Shown in pieces: positions 1 through 64,000 of a stretch of DNA of 64,000 nucleotides (positions are counted from its first letter, which is position 1; the number at the start of each line of letters is the position of its first letter). A program made the translations under genes and the position numbers. Under the pieces are notes generated by a model, which was not told the origin of the DNA, made no database searches, and saw only the letters and a program-made list of their open reading frames with translations. Source of the stretch: Thermoplasmata archaeon (lineage in GTDB: Archaea > Thermoplasmatota > DTKX01 > VGTL01); assembly GCA_038851035.1 (NCBI GenBank), contig JAWCLH010000011.1, positions 433 through 64,432 on the forward strand, given 5' to 3'.

Positions 1-2868
1 GCGATCTCTGGCAACGGCGGAGACGCTGGGGACGGAGGCCATGGGGTGTACTACTGTGGCGGTGGTGGGGGCGGTTACGGGGGTGGGGGTGGGTGCGGCC
101 CCGGGAGCGCGGTGAAGGGCGGAAGTGCTGAGGTCTCAGGCTCGGTCGGCGCAGGGGGCGAAATAAACGCCACTTTCATAGGCGAGAGCTTCCTGAATGT
201 CACCAATATCACGGTTTACGCCATCGGAGGAAATGGCGGCCGGGGCGGCAACGGGGGTAATGGCGGCTACTACTACGGCGGCGGTGGGGGCGCGGGGTAC
301 GCCGGCGGGGGCGGTGGCGGCTATGGCGGCAACTACGGGGGTGGGGGTGACGGGAAAGTCAGCGGCCGCGTGGGTCAGGGCGGCAACGTGGCGGTGTGCT
401 TCATGGGCGGGCCGATGTATGTCTCCCAGTCAACCCTGGTCCTGTTTGGCGGCTCTGGAGGCAACGGAGGCAACGGCGGCGCGGGTGGTTATTACTACGG
501 CGGCGGCGGCGGAGGTGGCTACGGAGGGGGCGGCGGGTGCTACTACACCTACTCCTCCTACCCGCAGGCTGGCTCCGGCACCGTCGAGGACAGGGTCGGC
601 AAAGGCGGCGACTGCAGCGTGATATTCCAGTCGGACAGCGAGCCTGGAACGATGCGCGCCGCCGGAAACAAATTCTACATCGTCGGCGGAAATGGGGGCA
701 ATGGAGGCGCTGGCGGTGCTGGGGGCACCTACTACTGCTGCGGCGGCGGAGGCGGCTACGGCGGCGGCGGAGGGGCCTACTACTACTACAACGGCGGAAC
801 CGCAACTGTCGGTCCCCTTGTCGGGAACGGCGGAGACGCTAACTTCCTAGTCTACCATGTGGCACCTTCGATATCCAAACTGAACACTATCAGCCAGCTC
901 GCCGGCAAGAACGGGAACGGAAAGACCCAGCCCGGAAAGGCCTCGGCCTCCTACTCCGGCTCCGGCTACGGTGCCGGGACGGGGAATCAGAAGAGCGCCC
1001 CCGGAAACGTGACACAGGTGATTCCAATGGGCGTTCCCCTCCTGGTTGAACCGGAGGACAAAGCAGTCGTCAATGCCATTCCCCCGACCTTTGAGTGGGA
1101 GCACATACTCTTCAGCAGCGAGGATGGCGAGGTAATCAGCTACAGCATACAAGTGGATAACAACCCAGACTTTTCATCCCCCGAAATCGAGACGGGATTA
1201 GAGCTCGAGACCAGCTTCACGCCAACGATGGAGCTCAACCAGGGCGGGACCTATTACTGGCGCATGATGGCAACCTACATGTCTGGCAACTCCTACGGCT
1301 GGGGCCCAACGCGAACATTCCAGTTCAACACAGGACCAGTGCTGAAGAAGAACATCGGCCTCCAGACTTTCAAGGAGGACACTACTGCCTACAGGCTTCT
1401 CAACCTGAGCATGTACTTCACAGACGACCTATATCCAGACCAGCTGACCTACTCGATCATAATGGAGACCAATCCGAGCCACATCCTAGGCATCGTGGAG
1501 GACAACTTCATCACGTTCACGACCCCCACCCCCGATTGGACAGGCCAGGAGAGGTTTGCGGTCAGGGCCTATGACCCGCTAGGCCTATCCGCAACCTCCA
1601 ACGCCTTCACAGTCCGCGTCACTCCCGTCAACGACCCGCCGAGAATTCAGGAAATTCCTGACATTAGGGTGACTGAGGGAATGGAGCACTTCCTAGACCT
1701 CTCGCCATACATCACGGACGTGGACTCAAAGCTCGAGAGCCTCACCCTCACCACCAACTCATCCTATGCTCGGGTGGAGGGCCTAGGGCTCTACTTGAGC
1801 TACCCGGCCGGCGTGGAGGGGGAAGTGGTGGAAATCAATGTGAGTGACGAGCTCGACTATGCCACCGCCTCCTTCCGAGTCTTTGTCGAGGAGTACAACA
1901 AGCCGCCTGAGATAACTGTACCCTCCCAACCACCCTGGAATATAATAATGGTCGAAGATTCAGAATACGTAATGTACCTCATCGACAAGGCTGTAGATGA
2001 GGAGACCCCCTCGGATAAGATTGTTTGGAACGTAATCGCCGTAAACGCCGGAAACCCACCCATCTTCCGGGCAGAAATTTATGAGCAGAATGTGCTGAAA
2101 ATCGTCCCAGCCCCCAACGCCTACGGCACAGGGAGCATAGTCCTTGTCGCTGTGGACGAGCAGGGCAAGGAGGACTCGAGGACCGTAGGCGTCCAGATAA
2201 CCCCCATAAACGACGCCCCAATGATATCTCGAATCCCGGACGTCAAGATGATGGCCGGCACAACGAAGGACATAGACCTCTCCATGTACATCATGGACGT
2301 GGACACACCGCTCGAGGAGCTGAGGCTCGCCTCCTCATCCCCACTCGTCTCGGTGGACGGCCTCAGGGTGAGGCTATTCGTCAAAGCTGACACGGTGGAA
2401 AGGGAGGACGTGATACCCCTGACAGTATCAGACGGAACAGACACAAGCATGGGGGAGTTCCTGCTGAGAATTCTCTTCCCACCCATGATTCCGCAGGACC
2501 TCCCTGACATAAAGGTGATGGAGGACAAAACCTTCGAGCTGGATCTCAAGGAGTACTCGCTTGACAAGGACACGCCCGAAGCGGCGCTCAGGTGGGAGGT
2601 CGGCGACGTGAACGACAGATACTTCAGTGCCACAATCGACCCGAACACCCACATACTGAAGATAACTCCAAAAAGGCCTGGCCGCGACGAGATCACCCTG
2701 ACAGTCTACGACCCGGACGGCGGCTCCCAGACCCAAACAATACTTGTGATAGTCAAGGCGGTCGAGAAGAAGACGGAGTTCTCAACGGGCTTCTATGTCT
2801 TCGTGGGCTTTGTGGTCATAGCGTCCGTCATAGGAGTGGTTTTGTTCGCCATGAGGAAGCGGGCATAG
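1..2868 (+). CDS. Glycine-rich repeat cell-surface protein, 5' truncated
   Basis: The reading frame is open through base 1, so the N-terminus lies upstream; a GTG at 46 is only an internal codon. About 285 visible residues are Gly-rich units of 74-79 residues. Each has GGN-GGx triplets, then YYY or YYC, then poly-Gly broken by GYGG, then a short beta-like VGxGG segment. A fibronectin-III-like domain follows, then five cadherin-like domains with recurring ITDVDS or IMDVDT motifs, and a C-terminal membrane helix ending MRKRA. This predicts an exported, membrane-anchored extracellular protein. Glycine triplets suggest a polyglycine-II or PPII-type bundle (inference). Adhesion or structural role is plausible but unproven. 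A hairpin follows the stop. Confidence 0.85.
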   Translation, partial: AISGNGGDAGDGGHGVYYCGGGGGGYGGGGGCGPGSAVKGGSAEVSGSVGAGGEINATFIGESFLNVTNITVYAIGGNGGRGGNGGNGGYYYGGGGGAGYAGGGGGGYGGNYGGGGDGKVSGRVGQGGNVAVCFMGGPMYVSQSTLVLFGGSGGNGGNGGAGGYYYGGGGGGGYGGGGGCYYTYSSYPQAGSGTVEDRVGKGGDCSVIFQSDSEPGTMRAAGNKFYIVGGNGGNGGAGGAGGTYYCCGGGGGYGGGGGAYYYYNGGTATVGPLVGNGGDANFLVYHVAPSISKLNTISQLAGKNGNGKTQPGKASASYSGSGYGAGTGNQKSAPGNVTQVIPMGVPLLVEPEDKAVVNAIPPTFEWEHILFSSEDGEVISYSIQVDNNPDFSSPEIETGLELETSFTPTMELNQGGTYYWRMMATYMSGNSYGWGPTRTFQFNTGPVLKKNIGLQTFKEDTTAYRLLNLSMYFTDDLYPDQLTYSIIMETNPSHILGIVEDNFITFTTPTPDWTGQERFAVRAYDPLGLSATSNAFTVRVTPVNDPPRIQEIPDIRVTEGMEHFLDLSPYITDVDSKLESLTLTTNSSYARVEGLGLYLSYPAGVEGEVVEINVSDELDYATASFRVFVEEYNKPPEITVPSQPPWNIIMVEDSEYVMYLIDKAVDEETPSDKIVWNVIAVNAGNPPIFRAEIYEQNVLKIVPAPNAYGTGSIVLVAVDEQGKEDSRTVGVQITPINDAPMISRIPDVKMMAGTTKDIDLSMYIMDVDTPLEELRLASSSPLVSVDGLRVRLFVKADTVEREDVIPLTVSDGTDTSMGEFLLRILFPPMIPQDLPDIKVMEDKTFELDLKEYSLDKDTPEAALRWEVGDVNDRYFSATIDPNTHILKITPKRPGRDEITLTVYDPDGGSQTQTILVIVKAVEKKTEFSTGFYVFVGFVVIASVIGVVLFAMRKRA
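226..850 (+). repeat. Tandem Gly/Tyr-rich coding repeats
   Basis: Three further repeat units begin near 226, 448 and 685, after a partial first unit at the window edge. Each unit encodes GGN-GGx triplets, a YYY or YYC block, poly-Gly with GYGG, and a VGxGG spacer. The DNA is dominated by ggc/ggt/ggg codons, which also generates long spurious Arg-rich frames on both strands. Some units carry Cys next to the Tyr block (YYC, YYCC), others Cys after poly-Gly. Confidence 0.85.
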
Positions 2869-2882
2869 GTCCAGGGATTCCG

Positions 2883-2916
2883 GGAGGCCCCGTTCCGGGG
2901 CCTCCATTTATTATTT
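2883..2916 (+). terminator. Hairpin downstream of the Gly-rich gene
   Basis: A perfect 9-bp stem (ggaggcccc / ggggcctcc, loop gttcc) lies 15 bases after the stop codon and is followed by atttattattt. The shape and position fit a transcription end or mRNA 3' stabiliser. Archaeal termination relies mainly on T-runs, so the function is inferred. Confidence 0.5.
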
Positions 2917-2970
2917 CCAATCGCTTCTTATCCGTAGGAACAGGCGCGGAGATCAAGGGGAGATGAGAAT

Positions 2971-3471
2971 ATGCGCAGGCGTTTGCGAACCGTGTTGGTG
3001 AGCGGCCTTTTTTTAGCTCTGCTGATGGGAAGCTTTCTGGGCCCTAGAGCAGCCGCCTCCGGCACCGGATGCTACCCCTCCCCCTCCCGGGGTGACTGGG
3101 TGGTCCGGGAGGACACCGAGGTCAGGGGCGAGAGCTTCATCGTCAGTGGCAGCATCATCGTCGAGAGCGGGGTATGCCTGCGCCTGATTGATTCGACAGT
3201 CTACATAAACTCAAGCTACCCAGGTCAGTACAGGCTACTCATCAGAGCCGGAGGTTCGCTCGAGGTCTCCGGCGGTTCAATACTACCTCTCGACTCAAGC
3301 AATCCCTACACCCTTGTTGTGGAGCACCAGCCACCGGGATGGTTATCGCCTCAGCTACTTCTCCTTCTCGGGCTCATGGTTGGCGTTGGGGTGGGTTTCC
3401 CATCCGGTGTAGCTGCCGCGGCCTATGCGTACAAGCGCTTTTTCAGCCGCAATCTCCCCCCACCTGTATGA
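2971..3471 (+). CDS. Miniature membrane-anchored beta-helix cap protein
   Basis: A 166-residue protein with an N-terminal signal peptide (Arg-rich start, then a hydrophobic run to about residue 29), a single beta-strand-rich module, and a C-terminal hydrophobic helix (about 120-150) ending in a basic tail. The module begins GDWVV and continues with the G-x-I-x-V-x(3)-G-x-L-x-L pattern, the same cap that opens the two giant beta-helix proteins at 10266-14990 and 14965-18327. Here the long helix and Ig-like domains are absent. The start has a purine-rich aagggga upstream. It is either a minimal capping or anchoring partner or a remnant of a larger gene; function unknown. Confidence 0.7.
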   Translation: MRRRLRTVLVSGLFLALLMGSFLGPRAAASGTGCYPSPSRGDWVVREDTEVRGESFIVSGSIIVESGVCLRLIDSTVYINSSYPGQYRLLIRAGGSLEVSGGSILPLDSSNPYTLVVEHQPPGWLSPQLLLLLGLMVGVGVGFPSGVAAAAYAYKRFFSRNLPPPV

Positions 3472-3516
3472 GGGGGTGTGTATGCGGTCCGAGAGCCACA
3501 GGGGGGCCGGGAGAAG

Positions 3517-4548
3517 ATGAGCGACCCCGGGGCCTCGCAAACCGTTTTCGACCAGGCCTCTGGATGGGTAGACCGGATAAACAACGAATATTTCAATTCC
3601 TGGGCTTCATTCGAGCTCATACGCGCCCTTTTCGAGGCTGCATCGGTCTCAGGAGAGACCCGGTTCGCCGAGCAGGCGGGGAGGCACCTGAGTAGAATTC
3701 GTAACCCATACTTCAGAATTCTGGCCGCGTGCGAGAGTGCCAAGTGCAGTATTGCGTCGGGAAAGAGGAAGGGGCTGAAGGGGCTCGTCTCTTCTCTCGA
3801 GAAGGACGCCACGACCCTCGAAAAGGAGCACTCGCGAGCCTCCGCACTCTGCGAGTGCGCCGAGGTCAGGGAGCTGCTCGGCGATTTCTCGGGCTGCGAG
3901 AGAAATCTCCAAGAGGCCCGGAGAATCTCCGACGGAATCGACAACCCCTTCTTCCGCTCGTGGGCCTGGAGCGGGCTCGTGCGGTCGGCGGCGAGGAGCG
4001 CCCACGCCACAGGACGGCCGAAGTTACTGGAGACCTACCGTCCTCTCCTCTCAAAGCTCGAAGACAAGTACCTCGAGGCATGGACCTATGCGGAGGTTGC
4101 CTGTGCCCTCTTCAGGCTCGGAGATGGGAGAGGTGCTCAATCTTGCCTCCAAAGCGCCTGGAGGACAGCGAAGGAGGTGCGGGACCCGATAAACGCTTCT
4201 TTTGCGATGGCTGAGACCGCTCAGGCCGCGGTGGTCCTCGGGGAGCGCCCGCTCGCGGAAAAGGCCCTAGCCGAGACTTCAGCTCTAATCGCCCAATGCC
4301 GCAGCGACCACCAGAAGTCCCTCGTGCTCAGCTCCTGCGCCCGGATAATGGCCAGCCTTGGCGACGTGGCGGGGGCCAAGCGTCGCATCCAGGACGCAAT
4401 AGACGCAGCCCAGCTGGTTTCCTACGACTACTTCAAGTCCTGGGCGCTGAGCGGTGTGGTCAGGGCTCTAGCTTTTGTTGGGCTGGTCCAGCTTGGAAAG
4501 GGGGTCTCGCCCGCCAATCCGCGCCTTGTTCGAACTGCACAGGGCTGA
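3517..4548 (+). CDS. TPR-like alpha-solenoid repeat protein
   Basis: A predicted cytoplasmic protein of 343 residues built from about eight helical-hairpin repeats of roughly 40 residues. Typical repeat starts are IDNPFFRSWAWS, LEDKYLEAWTYA and VSYDYFKSWALS, followed by helices ending LGD. These resemble TPR/SEL1-type repeats and suggest a protein-protein scaffold. The ATG at 3517 is preferred over a GTG at 3478 because a purine-rich ggggggccgggag precedes it. It starts 45 bases after the cap protein on the same strand and may be cotranscribed with it. No catalytic motif is visible. Partner unknown. Confidence 0.7.
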   Translation: MSDPGASQTVFDQASGWVDRINNEYFNSWASFELIRALFEAASVSGETRFAEQAGRHLSRIRNPYFRILAACESAKCSIASGKRKGLKGLVSSLEKDATTLEKEHSRASALCECAEVRELLGDFSGCERNLQEARRISDGIDNPFFRSWAWSGLVRSAARSAHATGRPKLLETYRPLLSKLEDKYLEAWTYAEVACALFRLGDGRGAQSCLQSAWRTAKEVRDPINASFAMAETAQAAVVLGERPLAEKALAETSALIAQCRSDHQKSLVLSSCARIMASLGDVAGAKRRIQDAIDAAQLVSYDYFKSWALSGVVRALAFVGLVQLGKGVSPANPRLVRTAQG

Positions 4549-4597
4549 ATCTGGACAGGCGTTCTTCACTCCTCCGGCGTTCAGGGCGCACCCCGGC

Positions 4598-6043
4598 CTA
4601 CTTCCAGCCCGCTCTCACAAGTAGGTTCGGGTCGGGAATGACGCAGTAGGTGGGCTTACCCTGGTGCTCCATCTGCTCTATCCAGCGCCTGAGTCTATCT
4701 TCTACAGGCTCGGCTTTATTACCTACCTGCACGAGCGGCACAAGCCTTTCCTCATCCGGCTTTAGGCCATCCTGAATAATCCATAGATGCCCGTAGCCAG
4801 TGTGCTTAAGGATGTCAAGAAGGTCCACGGGCTTCTGCTTCCCTATTTTGAAGTCCGACATTACCACCCTCTGAGTCTCGCGCATCGCCCTGTCTATGTA
4901 CTCATTCTTCAGCCTTTCGGCCTCTTCCTCTCCGGTGCTCCCAAGCCGGGCCTCTAGTTCATGGAAAATGGGCGCGGAGACAGCCATCAGCCCCTTGAAC
5001 TCCTCATTACCGAAACCGTCCCGGCACTCCGAGAGAAGAAGGATGTGGCCGCCCTTCTTGACCGCTTTCTTGGCTGCGTTATACGCCTTTCCCGATTGGT
5101 AGAGGTTGATTCCAGTCTGGCGGGCGCTTATGATGACGACGTCTGCCGGCTCCCTGACTCTTGCGATGTACACTTTTCCAAGCGCATCGAAGGCTCTCCT
5201 GTGGGTTTCTATCAGGTCACCGCCCTCGAGCCAGACGAGGCGCGCCTCGGGATCCATCACCGCAGTCAGTGCGTATACCCATCTCCCCTTCTTTCTCATC
5301 TCGTCGAGGAACATGCCCACGACCTTTTTCTTGTACTCGAACACCGGGTTCCCGTCCGCCGAGCCGCTCTCGACCCCGGGCGCGAAGCCGAGTTCGCCGA
5401 ACATTTTGAGGTGTTCTATTCGTATTATCTCGGCCCCGCAGACGCCGGGGCATATCTGCTTTGGCCCGCCGGCGATGCCTGCGAAGTAGTGGTACTCGAG
5501 GTCATTGAGGGGGATGCAGACCTCCGAGCTGAAAACGGTATTGTTCACCTCGACCACGGACCCGTCGTCGAGGGTACCAACCCTCGCCAGCCCCTTTTTG
5601 TCGTTGTGGATTACGACATTGTCCCTGTACTCCGGCCAGGCGGAGCCCAGAATTCCGGGCATTTCTTTTTCCAGGGGGGCCCTGTGAGTTCCAGTGGCTA
5701 CTACCAGCCTGATGCTCTCCCTCCCCACTCCGTATGAAAGGAGGAAGTTGAGGAGATGGGGCAGGAGGAGACGTGTGTGGTGGTTGGTTCTCGTGTGGTC
5801 GTCAACGATGATCGCCACAGCCCCTCCCTTGTAGAACTTTTCCAGAATCTCCTTCAGAGAGGGACATCTGTCCGGCGTAGAGGAGCTCGTTGCCGCCTTT
5901 AAAAAGGCTCCAGCCACGTCCTTTATCTCGGGCAAACCGGGGGGAGGTATGAGGGGGATGAGCCTCTCCTCTCTCAGGATGGATTCCGGGAGGTAATCTC
6001 TCAGCTCTCTTCCTGCGTACTCAAGCGGAGGAGCTCCATACAA
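4598..6043 (-). CDS. LarA-type (nickel pincer) racemase/epimerase family protein
   Basis: 481 residues matching the LarA/DUF2088 family, which uses a nickel-pincer nucleotide for hydride-transfer racemization of 2-hydroxyacids. Visible motifs are DDHTR (81-85), GTHR (118-121), and HYFAGIAGGPKQICPG with His185 and Lys195, then His211. The His-to-Lys spacing of 10 and Lys-to-His spacing of 16 equal those of lactate racemase H174, K184 and H200. The start is TTG, preceded by GAAGGTG at good spacing. No larB, larC or larE accessory genes are in the window. The substrate could be lactate, malate or a sugar acid. Transcribed divergently from the P-loop kinase gene. Confidence 0.85.
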   Translation of the reverse strand: MYGAPPLEYAGRELRDYLPESILREERLIPLIPPPGLPEIKDVAGAFLKAATSSSTPDRCPSLKEILEKFYKGGAVAIIVDDHTRTNHHTRLLLPHLLNFLLSYGVGRESIRLVVATGTHRAPLEKEMPGILGSAWPEYRDNVVIHNDKKGLARVGTLDDGSVVEVNNTVFSSEVCIPLNDLEYHYFAGIAGGPKQICPGVCGAEIIRIEHLKMFGELGFAPGVESGSADGNPVFEYKKKVVGMFLDEMRKKGRWVYALTAVMDPEARLVWLEGGDLIETHRRAFDALGKVYIARVREPADVVIISARQTGINLYQSGKAYNAAKKAVKKGGHILLLSECRDGFGNEEFKGLMAVSAPIFHELEARLGSTGEEEAERLKNEYIDRAMRETQRVVMSDFKIGKQKPVDLLDILKHTGYGHLWIIQDGLKPDEERLVPLVQVGNKAEPVEDRLRRWIEQMEHQGKPTYCVIPDPNLLVRAGWK

Positions 6044-6061
6044 TGTAGCACCTTCAGACCC

Positions 6062-6112
6062 TAGAAAATATATTTAATATATTTTTTTTGGTCCTCAAAA
6101 GGTTAAAAAGTT
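6062..6112. promoter_or_regulatory. Divergent AT-rich promoter region
   Basis: The stretch aaatatatttaatatat followed by a T-run sits between the TTG start of the LarA-like gene (minus) and the P-loop kinase gene (plus). It can supply TATA boxes in both directions. A second AT-rich element (ggttaaaaag, near 6101) is better spaced for the plus-strand gene. TATA identity is by sequence only. Confidence 0.55.
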
Positions 6113-6147
6113 CGGAGAGCATTCCAAACGAACCGAAGCGTGGACCA

Positions 6148-6732
6148 ATGAAGGTGCTGTTGATAGCTGGAATGCCGGGAGCCGGCAAGTCGGAGGCTGT
6201 GAAGGTGGCGGAGGAGATGGGAGTCCCGGTAGTGCGGATGGGGGACCTTGTTAGGGAGGAGGTGGCTAGCCGGGGCTTCGACCTCAATAGGACGAATCTG
6301 GCCAGTGTGGCCTCAGCCGCGCGTAAGAAGCTCGGGGCGGACATATGGGCCCGGCGTACTCTGCCTAGAATTCCCCGGGCCCCTCTCGTGGTGATAGACG
6401 GTTGCAGGAGCCTTGAAGAGGCGAATTTCTTCCGGCGGACCCTCGGCCGCTCCATATTTATCGTGGGAATTCATGCCTCCCCGCGCTCGAGGTGGAAGCG
6501 CCTTAGGGAGAGAGCCCGAAGGGACGACCCGAAAACCCCGGAGGAGTTCAGGGAGAGGGATAGGCAGGAGCTGGAGTGGGGCCTAGGAGATGTTATCGCT
6601 ACCGCCGACGTTATGGTTGTAAACGAGGGCCGAAAGGGCGCCCTCCGGGCCCAGATGCGCGCGCTGCTCTTGGGCCCAATCTCAGCTGACGTGTCGCTCA
6701 AGACAGAAACCACCTTTGTAGAAGTAGAATAG
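6148..6732 (+). CDS. UPF0200-type P-loop nucleotide kinase-like protein
   Basis: A cytoplasmic protein of 194 residues, the usual size of the archaeal UPF0200 family. It opens MKVLLIAGMPGAGKSE, a Walker A loop at the extreme N-terminus. An acceptor-like segment with VRMGDLVREE, VVIDGCRS near residue 90, and an Arg-rich lid (RLRERARRDDPKTPEEF) follow, as in dephospho-CoA/adenylate kinase folds. The ATG at 6148 is chosen because it puts the Walker A motif at the normal position; the upstream extension from 6088 lies over the promoter. Substrate is not assigned for the family. Confidence 0.85.
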   Translation: MKVLLIAGMPGAGKSEAVKVAEEMGVPVVRMGDLVREEVASRGFDLNRTNLASVASAARKKLGADIWARRTLPRIPRAPLVVIDGCRSLEEANFFRRTLGRSIFIVGIHASPRSRWKRLRERARRDDPKTPEEFRERDRQELEWGLGDVIATADVMVVNEGRKGALRAQMRALLLGPISADVSLKTETTFVEVE

Positions 6733-6771
6733 GCCGCGAGTTGGTGTCTGGGAAGCAGGCGGGGGCTTTCT

Positions 6772-9700
6772 TCAGCGCCTAAGATTGGCGCCACAGGAGG
6801 GGCACTTTCTGTCCGTGGGCTTGACCTCGGCAAAGCATTTCGGGCACTCCGCCTCTTCTTTCTCATCTTCCTCTAACTCTTCCTCCTCTTCCTCCTCCTC
6901 TTCTTCCTCGCGATACTTCGCCTCTTCTCTACGCCGCATATAGAAGTAGCCGCCGACGATTACGACCACAAGGACCACAGCACCCGCCAGCAGATACCAG
7001 TTGATCAGGCTCTCCCTGACACTGATTTTTACCCAAGCGGTGTTGTTAGTCTCGTTGAGTTCCGGGATGGCGGAGCCTACGTCGATGAAAACGGTGACGT
7101 TGTGGGTGCCCTTCCTAGGCTTCCACTCGACCTCCACCGTCTTCGTCTCACCCACCGATAGAAGTCTCACCTTTTTATCCCCGATTTTCTTTGTTCCAGC
7201 CTGGAATCGGACGGTGAAGTTCTCAGCGGCCCTCTCGCCTGTGTTGGTTACCTTCACACTGATTCTGACGGTATCTCCCTCGGCGGGGTTGCTGTTTGAG
7301 AACTCTGGCTTCGCCACGGGATGGAGCTCGGCAAAAATGAGGGGCGGGGTAATGGTGATGGTCTGGGTCGTCTCATTCCAGAACTTTCCGTCAGACACGT
7401 TCAAGGTCACCGTATATATTCCCTCTTTTTCATAGGTGTGGTTCACCACCATCGCAACGCTCTCGTTTCCCTCGACTTTGGAGCTATTGTCGCCGAAGTC
7501 CCATACGTACCAAATAATCGCCACATTGTCGTCTGCCGTCGAGGCGTTGAACTCCACGGGGAGCCTCGCGGGAGAAGTGGTCACATTCATTATGAACCGG
7601 GCGGTTGGGGTTGTGTTGTCCAGTACTGTTACCCGCAGAATGGTGACATTGAAGTTGCCCGCCTTGTCGGTAACATTCAGCGTGATATTGTAGGTACCAG
7701 GCTGGGTGTAGGTGTGGTTTATGAGCACGCCCTCGCCGCTCCGGTAGTCGCCAAAGTCCCAGTGGTATCTTACGATCTCTACGTTGTCTATGGACGCGGA
7801 GGCGTTGAGCTCCAGCGGCTCAGAGTCTTCAACAACAGTGGCGTTCTCAGGGAGGCATTGAATTCTGGCTGTGGGGGCTTCACCGTCTATCGTGACGGTC
7901 AGATACGTGGTGTTGGTCAAACCACCTGTGTCGGTTACCGTTAGCGTTACATTATAGATCACGAGCTTTGTGTCGTTTGTTGTGTTATAGGTGTGGTTGA
8001 CCGAGGCCCCGTAACCCTTCTCCCCATCCCCGAACTCCCACGTGAAGTTCTCGATGCCAAAGTCGTCCGAAGAGGTCGAGGCATCGAAGTAGACGACCGC
8101 GCCCGGTCTTACCGTCTTGTTGCCGTCCGTGTCGGCGACCGGGGGTTCGTTCTTGCTTATGTTAAGGGCCACCCATTCATAAGGCAGCGCGGCTCCCGGG
8201 AGCTGGGCCATCGGGTCAACGACTACTTCGTAAGTCCCCCTGACTTCCACTGCCGGTCCCGCCTCAATAATTCTTCTCATTTCATACCCTACCGGTAGTT
8301 TAATAATGGTTCTGCTGCTCATCGTATCGCTGTCATATGTGGCGTTGATTTTGAGAATACGATGGACCGCCTCGGGAACGGTGGCGTTGGCTGTGAGGTT
8401 GTACCTGTGTACTACGGTTATGCGGCTGGTGTTTGTGGCGTTACCGGCAGCGTCGGGCGAGCTGACGGTCAGCGAGCCCTCGACGTAGGTGTACCTCACA
8501 CCGTCAACGGTCAGATACTCCCTCGTGTCGCGATGGGGCGGACCGCGGGCTCTGAGGGTCTCGAGATAGGCTCCCGCCTCCTCATCGCTGACAGTTCCAT
8601 CGCCGTCGCCGAAGTTGCGGTCTATGTCCCACCGGGTGGTGCCCTCAGAGGCCGTCATGAGGAGGGAAGCGGTTATGGTCAGATTGCTCCAGTCCCTGAA
8701 TTCCAGCTCCTCGGTCAGGTCAGGCGGGGAGAGGGCGCTGAGGGTGATGTCGACCCTCTTAGAGCCCGTGACTCTGAGTTCCGAGACGCTCGAGCAGTAC
8801 CCCGCGGCCTGCCCGATTAGCAGGAAGCTTCCGGGATAGACAGGAATTCTATAGTATCCGCCCACCGGGGTGGTGTCCTCCATGAGGTATCCCGTGTGCT
8901 CTGGATCTAGGTCGAAGAGAATCACCCTTGCCGACTGCACCGGAAGGCCCGCTGCGTCCAACACATAGCCCCAAACGGAATATACCCTCTCCGGAATTGG
9001 AGAAAGCTCGATTCCCACCGTTACATCAGACTGCCCCACCTCCAGCTTCTGGCGGTATAGGAAATAGTTCAGAGCAGATGCCTCAAGGGTAAAGTTGCCC
9101 GGGTAAGTCAGAATGGAGTAGCTCCCGGACGCGTCCGTGGTGACGGAATTGCGCGTACCATCCGCGTCTATAAGTGTGACCTCTGCACCCGCCACAGGAG
9201 CGGAGGTCTTTTTGTCCTTTACTGTGCCTCCGACCCTTGTCCCGGCCGCGGGGGCGGCACTGATGGTTACATCCTTTCTCTCCCGCTTGGCCTCAACCAC
9301 ATCCATTGCTCCGGAGAAGCTCAGGAAGCCCACGGCCTCGACCTTTATATCGTAGAATCCGGCGGAGAGCGTAAGTGTGTAGTAGCCCCCCTTTCCTGAT
9401 ACGGTTCCAATCCATTTCCCGGTGCTCCTTTCTGTGAAGGTGACCCTAGCGCCCTCTACCGGCTCCCCCTCCCTGTTTAGTACGTATCCCCACACTACGC
9501 TCGTCGCCCCGGGGACTGGGGCCAGCTCCAAATCCATAAGCTTCTCCTCACCCAGTGCAAGTCTGAAGCTCTCCTTGTAGCCGTACATACCGTCGGCCGT
9601 CACCCGCAGCGTGAAGGTCCGCCCATAACCTAGCAGGGCGAACTGGAAGTGGCCCGTGGCATTCGTTCTGGTGGAGAGCTGCTCCTCGCTAATAAGCAGA

Positions 9701-10125
9701 ACATCCGCACCTGGAACGGCATCTCCATGCGAGCGGACAACCCCTTTTACATGGGATGTCTCGGGCGTGAGATTGACATCGAGCTGGAATTCCCTTTCAG
9801 GTATCAGTGTCACGGTCTCGTCACGGGCCGTGTAGCCCTTTAAAGAGAAGTGGACCGTATATGTGCCATCAGGGTCGGGCACTGTCAACTCGTAGCTTCC
9901 GTCAGCGGCCGTGAAGACCGGAGCGGGGCTGTACGAGGCATTGGAAAGAGCAACCTTGACATCCTCTAGGGGAAGGTGGGTGTGCCCATCGCGAACGATT
10001 CCATACAGTCTCGCCTCGCCAGTTTGTCTCCCGCCGCGGTGCATCGGTGCCGCCGCAACCGCTGTCAGCACCAGCGCCCCTGCCAGCAGAAGAGTGACCA
10101 GTTTGCCGCTGTATTGACTCATCAT
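6772..10125 (-). CDS. Exported CarboxypepD_reg/PKD/CARDB protein with cytoplasmic zinc ribbon
   Basis: 1117 residues. After a signal peptide (ATG at 10125 or 10122, preceded by GGTGAGAG) come five CarboxypepD_reg-like beta-sandwich repeats (patterns GxVxD...PVxGAxV...GSY), then an unassigned middle domain, three PKD domains with WEFGDG, WDFGDY and WDFGDN cores, and a CARDB-like domain. A membrane helix near 1025-1045 and an RRRE stop-transfer are followed by a Glu-rich stretch and a C-terminal CPKC-x(11)-CPSC zinc ribbon. The ribbon is predicted to be cytoplasmic, linking surface and cytosol. It is the last gene of the minus-strand surface block. Probable role: adhesion, substrate binding or signalling (inference). 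Confidence 0.8.
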   Translation of the reverse strand: MMSQYSGKLVTLLLAGALVLTAVAAAPMHRGGRQTGEARLYGIVRDGHTHLPLEDVKVALSNASYSPAPVFTAADGSYELTVPDPDGTYTVHFSLKGYTARDETVTLIPEREFQLDVNLTPETSHVKGVVRSHGDAVPGADVLLISEEQLSTRTNATGHFQFALLGYGRTFTLRVTADGMYGYKESFRLALGEEKLMDLELAPVPGATSVVWGYVLNREGEPVEGARVTFTERSTGKWIGTVSGKGGYYTLTLSAGFYDIKVEAVGFLSFSGAMDVVEAKRERKDVTISAAPAAGTRVGGTVKDKKTSAPVAGAEVTLIDADGTRNSVTTDASGSYSILTYPGNFTLEASALNYFLYRQKLEVGQSDVTVGIELSPIPERVYSVWGYVLDAAGLPVQSARVILFDLDPEHTGYLMEDTTPVGGYYRIPVYPGSFLLIGQAAGYCSSVSELRVTGSKRVDITLSALSPPDLTEELEFRDWSNLTITASLLMTASEGTTRWDIDRNFGDGDGTVSDEEAGAYLETLRARGPPHRDTREYLTVDGVRYTYVEGSLTVSSPDAAGNATNTSRITVVHRYNLTANATVPEAVHRILKINATYDSDTMSSRTIIKLPVGYEMRRIIEAGPAVEVRGTYEVVVDPMAQLPGAALPYEWVALNISKNEPPVADTDGNKTVRPGAVVYFDASTSSDDFGIENFTWEFGDGEKGYGASVNHTYNTTNDTKLVIYNVTLTVTDTGGLTNTTYLTVTIDGEAPTARIQCLPENATVVEDSEPLELNASASIDNVEIVRYHWDFGDYRSGEGVLINHTYTQPGTYNITLNVTDKAGNFNVTILRVTVLDNTTPTARFIMNVTTSPARLPVEFNASTADDNVAIIWYVWDFGDNSSKVEGNESVAMVVNHTYEKEGIYTVTLNVSDGKFWNETTQTITITPPLIFAELHPVAKPEFSNSNPAEGDTVRISVKVTNTGERAAENFTVRFQAGTKKIGDKKVRLLSVGETKTVEVEWKPRKGTHNVTVFIDVGSAIPELNETNNTAWVKISVRESLINWYLLAGAVVLVVVIVGGYFYMRRREEAKYREEEEEEEEEEELEEDEKEEAECPKCFAEVKPTDRKCPSCGANLRR

Positions 10126-10265
10126 CTCTCTCACCGTTTGGCGTCGTTCTCCTTCTCGCCTTGACCTGCCCTGAGGCGGGTCAGGGCAAGAATACATTTA
10201 CCCTTTAAAAAGGTAACTACATAGTATAACTCCCGCTCTTAAATTTGTGTCAGAGGGAATTTATA

Positions 10266-13200
10266 TCAAACTCCTCGGCCCCGTTCAGATGAGGTCGAGC
10301 GCTCCTCCTCCCACTCCACAGGCTGAGCTTCGGGCGGAGCCTCTTCCTGATAGTCGACCGGCCCTTTCCACGGCATCGCTTCCGCTGGCTCGCCCCCTCC
10401 CATGCGTGTTGTGGCGAGCGGTGGGCTCTCAACGCGCCGCCGTCCGCGACCCCTCCGCCGGAGCACGTAAATTAAGGCGTTCTCGAGCGCGAGGACGAGG
10501 GCCACCGTAGCGATGGTCTCGACCCATGGTGACGGGGTTCTTGCCTCTCGCTTAGTCCTCACAATAAACCAGACCAATGTGTTCTCGTTCCCGGCCCTAT
10601 CCGCCGCCCTCAGGATAATCGTGTTGTTACCGGGTAGTAAGTCTATATTCAGTGCAAATGCGCCGTCCGGGCCCGCAACGGTCATGGCCTCCCCTGTCGA
10701 GATCAGGGCGAAGGGCTCAGTTGTGCCGTTGATAGTCACATTTCGCTTCGCCGTCCTGAAACCACAGATGGGCGAGCCGATTAATATATCGGGGGTTTCG
10801 GTATCCACATGGAGCTCGAGCACCGTCGAGTTGGTGTTGCCAGCGGAGTCGATTACAGTTATATTTATAAAGTTATCCGGGGCAGGAAGGGGGAGAATCT
10901 CTGAAAACACACCGTTGATGCAGAGTACCTCCCTCCCTTCCACGAGCACCCTCGCACCCGGCTCCGTCCTCCCGTAAAGCCGTGCTTCGGAGATGGGGGT
11001 GTAACTCCCGTTCAGCGGACTGGCGATGTCGATGAAGGGAGGCACGGTATCGAGAAACACCGTTCGGGTGATGGTGGCCGAGTTGCCCGCCGCGTCCAGA
11101 GCGGAGACCAGTATAGTGTTCGCGCCCTCCGAGAGCTCCACCGTGACACAGAATGCGCCATTGTATAGGAGTGCGCGCCTTCCATTGACCAGAATTTTTG
11201 CGTCCACCTCCGTGAGCCCCCTGACGGATACTGCCCTCTCACGCGTGACCTCACCCTCTTGGGGTTCGGTGATTTCGAGGAGTGTGATCTGCGTGTCCAC
11301 GGTCACATTTAAGAGACAAATAGCGCGATTTCCAGCAGCGTCGGTTGCCCTTATATACAGTGTATAGTGGCCGTCCGAAAGCGCAAAGGAAAAGCTCCAC
11401 TGCTCCAGACCCCTCACCTCAGCCCAGACGCGTCCGTCCTCGCTGGCCTCGACGAGGGCGAGACCCGTCTCGTAGTCCGCCGCGAGCCCCGTTACAAGAA
11501 CAGGGGTGTAGTTCAGGAGGGCGCCATCCGGGGGGTTCATGAGCTCTATCTGGGGGGGCTGCAAGTCGTTTAGGATGACGTAAATGGTCTCGCTGGCTTC
11601 GAAAGTTCTTTCAACCGAAGTAGAGACGTCTGCGAAGCGGACACTCAGTTTATAGGGGTTCTTCTCCCTTCTGTCCTGCGCTGTCTGGACGTACTCGATG
11701 ACCTGAATTCCGAGCAGCCAGCCCCGCTCGTCGGTGAGGCCGGCGAAGAGCGAACGCCCCTCCGCGTCGATGAGTAGAATCTGGCCCCTCTCAACGGGAA
11801 CCCTGGTCTGCCAAGCAGCATTCACATTCAGGAGCCAGATAACCTCGAGGTAGGTGCCGGGGCCGGCTAGCCTGACCTTGCTTCTGGTGAATGTCGTGTT
11901 GAGCGTCACCAGTCTCGAGCCCTGTTGGAGGTCCAGATCAAGATATCCGGAGAGGTATATCGAGCTGTTCTCGACCCTGAGCGAGGAGGCCACGGCCACA
12001 AGAGCAACGCGGCAGTGGGAGAAGCTAAGGCCAGAGAAGCTCGCCCTGATTCCGTTGGCTATCAGGCCGTGGGTGCAGTTTATGAAGGCCACATTACACA
12101 GAGTGACGTTGTCGCTCAGGAGGTTCAGGCCTCCGGACTCTCCAGCCGCCCCCCAGTCCTCTCCGCAGTCTTGGAGGACTCCATCCGTGAAGGTCAGGGC
12201 CCCTCCACGGAGGATCCTGAAGTGGTACTTGCTTGATGGAGGAATGGCTGCGACCGTGCAGCCGTCGATGAACTCCAAACGGCCTTCGTCCTCGACAAGA
12301 ATAGCGTACTGTCCGGAATATCGAAGCGCCATAAAGAGCGTCACGTTCGTCAGCCGTAGGAACGCCCCGCTCGAGACCGTCAGGTTTCCTGCAAGCTTCA
12401 CTCTCTCGGCGGTCAAGGAGGAGCTTGATACGATTCTCCAGTCGCCGACCGTGCCCTCGCCGCAGTGAATAGCGTATCCGAGGTTATCCCTGTACTGTCC
12501 GTCGATTACTTGGAGGGTCGAGCCACCAACATCGAGCACGCCGTCCCCATTCCGCTCAAAAAGGCACCTCTCGACCCATGCTCTGGCATTCTCGAGCTGA
12601 AGTGCCGAGCCGTTGTTGTCAACGAACTCGCACTCGACCGCTCTCACACTCCCGCCGTCGCCGCAGGCGCCGCCGGCATTATGCTCGAACCTGCATTGTG
12701 ATAGAACGGCGTCGGAGCTGTAAAGGTAGACCCCGAAGTGGGAGTTACCGCTGAATGTGCAGCCCCTGAGCTCCAGGCTGCTGTTCTCTGCCCTGAGGCC
12801 GTCGGTGGCGTTCCTAAGACTGCATAGCGAAATCATGACCCCCCCACCCGAGCAGTCGTCCACCGCTATTCCGTCAAGGCCACCCTCGATGAAGTTCTCG
12901 ACGAGCACGGGAGAGGAGCCGATGACCGATACCCCGAACCTCGTATTGTTCCACAGCCTATTTTTCCAGACCACGGCGTCGGAGGAGACATGGCACGAGA
13001 TTCCGCCCTCACACCCGTGGATTTCGTTCTCGTAGACGGAGGGTGCGGAACCGTATAGGCAGGAGATTCCACGCTCGCTGCCAGAGATGTTGTTGTTGTG
13101 AATAATTCCCACTGAGGCGCTTATCGAGAACCCCATAACCCTGTTCCCCACAAGAGTGTTGCACCAGTACTCTCCACCTGCACCACCCGAGAGTGCAATC

Positions 13201-14990
13201 CCGAGCTCGTTGCCGGCGAGCAGGTTGTGGTGGACGCGGGGGCTGCAACGCTTTCCGTAGCAATAGATTGCGCTACCGGAGTTCCCGGTGAAGGTGTTGT
13301 TCTCGACTTCGGTTGTGGAATCGACGCAATACAGGCCCGCGCCTCCATTCCCTTTGAAGGTGTTATTTGCAAGCCTGCCTCCGGAGTCCGTAAGGGTCAC
13401 GCTATCGAATGTGGATGAGGAGAATATGTTGTTCCTTATTTCGGGCGAGGAGCCCATGCCGAGCAGCGAGTGGTTGCTGCAGGAGATAAAGGTGTTAGAA
13501 AGAATCTGGGGGCCGCCTCCGTCCAGGACGATACCCGTGGAATCGTTGTCGAAGGTGCACTCCCTCACCACCATTCCCCGGTCGCAGCCGCTCGCGCGCA
13601 GGCCCTCCCGGCACCCTGAGAATGTGCAGTTCGAGACCTCCGGGGTCGAGAAGTATTCGGCATAGAGGCCGATTTTCCCCCCGATGAAGCCGCACCTTCT
13701 CACGCTCCCGCCGGAGAAATAGTTGATGAAGACCCCCGCCTGCGTGTTGTCCGAGAACACGCACGCGGTCATGTTCACTGTGCTGGTCAAGGAGTTGACG
13801 CCGATGGCGTTCTCCCGGGCGGTAACGTTGACAAAGCCCGGCCTCGAGTTGCGGCACTCGACGCCCTGATAGTTCTGCTGGAATATGCAGTCACTGAACT
13901 TCATATCCGAGAAGACTGCCAGAGCGCCTGTTCCATAGCACTGTCCATCGACGGAGGAGTAGCCTGTGCGCGTGACTTTGCAGCGGGATATCTCCGGCGC
14001 GCCGTAGTAGCCCGCCACACCATACCAGGTACAGCTGTCCATGACGCAGTCCCTTACGGAGGCGCCGCTCTTATAGAGATATATGCCGTAGCGGTCGGCT
14101 GTGAAGGTGCAGTTGGATATTGCGGGGCTCCCCTGAGCTACATATACCCCGTACGCCCCCTCTCTCATCGTGCACCCCGAGACGCTGGCTTCGCTCTGCA
14201 TCAGCACGATGTGGCCCGCGGTGCTGTATGCGAGGTCGCATCCGCTGACCTGGATTGGTGATGCATAGGCCAGGATGCCGAATGCAGATTGGTAGTAGAA
14301 TGTGCAATTTCTGAAGGCGGCAGGACTGCCTTCTAGATTGGCGCCGTGGGCGTTGGACCTGAATGTGCAATTCTCGAAGGCCGCAGATGAGTTAATGAGA
14401 CCCGCGCCGTATGTGTTGGACACGAAGCCGCACTCTTTGAACAAAGGCGACGCCCCCCGGACCAAGACCCCGTAGTAGGAGTTTGTAAAGGTGGTCCGAG
14501 CGAAGCCGCAGAGCTCGGAGAGCACGTAGAGGCCCGCTTTCTCGCCGCTCTCCCCCCACGTCCAGCCGCAGCCCTTGATGGTGGCGTCGGTGGCGTTCAT
14601 CGCCCCGCCCTCGCGTACGATGAATCGGTAGCGCTGTTCGCCAACGGGCTCGATGACCGCACCGGCGCGAAGCTTCAGCTCGCCCCCGCTTTTCACTTCT
14701 ATTCCGAAATCACCATGTGAGGCGCAATCGAGTCTAATCTTGGCCCCATTCAGCTCTAGCTTTCCAGTTGACAAGACCGTCAGATTGCCTCGGAGGGTGA
14801 TTGTGCACCCGTCGTAGGCCCTCGCGTCCTCGACCGTCCAGTCGCCGCTGACGGTGCCGCCGCCTGGAGGGGGGTCGTTGGACGCGCTGGCAGGGAGGGA
14901 CAGGACAATGAGAGCGGCCACAATGGGGACGAAAAGTAAAGCCCAAAGCACGCCTCTCGGGAGCCTATCCACCCCTCCCACCCCCTTCAT
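10266..14990 (-). CDS. Giant right-handed beta-helix surface protein A
   Basis: 1574 residues with a signal peptide, then a GDWTV cap and a very long run of PbH1-like coils (recurring NCTF, GCTF, NTFxGN every 21-25 residues). A second cap-like segment near residue 850 (GDWRIV) starts another helix module. Four Ig-like domains follow from about 1145 (motifs PPFIDIASPLNG and similar). A membrane helix near 1495-1515, an Arg-rich stop-transfer and a charged cytoplasmic tail finish the protein. NosD/PbH1 beta-helices usually bind or cleave polysaccharide, but no catalytic residues can be assigned. The start has AGGAGG seven bases upstream and overlaps the preceding gene by 26 bases, so translation is probably coupled. 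Confidence 0.85.
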   Translation of the reverse strand: MKGVGGVDRLPRGVLWALLFVPIVAALIVLSLPASASNDPPPGGGTVSGDWTVEDARAYDGCTITLRGNLTVLSTGKLELNGAKIRLDCASHGDFGIEVKSGGELKLRAGAVIEPVGEQRYRFIVREGGAMNATDATIKGCGWTWGESGEKAGLYVLSELCGFARTTFTNSYYGVLVRGASPLFKECGFVSNTYGAGLINSSAAFENCTFRSNAHGANLEGSPAAFRNCTFYYQSAFGILAYASPIQVSGCDLAYSTAGHIVLMQSEASVSGCTMREGAYGVYVAQGSPAISNCTFTADRYGIYLYKSGASVRDCVMDSCTWYGVAGYYGAPEISRCKVTRTGYSSVDGQCYGTGALAVFSDMKFSDCIFQQNYQGVECRNSRPGFVNVTARENAIGVNSLTSTVNMTACVFSDNTQAGVFINYFSGGSVRRCGFIGGKIGLYAEYFSTPEVSNCTFSGCREGLRASGCDRGMVVRECTFDNDSTGIVLDGGGPQILSNTFISCSNHSLLGMGSSPEIRNNIFSSSTFDSVTLTDSGGRLANNTFKGNGGAGLYCVDSTTEVENNTFTGNSGSAIYCYGKRCSPRVHHNLLAGNELGIALSGGAGGEYWCNTLVGNRVMGFSISASVGIIHNNNISGSERGISCLYGSAPSVYENEIHGCEGGISCHVSSDAVVWKNRLWNNTRFGVSVIGSSPVLVENFIEGGLDGIAVDDCSGGGVMISLCSLRNATDGLRAENSSLELRGCTFSGNSHFGVYLYSSDAVLSQCRFEHNAGGACGDGGSVRAVECEFVDNNGSALQLENARAWVERCLFERNGDGVLDVGGSTLQVIDGQYRDNLGYAIHCGEGTVGDWRIVSSSSLTAERVKLAGNLTVSSGAFLRLTNVTLFMALRYSGQYAILVEDEGRLEFIDGCTVAAIPPSSKYHFRILRGGALTFTDGVLQDCGEDWGAAGESGGLNLLSDNVTLCNVAFINCTHGLIANGIRASFSGLSFSHCRVALVAVASSLRVENSSIYLSGYLDLDLQQGSRLVTLNTTFTRSKVRLAGPGTYLEVIWLLNVNAAWQTRVPVERGQILLIDAEGRSLFAGLTDERGWLLGIQVIEYVQTAQDRREKNPYKLSVRFADVSTSVERTFEASETIYVILNDLQPPQIELMNPPDGALLNYTPVLVTGLAADYETGLALVEASEDGRVWAEVRGLEQWSFSFALSDGHYTLYIRATDAAGNRAICLLNVTVDTQITLLEITEPQEGEVTRERAVSVRGLTEVDAKILVNGRRALLYNGAFCVTVELSEGANTILVSALDAAGNSATITRTVFLDTVPPFIDIASPLNGSYTPISEARLYGRTEPGARVLVEGREVLCINGVFSEILPLPAPDNFINITVIDSAGNTNSTVLELHVDTETPDILIGSPICGFRTAKRNVTINGTTEPFALISTGEAMTVAGPDGAFALNIDLLPGNNTIILRAADRAGNENTLVWFIVRTKREARTPSPWVETIATVALVLALENALIYVLRRRGRGRRRVESPPLATTRMGGGEPAEAMPWKGPVDYQEEAPPEAQPVEWEEERSTSSERGRGV

Positions 14991-17900
14991 TCTTTGGCCT
15001 CCTACTTCTGTATAACACGTATCCTTCGAGCACCATGATGGAAACGGAGGCGAGGATGAAGGTGATGAACGGCCAGTCCGGGACCGGCGCCGTTATCAGC
15101 TCCTCTCCGCCGCCTTTCGGCCTCCTCTCCACAATAATTGAAATCTCATTAACGTTCCCCGCGGGGTCCACCGCTCTGACCGTTATTTTATTTATGCCGG
15201 TACCCAGCGTAACCTCCTGCGTGAACGAGCCGCTTGCTCCCACGGGCGTCTCCTGCCCGGACACAAGCAGCCGGACCCTGGGCTCAGTCCTTCCCATCAC
15301 ATAGATGGAGGCTCTGGTGGTGCAGGAGCGGTCCGCCGGGGAGTCGATGCTTATTCCGGGAGGTATCGTGTCGAGCACAACGCGCCTTACGGTGGTGTTG
15401 GAGTTGCCCGCGGCGTCCACGGTCCGAATCACCAGCGTGTTCTCGCCCTCGGCGAGTGTCAAGGGAATTGAGAAATCCATCCTCTGGTCCTCGCGACCGG
15501 GGACGAAGGTCTCCTTTGCACCAAGCAGAAGTCTAGCGCCGCCCTCGCTAAATCCCGTGACAGTCAGAATGGGCTGGTTCGTCAGGAATCCGTCCGGAGG
15601 GTGCCTCACCTCTACATAGGGGGGCTGGGCATCTAGCCTGACTTTTCTAGTGACGGTCCTGTGATTGCCGGCGGGGTCAACTGCATCGATGGTTATAATA
15701 TTCTCACCGTCCACAAGGGCTATGCTTGTGGAGAATGTTCCGGGCTCTCCGACCAGCGCCACCCTCCTCCCATTGATGAGAACCTCCGCGTCCTCCTCCA
15801 TCCGACCCGAGACCCGAGCAACCGGCACATTTGTGACGAGACCTTCCTCGGGGCTCTGGAGCTCTAGCAGTGGTGGGCTGGTGTCGAGGACAACGGTCAC
15901 GGAGCTTGAGTTGCTGTTCCCCGAACCGTCCATGGCGACCGCCGTGACGAGGTTTTCTCCTTCAGAGAGGAGGACGCTAACGCTGAAAATATTCCTGTCC
16001 ACTTGCGCTTCCTTCCCATCCACGAAGACCCTGGAGCCCGGCTCGCAGAAGCCCCACACCGAGAGGAGAGACTGGTTGGTGAGGTGGCCACTCTGGGGGC
16101 TGGCGATTTTCACCATCGGCGGCGTTGTATCAACTAGAAAATTCACTACGGCGGAGGCGCTGTTCCCCGAAGCGTCACACGCGAGGGCCTGAATAGTGTG
16201 CACTCCCTCGGCTAGTTCCAGGGTCAGGCCCCAGTCCATCGAAGGGGGTCCCTCCCCCACGGCCTCAAAGACGACGTATCTCCTGTACCCGTCAACGTTC
16301 AGCTCCACCCTTCTGACCCCGATGTTGTCGCCCGCTGTGCCGTTGACAGGCACTTCAGCCATGCTGAGGGAAGCGGCAGGTGGAGGGCTAATTATCCTCA
16401 CTGTGGGCGGCACTCTATCGGTGAGGACGAGCTGGACAGAAAGGCTACGGTTCACGGTCAGCTCCGTCTCATTGCTCACCGGCCCATGGCTAAAGCTGAC
16501 GCTGTGGGGCGTGAAGATTCGGGTTGTGCTCCTGTTGACCAAAGCTTCCCTCAGGACCCCTCCCCAGACCCACCCGTCTTCCGCCGAGGTTCCCCGGAGA
16601 GCCTCCACTCCCTCATTATCTTTAACCAGCAGTTCCGCTCCTGGGACTGGGCTCCCGTCCTGCCAGATCGCACGCGCATTAAGATACCAGCTGACGCTCA
16701 GCGCGCTGCTACCGTCGGAGAATAAGAAGCGGTCCCTGTCTAGTGTGGTGTTTAGTGCGTCGAGGAGCGAGGCGCCGTCGAGCACACTGACCACCTGTCC
16801 CGCGCTCCTGAGGGAGGAGTTGAGAATTCGCACGCTCGAGGAGCTCAGGGAGAGGTCGTGCTCTAGGCCCCTGATTGAGCTGCTCTCAATAATAGCATCT
16901 TGCACCTCCTTAAAAACGAGGCCGACGGGGTTGTAATCTATCGTAGAGCCTATGATATATACATTCGGGCTCTCCAGAAAGGGACCGGAAGTCTGCGGAG
17001 AGGCCGTGCTCCAGCCGCAGTCGCGCAGGAGCGACGAGGTCATGGAGAGGGCCGAACCGGGCTCGCATCTGAGGGCGTAGGCATGGGAGGCGTTGTGTGC
17101 CCTGAGCTCGGAGCTCCTGAGCTCGAGAGAGCCCCCCCTACTCACCATTATCCAACACTCGCCATCATAACCCCCGTTAACCCTGAATATGGAGCGGTTG
17201 ATGAGGAGGGAGCCCCCGTGCTCCACGCTGACGCTGCCGTTGAAATTGAAGGAAGGCTCGTCTTGAATAAGGGCGGTTCCGGTCACCCTCCAGCTCGAGA
17301 GGCGCGTCGGAGGGGGTCTGAGGCAGCGCTCGGACCAGTTGAGCCCTCCTTTTCTGTTTGCGATGAACTCGCAGTTCTCGACCGAGAGGCTGTGATGGGG
17401 TATATCTGAATCGTCCTCCTCGACGCTCGTTATACCATACAGATTCCTCACGAAACGGCAGTTTGCCACATCCGGGTTGGATTCTCCCAGCGTCCAGGCG
17501 ATGCCCATCCAGAACGAGCATAGAATTCCGTTCCCGCTCTGGTTCTCGAAGACGCACTCCCGGACCACCGGGTCAGAGCCATCGAGCATCATCCCTTGCC
17601 CATTGCCCGTGAAGCTGCAGCGGCGGATGACGGGGGACGCGCCGTGAAGGAGCGCTCCGTAGAAGTTTCTGTGGAACACGCAATCACTTATTTCGGGATG
17701 GGCCCTATTGAGAACCAGTCCCGCGCTGTTACCAGTGAAAGTGCATCCCCTGACCTCCGGACTGGCTCTGAGAAGAACCAGGCCGTAGTCCGCGCCGCTG
17801 AAGGTGCAGTTATGCACCGCTGCGTAGTCCGTCTTTATGCACACGCCCCCGTTCCCTGTATTGATGGGGTCGAGTTCGTAGGTGGGCTCCCCTGGCGGAG

Positions 17901-18327
17901 CCCAGAGCTCGCCTATTCCGTTGAATGTCGAGTTCTCGAAGAGGGCTGTGGCGTTTGGCTCGACGAAGAACCAGGGGTTGTTTATGGTGTCGAAAGAGGC
18001 GACGGTGGAGTTGATAATGTTCAGTGTCCCTCCCTCTTTCACCCGAACCTGTCTCTCCGCCGGCTCTCGGCAGAGGATGAGGAGGGTGGAGTTCACGAGC
18101 GTCAGCGAGCCCCCTGCCTCCACGGTCAGGTCCCCAGAGAGTATCAGGCTTTGGTTCTCCAGCATTTCCTCGTCCACCACCACCCAGTCCCCAAGCCCGA
18201 ATGGCGGCGGCTCGGCCGAGGGCTCAGGATGGAGAGGGGCGAGGAACTCTCCGATCGATAATAGCGCCACGAGCACGGCTCTTGGAGCTGCGGTGATTAA
18301 AGCTCTCCCGGAGAGGTAGCCGCACAC
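14965..18327 (-). CDS. Right-handed beta-helix surface protein B
   Basis: 1120 residues with the architecture of its overlapping downstream neighbour. A GTG start and signal peptide lead into GDWVV cap sequence, PbH1-like coils (GCTFTGN, NCTFSG, DCVFHRN), a second smaller beta-helix module, then five Ig-like domains beginning PP[TML]V-type strands with TNQSLLSV or TNQPILTV motifs, and a C-terminal membrane helix followed by RSRRPKNEGG. It is an extracellular, membrane-anchored paralog of protein A. A TATA-like aatattcttttatcc lies on the minus strand near 18350-18362. Role in polymer binding or adhesion is inferred. Confidence 0.82.
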   Translation of the reverse strand: MCGYLSGRALITAAPRAVLVALLSIGEFLAPLHPEPSAEPPPFGLGDWVVVDEEMLENQSLILSGDLTVEAGGSLTLVNSTLLILCREPAERQVRVKEGGTLNIINSTVASFDTINNPWFFVEPNATALFENSTFNGIGELWAPPGEPTYELDPINTGNGGVCIKTDYAAVHNCTFSGADYGLVLLRASPEVRGCTFTGNSAGLVLNRAHPEISDCVFHRNFYGALLHGASPVIRRCSFTGNGQGMMLDGSDPVVRECVFENQSGNGILCSFWMGIAWTLGESNPDVANCRFVRNLYGITSVEEDDSDIPHHSLSVENCEFIANRKGGLNWSERCLRPPPTRLSSWRVTGTALIQDEPSFNFNGSVSVEHGGSLLINRSIFRVNGGYDGECWIMVSRGGSLELRSSELRAHNASHAYALRCEPGSALSMTSSLLRDCGWSTASPQTSGPFLESPNVYIIGSTIDYNPVGLVFKEVQDAIIESSSIRGLEHDLSLSSSSVRILNSSLRSAGQVVSVLDGASLLDALNTTLDRDRFLFSDGSSALSVSWYLNARAIWQDGSPVPGAELLVKDNEGVEALRGTSAEDGWVWGGVLREALVNRSTTRIFTPHSVSFSHGPVSNETELTVNRSLSVQLVLTDRVPPTVRIISPPPAASLSMAEVPVNGTAGDNIGVRRVELNVDGYRRYVVFEAVGEGPPSMDWGLTLELAEGVHTIQALACDASGNSASAVVNFLVDTTPPMVKIASPQSGHLTNQSLLSVWGFCEPGSRVFVDGKEAQVDRNIFSVSVLLSEGENLVTAVAMDGSGNSNSSSVTVVLDTSPPLLELQSPEEGLVTNVPVARVSGRMEEDAEVLINGRRVALVGEPGTFSTSIALVDGENIITIDAVDPAGNHRTVTRKVRLDAQPPYVEVRHPPDGFLTNQPILTVTGFSEGGARLLLGAKETFVPGREDQRMDFSIPLTLAEGENTLVIRTVDAAGNSNTTVRRVVLDTIPPGISIDSPADRSCTTRASIYVMGRTEPRVRLLVSGQETPVGASGSFTQEVTLGTGINKITVRAVDPAGNVNEISIIVERRPKGGGEELITAPVPDWPFITFILASVSIMVLEGYVLYRSRRPKNEGGGRGG

Positions 18328-18416
18328 CTTATCTTCAACGGGAATGGTGGGATAAAAGAATATTGGAGCGGGCTTCTAATCGATGAGGGCGATGGGAGGC
18401 AGAGCCAGAGGCTCTA

Positions 18417-20480
18417 TCAGCCCCGTCGCCTAGCAGCTCTCCACAATACCGCCGCAGTCGCCGTAATAGCCAGGAGAGCTCCATCGGGTCCCGGCAGGGT
18501 CCCTTTGGAGAGCGCCGGAGGCGGGCGCTTCGGATTGTCGACGATGAACTCAATAGAGGCCAGCTCCGAGTAGTCCGAGCCGTCGGAGGCCCGGGCCTGG
18601 AGCGTGTGCCTACCGTTTTCGAGCCTGGTTGTGTTAACAGTGTACCTCCATCTCCTGAATGTCTGGCTGGCATTGGTGGACAGGTCCTCCACCGGTTCCC
18701 ATGGCCTCTCGTCCACCCGCGCTTCGACCGACCTAACGCCGGTACCGTCAGCGGTGCCGGTGAATGTGAACTCGCCAGAGATGACCACCTGCGCACCCAC
18801 GGGCGATATCGAGACCAGCAGGTTGTCTACATTCACAACAATCCTGTATTCATAGGAGTAGAGCGTGCCATCGAAGGCTCGGGCAGCGACGAGATGGGGA
18901 CCGTTTGTGTAGCGCGATGTGTTCCACTCGTAGCTCCAGAGGGTCGTGCCGACGGCCATCTCGTAGGCCCCTCCATCTATCCGCACCTCCACCGACAGGA
19001 CCGTGCTTCGGGCAGAGGAAGCGGTTCCGGTGATGAGCACGGTGCCCCTAGCGGTATTGACGGGATTGATATAGACCACGGGAGGGAGGGTCCCGCTTGT
19101 ACAGTTCTCAACCGCCCTCACGGCGTCCACGACGCCCCAGCCGTAGTCGTTGTTGGGCGAGGACTGCCAGGGCAGGACCGAGCGGGGTTCGGCAGTGCTA
19201 TGGAGGATGCTCATTATATCCGAAGGCCTCAGGTCAGGGAGGGCCTGGATCATGAGTGCTGCGAGGCCGGATACATGCGGGCAGGAGTCGCTGGTTCCCG
19301 TGGCGGGTGTGAAGCGGTCGCCCGAGTTGGCCTCGGCCGAGTAGATGTCGGTTCCAGGGGCGCAGACGTCAGGTTTGATGTAGCTGCTGGTCAGCCTCCC
19401 TACGGGGCCTCTCGAGGAAGTTGGGTTGAGGGTGTGGTCATCCCTCACGTTACCGACAGTGATGACGTCCCGTGCGTCCCCGGGAGGGGTTATGGACCTC
19501 GGAAAGGGACCCCCATTCCCGGCGGATGCGACGCAGACCAGTCCCTCCGCAACCGCCTGGTTGCAGAGCTGGCTGAGCGCGCTGGTGCCGTCGTTGCTGA
19601 GGAAGGGTGCGGTGAATCTAGACCCGAAGGACATGCTTAAGACCCTGATGCCGAACCTTTCCTTGTTTTCCATTGCCCACTCTATGCCCCTGAGGGCGTC
19701 GCTCGTGACCATGTCCGTGCTCCCGTTAGCAAGTATCTTGACCCCGACTAGCTTCGCTCCAGGGGCCACGCCGATGAACTTTCCCGCCGGTGACCCCATC
19801 CCGGTTCCCGCCGCAACCGCGGCCACATGGGTTCCGTGGCCGTCCAAATCGAAGGGTTTCGTGCTCCCATCGGTCACATCGGGGGAGCTTGCTGCATCGT
19901 AGAAAGCCACAACCTTTGGGTCGTCCGTTGAGTTGAGGTCGTCTAAGTCATCGAGGGAGGAGTGATTTGCGTCTATGCCTGTGTCAATGATGCATATCGT
20001 CACACCATCTCCCCTGAGTCCGAAGTCCCTCCACACTCTATCCACGCCAATTGAGGGGACTGAGGTGTCGAGGGAGGGCTCAAGAGGAACATCGGCTTCG
20101 AGTCTCGCGACGCCTGGCAGAGAGAGTACTGAAGTCAGCGCTTCTCTGGGAAGGGTTGCCGAGATGACCGGGATGTGTCTGGATATAAATTTCACCTTCC
20201 CTCCGAGCATTTCTAAAGCTGACGCATCCTCTCTACACGGTCTCCGGCAATAGCAGATGATGACAGGAATCAGCTCTCCGCTGCTGGTCACCAGCCAATG
20301 TTCCAGTTCATCATCCAGGCCGTCGTGGTCCGAGTCCCGGGACCATCCAGACCAGTCGATGCCAGTCCCTAATGCTGCTGCAGAGTCCTGTCTCGGCCTG
20401 TCACCACCTGCGGACAAGCCCGGGAGGAGCGTTGAGGAGACAAGGGCACCTACGAGCAGCGCGATCGGCAGGGACCTCAC
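18417..20480 (-). CDS. Secreted subtilisin-like serine protease (S8) with C-terminal Ig-like domains
   Basis: 687 residues. The GTG at 20480 is chosen because TCTGGAGGAAAGCTC precedes it and a TATA box (aaaaattatatt, 20519-20530) lies upstream; the longer frame from 20573 would read through that promoter. Signal peptide, calcium-binding DSDHDGLDDE segment and an inhibitor-like prodomain precede the catalytic domain. The triad is Asp166 (IIDTGID), His215 (GHGTHV) and Ser397 (GTSDSCPHVSG), with oxyanion Asn322 (SAGNGG). Two Ig-like domains and a short hydrophobic end with WRAARRRG follow. It probably degrades external protein or matures the neighbouring surface proteins. Confidence 0.93.
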   Translation of the reverse strand: MRSLPIALLVGALVSSTLLPGLSAGGDRPRQDSAAALGTGIDWSGWSRDSDHDGLDDELEHWLVTSSGELIPVIICYCRRPCREDASALEMLGGKVKFISRHIPVISATLPREALTSVLSLPGVARLEADVPLEPSLDTSVPSIGVDRVWRDFGLRGDGVTICIIDTGIDANHSSLDDLDDLNSTDDPKVVAFYDAASSPDVTDGSTKPFDLDGHGTHVAAVAAGTGMGSPAGKFIGVAPGAKLVGVKILANGSTDMVTSDALRGIEWAMENKERFGIRVLSMSFGSRFTAPFLSNDGTSALSQLCNQAVAEGLVCVASAGNGGPFPRSITPPGDARDVITVGNVRDDHTLNPTSSRGPVGRLTSSYIKPDVCAPGTDIYSAEANSGDRFTPATGTSDSCPHVSGLAALMIQALPDLRPSDIMSILHSTAEPRSVLPWQSSPNNDYGWGVVDAVRAVENCTSGTLPPVVYINPVNTARGTVLITGTASSARSTVLSVEVRIDGGAYEMAVGTTLWSYEWNTSRYTNGPHLVAARAFDGTLYSYEYRIVVNVDNLLVSISPVGAQVVISGEFTFTGTADGTGVRSVEARVDERPWEPVEDLSTNASQTFRRWRYTVNTTRLENGRHTLQARASDGSDYSELASIEFIVDNPKRPPPALSKGTLPGPDGALLAITATAAVLWRAARRRG

Positions 20481-20518
20481 GAGCTTTCCTCCAGAAGCTA
20501 ATAAAGTGGGGATTGGAT

Positions 20519-20530
20519 AATATAATTTTT
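20519..20530 (-). promoter_or_regulatory. TATA box of the subtilase gene
   Basis: Minus-strand sequence aaaaattatatt lies about 43 bases before the GTG at 20480, leaving room for a short leader containing GGAGG. Its position supports the shorter start for the protease. Confidence 0.55.
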
Positions 20531-20633
20531 GGTCCGGGGGAATTCTCGCCTCCGCCCCTTCGCCACTCTCCACCTATCTGTCGGAGAATATTTATTGTTT
20601 GCAGATGATACTCCTGAAGGGGAGAGACACAAC

Positions 20634-20972
20634 ATGAAGGTAGCTATCAGGAAGGCCCGAAGAGGGGGTCGTAGTATCAGACCGGACCAGGAGAGAAAAC
20701 ACGTCGAGCCGCTTATCCGCACTACAAAAATGGAGGGCCTAATCGTCACCCTTTGGCCTAACACCGACTTTGGAAGGGTCTACTCCCACGAGGGCGAGGA
20801 GATACGGATGGTGCTTGAGGGCGAGTTGGAGATAGACGTCGATGGCAAACGCTACCGCCTTAAAAAGGGCGAAGTCCTCTGGCACAGCTCCGAGCTCCCC
20901 CACGCTCTCCGGAACCCTGGAAAAAAGAGAGTCAGATACCTCGTGGTGGCGGTTCCCCCGAGCCGGATGTAA
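20634..20972 (+). CDS. Small cupin-domain protein
   Basis: A single-domain cupin of 112 residues. Motif 1 is partly degenerate (VYSHEGEEIRMVLEGELEI, with one His and the conserved Glu), followed by GKRYRLKKGEV and motif 2 PHALRNPG. It likely binds a small ligand or metal; in archaea such cupins often act as sensors or isomerases. ATG 20634 follows aagggga, and a TATA-like aatatttattg is at 20587-20597. The reading frame from 20529 would run through the divergent promoter. It converges on the KH gene with only four bases between stops. Ligand unknown. Confidence 0.8.
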   Translation: MKVAIRKARRGGRSIRPDQERKHVEPLIRTTKMEGLIVTLWPNTDFGRVYSHEGEEIRMVLEGELEIDVDGKRYRLKKGEVLWHSSELPHALRNPGKKRVRYLVVAVPPSRM

Positions 20973-20976
20973 TCCC

Positions 20977-21540
20977 TTACTCTTCCTCCCTTGGTTCCGG
21001 TGGGCTGAGTTCGGAGAGCTTTCTCTCACGCCTTGTATGCTCCAAATAGGCGTAGACGGCGGAATGCTCGGAGCCGCAGAGCAGCATGTCGAGTGCGGTT
21101 CTCGCGTACTCCAGCGAGCGAGCATCCCCGATTACGGACACAGTGTCGCCGTAAATGCTGAGCTCTGTCTCGCTAAGCTCCTCAATGATGCGCCTCGTTT
21201 TCCCTCCTGTACCTATCACCCTAGCCCGCATCCTGCGCAAGTGGCTGGGGCTCTTGCCAATGTAGTCCTGAATGTTGATAACCATGAGGAAGCAGTCATC
21301 CCTGAGGAGCCTGAAGGCGCGCTGGGGTGAGAAGCCCCTCCCGATCGCCCTGACTAGATCGTTCACCTTCAGCACCAGTGCCGGGTCCTTTGCGCGGCTG
21401 TAGTCAATGGTGACCTCACCGGTTTCGGAATCGATCTCCAGCTTGACGCCCGTGCGCCTCTCAACCTCTCTCTTCACCCTCCCTCCGGGACCTATCATTG
21501 CCCCGATTCTCTCCTTTGGAATTCTGAGAAAATGCCTCAT
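20977..21540 (-). CDS. KH-domain RNA-binding protein, archaeal Dim2/Pno1-like
   Basis: 187 residues with two KH domains. The first has IGAMIGPGGRVKREVE, and the second RARVIGTGGKTRRIIE, the form seen in archaeal Dim2. The protein binds rRNA in maturation of the small ribosomal subunit and partners Rio1 and aIF2alpha in archaea. It begins two bases after the Rio1 stop, and the pair is preceded by aIF1A on the same strand, so the three appear to be one operon for small-subunit assembly and initiation. The C-terminus is an acidic tail. Confidence 0.92.
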   Translation of the reverse strand: MRHFLRIPKERIGAMIGPGGRVKREVERRTGVKLEIDSETGEVTIDYSRAKDPALVLKVNDLVRAIGRGFSPQRAFRLLRDDCFLMVINIQDYIGKSPSHLRRMRARVIGTGGKTRRIIEELSETELSIYGDTVSVIGDARSLEYARTALDMLLCGSEHSAVYAYLEHTRRERKLSELSPPEPREEE

Positions 21541-21542
21541 AT

Positions 21543-22460
21543 TTACTCCTCCTCCCCTCCAGCAACCCCAGTAGCCCCGTCGTGCTCTGGAGCAGCGCTC
21601 GGCGCTAGTTCAGCGCGGGTGGGGGTGGGGGCTTTGGGGGGCATATGTCTCACATTTCCGCTCCTCCCACTTCCTCCCTCTCGCTCCCACGGGCCTTCGG
21701 TGAGCTCAGACCGCAGAGCTTTCCAGTCCAGTGGCAGGCCACGCCTGGTGAAGTAGAGAGCTATGTTCTTCAAGTCTCGCGTCAGGAGTTCTTGGGCCAT
21801 GGGGTGCTCCAGAACCACCGCCTGGCCCAGGTCTATGACTACTGTCTCGCCGTTGTGAATAAGTATATTGTACTCACTCAGGTCCCCATGGACGAGGCGC
21901 GCACGAGTGTAGGCGAGCCTGAGAAAATCAACAACGTCGTCCCTAATCTTCTTCAGCTCCTCGGGCTCGGGCTCGAGCTCCCTGAGCATCGGCGCGGCGC
22001 GCTCTTCGCTGCCTATATACTCCATAACGAGCACATTGTCTTTGCATCCAAGTGGCTCGGGCACTCTGACACCCGCTTTCCTCATCCTCTCGAGGTTCTT
22101 GAACTCCTTCCTAGCCCATGTGGAGATGAGCGCCCGGCGATCTCTCGCTATTCCCTTGAACCGAGGGTCTCCCACAATGTACTTCGAGAGGCTGTGGAAG
22201 GTCGCGGTAGCCACCCTGAATATCTTGACGGCCACAAAGCCCTCGCCCTTCGTACCCCTGAAGACGTTCGCCTCCTTGCCCGTGGATATCGGGAACTCTA
22301 GGGTGTCGAACACGCCGCCACTGAGCATCCTGTACAGGGTATTCAGGGTGCTCTCGTTGAATATCTCCGACGCGGTCTTCCGCATCTCGTCCTTATCCTT
22401 GTCCTTGTGCTTGAGCGCGTCGATTCGGCTCTCGAGAAAATCGAGGATTTTTTGCCTCAT
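21543..22460 (-). CDS. rio1: RIO1-type serine protein kinase
   Basis: 305 residues. The Rio1 flexible-loop signature STGKEANVFRG (about 59-69), VAVKIFRV with the ATP-binding Lys, catalytic HGDLSEYNIL and metal-binding IDLGQAV are all present. Rio1 acts as an ATPase/kinase in the last steps of small-subunit maturation. The last 40 residues are a low-complexity tail (Gly, Pro, Ala, acidic) that is longer than usual. The gene lies between aIF1A and the KH protein on the minus strand with very short spacers. Confidence 0.95.
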   Translation of the reverse strand: MRQKILDFLESRIDALKHKDKDKDEMRKTASEIFNESTLNTLYRMLSGGVFDTLEFPISTGKEANVFRGTKGEGFVAVKIFRVATATFHSLSKYIVGDPRFKGIARDRRALISTWARKEFKNLERMRKAGVRVPEPLGCKDNVLVMEYIGSEERAAPMLRELEPEPEELKKIRDDVVDFLRLAYTRARLVHGDLSEYNILIHNGETVVIDLGQAVVLEHPMAQELLTRDLKNIALYFTRRGLPLDWKALRSELTEGPWEREGGSGRSGNVRHMPPKAPTPTRAELAPSAAPEHDGATGVAGGEEE

Positions 22461-22487
22461 ATCCCTAGCTCCGTTCCCCGTCCAGTC

Positions 22488-22838
22488 TCAAAATATGTCG
22501 ATCTCTTTGGGGAGCATCTTGCGACGACTCAGATAGCCGGCCTGCGTCTTGGTGTAGCGCCAGACGACATCCGACTTCTCGTCTTGGAATTTCCAGGGCC
22601 TGATGATGACGAGGTCCCCCTCCCTTATCCACATCCTCTTCTTCATTTTTCCTGGAATTCGGGCCATCCTCGTCTTACCATCGGCGCACATAACGCGAAT
22701 TCTGGAGGCCCCCAGAAGCTGGTCGGCGATGCCAAATATCTCGCCTTCGCTCTTCCGTGGCATCCTGACCCTGAACTCCTCACCCTCCGCGGGCTCGGCG
22801 AGCGACTCGAACTCCTCCTCGTCTTCCTCTCTGGGCAT
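22488..22838 (-). CDS. Translation initiation factor aIF1A
   Basis: A 116-residue S1/OB-fold factor that binds the small subunit A site during initiation. Diagnostic segments are RVRMPRKSEGEIFGIADQ, VMCADGKTRMARIPGKMKK and EGDLVIIRPWKFQDEK. The start is placed at the ATG at 22838 because GGAGG lies just upstream and the acidic N-terminus matches the family; the longer frame to 22934 adds unrelated Pro-rich sequence. It heads the aIF1A-Rio1-KH group. Confidence 0.93.
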   Translation of the reverse strand: MPREEDEEEFESLAEPAEGEEFRVRMPRKSEGEIFGIADQLLGASRIRVMCADGKTRMARIPGKMKKRMWIREGDLVIIRPWKFQDEKSDVVWRYTKTQAGYLSRRKMLPKEIDIF

Positions 22839-23001
22839 AAGCCTCCATTCGGGTATAGATGGAAGGACGTAGATAATTGTTGCTATCGGTGGAGCGGGTT
22901 GAGCAGGTGGTCCTTTCGAACTACGCCGGAACACCCATGGGTCTGCGCCAGGACCGGGGTAGGGAGCGAAACTGCTGGCCGAGAACCCTACGAGTTGCCT
23001 C

Positions 23002-24003
23002 TTAGTCTGGAACTATAAGGGTGCCGGAATCCCCCTGGGCCGCCTCTGATGCGTTGCGCAACGAGGCCACCACAACTCTGAGCTGGGGCTTAGGGGGCTC
23101 AGCCCCGGAGGGCAAGAAAGAATCTAGGGAGGTCTCCCTCCGGGGCGAGAGGAAGAGCAGCGCGGCCTCCATCTTCGGCCCCATACTCCCGGGGGGGAAT
23201 TGACCCGCATGGAGGTGCCTCCGGACATCCGACGCCGTCATCCTCTTAACGAACCGCTGCCCCGGCCTGCCGAAGTCGAGCGCGACCCCTTCTACGTCGG
23301 TGAGAATCAGGAGCGTGTCGGAGCCTATGTCCCGGGCGAGAACGGCCGATGCCAGATCCTTATCGACCACCGCCTCCACACCCGCCAAACTACCGCCACG
23401 TCTGACCACTGGTATCCCGCCTCCACCAGCGGCGACCACAATTGTACCCTGTTTCACAAGCCTCCGAATCGTTTCTCTCTCTACGACCTCCAGAGGCCGG
23501 GGGGAGGGAACCACCCGCCTCCACCGGTGCCTCCCCACTTCCATCATCCTCCAGCCTTTCTCCTCAGCTAGCCGCCTGGCCTGCGCTTCCGTGTAGAAGG
23601 GGCCAATGGGTTTGCTAGGCGCTCTGAAAGCCGGATCGTCGGGGGATACCACGACTTGAGTCACAATTGACACGACTTCCCTTGAAAGTCCTCTCCTCTC
23701 CAGAGCTTTCCTCAAGCTCTGCTGGATGATGTATCCTAAGAACCCCTGCGATTGGGCCACACAGGCGTCAAGTGGCTGGGGCGGCACTTCATCCTTCGCG
23801 AGCTCATTCTGAATTAGGATGCTGCCGACCTGAGGCCCGTTGCCATGGGTGAGAACAAGCCCCGCGCCGGGTCTGACCAGTGAGGCTATCGAATCGCACG
23901 CCTCGCTCAGGTTGGCGAGCTGCTCTTCTACGGTCCCCCTCTGCCCATCGCGTAGGATTGCGTTCCCGCCGATTGCGACCACTACCCTGCGGCCCAGCTG
24001 CAT
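23002..24003 (-). CDS. arcC: Carbamate kinase
   Basis: About 333 residues of the amino-acid kinase fold. Hallmarks are VVVAIGGNAIL at the N-terminus, LTHGNGPQVGSI, AAGGGGIPV, and VDKDLASAVLA near the nucleotide site, then GSMGPKMEAA. It makes ATP from carbamoyl phosphate and ADP, or runs in reverse to supply carbamoyl phosphate. No arginine deiminase or ornithine carbamoyltransferase gene is adjacent. The ATG at 24003 is chosen for family length; longer versions to a TTG at 24066 are possible. A strong minus-strand TATA (tatatatataatattt) lies near 24086-24101. Confidence 0.92.
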   Translation of the reverse strand: MQLGRRVVVAIGGNAILRDGQRGTVEEQLANLSEACDSIASLVRPGAGLVLTHGNGPQVGSILIQNELAKDEVPPQPLDACVAQSQGFLGYIIQQSLRKALERRGLSREVVSIVTQVVVSPDDPAFRAPSKPIGPFYTEAQARRLAEEKGWRMMEVGRHRWRRVVPSPRPLEVVERETIRRLVKQGTIVVAAGGGGIPVVRRGGSLAGVEAVVDKDLASAVLARDIGSDTLLILTDVEGVALDFGRPGQRFVKRMTASDVRRHLHAGQFPPGSMGPKMEAALLFLSPRRETSLDSFLPSGAEPPKPQLRVVVASLRNASEAAQGDSGTLIVPD

Positions 24004-24163
24004 TTCGATCACAACCCGTCTCTTGGGCTCTCCTTCCCAGCCCTCGTTTTCCGTAATTAAGACCAAACTCTTATGTTCCTTACATAAATATTATATATAT
24101 AAATCTAAACAATCATCTTCCAGCACCTCCAGAAAGGTCGGGCGCAGGGCTAAAACACCAAAA

Positions 24164-24170
24164 CTTATAT
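24164..24170 (+). promoter_or_regulatory. TATA box of the tRNA-Cys gene
   Basis: aaaacttatatg lies about 30 bases before the tRNA 5' end, the normal spacing for an archaeal TATA box. Confidence 0.6.
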
Positions 24171-24197
24171 GTTTGGGCCTGGTTTAGGTGGGGTGGC

Positions 24198-24270
24198 GCC
24201 GAGGTGACAGAGCGGCTAATGTGACGGACTGCAGATCCGTTTTCTGGGGGTTCGACTCCCTCCCTCGGCA
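24198..24270 (+). tRNA. tRNA-Cys (GCA)
   Basis: A full cloverleaf of 73 bases without encoded CCA. The acceptor stem is GCCGAGG/CCTCGGC, the anticodon stem ACGGA/TCCGT with loop CTGCAGA (anticodon GCA), and the T stem GGGGG/CCCTC with loop TTCGACT. The D stem is weak (ACA/TGT plus a G-A mismatch). The discriminator base is A, not the U73 expected for tRNA-Cys. No intron is evident. Confidence 0.9.
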
Positions 24271-24324
24271 ATCCATTACCCACTCCAACAGAAAATAATA
24301 AGGTTCAAAAGAAAACCAATAAGG

Positions 24325-24332
24325 ATATAAAG
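24325..24332 (+). promoter_or_regulatory. TATA box of the roadblock gene
   Basis: gatataaagc sits about 28 bases before the ATG at 24356, so the transcript is probably leaderless. Confidence 0.5.
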
Positions 24333-24355
24333 CACAAAACATCTAATGGAAACCA

Positions 24356-24724
24356 ATGGTATCCAAGGCCGCGCAATTGGAGCGGATTGTCAGGGAGCTC
24401 CACCAGCTGCCCCAGGTCATAGGCGCCGTGCTGGTTTCCCGTGGGGGTATAATTATTGCTTCGAGTACTTCAGAGGAGGCCCATGCCGAGACCTTCGCAG
24501 CGATGGGGGCGACGATGAGCGGCGCGGCCTCAGCGGCCCTCTCCGAGTTCAACAAGGTAGGTCCAGAGAAGATATTCGTGGAGGGGAGGGATTGTATCAT
24601 GCTTGCAATGGACGCGGGCCCCAAAGCGATTCTGGTGATTTTAAAAGAGGGCAAGGACGGCGCCCAAGAGCTGCTGGCGAGCGTCGAGGTGGCCTCCCGG
24701 CTAATTAAAGAGACGCTGAGCTGA
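24356..24724 (+). CDS. Roadblock/LC7-domain protein
   Basis: 122 residues that make up one roadblock/longin-type alpha-beta domain. Visible are the N-terminal helix, VIGAVLVSRGGIIIAS, ATMSGAASAALSEF and a final helix VEVASRLIKETL. Such domains are dimerization and regulatory modules for small Ras-like GTPases in bacteria and archaea. No GTPase gene is next to it. A TATA box lies 28 bases upstream of the ATG. It is followed after 14 bases by a phosphoesterase gene on the same strand, probably cotranscribed. Confidence 0.88.
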   Translation: MVSKAAQLERIVRELHQLPQVIGAVLVSRGGIIIASSTSEEAHAETFAAMGATMSGAASAALSEFNKVGPEKIFVEGRDCIMLAMDAGPKAILVILKEGKDGAQELLASVEVASRLIKETLS

Positions 24725-24738
24725 GCTGGAGAGCGGCG

Positions 24739-25419
24739 ATGGCCCTCGTCGGGATTCTATCAGACATTCACTCCAACCTTCCAGCCCTGAAGGCAGTTCT
24801 AGAGGAGCTCGAGCGTCTCGGGCCGGACCTCATTATCAGCGCTGGTGACCTTGTGGGTTATTACACATTCCCCAACGAAGTTATTAAAATGGTCCGCATG
24901 AAGGGCATATATTCCATCAAAGGCAACCACGACCGCGCGGTGCTCAGCGGAGACGTTTCCTGGTTCAATGAGGACGCGGCAGAAGCCGCTCTCTGGAATC
25001 GAGCTAGGCTCTCCCCCGCCTCAATGGAGTTTCTAGCGCAGCTCCCCGACCGTTGGATGCTGGAGGTCGGGGGGAAGAATGTGCTCATCGTCCATGGGAG
25101 CCCCCGGGACCCAGACGAGTACGTCCTACCACTCCCGCCCGGACGGTGGCCCTTCGGCACTAACGATGCAGATCTCATTGTCATGGGCCATACCCACATC
25201 GCCTGGACGGAGAGGTACGGCGAGCTGACCGTACTCAACCCGGGAGGCGTGGGCCAGCCTAGGGATGGAGACCCACGGCCTGCCTTCGCGCTGGTGGATA
25301 CGAGGAGCATGGTCGTCAGGTTGCTCAGGGCCTCCTACGACCCTGCGGAGACGGCCCGGTCGGTGCTCGAGCACGGCCTTCCGCCATCCTTGGCAGTCAG
25401 GCTCTATCATGGTCTCTGA
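24739..25419 (+). CDS. YfcE/MJ0936-like metallophosphoesterase
   Basis: 226 residues with the full set of calcineurin-like metal motifs: DIHSN, SAGDLVGY, KGNHD, VHGSPRDP and MGHTHIAW, followed by NPGGVGQPRDGDPR. Members are Mn2+ or Ni2+ dependent phosphodiesterases. The exact substrate cannot be read from sequence. The ATG at 24739 follows ctggagagcgg, and the gene is close behind the roadblock gene. Confidence 0.92.
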   Translation: MALVGILSDIHSNLPALKAVLEELERLGPDLIISAGDLVGYYTFPNEVIKMVRMKGIYSIKGNHDRAVLSGDVSWFNEDAAEAALWNRARLSPASMEFLAQLPDRWMLEVGGKNVLIVHGSPRDPDEYVLPLPPGRWPFGTNDADLIVMGHTHIAWTERYGELTVLNPGGVGQPRDGDPRPAFALVDTRSMVVRLLRASYDPAETARSVLEHGLPPSLAVRLYHGL

Positions 25420-25496
25420 ACGTGAAGAGAAAGAAAAATTTATATCCTGCCATTATCCATATATTTCTTTACATCAAAGTGGGGAGGCTGAAACCC

Positions 25497-25952
25497 ATGA
25501 ATGACCCCGACAATGGAGGACGGGGTTTGTTCCATACGCTTACGGTCGAGGGCCTGACCAAAGCGATCAAGAACAGTATAGACAGGAAGGGCATGGAAGA
25601 GGCCGCGGCCAGGGACATGGCGAAGCACATTATGAACTTCTTCGGCTATAACGACAGAATTATAGACAACGTTCTCGAGCCTGAGGACAGGGACGCCTTC
25701 TATATGCTGGAGGACGCCGGACTCCTCACCACCGAGCGCGAGGAGACGACGCTCTACGACGGGCGGGAGTGGAGAATTCACTATTGGCTCTTCAGGATGG
25801 ACCGCATAGCCCGATTGGTGGAGTGCGACAAGGAGAAGGAGGAGAGCACTGCCCCCGAGGAGGTTTCCTGCTATCAGGGCATTCCGGACGAGATATGGAG
25901 CCGTGGTAACGGCGGCGCCCCCGAGGAGGAGACCTCCGAGAAGGAGGAATAG
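25497..25952 (+). CDS. Conserved archaeal protein, DUF6015-like
   Basis: A protein of 151 residues with a helical N-terminal domain, a conserved-looking core NFFGYNDRIIDNVLEPEDRD followed by FYMLEDAGLL, and LYDGREWRIHYW that resembles a winged-helix wing. The last 35 residues are acidic. I associate this core with archaeal DUF6015 proteins from memory and with moderate confidence; it could be a transcription regulator. ATG 25497 is chosen because ggggaggctg precedes it. A TATA-like aaatttatatcc is near 25436-25447. Confidence 0.65.
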   Translation: MNDPDNGGRGLFHTLTVEGLTKAIKNSIDRKGMEEAAARDMAKHIMNFFGYNDRIIDNVLEPEDRDAFYMLEDAGLLTTEREETTLYDGREWRIHYWLFRMDRIARLVECDKEKEESTAPEEVSCYQGIPDEIWSRGNGGAPEEETSEKEE

Positions 25953-26055
25953 CCCGCTCCCTCTCCAACCCTGTTTTTTCGTCGTTACTTAGCCGTTCGA
26001 TTTTCGCCCTCCCCCCCCCGAAAGGATTTACTACTCCCCGCGGTTACGAGATTTG

Positions 26056-27990
26056 ATGAGCGCTCCCGGCGGCCTCTTCCCATACAAGCCAAGACCGATG
26101 CAGGAGGAGATGGTGGCGCTTATAAGTAGGGGCGTTTCGGAGAGAGGGTGCGTGGTGGTGGAGGCGGGATCCGGTGCGGGGAAGACCGTCTGCGCCCTCG
26201 CCGCCTGCCTTCAAAGCATTCTCTCAAGCGGGGGACGGTGCCTCTACCTGACCAGAACGAACTCCCAGCAGGTGCAGGTCTTCAGGGAACTCCGGGTAAT
26301 ATCCAAGAAGCAGAAGGTGCTCGGGCTCGGCATTCAGGGCCGCCACAGCACTTGCCTACTTATTGAAACGGAGAGGGAGTGGCGCAAAGCCCTGCCTGAG
26401 GAGCTCTCTCTTCTATGCAACGACCGGAAGGAGGCCGTGCGGAGCAAGCAGGGGCTGGGGTGTCCTTTTTATGAGAATCTCCTGGCCGAGGGCGTGGAGG
26501 GGCTTCTCTCCTGGGTCTCTAGCGCGCTGCCAACCGCGGAGGAGATGACCCGTCGTTGCAGGCAACTGGGCATCTGCCCTTACGAAGCCTCCAAACTACT
26601 CGCTAGAGTGGCGACCGTTGTGGTCGCGCCCTATGTCTATTTCCTGAGCCCATTCATTCGGGCCAGGCTGCTTGACTGGATGAACTGCCCGGTGGAGGAG
26701 CTCATCGTGGTCGTGGACGAGGCCCACAACCTGCCCGAGTTCGCGCGCCAGCTCCGTTCCACCACCCTGAGCCTGCAGACCCTGAAGAGAGCGGTGGAGG
26801 AGGCGGAGGCCCTCGGGGGGCTGCAGGTGCTCGATGATGTCCGAGTTCCCGAATTCTGCGCGAAGATAGAGGCGGTGATTCTCCAGCTCAGGGAGGAGTA
26901 TCTTATTGACGAGGACGGCCTTGTGCCCCCAGGGGCGGTGGAGGAAGAGCTGATGCACCATTTCAAATGGACTTCGAACAGACTCGAGGCTGCGATCGCC
27001 AGCATCGTTGCGCACGGAGAGGTCGTAAGGGAGAAGAGGAGGAAGGAAGGGCGGCTCCCCCGGTCGCATCTCCACTCGCTCGGTCATTTCCTTGCGATGT
27101 GGACGAGCGCAGAGAGCGACGTGTATGTCAAGCTGATCAGGGATGGGGAGGCCCCTCGCCTCGAAGCCTACTGCATGGACCCCTCGCTCGCCGCCGAGCC
27201 CCTTTCTAAATGCCGCGCGAGCATTCACATGTCGGGAACCCTCTCACCCCTCGAAGAGTACAGGGACTCTCTCGGCCTCGCACGGACCGCCTTAATGAGG
27301 AGCTTCGACACCGGCTTCCCACCGGAGCACAGACTTCTGGTCTGCGACCCGTCCGTGACGATGAAGTATGAGGAGAGGGTGATGGACGAGGGGATGTTCT
27401 CAACAATCCTCTCCAAGGTGGCTGAAATATGCAGAGCGACCCAACGAAACACGGCGGTTTTCTTCCCGTCCCACGACCTTCTCGAGAAGGCAATGGCCCT
27501 CGGGCTGGGGGACCAGATCGATAGGAAGCTCTTTGTGGAGGAGCGGGGTCTGGAGCAGCAGGAGCTCCTCGAGACCATCGACAGCTTCAAGAGAGAGGGC
27601 AGGAGGGGCGGTGAAGGAGGGGTACTGATGTCGGTAGTCGGCGGGAGGGTGAGCGAGGGAATCGATTTCCCGGATAGGGAGCTGGAGGTTGCCATCATCG
27701 TCGGAATACCCTATCCAAAGCCCACCGCCCGTCAGAGGGCCCTTCAGTACTTCTACGACCTCAGGTTTGGGAGGGGCTGGGATTACACAGTGCGGGCACC
27801 GACGGCCCGTAGGATGCTCCAGGCCATTGGCCGGCTGATAAGGAGCGAGAGGGACAGGGGCGTGGCGGTCATACTTGATAGGAGGGCTCTCCAGTTCGCC
27901 GAGTTCCTTCCGGGGCTCGTCACATCCGAGAACCCCGTTGAGGAAGTGATTCGGTTTTGGGGACAGAATTCGCCCATTTCTAGAGATTGA
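26056..27990 (+). CDS. XPD/Rad3-family DNA helicase with Fe-S cluster domain
   Basis: 644 residues, a superfamily 2 helicase acting 5' to 3' in DNA repair. Walker A is GSGAGKT near residue 40 and the Walker B DEAH box is VVVDEAHNLP near 223. Between them are cysteines in LLCNDRK, GLGCPF, TRRCRQ and GICPYE that fit the four-Cys Fe-S cluster of XPD. Motif V/VI sequences are GRVSEGIDFP and QAIGRLIRSERDRG. ATG 26056 is preferred over the TTG at 26053. No TFIIH-like partners lie nearby. Confidence 0.93.
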   Translation: MSAPGGLFPYKPRPMQEEMVALISRGVSERGCVVVEAGSGAGKTVCALAACLQSILSSGGRCLYLTRTNSQQVQVFRELRVISKKQKVLGLGIQGRHSTCLLIETEREWRKALPEELSLLCNDRKEAVRSKQGLGCPFYENLLAEGVEGLLSWVSSALPTAEEMTRRCRQLGICPYEASKLLARVATVVVAPYVYFLSPFIRARLLDWMNCPVEELIVVVDEAHNLPEFARQLRSTTLSLQTLKRAVEEAEALGGLQVLDDVRVPEFCAKIEAVILQLREEYLIDEDGLVPPGAVEEELMHHFKWTSNRLEAAIASIVAHGEVVREKRRKEGRLPRSHLHSLGHFLAMWTSAESDVYVKLIRDGEAPRLEAYCMDPSLAAEPLSKCRASIHMSGTLSPLEEYRDSLGLARTALMRSFDTGFPPEHRLLVCDPSVTMKYEERVMDEGMFSTILSKVAEICRATQRNTAVFFPSHDLLEKAMALGLGDQIDRKLFVEERGLEQQELLETIDSFKREGRRGGEGGVLMSVVGGRVSEGIDFPDRELEVAIIVGIPYPKPTARQRALQYFYDLRFGRGWDYTVRAPTARRMLQAIGRLIRSERDRGVAVILDRRALQFAEFLPGLVTSENPVEEVIRFWGQNSPISRD

Positions 27991-28047
27991 TTATACTCCC
28001 CTTAAGCCCAGTCATCCTGGCACGAGGCGCGGGGATGGCCAATAAAG

Positions 28048-29007
28048 TCATCTCCACCTCGGGTCCTCCGCCCTGTACCTAGTGGAGAGCTGCTTCCGGG
28101 CGAGCCTCCACTCGCTGTCCCTCTCACGCGCTTCCTGACTGGATTTTTCGATCATCTCGATGAGCTCTCTCGCCTTTCCGGCGTACTTGGAGCTCGGGTC
28201 AAGCGCCAGGGCATTCTTCGCATAGTAGAGAGCGTAGGAGTAGTTGCCGCTCCCGTAGCAGATCGATGCCTTGCCGAGCATTCTTTGAATGCTGTAGGCC
28301 TTTTCATAACAGTTGATGCAGAGCGGGAAATCGAATTTGTAGTCGTAAAACACGTCGGATTTCATGTGCCCGAGTTCGTACTTTCCACAGATGGTGCAGT
28401 TCATCTTTCCGCAACCTGTGCATATCAAAAGGTGGTTTCTCTCTGAAAGAGGTGCGCCGCAGGAAGGACATACGGTGCCACCTGCACTCTTCCCTCCTGC
28501 ATCCCTCGCCGGGATAGGGGTTCGCCCGGGCTTCTGGGGAACCGCCTCTGGAGCGGTAGCGGTCTCAGCCCCTTCCTTGTTCTCCACCGCCAGCGCGCTC
28601 TCCTCCCTCGAAGGAGCGGTCTCCGTCTCAACGCCTTTCGCGGCCTCCCCGGAAACGACCTGCGGCCCCCTCTCGACCCCTTCTCTTATCACGCGGAGCT
28701 TCGCAATGAGGTCCTTTGCAGACACGCGTCTTGGAAGGGGTGGGAGGGCAGCTCTGGCCTCCGGGGTTTCGGGCTTCACGAAGGACCGCCGGGTCTGGAG
28801 CTGCTGGGGAATCTCCCTCTGGACGGTTCCATAGGACTCGACCGGTGCGTAATAGACGGTCTTGGTTCCCTCTACTCTCCTCTCCACGAACGGCGGTGTT
28901 CGGAACGCCGGGCCCTCACGGAGCGCGTTTCTCTCATAAAGGTAGTCGGCGATCAGAGATTCAGCACGGCTCTTTCTTTCATTTTCCGGGCTTTTCTGAC
29001 CTTCCAC
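28048..29007 (-). CDS. Zinc-finger and TPR-like protein of unknown function
   Basis: 319 residues in three parts. Residues 1-165 are polar, Pro/Glu/Ala-rich and probably disordered. Residues 175-240 hold eight cysteines in CPSC, CTGC, CTIC and CINC pairs, enough for two zinc sites of RING or treble-clef type. Residues 245-300 form a TPR-like helical pair (YGSGNYSYALYYAKNALALDPSS). The start is GTG preceded by gcgaggggtg. I do not recognise the family. A role as a cytoplasmic adaptor is only a guess. It is convergent with the helicase gene. Confidence 0.7.
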   Translation of the reverse strand: MEGQKSPENERKSRAESLIADYLYERNALREGPAFRTPPFVERRVEGTKTVYYAPVESYGTVQREIPQQLQTRRSFVKPETPEARAALPPLPRRVSAKDLIAKLRVIREGVERGPQVVSGEAAKGVETETAPSREESALAVENKEGAETATAPEAVPQKPGRTPIPARDAGGKSAGGTVCPSCGAPLSERNHLLICTGCGKMNCTICGKYELGHMKSDVFYDYKFDFPLCINCYEKAYSIQRMLGKASICYGSGNYSYALYYAKNALALDPSSKYAGKARELIEMIEKSSQEARERDSEWRLARKQLSTRYRAEDPRWR

Positions 29008-29130
29008 CAGCGCACCCCTCGCTCAGCCCTCCGTTGAATGCACATGAATGGTAATAATCCTGTCGCTGGCTCCCGACCTCTTCCCACCCACCAAATCCTT
29101 TAAAAGGTGGGACCCTACTTAAGGTCTGGG

Positions 29131-29358
29131 ATGGGTATGAAGACATACCTGACGGTAACCTTCAACAGCGAGGGGGCGAAGCCATCCGAGATTGTTGACC
29201 GACTGTGCTCGATCGGTTTTCGGCCGACGCAAGGGACGTACGACTTCATTTACGAGTGGGACAAGAAGGCGACAGTGAAGGACGCAATCTGGTTCGGGGA
29301 TAAAATCCACTCTGCTCTCAAGGGCTACAATGTGATGTTCAAGCTGGAGACCATCTGA
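29131..29358 (+). CDS. Small conserved-looking protein, unknown
   Basis: 75 residues beginning MGMKTYLTVTFNSEGA; ATG 29137 is an alternative start. The alternation of strands and helices (TYLTVTF, PSEIVDRLCSIGF, YDFIYEW, GDKIHSALKG, VMFKLETI) suggests a ferredoxin-like beta-alpha-beta-beta-alpha-beta fold. No Cys or catalytic motif is visible. A TATA-like tcctttaaaagg about 31 bases upstream predicts a very short leader. tRNA-Gly follows after 68 bases with no obvious TATA of its own and may share the transcript. Confidence 0.6.
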   Translation: MGMKTYLTVTFNSEGAKPSEIVDRLCSIGFRPTQGTYDFIYEWDKKATVKDAIWFGDKIHSALKGYNVMFKLETI

Positions 29359-29426
29359 GAGAATGGTATGCGCTACCGGCGCCCGGAAACTGATGAGGGG
29401 GGCCGGGGCGCTCATCTCCGGAGGGC

Positions 29427-29498
29427 GCGGTTGTAGTCTAGTGGTTAGGACTGGAGCTTCCCAAGCTTCAAACCGGGGTTCGAATCCCCGCAACCGCA
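29427..29498 (+). tRNA. tRNA-Gly (CCC)
   Basis: 72 bases, with no encoded CCA. Acceptor stem GCGGTTG/CAACCGC with discriminator A, anticodon stem GGAGC/GCTTC and loop TTCCCAA (anticodon CCC), and T stem CGGGG/CCCCG with loop TTCGAAT. It lies 17 bases before the GGPP synthase start at 29516. Its last base is also the A of an in-frame ATG at 29498. Confidence 0.95.
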
Positions 29499-29515
29499 TG
29501 GGACCAGGTCAGCAG

Positions 29516-30682
29516 ATGGAGCTGGACGAAGATTTCGTGACTCGCTTCACGGCGGAGAAGTGGCCGCTCGTCCGAAGGGAAATAGAGCGCGTGCTGCCGC
29601 GCACCGGGCCATTCTCGCGGTGGCTGAATGAGCCCGCTTGGTACCACATCGGAGACGACTGCATAGACCCTGTGACGAAAAGAGGCCCCAAGCGCTCCCG
29701 GCCTATGCTCTGCCTTATGGCCGCGGAGTGTCTCGGAGTCCCGCTGAGAGACGCGCTCCCATTCGCCGCTGCTACAGAAATCACCCACAGCTATCTGATA
29801 TGCCACGACGACCTGATGGACGGGGATACCTCGCGCCGGGACAGGCCAGCGGTATGGGTGAGGTACGGAGAGGCAGGTGAGAAAAGGAGGGGTGAGTACC
29901 TCCGCAGGGTCATGCGCGGTCTACGACCCGGGGACCGGGGCATCGCCAACGGAATCAACCTCGGCGACTACATGATGGCTAAGGCCTACGAGGTCATCAC
30001 CACATCGCACCTTCCGGTCGAGAAGAAGCTTGCCCTCTGCGAAGTCCTCACCCTAACGCTCGTAAAGACGGGCGAGGGGCAGGCGCTGGACATCAACCTG
30101 AGGGCGGACGCGGGTTTCACCGTGGAGAAGTACCGGGAGCTTGCCACCCTGAAGACCGGGTACTACCTAATATTTGGCGTGGTCGGGGCAGCTATACTAG
30201 CGGGGCTGGGGGAGCGAGCGGTTTCCGACCTCTGGAGGCTCGGGGGTAATGTGGGCGTGGCATTCCAGATTCTGGACGACGTCATAGACCTGACCACCGG
30301 CAAGGGCCGGATGGGCCGGGACGGAAAACCGGAGATCGGTAATGACATCAGGGAGGGCAAGCCGAGCGCCCTCTTTGCCCGCGCCCTCGAGGTCTGCGGG
30401 CCTAGGGAGAGGGAGGAGCTCCTGGCGATTTTTAAAAAGCCACGCGAACGCACAACGAAGAGGGACATAGAGAGGGTCATCAGTATCTACAGGAAGAACG
30501 GCGTGGTGGACTGGGAGCCTGGCGGCAGAACTCGAAGGGTCAGGGGCTGGGCCGTGGACGAGGCGGAGAGGCTCCTGAGGGAGGCGCTAGCAATCGTGGA
30601 CGGAATGGAAGGCCTCGGGAACTCCGAGCAGGCAGAGCGCTTCAGGGCGCTGATGAGGTTCATGGCGAGGAGGGAGAGCTAG
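29516..30682 (+). CDS. idsA: Geranylgeranyl (polyprenyl) diphosphate synthase
   Basis: 388 residues of the trans-prenyltransferase family, which condenses IPP with allylic diphosphates to make the C20 chain of archaeal lipids. The first Asp-rich motif is CHDDLMDGDTSRRDRP and the second FQILDDVIDLTTG; GQALDIN and LKTGYY motifs are present. The start is set at ATG 29516, because an earlier ATG at 29498 uses the 3' base of tRNA-Gly and would be lost on tRNA processing. The frame is open through the tRNA but that part is not coding. Lipid genes for the next steps lie at 35974-37601. Confidence 0.93.
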   Translation: MELDEDFVTRFTAEKWPLVRREIERVLPRTGPFSRWLNEPAWYHIGDDCIDPVTKRGPKRSRPMLCLMAAECLGVPLRDALPFAAATEITHSYLICHDDLMDGDTSRRDRPAVWVRYGEAGEKRRGEYLRRVMRGLRPGDRGIANGINLGDYMMAKAYEVITTSHLPVEKKLALCEVLTLTLVKTGEGQALDINLRADAGFTVEKYRELATLKTGYYLIFGVVGAAILAGLGERAVSDLWRLGGNVGVAFQILDDVIDLTTGKGRMGRDGKPEIGNDIREGKPSALFARALEVCGPREREELLAIFKKPRERTTKRDIERVISIYRKNGVVDWEPGGRTRRVRGWAVDEAERLLREALAIVDGMEGLGNSEQAERFRALMRFMARRES

Positions 30683-31365
30683 CCGTCGCCGGATTATTGG
30701 TTCCGTTATTGCCTATTTCCTGATTATTCTAACACGGCTTTTAGTAGCAAATGTTGCCACGGACTCTACTGGTTATGCCTAACCCGCCAAGAGGAAACAG
30801 CGAGGCTCTCAACGCGGCTGCCCGCTAGCGCCTCAGCGCCGTGCTTGTCAACGAAAACCCGAGGCCGTCCATGGGGAAGCGGGGGCCCTGCTACCCACAC
30901 CTGCACTGGAGGTAAATCGGTAGCTCGGCTTTCTCCCCGCCGGTCTGTTTCGCCCATTGGAGGTGATAGTCCATTGTATCCCGACCGCAAACCGGGCGGA
31001 AGGGGCACTACCCTATTTCATTATGTTTTTTCGGTTGGGCAAAAATCAGGAAGCCAACCACTCCTCCGACCTCTGAGGAGAGGTAGAATGGAGGGGTGCC
31101 TTCCATCCCTCCTAAATACAATGGGATAAACAGTGATGCGAAAAAAAATCGCTCCGGCCCCCGCGCCGACCTTCAAGGCCAGGCCTTTTCCATCGACGTA
31201 TTTTTTTCTTGCATTCGGGGCAGAGCGGGGTCTGAGCAGAGACCTTTGTGGATTCGGTGTAGGTGAATAGAATCAACGGCACGACCCCGCTATGCTCATC
31301 TTGGATGGTTATGGATTGGGAACCACATATTAAAATACCCCATTATCATTTTACCGTCAATCCGC
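30683..31365. other. Intergenic stretch with many stable hairpins, no confident gene
   Basis: No convincing protein gene of normal length is present. The sequence contains several clean stems: GGTTA/TAACC (30771-30784), an extended hairpin at 30852-30952 whose arms include CGAAA/TTTCG, GGCCG/CGGTC, GGGGAAGC/GCTTTCTCCCC, GCTACC/GGTAGC and ACCT/AGGT, and ACCTCT/AGAGGT near 31070-31085. T-runs follow at 31199-31205. This looks like a structured RNA region on the plus strand, but I could not match it to RNase P, SRP or any other known family. A 56-codon minus-strand frame at 31112-31282 contains one CPEC motif. Confidence 0.4.
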
Positions 31366-31440
31366 GGGCCCATAGCTTAGACTGGCTGGAGCGCCCGGCT
31401 GATAACCGGGCGGTCGAGAGTTCAAATCTCTCTGGGCCCA
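31366..31440 (+). tRNA. tRNA-Ile (GAT)
   Basis: 75 bases. Acceptor stem GGGCCCA/TGGGCCC with discriminator A, anticodon stem CCCGG/CCGGG and loop CTGATAA (anticodon GAT), and T stem GAGAG/CTCTC with loop TTCAAAT. A TATA-like attaaaatacc lies about 33 bases upstream. No intron is evident. Confidence 0.95.
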
Positions 31441-31595
31441 TATGCCTCCGGAGAGGGCATGCGGCCGGAGGCCGCTCTTATTCGCCGGGCCTCCGGAAAA
31501 AAGGCCGGCCCAAATCCCGCGAACACAGCACTTGGCGCTAGCACCATAATTTCATAATAGGAGACCCTAATTATCCCCGGGAGCGGCGGTGGGGG

Positions 31596-32546
31596 ATGGA
31601 ACCCACGCAGTCAGGCACAAGACCCGTCAGGGTGGCGCTGGCGGCGAACCTCGGGATATTCGTGGTGAAGGCGGTATCGGCCTGGCTAACAGGGAGCGCA
31701 GTGCTCTTCTCCGAGACCCTGCACAGCCTTGCCGACTCGACGAATAGCATCTTCCTGATGACCGGTCTCTACCTAGCTAGCCGCCCGCCGGACCGCGAAC
31801 ACCCCTTCGGCTACGGGAAAGAGGTGTTCTTTTGGTCCTTCGTGGCGGCGATGTTCATGCTCGGCGTCATATCCGTGAGCTCGATATACAGAGGCTACGA
31901 GCAGATAGCCAATACACAAGATATTAAGCACATCGAATTCGCTATTGCGAGTCTTGTCGCGGCGGCCGCGCTCGAGTGCGTGGCGGTGGCCTATGCCGTC
32001 CAGGGCCTGACGAAGTGCGCCAGCGAGACCACGGGGATACGCATGAGAAACCCATTCAAGGCTTTTTTCAACGTCCACGAACCAACGCTCAAGCTGATAT
32101 TCGTTGAGGATTTCACCGCCTTGCTCGGCGTCTGCATAGCGCTCGGTGCGATTGCCACAGTTCATGGGTCCGGCCTCAACTATATTGATGGCTACGCCGC
32201 AGTGGTGATTGGTGTCACGCTCGGCGTGTTTGCGATTTTTCTCGCGCGCGAGAATAGGGAGAAGCTCATCGGGAGCGCCGCGGACGAGGGGACTGAGAAG
32301 AGAATCGCCGCGCTGGCGAAGATGGAGCAGGGGATACGGGATGTCCTGAGCGTTAAGACGATGTTCATGGGCGCCAACCGCATCATCGTTCATCTATGGG
32401 TGGAGCTGGACCCCGACATTCCCCTCGAACGGCTCGACGACCTGATGATGAGGGTGGAGACGAGAATTAAAAGGAACATTCCGGGGGTTATTGACTGCTT
32501 CATAGAGCCCGTCGCGGACATGGACGAGCTGAGGGATGAGGTCTAG
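31596..32546 (+). CDS. Cation diffusion facilitator (CDF) metal transporter
   Basis: 316 residues with about six membrane helices, exporting Zn2+ or a similar divalent cation in exchange for protons. Transport-site motif HSLADSTNS in helix 2 and HPFGYGKE between helices 2 and 3 are typical. VEDFTALLG in helix 5 is close to the second half-site. The C-terminal cytoplasmic ferredoxin-like domain (VLSVKTMFMG, RIIVHLWVELD) is intact. It converges on the antiporter gene and the two TAG stops share one CTAG (32543-32546). Confidence 0.9.
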   Translation: MEPTQSGTRPVRVALAANLGIFVVKAVSAWLTGSAVLFSETLHSLADSTNSIFLMTGLYLASRPPDREHPFGYGKEVFFWSFVAAMFMLGVISVSSIYRGYEQIANTQDIKHIEFAIASLVAAAALECVAVAYAVQGLTKCASETTGIRMRNPFKAFFNVHEPTLKLIFVEDFTALLGVCIALGAIATVHGSGLNYIDGYAAVVIGVTLGVFAIFLARENREKLIGSAADEGTEKRIAALAKMEQGIRDVLSVKTMFMGANRIIVHLWVELDPDIPLERLDDLMMRVETRIKRNIPGVIDCFIEPVADMDELRDEV

Positions 32547-34432
32547 ACCCCTCGACCCCCCCTCCCTTCCGGGTTCCTCGGGCTCAAGGAGCCCCCGTGG
32601 GCCTCTCTTGAGAAGGCTCTGCGCTTTTTCAAATGCCCGGGCGACCTCATCGGCGGAGTGGCCCTGATGCGTACCTTTTTCGGAGAGAATGGCGACGCCC
32701 CCCTGATGGGCTCGGGAATTCCGTGCCGTAGGATGTGCTCTTTATCGAGGGGGGGCCTGATCGGGAGGGACCGGTGAATTCTAACCATTTCCGTGAAAAT
32801 TGCGAGAAGAATTCCCAGGTCAACCAGCAGAACTACCATCCAGCTAACTCCCCACAGGGCCGCGGGAGGGAGAACGAGTGAGAGGAGTAGCGCTATTGTA
32901 CTTGTGACAAACCGATGAATTCTTTCGCGATTCGGGGGGAGGATTATGACCTCTGGAAGCTCGATGGACTTGGTGTAGGGGCGGAGGACACCGGAGAGAC
33001 TCGTCCCAACGATGAGCAGGAGCGCGAGTGCCGAGAGCGACGATATCCAGTGTTGCCATCCGGTGGTGACGAGGGCTGCGCATACGGAGGCACCATACCC
33101 CCCAATCAGGGCAATGCACCTCTTCTCTTCGAAGTTCGGTGAGAAACCGGGGGCCAGAACGATTCCTCTCAGCACGCGTGAAATCAGGTCACCGCCGGTC
33201 CGAAGGGAGGAAGGGACCGCGCGCGCGAGATCATCCGAGAGCCTTGTCGACATCCTCATCATCGCGGGGGTTAGGGCGCTCATGACGAAGCAGAAGCCGC
33301 CCGTGAACGGGCTAATCTCCCTCGCCTTGCTCAACACCGGTTGACCCGTCTGGGGGTTCTGGAGCCCGCTCCCCACAGATGCGAAGAGCACGGCGTCCTC
33401 GCCCCTACCGAGGAAGCCGGAGCCGATCGAGACCGCCGCACGTCTCGTGAATCCCAAGAGATAGGCGAGCGCACCCAGCACGATGACCTCGTTGACGACC
33501 ACAACCGGGACGACCAGCGCCACCATCGGCGCCACCCTGATGAACACACCCGGCTCGACAAGCATTCCGAAACTCACGAAGAATATCGCAACGAAGGCAT
33601 CCTTCATCGAGAGCATCTGCGTGGCGAGCTTGTCCCTGAGGCTTGTCTCCGCAAACGCCATCCCCACGAGAAAGGCCCCAATCGCGGGAGGTATCCCCAG
33701 ATAGTCTGCGAAGGCGGACGAGAGGAAAACCACGCTCAGGGAGAAGAGTATGAAAAGCTCGTTGCTCTGTATCTTCTCGAAGTAGTGGAAGACTCCGGGG
33801 GCGATGAAGAGGGCGAGGATGAAGAAGAATGAGTAGATTATCACAACTCCAGCCCCCATCGCCGCGATCTGGTTTGGAGAGAGAACGTCCCCGAGCACGA
33901 AGGCCGAAGCGAAAGTCAAGAGCAGGATAGAGATGAAGTCCTCCACTATCATCGTGCCGAAGAGGTAGTTGTACTCCTTCTTGTAGAGCCTCTTTTCCTC
34001 GTCAGCTGACTTGGCCGCCACCGCCACGCTGCTCATGGCGACGATCGCCGCTAGGAAGAGCGTGTCGTGAAGTGGCCAGCCAAACAGGGCTCCGATAATA
34101 AATCCCGTGAATATATTCATCAGGACGTCCGAGACCGATAGAACCAACGCGGGTTTCCAGGTGTTCTTCAGATTGCTGGGCGAGAAGCCAAGACCAGTGA
34201 AAAAAAGGAGGAACATGAGGCCAAGGCCTGAAATCTGTCTAATGAAATCTTGGTTGGCGATCAGGCCGTGATAGTCCAGTCCCGCTATGCTGATATGAAT
34301 TCTCGGCCCGATCAGGACCCCCACGATGATGTATCCGATTATCGCCGACTGGCGAAAGCGCCCTGCTATGTAAGCGCCCACGAAGGCGAGAAGGATTATT
34401 ATGCCAATCTCAAAAAAAAAGCTCGCGGCCAA
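32543..34432 (-). CDS. CPA2-family monovalent cation:proton antiporter (KhtU/KefB-like)
   Basis: 629 residues. The N-terminal 390 form about 12 membrane helices with family motifs GYIIVGVLIGP, FFTGLGF, AIVAMSSVAVA and IVEDFISILL. Residues after about 470 include two more hydrophobic segments and a basic Pro/Arg-rich cytoplasmic tail instead of a TrkA-N domain. The regulatory domain is on the separate gene upstream, which ends 13 bases before the TTG start; GGTGGAAC precedes that TTG. Likely K+/H+ or Na+/H+ antiport in pH and ion balance. Confidence 0.88.
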   Translation of the reverse strand: MAASFFFEIGIIILLAFVGAYIAGRFRQSAIIGYIIVGVLIGPRIHISIAGLDYHGLIANQDFIRQISGLGLMFLLFFTGLGFSPSNLKNTWKPALVLSVSDVLMNIFTGFIIGALFGWPLHDTLFLAAIVAMSSVAVAAKSADEEKRLYKKEYNYLFGTMIVEDFISILLLTFASAFVLGDVLSPNQIAAMGAGVVIIYSFFFILALFIAPGVFHYFEKIQSNELFILFSLSVVFLSSAFADYLGIPPAIGAFLVGMAFAETSLRDKLATQMLSMKDAFVAIFFVSFGMLVEPGVFIRVAPMVALVVPVVVVNEVIVLGALAYLLGFTRRAAVSIGSGFLGRGEDAVLFASVGSGLQNPQTGQPVLSKAREISPFTGGFCFVMSALTPAMMRMSTRLSDDLARAVPSSLRTGGDLISRVLRGIVLAPGFSPNFEEKRCIALIGGYGASVCAALVTTGWQHWISSLSALALLLIVGTSLSGVLRPYTKSIELPEVIILPPNRERIHRFVTSTIALLLSLVLPPAALWGVSWMVVLLVDLGILLAIFTEMVRIHRSLPIRPPLDKEHILRHGIPEPIRGASPFSPKKVRIRATPPMRSPGHLKKRRAFSREAHGGSLSPRNPEGRGGRGV

Positions 34433-34445
34433 GTTCCACCGCCCC

Positions 34446-34946
34446 TCAACCCCTCCCGAGCAGGGTCTCGACCTTCTTCAGCTCTTCCGCGGTCCCCATG
34501 ACAATCAGCACATCCCCGCCATCCACTCGGGTGCCGGCGGAGGGGTTGGGGACTATCCGGTCGCCCCTCTGCACCGCCAGGACGGAGGCTCCAGTCTGCC
34601 TGCGGAGGTCCAGCTCGCCGAGAGTTTTCCCCACAGCGGGGCCACTTGATGGCACCCTGACGAGCTCAATCTGTGTCGTGGGGGCGAGAGCCGAACGAAG
34701 CAGGTCAATTGGAGCCGGCTTGAAGAAGGTGTCCCCAAGGATCGCGCTCAGCCGACGTGACTCCTCGTCCGTCAGGCTGAAGACGTGAGCCGAATCCTCA
34801 TCCTCCGAGTCTTTAAAGTAGTAGATATCCCTCCGACCGTCGAGATGAGCAATCACAGTTATTGTGTAGCCGGCGACCGTGGTCAGAGTGAACTTCTTTC
34901 CGATGCCAGGGAGGTCGATTTCTATTATTTCGGCCACACTCCCCAC
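34446..34946 (-). CDS. KhtT-like regulatory subunit with TrkA-C domain
   Basis: 166 residues. The N-terminal half (IIEIDLPGIGKKFTLTT, VIAHLDGRRDIYYF) matches the KhtT/YhaT type, and the C-terminal half is a TrkA-C (RCK_C) domain with GKTLGELDLRRQTGASVLAV and RVDGGDVLIVMGT. It should bind a nucleotide or ion ligand and gate the antiporter encoded immediately downstream. The start is a GTG at 34946 or 34937. It is the first gene of a two-gene operon. Confidence 0.9.
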   Translation of the reverse strand: MGSVAEIIEIDLPGIGKKFTLTTVAGYTITVIAHLDGRRDIYYFKDSEDEDSAHVFSLTDEESRRLSAILGDTFFKPAPIDLLRSALAPTTQIELVRVPSSGPAVGKTLGELDLRRQTGASVLAVQRGDRIVPNPSAGTRVDGGDVLIVMGTAEELKKVETLLGRG

Positions 34947-35594
34947 CCTCTACACCGGAGGACTATATAGTGCAAGTGAGAGATAGAATTTTTCTATGGG
35001 GTAAAGGCTCGGGCTCTCTGGAGCTTTCGATTAGAAATAGGGCCGACCGAGGCGGCCGACACAGCGGCAGCTCCGGTTTGAACATAAATATGGCCCCCCT
35101 CTCATCCCTACTGAGAAGGATTTGTATAGATGCAAGAGTGGTGTTGGAGGACGGGTCGCCAGCCTTTGCGCGCGCTGGTTTTTTTTCTCACGCACTAGGT
35201 GATGGAGGAATTCAGGAATTCTCCACACCCTTTTGCAGATGCTCAAAAAACACCATCCAGGCCTACCTCCCTTTCAACCGCTTCACTTCGATCAAAATCT
35301 GCTACGGTTACAGTCAATTAAGAATTGAATAGCACAGCCCCATTACAGGACCAAAACACCACAATATCGGGATGAACCACATCGATTGAATCCAGAACAG
35401 AGAGCAACCCCATGTTTCACAGGCGCCAACAGCGATGTCATAGGAACGAATTAAAAAAATATTAATCCATTCTCCATAGCGATTAAAATACCATTAACAC
35501 CACAAACCAAATCTTTTAGAAGCTAGATGTAAAGAGAGAGCCTAAACTGGCCAGAAAATAAAAAAAAGGGGGAAAAGGGCAATCCTGAAAAAGG
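34947..35594. other. Intergenic region without a recognised gene
   Basis: The short frames here lack recognisable domains, ribosome-binding sites or family motifs. The left part keeps genomic G+C, whereas 35330-35590 is distinctly AT-rich. A palindromic patch ggaattcaggaattctcc is at 35211-35228. On the minus strand the region downstream of the RHH gene ends in an oligo-T run. I see no RNA gene that I can support. Confidence 0.5.
35556..35568 (-). terminator. Oligo-T terminator after the RHH gene
   Basis: On the minus strand the sequence ccctttttttta follows the RHH stop codon by about 27 bases. A run of T residues is the usual archaeal termination signal. Confidence 0.5.
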
Positions 35595-35831
35595 TCATCT
35601 CTTGAGAAGCTGGCTCTCCAGCTCACGGAGTCGGGAGACATTTAAGTGAAGCTCCCGGAGTCTCTTGGTCTTCTTGGTCACGAGACTCACACGAGAGTAG
35701 ACAAGATCCCTCACTGCAGTACGAATAGCTTCTGAACGCGAAGGGAAATCATCCAGACCGACAAGAAGATCAATCGCCTCAAGAAATCTTAAAGGAAGCC
35801 GAATCGTAACCCGCTCTGACCTCGCCACCAT
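35595..35831 (-). CDS. Ribbon-helix-helix (CopG/Arc-type) transcription regulator
   Basis: 78 residues. The N-terminal ribbon SERVTIRLPLRFLEAIDLL and helix FPSRSEAIRTAVRDLV are a classic RHH fold. The remaining residues form a helical, basic C-terminal extension. RHH dimers bind short direct or inverted repeats and often repress their own promoter. The upstream region contains repeated TGACAT elements between the TATA box and the ATG, consistent with autoregulation. The neighbouring UbiA gene is transcribed divergently from the same spacer and could also be a target. Confidence 0.9.
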   Translation of the reverse strand: MVARSERVTIRLPLRFLEAIDLLVGLDDFPSRSEAIRTAVRDLVYSRVSLVTKKTKRLRELHLNVSRLRELESQLLKR

Positions 35832-35855
35832 TCATCCGACCCCTTGCAAATGCTC

Positions 35856-35896
35856 GTCTGACATTTGACATCCTTTGTACATCTATTGTCTGACAT
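35856..35896. promoter_or_regulatory. Probable RHH operator with TGACAT repeats
   Basis: TGACAT occurs at 35859-35864, 35866-35871 and 35891-35896, with a related TGTACAT at 35876-35882. Two copies lie within the longer repeat GTCTGACAT. The cluster sits upstream of the RHH start and downstream of a minus-strand TATA-like gaattaaatac (35908-35918), where a bound repressor would block transcription. Confidence 0.55.
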
Positions 35897-35941
35897 ATAC
35901 ATTATCAAGTATTTAATTCATTCGCTTCTTTTTTTCCTCCT

Positions 35942-35953
35942 AAATTTTAAAAG
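35942..35953 (+). promoter_or_regulatory. TATA box of the UbiA gene
   Basis: aaattttaaaag lies about 26 bases before the GTG at 35974, which predicts a leaderless mRNA that begins at or next to the start codon. Confidence 0.55.
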
Positions 35954-35973
35954 CCCTATTCCAATGCCCTTTC

Positions 35974-36855
35974 GTGGACTCGCGTCTTGAAATAATTCGC
36001 CCACTCAACGCTGCCATGTCGGCATTCGCTGTTCTTGCCGGGGGGATAGTTGCGGCTGGAACTGATGTCCTGTCCTCCCCCCCAACCTTCAGCCTTTTTG
36101 TCGCTATGCTGGTTGCGTTTCTCTATACCGGCGGGGGCAATACTCTAAACGATTACTACGATAGGCTAATAGATCGGGTTAATCATCCCGACCGGCCACT
36201 ACCCATGAAAAGAATTCGTCCCGCCTCAGCATGGAGGCTCTCCATATTCCTATTTGCCTCTGGTCTGATCTCATCGTTTTTCATAGGCTGGCCGGGGATA
36301 AACCACCTGTGCCTGCTTATAGCGCTCCTTAACATGTTCCTTCTCTGGGTTTATGAATTCTCTTTAAAGCGGAGTGGTCTGCCGGGTAATCTGACCATCA
36401 GTTGGCTGACTGCCTCCCTCTTTCTCTTCGGAGGGGCGGCTGTGATTCCACCGGGAACCTCCTATGAGGTCCCTGTTCAGGTTCTCGTGCTCTCCCTCCT
36501 CGCCTTTCTCGCCAGCATGGGTCGCGAGCTCATCAAGGGCATCGAGGATATTGAGGGCGATACAGACCGTCGCACCGTTCCCCGGCTCATCGGTCCCAAG
36601 AGAGCCGGAGCCGTCGCGTCCGCGTGGATACTTCTAGCAGTTCTTCTCTCCCCCTCGCCAGTATTCCCCATGGCGCTTTTCCAGCCCCTATACTACATTC
36701 CGCTCATGGTCGGGGCTGATGCAATATTTATATATTCTCTGCTTGTTCTGATGCGCAACCCGGGACTATCGTCCCGGCTCACAAAGGTGGCGATGCTGCT
36801 GGCGCTTCTCGCTTTTCTCGCGGGGGGACTAGCTAAGGTGAAGGTCGGCGAATGA
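35974..36855 (+). CDS. UbiA-family prenyltransferase, probable digeranylgeranylglyceryl phosphate synthase
   Basis: 293 residues with eight to nine membrane helices. The two Asp motifs are NDYYDRLIDRVNHPDRPLP and DIEGDTDRRTVP, the arrangement of archaeal DGGGP synthase, which adds the second geranylgeranyl chain to GGGP. The neighbouring GGGP synthase gene starts inside its stop codon region (ATGA overlap), strengthening this assignment over heme- or quinone-type UbiA enzymes. The start is GTG and the transcript appears leaderless. Confidence 0.9.
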   Translation: MDSRLEIIRPLNAAMSAFAVLAGGIVAAGTDVLSSPPTFSLFVAMLVAFLYTGGGNTLNDYYDRLIDRVNHPDRPLPMKRIRPASAWRLSIFLFASGLISSFFIGWPGINHLCLLIALLNMFLLWVYEFSLKRSGLPGNLTISWLTASLFLFGGAAVIPPGTSYEVPVQVLVLSLLAFLASMGRELIKGIEDIEGDTDRRTVPRLIGPKRAGAVASAWILLAVLLSPSPVFPMALFQPLYYIPLMVGADAIFIYSLLVLMRNPGLSSRLTKVAMLLALLAFLAGGLAKVKVGE

Positions 36856-37601
36856 AGAGAAAGGCGGTCTGGAGGGGACTCCTGCGGAAGCTCGAGCGGC
36901 GAGCTGCCCACTTGGGCCTTATCGACCCTGATAGGCAGAGCCCGGAGGCCGCCGGGGAACTCGCCCTCACTTTTGAAAGGGCCGGGAGCGACGGCATCAT
37001 GGTGGGAGGCTCCACGGGGGTTGATCCGCGTATCACCGACGAGACCGTCCTGGCGGTGAAAAAGCGTTGCCGCCTCCCCACCATTCTTTTCCCCGCCGGC
37101 GCCGCCTGCCTCTCCCCCCACGCCGACGCGATATTTTTTATGAGCCTCCTCAACTCGAGGGACAGGCGCTTCCTCATTGGAGAACAGAGTCGCGCGGCCC
37201 CCTTGGTCAGGAGGTATGGTCTCGAGCCGATACCGATGGGCTACATTATCTTTGAGCCCGGGATGAGGGCCGGGGAGGTGGGCCGCGCCGAACTCGTGCC
37301 AAGAGACGATACCTCTCAGGCCGTGGAGTACGCCCTCGCGGCCGAGCTTTTCGGAATGGCCTGCGTGTATCTCGAGTCAGGCTCCGGAGCGCCCGAACCC
37401 CTACCTGCCAGAACAGTGAGGGCGGTGGCTCGAAGTCTCACGGTACCGGTTATTGTCGGCGGTGGCATCACCCGCCCCGAGCAGGCGCGCGAGCTCGTCC
37501 GCGCTGGAGCGGATATAGTCGTCACAGGCACGGTCATTGAGTACAGCCGGGGCGACATCGCCCACCTCTCAAAAATAATCGCCGCGGTCAAAAAGGGGTG
37601 A
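36852..37601 (+). CDS. Geranylgeranylglyceryl phosphate synthase
   Basis: 249 residues of the PcrB/GGGPS TIM barrel, making the first ether bond between sn-glycerol-1-phosphate and GGPP. Visible motifs: HLGLIDPDRQ, GSDGIMVGGSTGV, FPAGAACLSPHADAIFFMSLLN, PMGYIIFEPG, YLESGSGAPEP, and VGGGITRPEQARELVRAGADIVVTGT. It overlaps the UbiA stop by four bases, so the two are translationally coupled. Together with GGPP synthase it makes the archaeal lipid core. Confidence 0.95.
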   Translation: MKRKAVWRGLLRKLERRAAHLGLIDPDRQSPEAAGELALTFERAGSDGIMVGGSTGVDPRITDETVLAVKKRCRLPTILFPAGAACLSPHADAIFFMSLLNSRDRRFLIGEQSRAAPLVRRYGLEPIPMGYIIFEPGMRAGEVGRAELVPRDDTSQAVEYALAAELFGMACVYLESGSGAPEPLPARTVRAVARSLTVPVIVGGGITRPEQARELVRAGADIVVTGTVIEYSRGDIAHLSKIIAAVKKG

Positions 37602-37608
37602 GCGGCCC

Positions 37609-39561
37609 TTGCCCGAGGCTCCGGAATCTGGGGGTGGTGTGAGCGGCAGGAGCCCGCGGCGACCCACAATGACGGCAGAGCAGGGCGTTGTCCAGGCGAC
37701 TGGGGTAGCCAACTACGTATTCACCTCACCCGCGCCCTGGAAGACCCTTCCGCTGGCCCTCGCGAGCTCCTTTCTCCTCGGCGTCCTAGTCCTACCCGCT
37801 AATGAGCCCGCCTCGTGGGCGGTCGCGTCGCTCGGTCTCTTTTTCCTGCCCGCCCTTCTCGGAGCTGCCCTGGCCTTGCCTCTGACAAGGATGCTCGGTG
37901 GGAAAATATACCTGCGCAGGAGCGCACTTTTGGCACTCCTCTCCCTCATAATTCTCCTTCCGGTCCTTGCACTCTGGCGCTGGGTAATGGAGCCCAGGTT
38001 TGGGACTCGCCTCTCCGACATTCTGATTTTTTCGTGGGGTCTCGTACTCTGGCTCTGGCATTTGGTCCTCCTCACGACCGCTGTCACCCATCATGGAAGG
38101 GCGCTGGCGACCGCGGTCGTCATGCCGCTGTGTGGGGTCATAGCGGTTGCGATTCTCCTCCCGCCCTTCGGGACCCGCGAGCTATTCCTCGCACTCGGCT
38201 TCTCCTCCGTTTTCCTCCTCTCCGCCGCGGGTTTCAAGCGAATCGCGGAGTCCCCCCTCAGGCGCAGCTTCGGCGCGAGCGGTATGGAGCTGGTCCGCAA
38301 CATGCTCGCGCACTGGACCGAAGGCGGGTCGGCTGGGAAGGAAGAGATGGAGCGCTTCTTCTCCACATTCTCCGTGCCCTTCAGGGCCGAGGTCGATGCT
38401 GTAGCATTCAGGGCGAGGGGACGGCTGAGGGCCCTATGGCTCGTTCCTTCAGTCCACCCGGGCCCCTTCGGTCGACTGGGCGGCAGCGACCTTCCCTCGA
38501 GGTTGAGGAAGAAGCTCGAGGCGGGGGTGGCCGGCGTGGAGCCCGATACCACGGTGATGGTTTTCCACGGTCCAGCAACCCACGACCAGAACCCGGCGAG
38601 CGAGGAGGACGTTTCGGAGCTTGCGCGCGCGGCCTCGAGGGCTCTCGAAAGCCTTGAGTTCCAAAGGGGGGCCGGAGCGTTCAAGAGGCTCCGGGGCGAG
38701 CGGGTCTCGGTGTGCACGCAGCTGCTGGGCGGCGCGCTGGTGGTGATCCACACTTCTGCCCCCGACCCCACTGACGACGTCGACCACGCGGTGGGTGTGA
38801 TGGTAAAAAAGGAGCTTGCGGCGAAGGGCTGGCCCCGCGCGATTTTCATAGACGCCCACAACTGCCTCGAGAGGGGGAGCGGGGCGGTCCACTCCGGAAC
38901 TCGCGAGGCCGAGGAGCTGATGAAACTGGTGGGGGAGGCTATTACATCGCTCCAGGAGCCAACGAGGCTAGAGCGGGAAGTCGCCCCGGCCCCATCTCCA
39001 TCAACAACCGGGGGCGGCGCTCCGGAAAAACTGGCCTCCCCCGCAGGCCTACGCGCTGGGTTCGCCTCCTCGGTGGGCTTCGTGCCGGAGAGGGACGGTA
39101 TCGGCTCCCAGGGTATTCAGGTTGCGGTACTGGAGTCCGCGGGGAGGAAAAGCGCCTACGTCCTTTTCGATGGGAACAACATGGTCAGGGGCCTCAGGGA
39201 AAAGCTCCTCGAAGGTGTCCGGGGGATGGTGGACGAGGCGGAGGTCTTCACAACCGACAACCACGCGGTCCACGCCACGATGGGCGGCTATAACCCGGTG
39301 GGAGCGAGGTTCCACCACGATAGACTGATTGAGATTGCGAGAGGCACTTTGGAGAGGGCTCTTGCGACCATGGAAGAGGTAGAGGTCGGCGCCGGGAGCG
39401 CGGAGGCAGAGATTCGGGTTTTCGGCCCCGGCAACACGGCTCGCCTCACGACAGCCATAAACTCGACTGTGGCGATTTTGAGGGTCTCGGTGGCGCTCTG
39501 CCTTATCGGGGCCTTCCTGGGGTGCTTCGCGTGGCACTGGCTTGTGGAGTTTCTTCTCTAG
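37609..39561 (+). CDS. DUF2070 family archaeal membrane protein
   Basis: 650 residues. Five to six membrane helices occupy about 40-220, followed by a large soluble domain with DUF2070 landmarks VHPGPFGRLGGSDLP, VFHGPATHDQNPA, FIDAHNCLERG and TTDNHAVHATMGGYNPVG, and a last membrane helix at the C-terminus. The many conserved His and Asp residues look like a metal-dependent site. Function is unknown. It starts seven bases after GGGPS, so a role in the envelope is possible. TTG 37609 follows AGGGGTGA; ATG 37669 is an alternative. Confidence 0.85.
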   Translation: MPEAPESGGGVSGRSPRRPTMTAEQGVVQATGVANYVFTSPAPWKTLPLALASSFLLGVLVLPANEPASWAVASLGLFFLPALLGAALALPLTRMLGGKIYLRRSALLALLSLIILLPVLALWRWVMEPRFGTRLSDILIFSWGLVLWLWHLVLLTTAVTHHGRALATAVVMPLCGVIAVAILLPPFGTRELFLALGFSSVFLLSAAGFKRIAESPLRRSFGASGMELVRNMLAHWTEGGSAGKEEMERFFSTFSVPFRAEVDAVAFRARGRLRALWLVPSVHPGPFGRLGGSDLPSRLRKKLEAGVAGVEPDTTVMVFHGPATHDQNPASEEDVSELARAASRALESLEFQRGAGAFKRLRGERVSVCTQLLGGALVVIHTSAPDPTDDVDHAVGVMVKKELAAKGWPRAIFIDAHNCLERGSGAVHSGTREAEELMKLVGEAITSLQEPTRLEREVAPAPSPSTTGGGAPEKLASPAGLRAGFASSVGFVPERDGIGSQGIQVAVLESAGRKSAYVLFDGNNMVRGLREKLLEGVRGMVDEAEVFTTDNHAVHATMGGYNPVGARFHHDRLIEIARGTLERALATMEEVEVGAGSAEAEIRVFGPGNTARLTTAINSTVAILRVSVALCLIGAFLGCFAWHWLVEFLL

Positions 39562-39678
39562 TTCGCTAGCTGGCTCGAGCGCCCGGAGGCCTGCACCTCA
39601 GCCCTCTGGCCCCAGCGCGGCCGCGCCGTGAGATGACGCAGCCCCGTCACCGGTACTGTGGTCCTCCTGATTCTTCCC

Positions 39679-41523
39679 TCATCCCCTGAAGGTTAGCCTC
39701 TTGCTCATGTGGAGCGGTAGCGGAAGGCCATCGTAAGGATAGTCCGCCTGAAGCCGCGCTATCTCCGCTGTCAGCTCATCGAAGCTAAGCTCTCTGACTT
39801 CTCCGCTGCGCATGCGTACGGGATACATCCCAGAGGCCCGCTCCTTCTCACCCACGACGATTATCATGTTCACCCACTCCCTCTCCGCATCCCGGATTTT
39901 CCGTCCCACCTTCTCCTCCCTGTCGTCAATATCCACGCGGGCCCTGAGCCGAGACGCGAGGGCCTCGCAGTCCGCGATGAACTCCGGTCCCACAGGGATA
40001 AGGCGGACCTGTGTGGGTGCGAGCCAGAAGGGGAGCGCGGGCTTCTCCATTTTGAGGGCGTTCTCGAGCATTATGTATATCCATCTCTCAATCGAGCCGA
40101 CCGAGCAATGGCCGATTATGCAGGGCTTTTTTGAGCCATCGGCGTCGGTGTAGAAAATTCCGTACCTCTCCCCGTCTTCGACGTCGAGCTGGACTGTGTT
40201 GAGCTGGACCGCGCCACCTTGCGCGTCTATGCCCTGTGACTCATATTTCACGACCCAGTAGTGCTTGCGCTGCGAGAGGAGCTCGATGAGCGCCGGCATT
40301 CCAGCGTACCTGAGGAGGCCGACGAGCCGGTCCCTGTATCTATCGTAGAACTCCCTCACGATGCGGAAGGCAATGGCGTATTCCGCCCCAATCGCCCTGT
40401 GGTAGTCTGTGTAGGCTGAGAAGAGCTCGAAGAATACATCCCAGCCCTGGTCTAGGTCCTTCGTGAAGAAGTGGATGTCCGGCATGTGAAATGCCCTGAG
40501 CCTCTTCAGGCCCGTCAGCTCGCCGCGCTGCTCGAGCCTGAAGCTCTTCGAGAACTCGTAAACCTTGACAGGGAGATGCCGGTGGCTCAGTGTGGCGCGG
40601 GCCATCATTCTGAAGAGGCCGAAATCGCCCGCGAAGCGGAGCACGAACTGCCTCTTCTCGTCGGTTTTTATCACATAGTGCCTCTCGTGGAACGATTTTG
40701 CCTGAGCCTGTATATCGGGGAGGGTCCAGTCGTACATAATGGGGGTGTCTATCTGCATCGCGCCAAGTCGCTCGAGAGCAAGCCTCCTCGCCCACTCCTC
40801 TAGTAGGTGAAAAATTAGGTGGCCTTTCGGATAGAGCTTGAAGTGGCCGCTGTCGCTCGCATCTTCATAGTCGACGAGCTCCAGCCTCTGCATCGCCTTG
40901 ACCGAGGGGGGCTCCTCGAGCTTCCTCGCCTTCGCCTCCTCCGTTAGAATGAAGCTGCGGAGCGACGGGTGCTTTGCCAGCTCCGGGTCTCGATCTGCAT
41001 TTTCCATATCCAGCCTGTGCTCCGCACCGTCCGGTGTGAGGATGAGGAACTCGCTTTTTATCCCCTTCACGACCTCCTCTCTAGTGAGCTTCTGCTCCTC
41101 CGCCTCTATTTCCTTAGACAGCTCGGAGAGCGGGTGGCCCTTGCAGGAGAGCTGGAAGGCCTTGTACCAGCCGAAGGGGGAGCGGTGGACCTCCACTCCC
41201 CTCTCCCGGAGAGCGGCCTCGATTCCGGCGAGCACCGATTTTGCCGTCTCCGGTTCTGCGAGCGAGGACGAAAGGTGGGCATAAGGATATAGTAGCACTC
41301 TATCCGCGCCGACCTGAGCAAGCACCTCTATAATGCCAGATGCAGCCGCGCGGGCGGTCCCCTCGGGATTCACCCCGTCCCTTTCCTCAACGGTTGCAAA
41401 GACCACGAGGGCCTCCTCCATCCCCCCGCTCCGCTTACCGTCCGGGAGCTCCTCGGCAGCTTTTGTCGCTCTCTCTCTGGTCTCATAACGCATGTAGTCC
41501 GCGTGGATGAAGAGCAGCCTCAT
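39679..41523 (-). CDS. thrS: Threonyl-tRNA synthetase, archaeal type
   Basis: 614 residues. The N-terminal 140 are the archaeal editing domain related to D-aminoacyl-tRNA deacylase (MRLLFIHADYMRYE, YPYAHLSS, HRSPFGWYK), which removes Ser from tRNA-Thr. The class II catalytic core has KGHLIFHLLEEW, DTPIMYDWTLPD, RFAGDFGLFRMM, FHMPDIHFF and PCIIGHCSVGSIERW, and a C-terminal anticodon-binding domain follows. The ATG at 41523 gives the usual length. Confidence 0.95.
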   Translation of the reverse strand: MRLLFIHADYMRYETRERATKAAEELPDGKRSGGMEEALVVFATVEERDGVNPEGTARAAASGIIEVLAQVGADRVLLYPYAHLSSSLAEPETAKSVLAGIEAALRERGVEVHRSPFGWYKAFQLSCKGHPLSELSKEIEAEEQKLTREEVVKGIKSEFLILTPDGAEHRLDMENADRDPELAKHPSLRSFILTEEAKARKLEEPPSVKAMQRLELVDYEDASDSGHFKLYPKGHLIFHLLEEWARRLALERLGAMQIDTPIMYDWTLPDIQAQAKSFHERHYVIKTDEKRQFVLRFAGDFGLFRMMARATLSHRHLPVKVYEFSKSFRLEQRGELTGLKRLRAFHMPDIHFFTKDLDQGWDVFFELFSAYTDYHRAIGAEYAIAFRIVREFYDRYRDRLVGLLRYAGMPALIELLSQRKHYWVVKYESQGIDAQGGAVQLNTVQLDVEDGERYGIFYTDADGSKKPCIIGHCSVGSIERWIYIMLENALKMEKPALPFWLAPTQVRLIPVGPEFIADCEALASRLRARVDIDDREEKVGRKIRDAEREWVNMIIVVGEKERASGMYPVRMRSGEVRELSFDELTAEIARLQADYPYDGLPLPLHMSKRLTFRG

Positions 41524-41602
41524 TGCTATCGAACCCTAACATGAAGGGGTGAAAATAAAGGTTTGGAAGGGCTCGTTCAAAAATGTTATTATATTCTTGG
41601 CG

Positions 41603-41613
41603 CATATTTTTAT
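41603..41613 (+). promoter_or_regulatory. TATA-like promoter before the pseudogene
   Basis: catatttttat lies about 32 bases before the ATG at 41640, with gaggcgg just upstream of that ATG. The promoter appears intact although the gene behind it is broken. Confidence 0.4.
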
Positions 41614-41639
41614 CGGGTGGTTTCTTTTCAGAGGCGGCC

Positions 41640-42884
41640 ATGGCTTTTGTTATCGTCTGCCCCCTCATCCTCACGTGTTAAGCCGGTATGGTCTGCGCAC
41701 TAGTCCTGGGGGATGAGGGGGAGGATGAAGCCCGGGCTACGCCTCTTTTCTCACCGGATGAATGATTCCTCCCGACTTCGCGCTCGGGCTGGGAGGGAAG
41801 CAGGGCGGTCTAAGAGATCACGAGCTACTATGAGTTCGAGGGCACCTCCCTCGACCGAATTGGAGCTATTTCAATCCCCCTTCCTCCTACGTCGTGGCCA
41901 ACACGACCCCGTGCCACCTCCACATCATCTCTAACCGGAAAACCAACTTGTAGGGTTCGAACACCGAGAGCCTAGTTCGCCCGCTCGCCTCTGGAAATTT
42001 CTCGATTCACGCCATTATTCACTCCAGGCCCCAGCGCACATTCGAGAAGGCAGGGTTATGGGCAGGCAGGAAAATAACAACTGGATGGGGCTGAATTAGT
42101 AGCAGGAGAGTTACAAGATCCCCTGGAGCTCTCCAATTACCATGAGGTCACTTGTGTCGGGGAGCCTTCTGATCGCCGACAGGAACGCCAACACGAACTC
42201 CCCCGCTGACTTCGATTTATTCCGCTCCGGCCTGCTGAACCATCGCCCTGCCATAGTCTAGGACTTCTCTCCCATAGAGCTCATTGAGGGCAAGCTCGCG
42301 GTGACGAAAGTGCTCGAGAACTTCTGAGACCCTGACGGCGGCGCCCTGACCTTCCAGTCGATGTGGTCCATGACCCTACTCGGCCCCGGCCCGAACCCCA
42401 CCGCCCACGGTCTCTCAGCGGGCAGTCACAGGATATTCCTTCAGGCCTTGGATGGTGTAATGGTCGTGAAGTCGGAATCGATTTTGATAACAATCAAGCC
42501 CAATACCATACCCCCCATCGTCTCCTTTGCCCCGCTCAACGGCCAGCCCTTTTAGGTGGCCAGGAGGATGGAGTTCAGTGTGGAGGCAGCGGACGACGAC
42601 GTCCACCCCCTGAGCTACGCCCGATAGACCGGCCCCCTTCTCCCCTCGAATGCCAACCGCTTCATCATGGACAATCTCACAAAGGGAATTCGCACCATCC
42701 GTCTTGTGGTCGCGGATTGGAGGACCTCTGCGGAGATGACCCTAGCCATCGATACAGTCCCGCGGGGTCCGGAGAAATCTAGCTTCCTGGTTTTTTGCCA
42801 GGGGGGCTGTGGCTGCGATGGCGGCAGCCGGGGTCGAATTCTAGCTCTACAGCCTGAGGGAAATTCGGGAGGAGGAGTAGTTAA
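41640..42884 (+). pseudogene. Decayed surface-protein gene with Ig/cadherin-like domains
   Basis: No frame is open across the region, yet recognisable fragments follow each other in shifting frames. A signal-peptide-like start MAFVIVCPLILTC is followed by a stop. Then come EITSYYEFEGTSLDRI, SYVVANTTPCHLHIIS, NHRPAIV-stop-DFSPIELIEGKLAVTK, and ENF-stop-DPDGGALTFQSM with LSAGSHRIFLQALDG. Next are VSFAPLNGQPF-stop and VEAADDDVHPLSY with another stop, GIRTIRLVVADW, and a hydrophobic Ala-rich end with a charged tail. This is the pattern of a PKD/cadherin-like anchored surface protein inactivated by at least five stops and frameshifts. A promoter still precedes it. Confidence 0.75.
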
Positions 42885-42952
42885 GGGAAAGCCACTACCC
42901 CGCGCCCACTTTCGCGACCTGCGCTACCATCCCCGGTTCCAGGGCACCCACC

Positions 42953-44140
42953 TTATTTCTCCAGCTCCACCGCCATCGCCACCCCGTTTCCCCCGCCAAG
43001 GCAGACCGCGGCCAGCCCCCTCTTTCCGCCGGTTCTCTTTAGTGCGTGAATCAATGTGACCATCACGCGCGTCCCCGAGCATCCTATTGGATGGCCCAGC
43101 GCCACAGCGCCGCCGTGGATGTTGAATTTTTCAGGAGGTATGCTGAACTCCTTCGCGATGGCCACCGAGGCGGAGGCAAAGGCCTCGTTGTGCTCGATGA
43201 GGTCGAAGTCGCCTATCTTCATGCCGCTCTGTTTGAGGAGTTTATTGATAGTGGGTACTGGAGCGTACATTACCAGCTCTGGCTTCGTTCCGGCGAAGCA
43301 GTAGTACCTCACCCTCGCGAGAATCGGTGCCCCCAGCTCCTTCGCCCTGTCCTCCGACATCATGACCGTGGCCGCGGCGCCGTCGGATATCTGCGAGGCG
43401 TTACCGGCCGTCACCACGCCGCCCTTCTTGAAAACCGGGGGCAGTTTAGCAAGCTTCTCAAGGGAGGTGTCGGGGCGGACGCCCTCGTCGGTGTCGAACT
43501 TCACGGTCTGGCCCTTCCCTACCTGCACCTCGACTGGAACTATCTCCTCCCTGAACCACCCGTTCTTTATCGCCTCCGAGGCCCTTTGGTGGCTTCTCAG
43601 GGCAAAGGCGTCGATCTCCTCCCTCGTCAGGCCGTACTTCTCCGCAATTATCTCTCCCGTCATGCCCATGTGAAAGTTGTTGTAGACGTCCCACAGGCCG
43701 TCGTTGACCATCAGGTCTATGATGGTCTGGTTGTTCATCCTGTAGCCGTAGCGCGCTTTGTCGAGGGCGAAGGGCGCCATGTCCATGTTCTCCATGCCCC
43801 CCGCCACGACTATTCCCGCGTCGCCGGCCTTTATCTCCGAGGCCGCGATCATCATCGCTTTCAGCCCCGAGCCGCAGACCTTGTTGACTGTCATCGCTCC
43901 CGCCTCGACCGGAACACCCGCGTATATCGCGGCCTGCCTTGCGGGGTTCTGGCCCAGCCCTCCCGAAAGCACATTGCCCATGATGACCTCGTCAACTAGT
44001 CCCGGCTCGATTCTGGCCCTTGCAATGGCCTCCTTTATGACAATGGCTCCCAGCCTGACTGCAGGGGTCTCCTTGAGCGTTCCGCCGAACTTGCCTATTG
44101 CCGTCCTGACAGCCGAACAGATGACCACATCACCAGACAT
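42953..44140 (-). CDS. Acetyl-CoA C-acetyltransferase (thiolase)
   Basis: 395 residues, normal for biosynthetic or degradative thiolase. The acylation Cys is in NKVCGSGLKA (near residue 89), followed by VVAGGMENMD, EHNEAFASAS, GGAVALGHPIGCSGTR and CLGGGNGVAM, giving the full Cys-His-Cys set. It condenses two acetyl-CoA to acetoacetyl-CoA for the mevalonate route, or cleaves 3-ketoacyl-CoA. HMG-CoA synthase is not adjacent, so pathway is uncertain. Confidence 0.95.
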   Translation of the reverse strand: MSGDVVICSAVRTAIGKFGGTLKETPAVRLGAIVIKEAIARARIEPGLVDEVIMGNVLSGGLGQNPARQAAIYAGVPVEAGAMTVNKVCGSGLKAMMIAASEIKAGDAGIVVAGGMENMDMAPFALDKARYGYRMNNQTIIDLMVNDGLWDVYNNFHMGMTGEIIAEKYGLTREEIDAFALRSHQRASEAIKNGWFREEIVPVEVQVGKGQTVKFDTDEGVRPDTSLEKLAKLPPVFKKGGVVTAGNASQISDGAAATVMMSEDRAKELGAPILARVRYYCFAGTKPELVMYAPVPTINKLLKQSGMKIGDFDLIEHNEAFASASVAIAKEFSIPPEKFNIHGGAVALGHPIGCSGTRVMVTLIHALKRTGGKRGLAAVCLGGGNGVAMAVELEK

Positions 44141-44233
44141 TTCTTCCCCCGGAGCCGTGCGAATGCGGTTTTTCTAATTAAATCTATCCCGCCGGCTCCA
44201 AACTTTAATATCCCGAGGCCGAATTCAATCCGC

Positions 44234-45025
44234 GTGGCCAGAAATAGAGGGGTCGTCCGGTGCCCGGTGTGCAGGGCGAGGGTCGGGAGGGACCGGCTGG
44301 AGCAACACATCGACAAGGTCCACTCCGGAGGTGCCACCGGAGGGAAGAGCCCAAAGAGAAGTGCAGGAACCCGCCGCCTCCGGAAAGAGCACCTCGTTCT
44401 TCTGGCAGCAGTGGCGGTTGTGGTAGGCGCGCTGGCCGTCTATGCCTACACAAACCCCCCCTCTTCCCCAGAGGAGCCTTCGCCCGAGACCGCGCCCCCA
44501 GCCGGCGAGATCTACCCGACGGGCTACGCCAGACTCGAGACCTCGAAGGGCCCGATAGTCATAGCCCTGTACGGCAACGAGACCCCCAACACCGTGCGCA
44601 ACTTCATAGACTATGTAGGCAGCGGCTACTACTCGGGAACGATATTCCATAGAGTCGTTGCGGGCTTCGTGATTCAGGGCGGTGGCCTGAATCCGGACCT
44701 GACGCCCAAGGAGCCTACTCGCCCACCGATAAAGCTCGAAATAAACCCCAAATTAAAGAACGAGCGCGGGACGGTGGCGATGGCTAGGACCTCCGACCCA
44801 GACAGCGCCACCTCCCAGTTCTTCATCAATCTGGCCAACAATACCCATCTCGACCCCTCACCCTCGAACCCTGGCTACGCAGTGTTTGGAAGGGTCGTGC
44901 GGGGCATGGAGATCGTAGAGGTTATAGCACACACGCCCGTAACCAACAGGAACGGCTACGAGAATGTGCCAGAAGAGACAATTATGATACTGAGCGCCAT
45001 GCTCATCAGCACCCCGGACGGTTGA
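44234..45025 (+). CDS. Membrane-anchored cyclophilin with N-terminal C2H2 zinc finger
   Basis: 263 residues. Residues 10-30 form a C2H2-type finger (CPVC-x(12)-H-x(4)-H), residues about 54-72 a membrane helix, then a Pro/Ser/Glu linker and a cyclophilin-type peptidyl-prolyl isomerase domain (FHRVVAGFVIQGGG, RGTVAMART, SATSQFFINLAN, YAVFGRVVRGMEIV). The topology puts the isomerase outside and the finger inside, so it may help fold the secreted proteins that are frequent here. The GTG start has a TATA-like ctttaatatcc about 25 bases upstream, suggesting a leaderless mRNA. Confidence 0.9.
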   Translation: MARNRGVVRCPVCRARVGRDRLEQHIDKVHSGGATGGKSPKRSAGTRRLRKEHLVLLAAVAVVVGALAVYAYTNPPSSPEEPSPETAPPAGEIYPTGYARLETSKGPIVIALYGNETPNTVRNFIDYVGSGYYSGTIFHRVVAGFVIQGGGLNPDLTPKEPTRPPIKLEINPKLKNERGTVAMARTSDPDSATSQFFINLANNTHLDPSPSNPGYAVFGRVVRGMEIVEVIAHTPVTNRNGYENVPEETIMILSAMLISTPDG

Positions 45026-45036
45026 GACCGGTGTGG

Positions 45037-45270
45037 CTATCTCCCCCACGCAAGGGAGTTTACGATTCTTTCTTCCCGGGTTCTCCGCTTGTACTCCTTG
45101 TAGTGCATTTTACATAGATGGACCCTGCGGGCCTCGGTCTTTAGACCCGCGGAGATATTGCCTTGAACCTTTTTCAGCGGAATGGACCTGACGGCGGGGC
45201 TGGTGCACCCCGCCACCATGCAAATAGGGGCATCGCGAGCCTGCCCGCGGTGGAATTCTGTCACGACCAT
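45037..45270 (-). CDS. Small zinc-finger-like protein
   Basis: 77 residues starting at ATG 45270, which is preceded by GGAGGG at five-base spacing and by a TATA-like aaaaataaatatc (45287-45299). A much longer frame upstream runs over the promoter and the opposite gene and is rejected. Potential metal ligands are Cys in ICMVAGCTSPAVRS and LCKMHYKEYKRR (C-x4-C, then C-x2-H). The C-terminus is strongly basic. I do not know a named family. It may bind nucleic acid. Divergent from another tiny Cys-rich gene. Confidence 0.7.
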   Translation of the reverse strand: MVVTEFHRGQARDAPICMVAGCTSPAVRSIPLKKVQGNISAGLKTEARRVHLCKMHYKEYKRRTREERIVNSLAWGR

Positions 45271-45358
45271 ACAATCCCTCCGGGCGATATTTATTTTTCG
45301 GCATCCAACAAACTTAATATTTCCCTCCGCGTTTGGCCAACAAAGGAAGCTGTGTGGC

Positions 45359-45541
45359 ATGGCCCTGAGAGTGTATGACAAGCGCTGCATGGACTGCGAG
45401 TGCTGGTATGGCAACGAGGACGACGAGTACGGTCCCTGCACGATGAAGCACAGGCGGGGTGACAAGAGGTACATCACCCACGGCGGCCATCGATGCGACG
45501 AGGTGGTGGAGGACGGAAACAGGGCCCCTTGCAGGGGGTGA
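45359..45541 (+). CDS. Small Cys-rich protein, unknown
   Basis: 60 residues. Cysteines occur as KRCMDCECWYG, YGPCTMKH, GGHRCDEV and APCRG, with two His, so a zinc or Fe-S site is likely. ATG 45359 is preceded by a purine patch (aaaggaagc) and a TATA-like cttaatatttcc near 45313-45324. It is transcribed away from the other small Cys-rich gene across an 88-base shared spacer. Too short for a confident family assignment. Confidence 0.65.
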   Translation: MALRVYDKRCMDCECWYGNEDDEYGPCTMKHRRGDKRYITHGGHRCDEVVEDGNRAPCRG

Positions 45542-45632
45542 TGGAGGGCCAGGTCTGGCCGTCCATCATAAGGATGGAGCCACACCGCGTCCCGGGCGCC
45601 GAGCACATCACATTTATTTCTCGGTCCGGAGG

Positions 45633-46469
45633 ATGCGGCCCTCCGACATCGCTTTCGCAATGAAAGTGACGGAAGAGGAGGGCTGGGGTTTTCTCAGAAG
45701 CGACATCCAGAGGCTGCTCCGCCTCTCATCAGGAGGGGTTCTGATTGCGATTGCGGCCGGGAGGCCGGTGGGGCTGGTGAGCGTGATTCGGCATGGAGAG
45801 ATTTTTTGGATAGGCAATCTTGTCGTTTCTCGCCGCTGGAGGGGTTGCGGGGTCGGTCGCGTCCTAATGGAAGCCGCCATGAGCTTCGTTAAGCGACGTG
45901 GAGGAAGCCGGGTGGGCCTTTTCTCCTACCCTGAGACCGTGGGCTTCTACACTGCCTTCGGCTTCAAAGCCGTCGGGCGCTTCTTCCGCTTCTGTGGCCG
46001 GCCACGCGTGCGCCCGATTCCTCTGCGGTCCGGGAGAATTGTACCCCTCTGCCCCAATCACTTTCCAGAGGTCATCGCCCTTGACCGGAGGGCATGGGGG
46101 GAGGGGAGGGGGAGAATGATTAGAGCACTCGTGCGGGACTTTAAGCGCCACTCCTTCGTCTGGATGGAGAGGGGAAAGGTGAAGGGCTTTATCATTGGAA
46201 AGCCTGGGCGGGACTATGTCGAGGCCGGGCCGTGGGTCTGCGCTGGGAGCGCTCGAGACGCCGCCCGGTCTCTATTCCTCGCACTCTGCACACGCGCCAG
46301 CAAAGGTGTCGAGGTCTATGTCCCTGCGAATTCCGCCTGGGTTGTGCGCTTCCTCCGCAGCCTCGGCCTGCGCAGGCAGGGGGCATATATAGAAATGGCA
46401 AAGGGAAGGGCGAGGGAGACCGGGAAGTGTCTCGAGCTCATCTCCCCCGCAGGCGTCGAGAAGGGCTAA
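45633..46469 (+). CDS. GNAT-family N-acetyltransferase, two-domain
   Basis: 278 residues. The first domain is a standard GNAT (MRPSDIAFAMKVTEEEGW, GNLVVSRRWRGCGVGRVLMEAA with the acetyl-CoA-binding R-x-x-G-x-G/A, and FYTAFGFKAVGR). The second half (KGFIIGKPGRDYVEAGPW, VEVYVPANSAWVVRFLRSLGLR) resembles the Acetyltransf_18-type C-terminal domain. Substrate unknown. ATG 45633 lies about 18-22 bases after a TATA-like catttatttc; a GGAGG directly abuts the ATG. The longer frame from 45459 overlaps the preceding gene. Confidence 0.85.
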   Translation: MRPSDIAFAMKVTEEEGWGFLRSDIQRLLRLSSGGVLIAIAAGRPVGLVSVIRHGEIFWIGNLVVSRRWRGCGVGRVLMEAAMSFVKRRGGSRVGLFSYPETVGFYTAFGFKAVGRFFRFCGRPRVRPIPLRSGRIVPLCPNHFPEVIALDRRAWGEGRGRMIRALVRDFKRHSFVWMERGKVKGFIIGKPGRDYVEAGPWVCAGSARDAARSLFLALCTRASKGVEVYVPANSAWVVRFLRSLGLRRQGAYIEMAKGRARETGKCLELISPAGVEKG

Positions 46470-46510
46470 AGAGGGGCTGAAAAGGAGAAGTGCGTCCGGG
46501 GGCATACCGG

Positions 46511-46519
46511 TATATATAA
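46511..46519 (+). promoter_or_regulatory. Strong TATA box before the small RNA candidate
   Basis: ggtatatataaaatgg lies in the spacer between the GNAT and Elp3 genes, which converge here, so neither protein gene uses it. It points at the hairpin-rich stretch that follows. Confidence 0.5.
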
Positions 46520-46533
46520 AATGGTTGGGAGAA

Positions 46534-46632
46534 CCCGCGCTGACCTTGGGTTGCACCTGGGTCAGCATCGAAGCGGGCCAACGACCACGTGAACTGGCGT
46601 TGGCGTTGCGTCATCGGGAGCGCAGCTTTTTT
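46534..46632 (+). ncRNA. Candidate small structured RNA
   Basis: Downstream of the TATA box are nested stems: CCCGC (46534-46538)/GCGGG (46573-46577) enclosing GCTGACC (46539-46545)/GGTCAGC (46560-46566), whose loop can extend through GGGT/ACCT. A second stem CCAACG (46578-46583)/CGTTGG (46598-46603) follows, then TGCG/CGCA and a run of six T (46627-46632). The 3' end overlaps the antisense of the Elp3 stop region. The 5' end is uncertain by several bases. I do not recognise the family; it could alternatively be a complex terminator. Confidence 0.45.
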
Positions 46633-48317
46633 CCCATGTAAGGCCCGACTAGTTCATAGCCCATTTTCCGGTAGTAGCCGCGCGCGCCCGCGCCACTATT
46701 CACCAAAAGAACCTCTGCCCCCCAGTCCTCTCGAGCGATTCTCTCCGCCTCTTCCATAAGTCTCACGCCAAGTCCCCTGTGCTGCCATCTATCCCCAGGA
46801 GCTTCGTTGAAGGGCACCGGCTCGCCGAGCACCCTCAGCTCCCGGACGATGGCGCTCACACCCCCACGCATCTCGGGTCTGTGCGCGGCGGGTGAGGGCC
46901 TCCTGAGCCGGAGGTATCCGGCGAGGGCCCCGGCATCCGCTTCGAAGGAAATGAAGGCCTCGAGCCCGCCGGATGCTTCGTAGAGCGTGGTTCTGAGCGA
47001 GAGGCCGGCGGCGGTCCCAGACCCCATGCCTAGGTGACCGACCTCATGGCACCTGATGCACCCGCACCTCAGCCCCATCTCCTCCATTCTCCTTCGGACG
47101 AGCTGGCGAAGGTTGCTCTTCTTCACACCGGCGGCGATGAGCTGTACCGGGATGTCCCTCTGGACTCTCTGGACCCTAACCCACGGCGGGAACCGGCTCT
47201 TGATCTCCGCAAGGAACTCCACAGCCTCCTCCGTTGTCAGGGGGTCATATTCCCCCCTCTTCCACATCTCGTAGAGCCCGGTTCCCTCGAGAACAAGGGT
47301 CGGGTAGAGCTTGAGCATGTCCGGTCTGAAGGAGGGGTCCTCGAAGAGGCGGCGGTAGTGCTCCCTCTCCTCCTCCCTCGCGACGAAGGGGAAGCCGGGC
47401 ATCATGTGGTAGCCCACCTTCAGTCCCGCGTCGCGGGCGAGCTGTGTGGCCCTTATCGTTTCAGCGACGCCGTGCCCCCTCTTCATTTTATCCAGCGCCA
47501 CGTCCGAGAGGCTCTGTACCCCAAGCTCGACCCTTGTGGCTCCAAAGGAGAGCATGGCGTCGATGTGCGGCTCAAAGCACCAGTCGGGTCTGGTCTCGAC
47601 CGTGAGGCCGATGCATCTCGAGGGCGCCAGCTCGTTGGCGGCAATCGCCTCCTCCAGCGATGCGGCGCCCCCTCCTCCCTCGCCCCGAGCCCCACCCTGC
47701 GCCAAGCGCATTGACCCGGGGCTAAAAGTGGCAGGGCCTCCGACGGCCTCGTTCATGGCGTCGTAGCAGCCCTTGATAAAGGCTCTCTGGTAGAAGGTGG
47801 GTCTCGCGAGGAAAGTCCCGCCCATTATAATTAGGTCAACCTTGTCAGTGGGGTGACCGCATATTCTGAGCTGCTCCAGCCTCCCTCTAACCTCTCTGTA
47901 AGAATCGTATTCGTAATAGGCCCCGCGCAGCGCAGCCGGCTCTCTGCCCGTGTAGCTCTGGGGAGAGCCCCTCTCAACCCCTCCGGGGCAGTAGAGGCAG
48001 CGGCCGTGGGGGCACTGCGCGGGCGAGGTCATCGCAGCCACCGTCACGACGCCCGAGGCCTCCCTGACAGCTTTCGTCCTCAGTAGGGGGAGCAGTGTCT
48101 TTCTCATGTCATCTGGAACCCGGCGGAGAATCTCGGCGTCGGACGGAACACGGTCCAGCCCGTGCTTCCGGGCCAGCCTCACCTTGAGGCTGTGGAGGGC
48201 CTCCTTGTCCCCCGGACCCCCTTTTTGAAGGGTCGAGATAATCTCCTCCATGAAGGCCTCGAGGCCCAGCTCCGGCCCTCCGGAGCCTTTTCCCCCGAGC
48301 TCCCCGCGGCGCTCCAT
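46611..48317 (-). CDS. elp3: Elp3-type tRNA U34 carboxymethyl transferase
   Basis: 568 residues. The radical SAM domain carries QCPHGRCLYCPGG (Cys-x4-Cys-x2-Cys, the archaeal Elp3 form), MGGTFLARP, LTVETRPDWC and RVELGVQSL. The C-terminal GNAT/acetyl-CoA domain has RGLGVRLMEEAERIA and GYYRKMGYELVGPYM. Elp3 makes the cm5U-type modification at wobble uridine of tRNA without the eukaryotic Elongator partners in archaea. ATG 48317 gives normal length. Confidence 0.95.
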   Translation of the reverse strand: MERRGELGGKGSGGPELGLEAFMEEIISTLQKGGPGDKEALHSLKVRLARKHGLDRVPSDAEILRRVPDDMRKTLLPLLRTKAVREASGVVTVAAMTSPAQCPHGRCLYCPGGVERGSPQSYTGREPAALRGAYYEYDSYREVRGRLEQLRICGHPTDKVDLIIMGGTFLARPTFYQRAFIKGCYDAMNEAVGGPATFSPGSMRLAQGGARGEGGGGAASLEEAIAANELAPSRCIGLTVETRPDWCFEPHIDAMLSFGATRVELGVQSLSDVALDKMKRGHGVAETIRATQLARDAGLKVGYHMMPGFPFVAREEEREHYRRLFEDPSFRPDMLKLYPTLVLEGTGLYEMWKRGEYDPLTTEEAVEFLAEIKSRFPPWVRVQRVQRDIPVQLIAAGVKKSNLRQLVRRRMEEMGLRCGCIRCHEVGHLGMGSGTAAGLSLRTTLYEASGGLEAFISFEADAGALAGYLRLRRPSPAAHRPEMRGGVSAIVRELRVLGEPVPFNEAPGDRWQHRGLGVRLMEEAERIAREDWGAEVLLVNSGAGARGYYRKMGYELVGPYMGKKLRSR

Positions 48318-48342
48318 CGGCCGATGAAACTACTCTGCGGAT

Positions 48343-51300
48343 TTATGGCTTTCTGAAGAACTCTCGCTCCAGCCTCTTTTTCTTTCTATGCTGGATGGTT
48401 CCAATGATGGACGCGAGCGCAGCCGCCAAGATCGCGCCGACGCCCGCGGCTAGGGGGAGTGGGTCGGGCCCGGCGGTCGCCTCGCCACGAGCCACCTCAA
48501 CCCAGTCTGAGAAATTCCCCTGCGCGCCGAAGTCGTCTTCGGCCTCGAGCGTGACCAGATACCGGCCTGGCCTCGGATAGATGTGCTCGACCAGCTCACC
48601 CCGCGCGCTCTGGCCGTCGCCGAAATTCCACGAGAGCGATACAACTATACCGTCCGGGTCCCGCGCGATGGCTCTCAATGCAATCTTCTCGCCGGCCCTC
48701 GCTTTCGCTCTCTCACCCGCAACCTCCCACCTCACCTCTGGGAGGCGGTTCCGCACTGTCAGCCTTTGGACCACGCTCGTGTTGTCGCCGTGGTCGTCGG
48801 TGGCGGTGCAGCTGATTTCATAGCTGCCCGGCCGGGAGTAGCTGTGCACCACCCTCTCCCCCCTCGCCGTGGAGCCGTCGCCGAGCCTCCAGAAGACCCC
48901 CCTCACCTCCCCGTCTGGGTCAAGTGCCCTGGCGGTCATTGTGACGTTCGTCAGGCTCAGGGGCGCGGTATCGTTGAAGAATAGGCTGAGTTCTGGCGGC
49001 CTGTTTGACACCCTCAGGAACCCCCTAGCGCTCTCCTCGAGATAACCGCCCACCCTCCCCCTGACGACTATTTCATAGACCGCGGCTTTTGTGTAGGTAT
49101 GAGTTGCGCGCGTTTCGCAACGCCAACCAGTCGAGATTCCATCGCCGAAGTCGAAGAGATAGTCCTGGGCCGAGCCGTTGACATAGAAGGTCACAGGCTC
49201 CAGCGTCAGGGGGTCCTCGGGAGAGAAGGAGAGGGAGATGTTCAGGGGCCATCTAACGAAGAGCTCCACTCCAGCTCGATTATTGCCCTCGTCGAGCTCA
49301 TCAATGGCGCGATCGGGGTCGGCCAGAATCATGATGGTGTGCCAGCCACGCGGGAGGGAGAGGGTGGTCCGGAGCTCCATGCCATACCCCACCGGCAGTC
49401 TCAGCCCCTCCCAGCGCCTCAACACTTCACCGTCCAGCTCGAGCGCCGCGGAGGCATTAGGTAGCTCGGCCTCGCCCGCGTTTCTGATAATCGCCCTGAC
49501 GCTTACGACCTCTCCCTCGACCGGTGAGGGCGGCTGGACGATGAGCTCTCCTGCCTGGAGGTCCAGCCGGGGTGGAGGTGGTCCAACACTGACCCAGAGA
49601 TAAAGGGCATTGTTCCCCTCGTTCCATTCCTTGATATCGTCTCCGGCGTCGACCACGAACCCGAGCTCGTGCCTGCCATCGAGCGCGACCCAGGCGGTCT
49701 TCACAACGTGCATTTCTCCTCTGCTGATATTGATGAATTCACTCGAGAGCGGTGTCCGGTCCACAAAAAAGTCAACCCTGACTCCTTTCACATCGTAGGA
49801 GCAGTTGTTAAGGACCCCGGCCTCGATATGAAGAACCTCGCCCTCGGCGGGGCTCGCATTGAAGCTGAGCGAGAGTGCCTCGAGCTCATATATCCTTCCG
49901 GCCGGGAGGGGTGTCGCCTCCTGATTGGAGAGGTTGACGTCCAGCAGCCAGCCCTCCGGATCCAGGACCACTCTCGGGACCCTTTGGCCGGCGGAGAGCG
50001 AGACCCTCGAGGCTACGCCGTCCCAGCCGGCTCTTATTGTCTCTCGAGACCCATCCTCATACTCCAGACCGATATCCACCCGGGCGCGGGCCGAGAGGAG
50101 GTTGACGGGCTCAAGCTCGAGATACACCCCGGTCCCGTTCTCGTACTCCCTCGCCGCGGGCAGCGCGATGTCGAGGTCCTTCGTGGTGTTCAGCCACTGG
50201 TCAAAGAATGCGTTCAGCGGTAGGGGGCAGCGATGCTTTGCCTTCGATATGAACCGGTCCGCGCTCGCCCAGCCGTACTCGTTCTCCTCCACGAACTCGC
50301 GGAGGGTTGCGTTGAAGGACGCGTCCCCCATCAAGCCTCTGAGCATGTGAAGTATGTATGCGCCCTTCGCATAAAGAACGGGGAAAGTCAGGGCGTCGCC
50401 CCAGGTGGTCGAGCGCACGGGCTTCTCTTCCGGCGAGTCGTGGACGGCGGCGAAGGAATCCCTGTCGCTCTCGAGCCTTGTCTTTGTTCCATACCGGCTC
50501 ATCTCGTACATGCACAGCAGGTACTCAGCGAAGCCCTCCCATATCCACTGGTAGCCCCAGCCGGTGTAGCCGGTTTTGTAGGGGAACCACATGTGGCCGA
50601 GCTCGTGGCCTAGGAGCTTAAAGTCGCAGCCCGTCCCGGAGAAGGCTAGGGGCTTGAGCATCACCATCCCCGAACAGGCGTAGCCGTCGTAGGTCTGGTG
50701 GTCCGTCTCCACGATTTTCAGGCTCTTCCTGTCGTAGGAGCCGAGGAGGGCCGAGTGGTGGGAGAGTATCGCCGCCGCCTCCTGCAGGTGGGCCGGGGCC
50801 GAGGCACTGTGGTGGGGGTATGTGTAGACCGTGATGTTGACCCCGTTCCACTGGAGGGAGGTTGCAGTGTAGTTCGCGGCCGCGAACGCTGGCCTTATGC
50901 AGGGCCTGTCCGTGACCCATGTGTAGTTCGCCCAAAGAGACCCCCTCTCAACTTCCGTGAGCTCCCCGTCCGCCACCGCGGTCCACTCCGCGGGGCAGCA
51001 TATTTTCAGTCTGTAGTCGGCCCAGTCGGAGGTGTGGTGGTAAAGGTACCAGGCGGTCGAGCCCTTGACATACGCTCCCTCAGGACCGACATAGTCGTCC
51101 CTGAGCCCGCCCTCATAGACCCGGAGCTCGCCCCTGTAGGAAATATTCAAGGCGACCGTGCCGTTCGGCGGAATTCTCCCCGGGAGCCTGACTGTCAGTC
51201 GGCTCCCCTCTCTGGAGAAGTCCAGCGCCTCGCCGCCGGCCTCTAGGAGGGTCACCTCAAGTGTATCAAGGAGCTGAAAAACTAGCTCACTAATGTAGAT

Positions 51301-51531
51301 GTTCGCCCTGATGATAACCTGCGCGTCGGCGGATATCCCGTGCGTATCGGGATGCAGAAAGATGGTGATATTCTGCGAGAGTACCTCGGCGCTGGACTGT
51401 GTGTCGAGGGCCCGAGGGCCCCTCTCGTCTGCGAGAGCGGCCCCAGCCCGGCTTTCCGTGGCCACCGGCGGGGCCGGAAGGAGCAGTGAGGAGAGTATCG
51501 CGAGAGCAAGAAGGCTCCGTCTGATGCGCAT
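48343..51531 (-). CDS. Secreted M1-family metallopeptidase with CARDB and PKD domains
   Basis: 1062 residues from ATG 51531, which has a minus-strand TATA (ttttttatatta) about 20-32 bases upstream; the frame continues to 52113 but that part overlaps another gene. A signal peptide and an M1-like N-terminal beta domain precede the zinc site HELGH (309-313) and Glu332 in WEGFAEY, the HExxH-x18-E pattern. The usual GAMEN loop is replaced by ACSGMVM. CARDB-like domains, three PKD domains (FDFGDG, WRLGDG, WNFGDG), a membrane helix and a basic tail follow. Likely an extracellular aminopeptidase-like enzyme tethered to the cell. Confidence 0.9.
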   Translation of the reverse strand: MRIRRSLLALAILSSLLLPAPPVATESRAGAALADERGPRALDTQSSAEVLSQNITIFLHPDTHGISADAQVIIRANIYISELVFQLLDTLEVTLLEAGGEALDFSREGSRLTVRLPGRIPPNGTVALNISYRGELRVYEGGLRDDYVGPEGAYVKGSTAWYLYHHTSDWADYRLKICCPAEWTAVADGELTEVERGSLWANYTWVTDRPCIRPAFAAANYTATSLQWNGVNITVYTYPHHSASAPAHLQEAAAILSHHSALLGSYDRKSLKIVETDHQTYDGYACSGMVMLKPLAFSGTGCDFKLLGHELGHMWFPYKTGYTGWGYQWIWEGFAEYLLCMYEMSRYGTKTRLESDRDSFAAVHDSPEEKPVRSTTWGDALTFPVLYAKGAYILHMLRGLMGDASFNATLREFVEENEYGWASADRFISKAKHRCPLPLNAFFDQWLNTTKDLDIALPAAREYENGTGVYLELEPVNLLSARARVDIGLEYEDGSRETIRAGWDGVASRVSLSAGQRVPRVVLDPEGWLLDVNLSNQEATPLPAGRIYELEALSLSFNASPAEGEVLHIEAGVLNNCSYDVKGVRVDFFVDRTPLSSEFINISRGEMHVVKTAWVALDGRHELGFVVDAGDDIKEWNEGNNALYLWVSVGPPPPRLDLQAGELIVQPPSPVEGEVVSVRAIIRNAGEAELPNASAALELDGEVLRRWEGLRLPVGYGMELRTTLSLPRGWHTIMILADPDRAIDELDEGNNRAGVELFVRWPLNISLSFSPEDPLTLEPVTFYVNGSAQDYLFDFGDGISTGWRCETRATHTYTKAAVYEIVVRGRVGGYLEESARGFLRVSNRPPELSLFFNDTAPLSLTNVTMTARALDPDGEVRGVFWRLGDGSTARGERVVHSYSRPGSYEISCTATDDHGDNTSVVQRLTVRNRLPEVRWEVAGERAKARAGEKIALRAIARDPDGIVVSLSWNFGDGQSARGELVEHIYPRPGRYLVTLEAEDDFGAQGNFSDWVEVARGEATAGPDPLPLAAGVGAILAAALASIIGTIQHRKKKRLEREFFRKP

Positions 51532-51617
51532 GGCTGATTTATCATTGACGGAGTAATATAAAAAATCAGCGGTACGCATAGGGTAAGCGCGAGCGCTATC
51601 AAATCGGTGGTAGGGCC

Positions 51618-52142
51618 TCATGAGAACGCCATCGCGATAGCCGTCGCAGCGAGGCCCGACGCGGAGAGGGCGGCGTTCAATGCCGGGCTCCGGTCGCCCA
51701 AACGCGAGAGCGAGAGCGCCCGCCAGCCGCACCACGGCGTCGGGAGTGCCCCCGCGGCAGTGGGCATCAGAAACCTCCTTCCTCCGTGCTCCAGCACACT
51801 CTCGGGCGGATAGGGAGCGAGCCAGCTCTCCGGCGAGAGCGCCCGGGGCCACAGGAATATACCCTCGGCAGTGAAAGCATCGGCGGCGAGGTGCGACGAG
51901 AATGCTGAGAGGGAGGCGATGGCGGCCTCCCGGATTGAGCCGGGAGAGATGGCCGACGCGACGGTGCAGATGACGAGGCTCCAGGTTGCGGCCGCCGGAA
52001 TCGAGTGGCCGAGGGGGGTCCTGGTCGGCGGAAGGGGCGTCCTGTCGAGCTCGATGAGCACGGAAACTATGCCCGAGAAAAAGACGGTGCCGGAGACCGG
52101 GGGGAGGCCCCATAGGGCGCGGATTCCGGCGGAGAACGCCAC
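51618..52142 (-). CDS. DUF457/YdjM-like membrane-bound protein
   Basis: 174 residues as called, with several hydrophobic segments. Family-like features are SVLIELDRTP, TPLGHSIPAAATWS and SSHLAADAFTAEGIFLWP, the His/Asp pattern of YdjM (LexA-regulated, putative metal-dependent hydrolase). The start is uncertain: the GTG at 52142 omits an in-frame AHALAAV segment that family members usually have, so a rarer codon upstream may be used. The gene follows the TctA-like gene closely on the same strand. Confidence 0.7.
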   Translation of the reverse strand: MAFSAGIRALWGLPPVSGTVFFSGIVSVLIELDRTPLPPTRTPLGHSIPAAATWSLVICTVASAISPGSIREAAIASLSAFSSHLAADAFTAEGIFLWPRALSPESWLAPYPPESVLEHGGRRFLMPTAAGALPTPWCGWRALSLSRLGDRSPALNAALSASGLAATAIAMAFS

Positions 52143-52159
52143 CGCCGCGAGGGCGTGGG

Positions 52160-54184
52160 CTACAGCCCCAGGAATGACATCACCCCCGCGTCGGCGCCGA
52201 GGAAGAAGAGAATCACCGGCAGGAGAATCGCGCCCATCAGATGGACCCTCCTGACGCCCGCGAGGGGCGGAATCAGGCCTAGACAGAGCGCAACCGCGGC
52301 AACTGCGAGACCGGCCACCCCCGAGAACACGAGCATGAGCGACACGAGCAGGGCCGCCACGCAGAGCTGGAGCTTCCTATACGGGACCCTCTCGTATACG
52401 CGCGCAAGCGCTCTTCCAACAATCAGCGTCAGAGGGAGCGCAAGCGCTGCCCCGACGGCGGCGGAGAATATAAGGAGCGCGAAGGCGCGGGGCATCGAGG
52501 CTGCGGGCCACCAGGGCTCCAGAGAACCCTCGAGAACCATCCGCGTCAGATGAAGTGCTCCGCTGCGCGCCCTCAGAATCACGAAAAGCGCGACGATATT
52601 GAAAAACGCGTTCGCCACGCTCACCGCGGACAGTGATATCAGGAACTCCCTCGCGTCATCGCCTCTGTGGAGAGAGCCCTCTCGCGACCGACCCCTCCCG
52701 GCCTCCTTTCCCTTTCTGGCACCCCCTTCCCCGACACCTACAAACCCATACCCCTTTCCACCATTGTTCGAGCCGTTGTTCTCATTACCTGCATGTCTTC
52801 CGTCAATGCTCGGGCCGCTGCCGTCGCCCATTTCTCCCCTCTCACATCCCTCACCGCCTGTCATTAGCCTCGCTATCACCGAGCCGTGGGCCGAGGTCAT
52901 GCCGGGATACCAGCCGATGAGTCCCCCCGCGAGTGTGCCGGTGAGAATCGCCAGAAGCCTTCTCCGGAGGGGAAGAGGCGTCTCCAGCGTTCTCTGTGGC
53001 GGTGTGGCGGGAGCGTCCAGGGCACCTAGGAGGAGGGCGGGCATGCCGAAGAGACCGCAGAGGAGCGGGAAGAGCATGACGCCCTCAGGAATCGGGGGAG
53101 CGCCGAGCAGGTACCAGTTGCGCGAGCCCACCCTCCCTCCGCCAAGCACGACAAGCCCGAGAAATCCGGAGGCGAGAAAGAACGCGGCCGCAAGCAGCCT
53201 CCGGCCGATTCCCCAGCCGCCTTCAAGCGCCCGCGCCACCCTGCCCTCGACGATAACGATCTCCCCGACCCGGAGCCCATCAGCTAACGACTCCCTGCCC
53301 TCCGGAACGAGCACCTCGACTGCTCCCCCTTCCTCGACGACGAAAGAGACCCCTCCATTAATACGCTTCACCTCCGACACAACCCCGGCGAGCCTGACCA
53401 TTCCGCCGATGTGCGCGGGGACAGCCCAAGGCCTCACATCAACTACGCCCACCTTCTCGAGCCATTCCCCGCCTCCCGAGAGAGCAAGGGAGGCGCTGGC
53501 CACACGCTCGAGAACCAGCGCGCACCGGTGCGCCGGTTCCGCCGGGCCGTAGCGACTCGAGGAGGCGTTTTTGAGCGCCAGTTCCCTGGCCTGACGAGCC
53601 GCGGGGGACGGAGGCTCGCTGACGATAAGAACGACCGCTATTAGAATCAAAATGAGGGCCAGGCAGGGCCTGAGCCTCTCATAGGCCTCCACTGGGTCCC
53701 CCATGAGAAGCCTGAAGATGGGGAGGGCTAAGAGGCTCGCCGCAAGACCTCCGGCGCAGCCCGTGAGCGAGCACCTGACGGCCTCGAGCCCCCTGCCCTC
53801 GAGCAGCATCCTGTGGGCCGGGAGGACCGAGAGGGTCCTTGCAGGGTCCGGCGCACCGAGGAAAACCGAGGGCAGGAGGCTGGTGAATGTGTGGGCGATG
53901 ACGGCGGAGACCATGACCGATGCCACGAGCAGGGGCCCCTCTGGACCGGCGGCGCCGAGCCACGCCACGAGCGCTACCAGTGCCCCACTCAAAGCAGCCG
54001 AGGACCCTGCGATCAAATAGGCGAGGTTGTTGATATGGAGCCCCGGGACAAGGCCGGCGGCGGCCCCCGCAAGAGCTCCTATAACCGAGGCGAGCAGGAC
54101 AGAAACCAGGAGGGCAACGGGCTCCACAAGGCTCCCGAAGCGGGCCGGGGGTATTTCAAAGCCCCGTGGTAGGTACCAGCTCAC
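52160..54184 (-). CDS. TctA-like membrane transporter with inserted OB-fold-like segment
   Basis: 674 residues with about twelve hydrophobic segments. GLVPGLHINNLAYLI and LIGWYPGMTSAHGSVIA are the two inverted G-x-x-P-G-x-x motifs typical of TctA/COG1784 permeases. Between the halves, residues about 245-325 form a soluble, strand-rich OB-like segment (VRLAGVVSEVKRINGG, VEVLVPEG, VGEIVIVEGRV). A second insertion near 440-510 is a Gly/Glu-rich low-complexity loop. The GTG start overlaps the stop of the upstream PKD/FG-GAP gene by three bases (GTGA). Substrate unknown; TctB and TctC partners are absent. Confidence 0.8.
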   Translation of the reverse strand: MSWYLPRGFEIPPARFGSLVEPVALLVSVLLASVIGALAGAAAGLVPGLHINNLAYLIAGSSAALSGALVALVAWLGAAGPEGPLLVASVMVSAVIAHTFTSLLPSVFLGAPDPARTLSVLPAHRMLLEGRGLEAVRCSLTGCAGGLAASLLALPIFRLLMGDPVEAYERLRPCLALILILIAVVLIVSEPPSPAARQARELALKNASSSRYGPAEPAHRCALVLERVASASLALSGGGEWLEKVGVVDVRPWAVPAHIGGMVRLAGVVSEVKRINGGVSFVVEEGGAVEVLVPEGRESLADGLRVGEIVIVEGRVARALEGGWGIGRRLLAAAFFLASGFLGLVVLGGGRVGSRNWYLLGAPPIPEGVMLFPLLCGLFGMPALLLGALDAPATPPQRTLETPLPLRRRLLAILTGTLAGGLIGWYPGMTSAHGSVIARLMTGGEGCERGEMGDGSGPSIDGRHAGNENNGSNNGGKGYGFVGVGEGGARKGKEAGRGRSREGSLHRGDDAREFLISLSAVSVANAFFNIVALFVILRARSGALHLTRMVLEGSLEPWWPAASMPRAFALLIFSAAVGAALALPLTLIVGRALARVYERVPYRKLQLCVAALLVSLMLVFSGVAGLAVAAVALCLGLIPPLAGVRRVHLMGAILLPVILFFLGADAGVMSFLGL

Positions 54185-56964
54185 ATTTCATAGAGCCGGA
54201 CGTATGCCGCCGCCTCCGTTTCCAGCCACTCCGCCAGCAAAATCTCCAGGGGTGCGTCACCGTCGCAATCAACGAGAAGAAATCCGGCGGTGATTTCGTG
54301 GAGTCCGGTGGCATTGGCGATTTCTTTCTTCCCCACTCCCGAGAAAACCCTGAGCGTTGTGTTGGCGCCACCGCTCTCGCTCCAGCTCCCCACGCAGGCC
54401 GCCACCAGCTCCGCCACCCCGTCTCCGTTCACGTCGCCCGCGGCGAGCCAAGAGACCTGGCCGACGTCGCCGGTCCTCCAGAGCTCTATCCAGTCGCTCC
54501 CGAAAACGACGACCCTGCCCCTGAAATCACCCTCGTCGTTCTCGCTCTCGACCACGCCCGCGCAGAGCTCGGGCCCGGCCCGGCCGTCAATGTCCGCGGC
54601 AAGAAGGGCTGTCACGCCGCCGATGTTGGCGGACCTCCAATTGACCGTCATCCCTGGGTCTAGGGCGTAGACGCAGCCCCTGTAGGAACCCGTGGTGTCG
54701 TCGCGCTCCGATTCACCCACCAGCACCTCCATCACACCGTCGCCGTTGAGGTCGGCCAGTGCAAATGCGCTGGGCAGGACCCCCCTCAGCTCGCCCTTGA
54801 TCACCGGCTCGCCAGTCACCCATTCGAAGCCGGAGACGTTGCACACAACGCCCGCAATAGTGAAGCCGCTCACCGTGGCGAGGGCGATTTCAACGGCGGC
54901 GTCCCCGTCAATATTCTCCGCGGCGGCCAGGAGCGTCAGGCCCCAGCCGGTACTATTCCATATCTGATTGAGACTCCGGTCGTAGGCCGCCAGCCCTCCC
55001 CTGAGTCTCATCCCCCCACCCGCGAGGTCAATGGATGTGGTTTGAATGTATCCGGCCAGAATCTCCTTCCGGAGGTCTAGGTCCAGGTCGGCGACCAGGA
55101 CGCTCGTTACGGCCCCCGGCATCGCCGCCTGTTGCTCCAAGGAGTGGGTTGCGCCGTCGAAAATTTGGATCGCGCCCTCCTCGACCATCCCATACGGGTC
55201 AGCAGTGACGCGGAGTTCCAGTCCGACAATGAGTTCCAAGGCTGGGTCGTCGTCAAGGCTTACCGCCATTAGCGCCGAAGGCTCCCCGATGTCCTCGCTC
55301 CTCCACTCCTCCTGACGGGTCGCGAGGTCGTAGATGACCACGCGGCCGTGGGCGACGCCGCTCTCGTCCACGCCGGCCCCGAGCGCAACCACGAGTTCCC
55401 TGTGGCCGTCAGCGTCCAAGTCCTCTATGAGCATGTGGACAATGTGCTCCGTGAAGGCCCCCAGCGCCCAGACCCGGGAGAGCCCCGGGAGCACGGTCAC
55501 ATTCACGGATGCGGTGGAACAGGCGCCCCAGGGGTCCCGGACGGTGACACTGACCCTGAACCTCCCAGGCTCGATGTAAGAGTGGCTCACCCTCGCCCCT
55601 TCCGCCCCGCTGCCGTCGCCCAGGTCCCACTCGAACCTCAGCTCCTCCCCGTCCGGGTCGCTGGAGGCGCTGGCGTCGAAGAGGAACGGGGCGCCCGAGG
55701 GGCCCTCATCCGGGCTCGCCGAGACCCGCGCCGTCGGAGGCCGGTTCACGTTCGTCACGGTGATGTTCCAGGCAGTGGAGGCGTTGAGTCTCCCGTCGGA
55801 GACCACGACCTTCAGAGAGTATCTCCCGCTCGAGGTGTAGTTGGTTATGAAAGTGTAGTGGCTCTCCTGAGGGGAGCCCACGGGGGCGCCGTTGAGGCTC
55901 CAGCTGTAACTCAATGGGTCGCCGTCAGGGTCGAGGGCGGTGACGGTGAAGAGCTGTGCGGAGTTCTCGGGGAGGCTGAAGTCCCTCTCCGGGTTGTAGC
56001 TCACTATCTCCGGGGGCAGGTTCGTGTTCCTGACGGTGATGTTCCACGAGTGGGAGGCGCTCTCGCTCCCGTCCGAGAAGGTCACGCGGGCCCTGTGGAC
56101 GCCGCTGGAGCGGTAGTCGGGCCGGTAGATGAGCTCCGCCTGAGGCCCCGTGCCGTTGCTCCTAACGCCCTCGTCCACCACCCAGACCCAGCTCAGGATG
56201 TCGCCATCCGCGTCGGAGGCCGAGGCCCTCAGCGCCACCGTCTCTCCCTCGGCCATCGTGACGTCCATGAGGGGGTCCACCGTCTCTATCTTCGGCGGGC
56301 GGTTCACGTTCCTGACCGTCAGCCTCCATGAGGCGGAGGCCGAGGCCTTTCCGTCGCTGACGGAGGCCCGGATTTCGTAGACACCCTGGCTCTTATAATC
56401 GGAGACGAAGGTGTACCTACTCCCGTTCCCGACCGGTTTCGAGCCGACAAACCATGAATAGGCGAGCTCGTCGAGGTTCGGGTCGGAGGCGTTGACGCCG
56501 AAGGTCAGGTTACGGCCCTCGTCAATCGCCACGAGCTCGCTCGCGGGAAAGAAGGACTCGATTACGGGCGGTCCGTTGTAGACGGTGATGGTCAGGGTGT
56601 CGGTGTCGCTCAGCTTCCCGTCGGACACCGTCAGCACCACCTGGAAGGAGCCGTCCTCGAAGTAGTTGTGGACGACCGACGGGGCTTCGACGGGCGGCGT
56701 CCCGTCCCCGAAATCCCAGACGAAGCCCAGCGGGTCTCCGTCCGGGTCCGTGGACCCGGTGCCGTCCAGGGAGACGTCGAAGTTGTGGAGAATTCTCGTG
56801 GCGCTCGCGCTGATGCGGGCGATGGGCGGGTTGTTGGTCGGGATGGTTCCGTGGGGCGTGGGGGCGGGGCCCTCCCCCCTCCTCAGAAGCAGGTAGGCCG
56901 CCGGGACGGCAACCGCCGCGACGACGAGGACAGCGAGTAGCGTCGCGAGAGCCTTTCTCTTCAT
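54181..56964 (-). CDS. PKD and FG-GAP beta-propeller surface protein
   Basis: 927 residues from ATG 56964 (TATA-like ttaataaaac on the minus strand near 56996-57005). An N-terminal membrane helix (about 8-28) anchors it with the rest outside. A PKD domain (WDFGDG), four cadherin/PKD-like domains each ending near NVNRPP or NTNLPP, and another PKD domain (WDLGDG) are followed by about eight FG-GAP/VCBS blades with DxDxDG-like calcium loops (DLDADGHREL, DLNGDGVMEV, DVNGDGVAEL, DCDGDAPLEI). This resembles integrin-alpha-type propellers. Probably an adhesion or polymer-binding protein; cotranscribed with the TctA-like gene. Confidence 0.85.
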   Translation of the reverse strand: MKRKALATLLAVLVVAAVAVPAAYLLLRRGEGPAPTPHGTIPTNNPPIARISASATRILHNFDVSLDGTGSTDPDGDPLGFVWDFGDGTPPVEAPSVVHNYFEDGSFQVVLTVSDGKLSDTDTLTITVYNGPPVIESFFPASELVAIDEGRNLTFGVNASDPNLDELAYSWFVGSKPVGNGSRYTFVSDYKSQGVYEIRASVSDGKASASASWRLTVRNVNRPPKIETVDPLMDVTMAEGETVALRASASDADGDILSWVWVVDEGVRSNGTGPQAELIYRPDYRSSGVHRARVTFSDGSESASHSWNITVRNTNLPPEIVSYNPERDFSLPENSAQLFTVTALDPDGDPLSYSWSLNGAPVGSPQESHYTFITNYTSSGRYSLKVVVSDGRLNASTAWNITVTNVNRPPTARVSASPDEGPSGAPFLFDASASSDPDGEELRFEWDLGDGSGAEGARVSHSYIEPGRFRVSVTVRDPWGACSTASVNVTVLPGLSRVWALGAFTEHIVHMLIEDLDADGHRELVVALGAGVDESGVAHGRVVIYDLATRQEEWRSEDIGEPSALMAVSLDDDPALELIVGLELRVTADPYGMVEEGAIQIFDGATHSLEQQAAMPGAVTSVLVADLDLDLRKEILAGYIQTTSIDLAGGGMRLRGGLAAYDRSLNQIWNSTGWGLTLLAAAENIDGDAAVEIALATVSGFTIAGVVCNVSGFEWVTGEPVIKGELRGVLPSAFALADLNGDGVMEVLVGESERDDTTGSYRGCVYALDPGMTVNWRSANIGGVTALLAADIDGRAGPELCAGVVESENDEGDFRGRVVVFGSDWIELWRTGDVGQVSWLAAGDVNGDGVAELVAACVGSWSESGGANTTLRVFSGVGKKEIANATGLHEITAGFLLVDCDGDAPLEILLAEWLETEAAAYVRLYEM

Positions 56965-57058
56965 CAAACCGCACCCGGATTCCCATCCGGCTACGGTTTT
57001 ATTAACCTTTTGGCCGAAACAGATTTCATCACCCACTCGCATTCGGCTGGCGAGTACA

Positions 57059-57652
57059 ATGGCGATAAGGGACGGCATCGCGCTGGATATTGACACGACC
57101 CGCGCGGCGGAGCCGACCGGCAGGGGGCGCGGGGCGATGGCAGGCGGCGGGGCCGGAGTCCCGAGGCCAGCGAGGGCCTCGCGAGTTGCGGGAGCGGTAG
57201 TCGCGGTCGTAGCTCTGGTTTTGGCCTCCGTGCTGGCCTACTACAGCCTCAGGAAGCCGCCGGAGGAGGAGCCGCGGCTCGAGCTCAAGCTCCAGAAGGA
57301 GAGCTTCTCGGCCGGCGATGTCGTCTCTGTGGAGGTCTGGCTGGACAACACCCGGGGTGGGGCCTGGAGGCACGTTCTGCCCTCTCCACAGCCATTCAGA
57401 CTTGAGGTCCACAACTGGAGCGGCGGTGTGGTGGTGAACCACGATACGGGCGCGGAGCCGTCGGAGACGGAGCTGAGGGTGCTGGCCGGGGAGAGAAAGC
57501 TGCTCGGCACCTTCCTGTGGAACCAGAGCGTCCGGGTGGTGACCGACGGGAACGAGACCTGGGAGAGGGTGCCAGTGGGCGAGTACAGCGTGCTCGCTTG
57601 GCTGAATGGGAGGTTCGACATCCGGGCGGAGAAGAGGATCACGCTCGTCTAA
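57059..57652 (+). CDS. Membrane-anchored BsuPI-like domain protein
   Basis: 197 residues. A basic, Gly-rich N-terminus, one membrane helix (about 42-63), then a beta-sandwich domain with the BsuPI pattern: VSVEVWLDNT, PFRLEVHNWSGGVVVNHD, LLGTFLWNQ and VPVGEYSVLAWLNG. BsuPI is a Bacillus intracellular proteinase inhibitor, but the fold is widely used, so inhibition here is only possible. It is divergent from the PKD/FG-GAP gene and converges on the C_GCxxG_C_C gene with no spacer. Confidence 0.7.
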   Translation: MAIRDGIALDIDTTRAAEPTGRGRGAMAGGGAGVPRPARASRVAGAVVAVVALVLASVLAYYSLRKPPEEEPRLELKLQKESFSAGDVVSVEVWLDNTRGGAWRHVLPSPQPFRLEVHNWSGGVVVNHDTGAEPSETELRVLAGERKLLGTFLWNQSVRVVTDGNETWERVPVGEYSVLAWLNGRFDIRAEKRITLV

Positions 57653-57653
57653 C

Positions 57654-58142
57654 TCATTTCAAGTCATATCTCCCCTCTGCCTCCCTCTCCACGATGTCCG
57701 CCAGAATCTCCACCGCGCCCCTCACGAAGTCCGGACAGACGGTCGTGAAGAGCCGCCTCTTCTTCGCCTCTATCCTGCCCCTCGCGGTGCTGATGTCGCA
57801 GCCCAGCAGCCCGCTACAGAGCGTCGAGCCGAAGCGCTTTGTGAACTCGGACGTGAAGTCTTGCACCATTGCGTAGACCCTGTCAATGTGGCGGTGGTCG
57901 CCACCCGCGTCCCTCCCGAAGAGCAGGCCGAGGCCCATCAGCGCCCCGCTGACCGCGCCGCACGGCCCCCCCGTTCGGGCCATCCCGCCGCCGAAGGGCG
58001 TGGCGGCTCTCGGGAAGCACCCCTCCCCCACGCTGAAATGCTCCGCCACAGCCTTCGTGACGGACTCTGCGCAGTTAAGAAGCTCCTCGAAGTTCTTCCC
58101 GGCCAGGCCGACGAGTTCCTCCCTGTCAACCCTGTACGACAT
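57654..58142 (-). CDS. C_GCxxG_C_C family protein
   Basis: 162 residues of a helical redox-like family named for its cysteine pattern. Present are LNCAESVTKAVAEHF, GCFPRAATPFGGGMARTGGPCGAVSGALMGLGL and later Cys in TLCSGLLGCDIS and TTVCPDFV. The family is often linked to electron transfer or metal handling but remains uncharacterised. ATG 58142 follows gtggaggaa closely. It lies downstream of the radical SAM gene on the same strand. Confidence 0.9.
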   Translation of the reverse strand: MSYRVDREELVGLAGKNFEELLNCAESVTKAVAEHFSVGEGCFPRAATPFGGGMARTGGPCGAVSGALMGLGLLFGRDAGGDHRHIDRVYAMVQDFTSEFTKRFGSTLCSGLLGCDISTARGRIEAKKRRLFTTVCPDFVRGAVEILADIVEREAEGRYDLK

Positions 58143-58260
58143 TTCCTCCACTCCCCAGCCGTCCTCCGACGGTTATTGAGTGCCCCTCCCCATCTCCTCC
58201 TCTACCCATGCTAACCCCGAGGTCTCATCCTCGGCTGGCGGCCCCCTCTGGGAGACGCCC

Positions 58261-59340
58261 TCAGACCCTCCCGTGCTTCCTGAATGTATTGACCCACTCG
58301 ATGAGGTCGCCCATGTGGCGCAGGGGCTCGCCAAGAACCTTGCTCGGCTCGACGATGCAGTGCATGTAACAAGTCGAGCAGTTCTCGACCTTCTTCCTTG
58401 CCTCGACCACCTCCGGCGAGAACCAGAAGTCCTTGAGCCTCCTTCCATCGAGGAGGGAGTAGAACCTCGTGTGGGGCGAGTCCCAGCAGGGTATCGCCAC
58501 CTCACCGGTCTTGTTCACGCAGCAGAACAAGTAGGGGTAGCAGCGGTAGCTGAAATCGCCCGTGATGAAGGTCCTCAAGTAGGATTTGCAGGTCAGAATC
58601 GGGTACTTCTTCTTCATCTCGATGAGCCGGGGCACGAGCCTCCTCACGTCCTCGCTCCTGGTCCTCCAGTCCATCTTCGACGGGTCGTAGCGGGAGCCTT
58701 CCACAGTCAGGGTGGTCCAGTAATCGTGGAAGGTGGCGAAGTCCAGGAGGATGCCATTCACGCCCAGCCCTGTCACGAATTTCACAACCTCCGGCACCTC
58801 GTCCAGATTTGCAGCGCAAATCACCGTGTTGACCAGAATTGCGCAACCGTTGCTCTTTCCCGCCCTCACCGCCTCTCGAATTCCTTCGACGACCTCATCG
58901 TACTTATCCACACCACGAATCTCCTTGTACTTCTCGGGGTTCAGAGTGTCCAGCGACACCACAATTACATCGATTGCCCTCGTGTAGGTGTCGGCGTTGT
59001 CCGCAAGAGTTATGCCGTTGGTGCTGACCTGGCTTATTACATTGAGCTTCCGGGCGTGCAGGCCCAGCTCGACGAGGTCATTTCGGAGCGTGGGCTCGCC
59101 CCCTAGGAAGGAGAAGGCTATTATGTCGAACTCGGCGAATTGGTCAATTATCGAGCAGAACTGCTCCGTTGTCATCTCGCCCTTCTTGAGCTCCGGTCTC
59201 TCGTTGCCTATCGGGCAGAATGTGCACTTTGAGTTGCACCGCCTCGTTGCCTCTATTGACCCGAAGAAGGGCCTCTTCCTCGAACTCACCCGGTTGTGGA
59301 AGAAGGTCCCCAGGAACTTGCGTGTATTGCTCTTGGGCAT
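58261..59340 (-). CDS. Radical SAM/SPASM domain enzyme
   Basis: 359 residues. The SAM cluster motif is CNSKCTFC (about 35-42), with SFLGGEPTLRNDL and VSLDTLNPEKY typical of the MoaA/PqqE branch. A C-terminal SPASM-like region has Cys in CYPYLFCCVN, IPCWDSPH and CSTCYMHC, enough for one or two extra Fe-S clusters. Relatives modify peptides, proteins or cofactors. No short precursor peptide gene is visible next to it. It sits between a PGF-CTERM-like surface protein gene and the C_GCxxG_C_C gene on one strand. Confidence 0.9.
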   Translation of the reverse strand: MPKSNTRKFLGTFFHNRVSSRKRPFFGSIEATRRCNSKCTFCPIGNERPELKKGEMTTEQFCSIIDQFAEFDIIAFSFLGGEPTLRNDLVELGLHARKLNVISQVSTNGITLADNADTYTRAIDVIVVSLDTLNPEKYKEIRGVDKYDEVVEGIREAVRAGKSNGCAILVNTVICAANLDEVPEVVKFVTGLGVNGILLDFATFHDYWTTLTVEGSRYDPSKMDWRTRSEDVRRLVPRLIEMKKKYPILTCKSYLRTFITGDFSYRCYPYLFCCVNKTGEVAIPCWDSPHTRFYSLLDGRRLKDFWFSPEVVEARKKVENCSTCYMHCIVEPSKVLGEPLRHMGDLIEWVNTFRKHGRV

Positions 59341-59391
59341 TTCGTGAGCAGGAATAGGGGTGGAGGAGATAGGCTTTTCGCACCCTTCGGC

Positions 59392-61542
59392 TCACTGCCC
59401 GGGCCGCAGCCTCCGGCGCACGATGACAATCAGGAGGACAGCGCCCGTGACTAGCAGGGTTTCAAACCCCGGCGCGCCACCACCGGTCTGCGAGGGCGCG
59501 GCCCTGACCGTGAACGAGCGCTCCTCGGATCTATTGCTCTTTCCTGATTCTGAATATGCGGTCACGAAGTACTTCACTTCCGATTTTGCCTTAAATGGCC
59601 CGAGCTGGATGACGAAAGTTGTCCCGTTCCTGCTCATCCTCTCCGGGCCATGGCTCACGCCGTTCTCAATATAGGTGACCTCGGCCCGTGAGACCGAGGT
59701 GCCCGAGACAACAGCTGTTATTGTCACGACGTCCTTCGATGTGGGGGAGTTCGGGAAGTGGCTCACCATGGTTATCCTCAATGGCTCCTCCGGAAGCTGG
59801 ACCTCGATAATCAGTCGGGCCTCGGCCCTCTGGGTCGTGTCGCCGCGCGAGGTTGCCCTGACATTCACTATATACTCCGCCGCGCCCGCTGAGGAGGGGA
59901 CATCTACCCTCACACTAACGAAGCCCTCCTCAGAGGGGCCTAGCCGCAGCGAGATCGGGGAGACTAGTGCCCACCCGCTGGCGTTCCCCGTCTTGGAGAG
60001 GTCGAAGATGTCCTCCGCGCTCCCGGTGTTGGTCACAATCAGGTCGAAGGAGGCCGAGCCCCCTGGCGCCACCGTCCTCCCCATTTCCGCCGGCTGAATT
60101 TTCACGCCGTAAGATGGCGCGGCCTGGCCCGAGACCCTGACCCTCGCCCTGGCCTCGCTGTATTTTGACGGGTCGGCCCTTGAGGTTCCCCTGACGGTGT
60201 AGTCGTAGTCGCCCGTGTTGGCGTCACCCGGAACGGTAACGGTCAGTGTCGTGTAGTCTTCCTCCCCGGCCCCGAGCTGGAGGGATGTGCGGCTGAGCTG
60301 GGCCCACGTAGGCTCGTCCCCGCGGAGCTGGAGGTCGATTGTGTCTGGCTCGGTCCCGGTGTTCTTTACCTTTATCTGGAAGGTCGGAGCCTCACCGGCC
60401 CTGACGCTCTGCTCCGCGCTCGAGGGGCTCAGTGAGACGCCGTAGTAGACCTCCTCGGGCACCTTCACCCGCACCGTGACCTGATCGCTCTTGCCTGGGT
60501 CCTCTCTCGAAGTTCCCTTGACGGTGAACTGGTAGCCCCCCGGAGCGGTACCCGCGGGCACGCTCACTCCGACATTGACGGTGGTCTCCTGAAGAGGGGC
60601 CAGCGTGACGGAGGACTGCGGGAGTGAGGCCCAGGACGCAGCCGGTCCCGAGAGGGAGAGCTGCACCGTCTCAATGTAGGCGCCTGTGTTCTTGACCCGC
60701 ACCTCTGCCTCTCCGGCCTGTCCTGCGCGGAGCTCGAGGGTCTGCTCCCCGGGCTCCAAATCGACCTGATACGAACCCCCGATCGGCATCGTGAATGCCC
60801 TCGATTGAAGGACGGATCTAGTAGCATCCGACTGGAGAACCACGGCGACGCCGACGTTAAATGGGTTCCAGGAAGGGTCGAGCTCGATGTTCACCGTCGC
60901 CCGGGCCCAGCCGCCGGGCTGGAAGACCGCGCCGGTCAGGGCCTGCTCGTGCACCTGCCGCCTGACCACATATCTGTGGATGTTCACCCCGCTGGTCCCT
61001 GCATAGACCACAGCGTCCTCGTAGAGGAATGAGTAGACCTTCAGGAGGGTGTTTGGAGTGGTCTCCTTGAAGGAGACGTTGTACTGCAGAATTGCTGCGT
61101 GGCTACCGTTCTGAGTGAGGTTCCCGGCAATCGCGACCGGGGAGCTCTCGTTCAGGCGGGCGTCAATAGCGTCCTTGTAAGTCCGGTAGGAGACGCTCTC
61201 GTTAGTCGTGTCCACCGAATGCGGCTCCCCGTCGACCTGACCCCTCGGGGTACTCAGGACTGCGTAGTATCTGTACCTGTCCTGCGACTGGGGGCAGGCC
61301 AGCGGGTCCCCTGAGGGGAACCACTCTAAAATCACCAGCCTGTCCCGGCTGTACTCGGAGGCGAGCCTGTGGGTGGCGTTCTCGTCATCCGCGCAGGCGG
61401 TATTGTTGACGGCCGTGAAGAGTTCGAAAAGAACTGTGCGCGGCTCCGCCCGGGGGTGGGCCCCGCCCTCGTCCGACGCGAAACATACCGGCAGGGCCGC
61501 CGTGCAGAGTAGCAGGGCGGCGGCAATCGCTATTCTCCTCAT
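59392..61542 (-). CDS. Exported Omp28-like/NEW3 protein with PGF-CTERM-like end
   Basis: 716 residues. A signal peptide is followed by a thioredoxin-like domain of Omp28 type (VLFELFTAVNNTACADDE, ILEWFPSGDPLAC, VDGEPHSVDTT); only one Cys is in the redox position, so disulfide chemistry is doubtful. Three NEW3-like beta domains (VRVKNTG, IKVKNTGTEPD, LIVTNTGSAED), an Ig-like domain and a C-terminus APGFETLLVTGAVLLI with RRRLRP follow. The end looks like a PGF-CTERM archaeosortase signal. ATG 61542 has gggaggt upstream; ATG 61575 or 61563 are alternatives. Confidence 0.8.
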   Translation of the reverse strand: MRRIAIAAALLLCTAALPVCFASDEGGAHPRAEPRTVLFELFTAVNNTACADDENATHRLASEYSRDRLVILEWFPSGDPLACPQSQDRYRYYAVLSTPRGQVDGEPHSVDTTNESVSYRTYKDAIDARLNESSPVAIAGNLTQNGSHAAILQYNVSFKETTPNTLLKVYSFLYEDAVVYAGTSGVNIHRYVVRRQVHEQALTGAVFQPGGWARATVNIELDPSWNPFNVGVAVVLQSDATRSVLQSRAFTMPIGGSYQVDLEPGEQTLELRAGQAGEAEVRVKNTGAYIETVQLSLSGPAASWASLPQSSVTLAPLQETTVNVGVSVPAGTAPGGYQFTVKGTSREDPGKSDQVTVRVKVPEEVYYGVSLSPSSAEQSVRAGEAPTFQIKVKNTGTEPDTIDLQLRGDEPTWAQLSRTSLQLGAGEEDYTTLTVTVPGDANTGDYDYTVRGTSRADPSKYSEARARVRVSGQAAPSYGVKIQPAEMGRTVAPGGSASFDLIVTNTGSAEDIFDLSKTGNASGWALVSPISLRLGPSEEGFVSVRVDVPSSAGAAEYIVNVRATSRGDTTQRAEARLIIEVQLPEEPLRITMVSHFPNSPTSKDVVTITAVVSGTSVSRAEVTYIENGVSHGPERMSRNGTTFVIQLGPFKAKSEVKYFVTAYSESGKSNRSEERSFTVRAAPSQTGGGAPGFETLLVTGAVLLIVIVRRRLRPGQ

Positions 61543-61645
61543 GCTGAATCCGACCTCCCTCATCATATTTTCCACGCGGGTGCATTAACTTTATGGTATA
61601 CTATATTACTGGCTACACATCCTACATCGATTCGGCGGTGGGAAA

Positions 61646-62323
61646 ATGATGATAACGCGCCAGCAATTGGCTGCCATGATAGACTACACCCTCCTTGCGC
61701 CCGAGGCCGGACGCGAGGACGTAAAGAGGCTCTGCGAGGAGGCCCGGAGGTACGAATTCGGGCACGTCTGCGTCAACCCACGCAACGTCGCGCTGGCTTC
61801 GGCCCTCCTCCGCGGAAGCGGGGTGGGCGTCTGCTCCGTCGTCGGCTTTCCGCTCGGAGCAACCCTCCCAGAAATCAAGGCAGCCGAGGCGCGAAGGGTC
61901 GTGGAGCTCGGTGCGAGCGAGGTGGACATGGTCCTTGACGTCGCTGCTCTGAAGGACGGGGAGGACTTCAGGGTGGTCGAGGACATCGCGGGCGTGGTCA
62001 GGGCCGCCTCGGTCGCTGTGAAGGTGATTCTTGAGACATGCTTGCTCACGGAGGAGGAGAAGAGGAGGGCCTGTGCTCTCGCGCTCGAGGGGGGGGCGGC
62101 CTTTGTGAAGACCTCCACGGGCTTCGGGCGGGCAGGAGCAACGGTGGACGACGTGAAGCTGATGCGCTCCGTCGTGGGTGACAGGGCAGGGGTGAAGGCG
62201 GCCGGCGGAATTCGGAGCTTCGACACCGCCTGCGAGATGATAAGGGCGGGCGCGACCAGAATAGGCACGAGCCACGGCCCCGCGATTCTCAATGGCTGGA
62301 GGCCCGTGGACGCGCTCATGTAA
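61646..62323 (+). CDS. deoC: Deoxyribose-phosphate aldolase
   Basis: 225 residues of a class I TIM-barrel aldolase that splits deoxyribose 5-phosphate into glyceraldehyde 3-phosphate and acetaldehyde. Motifs include IDYTLLAPEAG, VCVNPRNV, VVGFPLGA, VDMVLDV, VKVILETCLLTEEEK with one active Lys, FVKTSTGFGRAGAT with the Schiff-base Lys, and VKAAGGIR with the third Lys. ATG 61646 and 61649 are both possible starts. Confidence 0.95.
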   Translation: MMITRQQLAAMIDYTLLAPEAGREDVKRLCEEARRYEFGHVCVNPRNVALASALLRGSGVGVCSVVGFPLGATLPEIKAAEARRVVELGASEVDMVLDVAALKDGEDFRVVEDIAGVVRAASVAVKVILETCLLTEEEKRRACALALEGGAAFVKTSTGFGRAGATVDDVKLMRSVVGDRAGVKAAGGIRSFDTACEMIRAGATRIGTSHGPAILNGWRPVDALM

Positions 62324-62559
62324 CTCCATCGACCCCTGGGGGACTAGGGCGCCAGCTCGGCAACAGGCCCCGCGACCCTTTGCTCGGCGCCTGCCCTACT
62401 CTCCCAGCGGCCCCCGGTCCGGGGTTCAGCGGCCAACCCTGCGCGCGCCCAGCCACCGGCCGCCCCCTCCCATCAGCTCCCCTCTTCCCCCCATCCTCAC
62501 CAAGTCAAGCGACTGGTCATTCGCCTGCCGTCTCAGCAGGGCGAGTGGCGGGGACGGGC

Positions 62560-63459
62560 TCAGTCAATAATCTTGAGGAGCTCCTCCACCCTAACTTTCC
62601 GCTCCAGCGTGGCCCCGCTCGCGCGCTTGTGGCCCCCACCCCCGAGCCACCTCGCGAGCTTCAGGACATCGTAGTCCTTCTGCGTCCTGAACTCGCAGCG
62701 AGTCATCGAGGGCATCCGGTTGATGACAATAACCACGTCGAAGGGCGCCTGGGGATGGGTCAGGAGGCTCCGGGTCACGAGATAGACGGGGAGGGGATCC
62801 GACGACTCCACTACGGCCACCTTTCGTTGACTGACCTCGTGAACCTGAACAAGCTCCAGTGCCCTTGCCTCGACCTTTTTCGCGAAGGCGGCGTACTCTT
62901 CGAGGAGGGGGTTGTATTCCTCTTTCATAACCTCCCCAGGTCCGTTGATTGCGAGCTTGCGGGCGAGTTCCTGAAGACTTTTCGCGACCGCGTCCCAGTC
63001 GTCCTTCCCTTTGTAGGCGTCGACAAGGTCCCTGAGCCTCTGCGCCATGGGGCTCTCGATTTTGCCTTGGTCAATCTCCTCCGCGATCCCCTCAAAGCCG
63101 CTGGTTATCTTCAGGTATTTCGCCACGAGCTGGGCAGCGCTGGGAGCCTCGGGGTCGTTGAGGACCTCCAGCCTCTCGTGTTTGAAGTCACCGACGTCCC
63201 AGCTGTGGTGGTCAACCCAGACCGCTTTATCGAAAACCAGCGAGGCGATGAGGGCCTCCCTAGTTGGGGCGAGGTCGAAAACATAGATAATCTCATTCTG
63301 CTCGTCGTCCTCGTCTATCGCGGAGGCGAGGGTGCTGAAAAGTCGCGAGGGGGAGGAGAAGAAGACCCTGCACGGCTGCTCGGGGCCCGCGCTCTTCAGG
63401 AATGTGGCCAGGCAGAGGATGCCGTCCGAGTCGGTGTGGGTGACGACCGTCGGTGGCAT
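62560..63459 (-). CDS. DHH-family phosphoesterase
   Basis: 299 residues. The DHH domain has VVTHTDSDGI, VFDLAP and VDHHSWD, and the C-terminal DHHA1-type domain ends with LGGGGHKRASGA. Members are Mn2+-dependent phosphodiesterases or nano-RNases. ATG 63459 is chosen because it lets the first metal motif start near residue 8; a TATA-like caaataccc lies about 25-30 bases upstream. The middle part is helical and longer than in NrnA. Exact substrate unknown. Confidence 0.88.
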   Translation of the reverse strand: MPPTVVTHTDSDGILCLATFLKSAGPEQPCRVFFSSPSRLFSTLASAIDEDDEQNEIIYVFDLAPTREALIASLVFDKAVWVDHHSWDVGDFKHERLEVLNDPEAPSAAQLVAKYLKITSGFEGIAEEIDQGKIESPMAQRLRDLVDAYKGKDDWDAVAKSLQELARKLAINGPGEVMKEEYNPLLEEYAAFAKKVEARALELVQVHEVSQRKVAVVESSDPLPVYLVTRSLLTHPQAPFDVVIVINRMPSMTRCEFRTQKDYDVLKLARWLGGGGHKRASGATLERKVRVEELLKIID

Positions 63460-63696
63460 TGGGATGGAATAAGCGGATGGGTATTTGACGGTTTTCCCAG
63501 TACCGCCACCGCTCTCCAGCCGGCTCGCCGGATTCCGTCCTCCACCAATGATGGGCATTTGCGCCTCCACGATACAATAATAACCCACGAGTGAGTTACG
63601 AGCTAGCCGAGGCTCGGGCCCTACGGCGTGGGCCAGTGCTGCTCGAGGGGCCCCGGGCCGAAGGAAGGCGCGGGTGGCTGCCGGAGGAGCGGTAGC

Positions 63697-64000
63697 GTGA
63701 AGGAATGGCTGAGGGAGCGGGTCTACAGCGGGGCGCTCGGGCCGACGCGTGACGGCTCGAGGGTCGTGGTCGCGGGCTGGCTGCAGGAGCTCAGGAATCT
63801 CGGCGGAATCGCCTTCCTCCAGCTGCGCGACAGGGAGGGCACGGTCCAGCTCACGCTGGTGAAGAAGGAGAACCGGGAGCTCTTCAAGCGCCTCACCACC
63901 CTCAATAGGGAGAGCGTTGTTGCCGCGGCATGCGTGCTCAGGGCCAACCCGGAGGCCCCGCGTGGCTTCGAGCTCATTCCACAGGAGGTCGAGGTGATCT
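63697..64000 (+). CDS. Aspartyl/asparaginyl-tRNA synthetase, N-terminal part (3' truncated by the window)
   Basis: The frame from the GTG at 63697 is open to the window edge (101 codons). It encodes the OB-fold anticodon-binding domain of class IIb synthetases: VVVAGWLQELRNLGGIAFLQ followed by LRDREGTVQLTLVKKE, then a hinge with NPEAPRGFELIPQEVEVI. Arg and Phe positions match archaeal AspRS of the non-discriminating type, but discrimination cannot be judged without the rest. A ccggaggagc lies about 10 bases upstream of the GTG. Confidence 0.88.
   Translation, partial: MKEWLRERVYSGALGPTRDGSRVVVAGWLQELRNLGGIAFLQLRDREGTVQLTLVKKENRELFKRLTTLNRESVVAAACVLRANPEAPRGFELIPQEVEVI

Follow-up and report, generated by a model that had tools for sequence, protein, structure and literature searches.

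What might a long glycine- and tyrosine-rich stretch be doing in a surface protein of an archaeon from an uncultured lineage? The question arises at the very edge of the window, as the whole 64,000-nucleotide stretch of Thermoplasmata DNA analysed here is termed, where an open reading frame at 1-2868 encodes 955 residues, the C-terminal part of a surface protein with a membrane anchor. The glycine- and tyrosine-rich stretch (window 1-870) is the N-terminal part of this reading frame and comprises one partial and three complete units. The features, with the evidence for each, are as follows:

1-2868, + strand: whole open reading frame (955 aa), 5' end cut at the window edge; Gly-hairpin beta array, Fn3-like domain, cadherin-like/Big_9 repeats, transmembrane anchor
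1-159, + strand: partial unit; Gly triplets, YYC turn, GGGGGGYGGGGG and closing motif VSGSVGAGG, with the beta rung upstream across an N gap
160-384, + strand: complete 75-aa unit, EINATF... to RVGQGG (repeat period, alignment, AlphaFold2)
385-609, + strand: complete 75-aa unit, NVAVCF... to RVGKGG (repeat period, alignment, AlphaFold2)
610-834, + strand: complete 75-aa unit, DCSVIF... to LVGNGG (repeat period)
835-1020, + strand: final rung, then a Gly/Ser-rich linker leading to the stalk, DANFLVYH... QVIPMG (alignment with full-length relatives)
1021-1344, + strand: Fn3-like domain (Foldseek matches of the orthologue model to Fn3/Ig-like domains; Pfam Ig_Rha78A_N in the orthologue at E 0.0012, below cutoff)
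1345-2760, + strand: stalk of cadherin-like repeats (Pfam Big_9 and Cadherin_4/5; NCBIfam tandem-95)
2797-2853, + strand: transmembrane segment at the C-terminus, with RKRA after it (19 residues, hydropathy 2.87)

On contig C11 the first base of the window is number 433. Directly 5' of the window lies a short run of Ns, preceded by some 420 bases that code for two further Gly units, one complete and the other with a rung ending at the N gap, its Gly part opening the window. Following the contig upstream, as the preliminary description had proposed, thus added two units to the array; the true N-terminus of the protein is lost at the contig end. It is present in the orthologue from the sister genome G001 (Euryarchaeota MAG M_DeepCast_200m_m1_298), which is complete at 1306 aa and is 61% identical over the Gly region.

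In full-length relatives the order of modules is a signal peptide, a beta-rich region with short loops, the Gly-hairpin rungs, the Fn3-like domain, the cadherin-like/Big_9 repeats and a transmembrane segment. Both the signal peptide and the transmembrane segment are detected in these proteins, the former also in the 1306-aa orthologue. The cadherin-like domains and membrane anchor noted earlier are borne out by three Big_9 stretches (E 6e-16, 59.5 bits with a cutoff of 23.6, concerning the stalk only) and by one C-terminal transmembrane segment; the tandem-95 model NF012211 matches the stalk at E 2e-16, below its whole-protein cutoff. One group of relatives, f11 (L036, L037 and L038), has Big_13 in the stalk instead. 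In several family members the transmembrane segment leads into a zinc-binding tail in the cytoplasm. The tail is zinc-ribbon-like in the paralogues L028:3739-7980 (-) and L031:4452-7688 (-), and RING-like in the f11 group (CxxC...CRCG.FH..C...CPDCG; zf-RING_2 at E 0.003-0.007, below cutoff).

The unit itself is laid out as a beta rung, a GGxGGx(G/A)GxGG segment, a first turn, a Gly block of 13 residues with Tyr, or Phe/Ile, near its middle, a second turn and the closing motif VxGxVGxGG. In the window protein VGxGG recurs at residues 47, 122, 197 and 272, a spacing of exactly 75 aa, and self-similarity peaks at this same offset (z = 6.7; all offsets were tested, and the value exceeds the highest that any offset gave in 500 shuffles). 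The repeated Gly/Tyr units seen earlier are therefore real and strictly periodic. Block lengths were read off aligned two-unit segments (nine, from five proteins), in which the Gly block measures exactly 13 residues and the closing motif exactly nine, both without gaps, while the second turn ranges from 10 to 21 aa. The beta rung spans 21-22 residues (25 in the window's last complete unit). Length variation is located around the first turn and in the second, the rung, Gly block and closing motif being free or nearly free of gaps; pair identity in the same segments is 0.80-0.88 for the Gly block, 0.43-0.52 for the closing motif and 0.14-0.33 for the turns. The term 'silk-like' finds no support, because beta rungs of fixed length come between the Gly segments.

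The units are also conserved in register. Each of the four complete units on the window side (three in the window and one upstream) finds its best match in the unit at the same position of the orthologue, which implies that the array already existed before the two lineages split and is not being homogenised. Tyrosines behave differently: a YY pair occurs in the first turn in all seven units of the window protein and orthologue, but in just 3 of 21 other units, and cysteines are sporadic across units. Cross-linking through Tyr and Cys, suggested earlier, finds no support and is rejected as a conserved trait on these counts. In the N-terminal halves of L029, L028 and L030, the rung loops lengthen stepwise along the chain before full Gly hairpins appear, and from this sequence pattern it looks as if the hairpins had arisen through lengthening of rung loops.

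How widespread is the unit? The family is present in 11 of the 390 sampled genomes of the phylum, and separate profiles for the N-terminal beta region and for the Gly unit match the same 11. All five sampled genomes of the class are positive, which qualifies the earlier view of the arrangement as unusual in an archaeon. Two copies were counted in the window genome and at least five loci in G001. A narrower profile, A2, found four loci in two genomes, a count that understates the family because its pattern is strict; a profile built from nine sequences proved too heterogeneous for searching the contigs. Pfam gave no match, even at E values up to 1, for the Gly regions of the window protein, orthologue and paralogue. 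NCBIfam and PHROG gave none either, and PDB sequence searches with the unit returned nothing, or only Gly-linker and other chance matches; membership of a known family was rejected on these searches. A phage or viral origin was likewise rejected, as tblastn against 50,697 phage records gave no relative and none of 600 pattern matches in viral contigs proved to be one. In the open-access literature no description of an archaeal polyglycine-II case was found.

The predicted structure is all beta. For the head and Fn3-like domain of the orthologue (752 aa, five-sequence alignment), AlphaFold2 gave a pLDDT of 80.9 and a pTM of 0.80, with short, closely spaced strands first, followed by blocks of strands, each about 20 residues long and recurring every 73 residues or so, with Gly excursions between them. 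Two window units modelled from a nine-sequence alignment (pLDDT 85.8, pTM 0.75) likewise formed an all-beta array with glycine excursions. Rungs and closing strands of this model are mostly above 90 in pLDDT, in keeping with the beta-like spacers described earlier between the Gly segments, and the Gly parts lie at 60-90; across the two models some Gly parts fall to 55-70. Foldseek matched the orthologue model mainly to Fn3/Ig-like domains among the matches listed. For the two-unit model it returned no significant match, the nominal top hit being the snow-flea antifreeze protein 3bog (E 1.9, probability 0.01, TM 0.11-0.18, rmsd 17 Å). Sequence pattern and segment lengths fit polyglycine-II, in which left-handed threefold Gly helices lie side by side; we infer this geometry, and that of a solenoid, from the repeat period, the positions of the strands and the pattern of the sequence.

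The unit anatomy, its conservation and the module order are demonstrated, as is the prediction of an all-beta array with confident rungs, and on this ground a model of the protein can be drawn. The reading we favour, with somewhat better than even confidence, is that of an adhesin: a beta-solenoid whose rungs bear polyglycine-II-like hairpins with variable tips, raised on a stalk of Fn3-like and cadherin-like domains. Since a signal peptide is seen in the orthologue and a transmembrane helix lies at the C-terminus, the protein would stand outside the cell with its N-terminus outermost. Early rungs of the solenoid head would have short loops, and six or so later rungs would each bear a glycine-rich excursion of about 45 residues, running out along GGxGGxGGxGG, turning, returning through the 13-residue block with its central Tyr, turning again and re-entering by VxGxVGxGG. 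For the glycine legs the most probable packing is as polyglycine-II helices in a rigid slab. An exposed edge for binding to a surface or partner may be formed by the two turns, which vary in both length and sequence, and the Fn3-like and cadherin-like domains would keep the head away from the membrane. Adhesion, with binding at the turns, is suggested by likeness to gp38 and PE_PGRS proteins together with the module order; turn variability alone is no proof of binding, because neutral drift is easiest in turns. Any ligand of the head is putative.

A rival view denies the Gly segments a defined fold and takes them for flexible spacers of low complexity that arose by slippage in GC-rich DNA. Their composition invites it: glycine accounts for 117 of the first 300 residues of the window protein, GC content is 0.67 in window 1-900 as against 0.56 in the rest of the gene, and BLAST-type searches handle such sequence as low complexity. 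We nevertheless consider it improbable. Block lengths are constant across paralogues and species, the units are conserved position by position in the orthologue, and pLDDT in the Gly parts is 55-90, seldom below 50. The preliminary description had itself allowed that the repeats might lack conserved periodicity in relatives; unit lengths and positions are kept in them. The G079 relative, encoded in DNA of 38% GC, keeps the unit using other codons (GGT/GGA for 184 of 210 glycines, where the window uses mostly GGC). The unit is thus neither a product of slippage nor an artefact of GC content, and that origin is rejected on the fixed block lengths and this relative.

The main rival to adhesion accepts the fold and questions its use. 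The heads might associate laterally through their glycine slabs, tyrosines perhaps stacking, to form a surface layer as a structural coat or matrix protein without ligand binding. The several paralogues per genome, the long stalk with its membrane anchor, the Tyr-rich turns in the window's orthologue group and the stabilisation of bundles through dimerisation in snow-flea antifreeze protein (PMC13243192) would all suit such a role. The turns, on the other hand, are among the least conserved parts of the protein and the sole parts of variable length, which is easier to reconcile with recognition than with a repeating lattice, and Tyr enrichment is restricted to one orthologue group; a coat role therefore seems unlikely to us, if worth keeping in view. 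An ice-binding or stress protein like that of the snow flea, for which GGx triplets and the nominal rank of 3bog in Foldseek might speak, is very hard to credit: the 3bog match is not significant, and neither of the source records that carry a name, one a deep-water-cast MAG and the other the isolate nzgw66, gives a link to freezing.

The region around the gene looks rich in surface proteins. A giant PKD/CARDB surface protein with a zinc ribbon at its end (window 6775-10197, -) adjoins a 1574-aa protein (window 10269-14990, -) with a right-handed beta-helix (Beta_helix/NosD), Glucodextran_B and Big domains. Close downstream of the glycine-rich gene lies a homologue of LarA-type lactate racemase (window 4601-6043, -). 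Elsewhere in the same genome, L004:3-2117 (-) on contig C4 and L005:523-3036 (+) on C1 encode a second kind of Gly-rich surface protein, with a common ADGRGYGGGGGGQ start and Fn3-like domains and without the 75-aa unit.

Polyglycine-II slabs are known from just a few unrelated places, and a conserved, repeat-built archaeal family without a Pfam model would show the same solution arising again on a cell surface. It would provide a modular scaffold of constant legs and variable tips, allowing paralogues to be compared in their tips and number of units, and a way of asking how poorly known lineages related to the Thermoplasmata make contact with their environment. We put forward only tentatively the wider proposal of a lineage-wide archaeal adhesin family with a previously unseen arrangement, in which each rung of a long beta-solenoid bears one polyglycine-II hairpin, the legs form an extended slab and many variable turns line one edge, independent of phage gp38, PE_PGRS and ALK.

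Among known systems the closest in design is gp38 of Salmonella phage S16 and E. coli phage PP01 (PDB 6F45), whose tips combine a beta-helix, a polyglycine-II sandwich and receptor-recognition loops (PMC12892980). A beta-helix part, GGx/poly-G legs and variable loops at the leg ends would be common to both: for the archaeal protein an all-beta array with Gly excursions and variable turns is predicted, in which a polyglycine-II sandwich is a candidate. Of the likeness to phage tips drawn earlier, the design is supported and the polyglycine-II resemblance is plausible and better grounded than before, the geometry itself staying inferred. Whereas gp38 carries just one small sandwich, on a phage fibre, the archaeal protein would hold one hairpin per rung, six or so in all, on a cell-anchored stalk; S16 gp38 and window:136-864 have no detectable sequence similarity (blastp E 0.36 in this single comparison) and there is no PHROG match. 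It is probably an adhesin built independently of the phage adhesins, which hold receptor-binding loops in a similar way.

The mycobacterial PE_PGRS proteins, which also lie at the surface, have long GGx-rich regions for which the models show polyglycine-II sandwiches, one edge being made of variable loops (PMC9436101). In contrast to them, the archaeal protein alternates its legs with beta rungs, has a signal peptide, stalk and transmembrane anchor, and lacks a PE domain, no Pfam match to which was found in the full-length orthologue, whose N-terminus is the signal peptide and beta-rich region. In the glycine-rich domains of ALK and Pam3 gp24, glycine-rich legs pack beside a beta scaffold (PMC9608196), as is proposed here, but their scaffold is TNF-like and that of the archaeal protein an array of rungs; the Gly region matches neither an ALK-type nor any other Pfam glycine-rich family. 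Of the likeness to snow-flea antifreeze protein (3bog) proposed earlier, the GGx triplet pattern stands; that protein is small, soluble and without beta rungs, and its fold is not that of the two-unit model, as the Foldseek values above indicate. The stalk alone places the protein among tandem Big_9/cadherin-like (tandem-95) surface proteins. By the tests run, then, the family is none of the gp38, PE_PGRS, ALK-type or antifreeze proteins; by analogy it would work like the polyglycine-II group, of which it is a candidate member.
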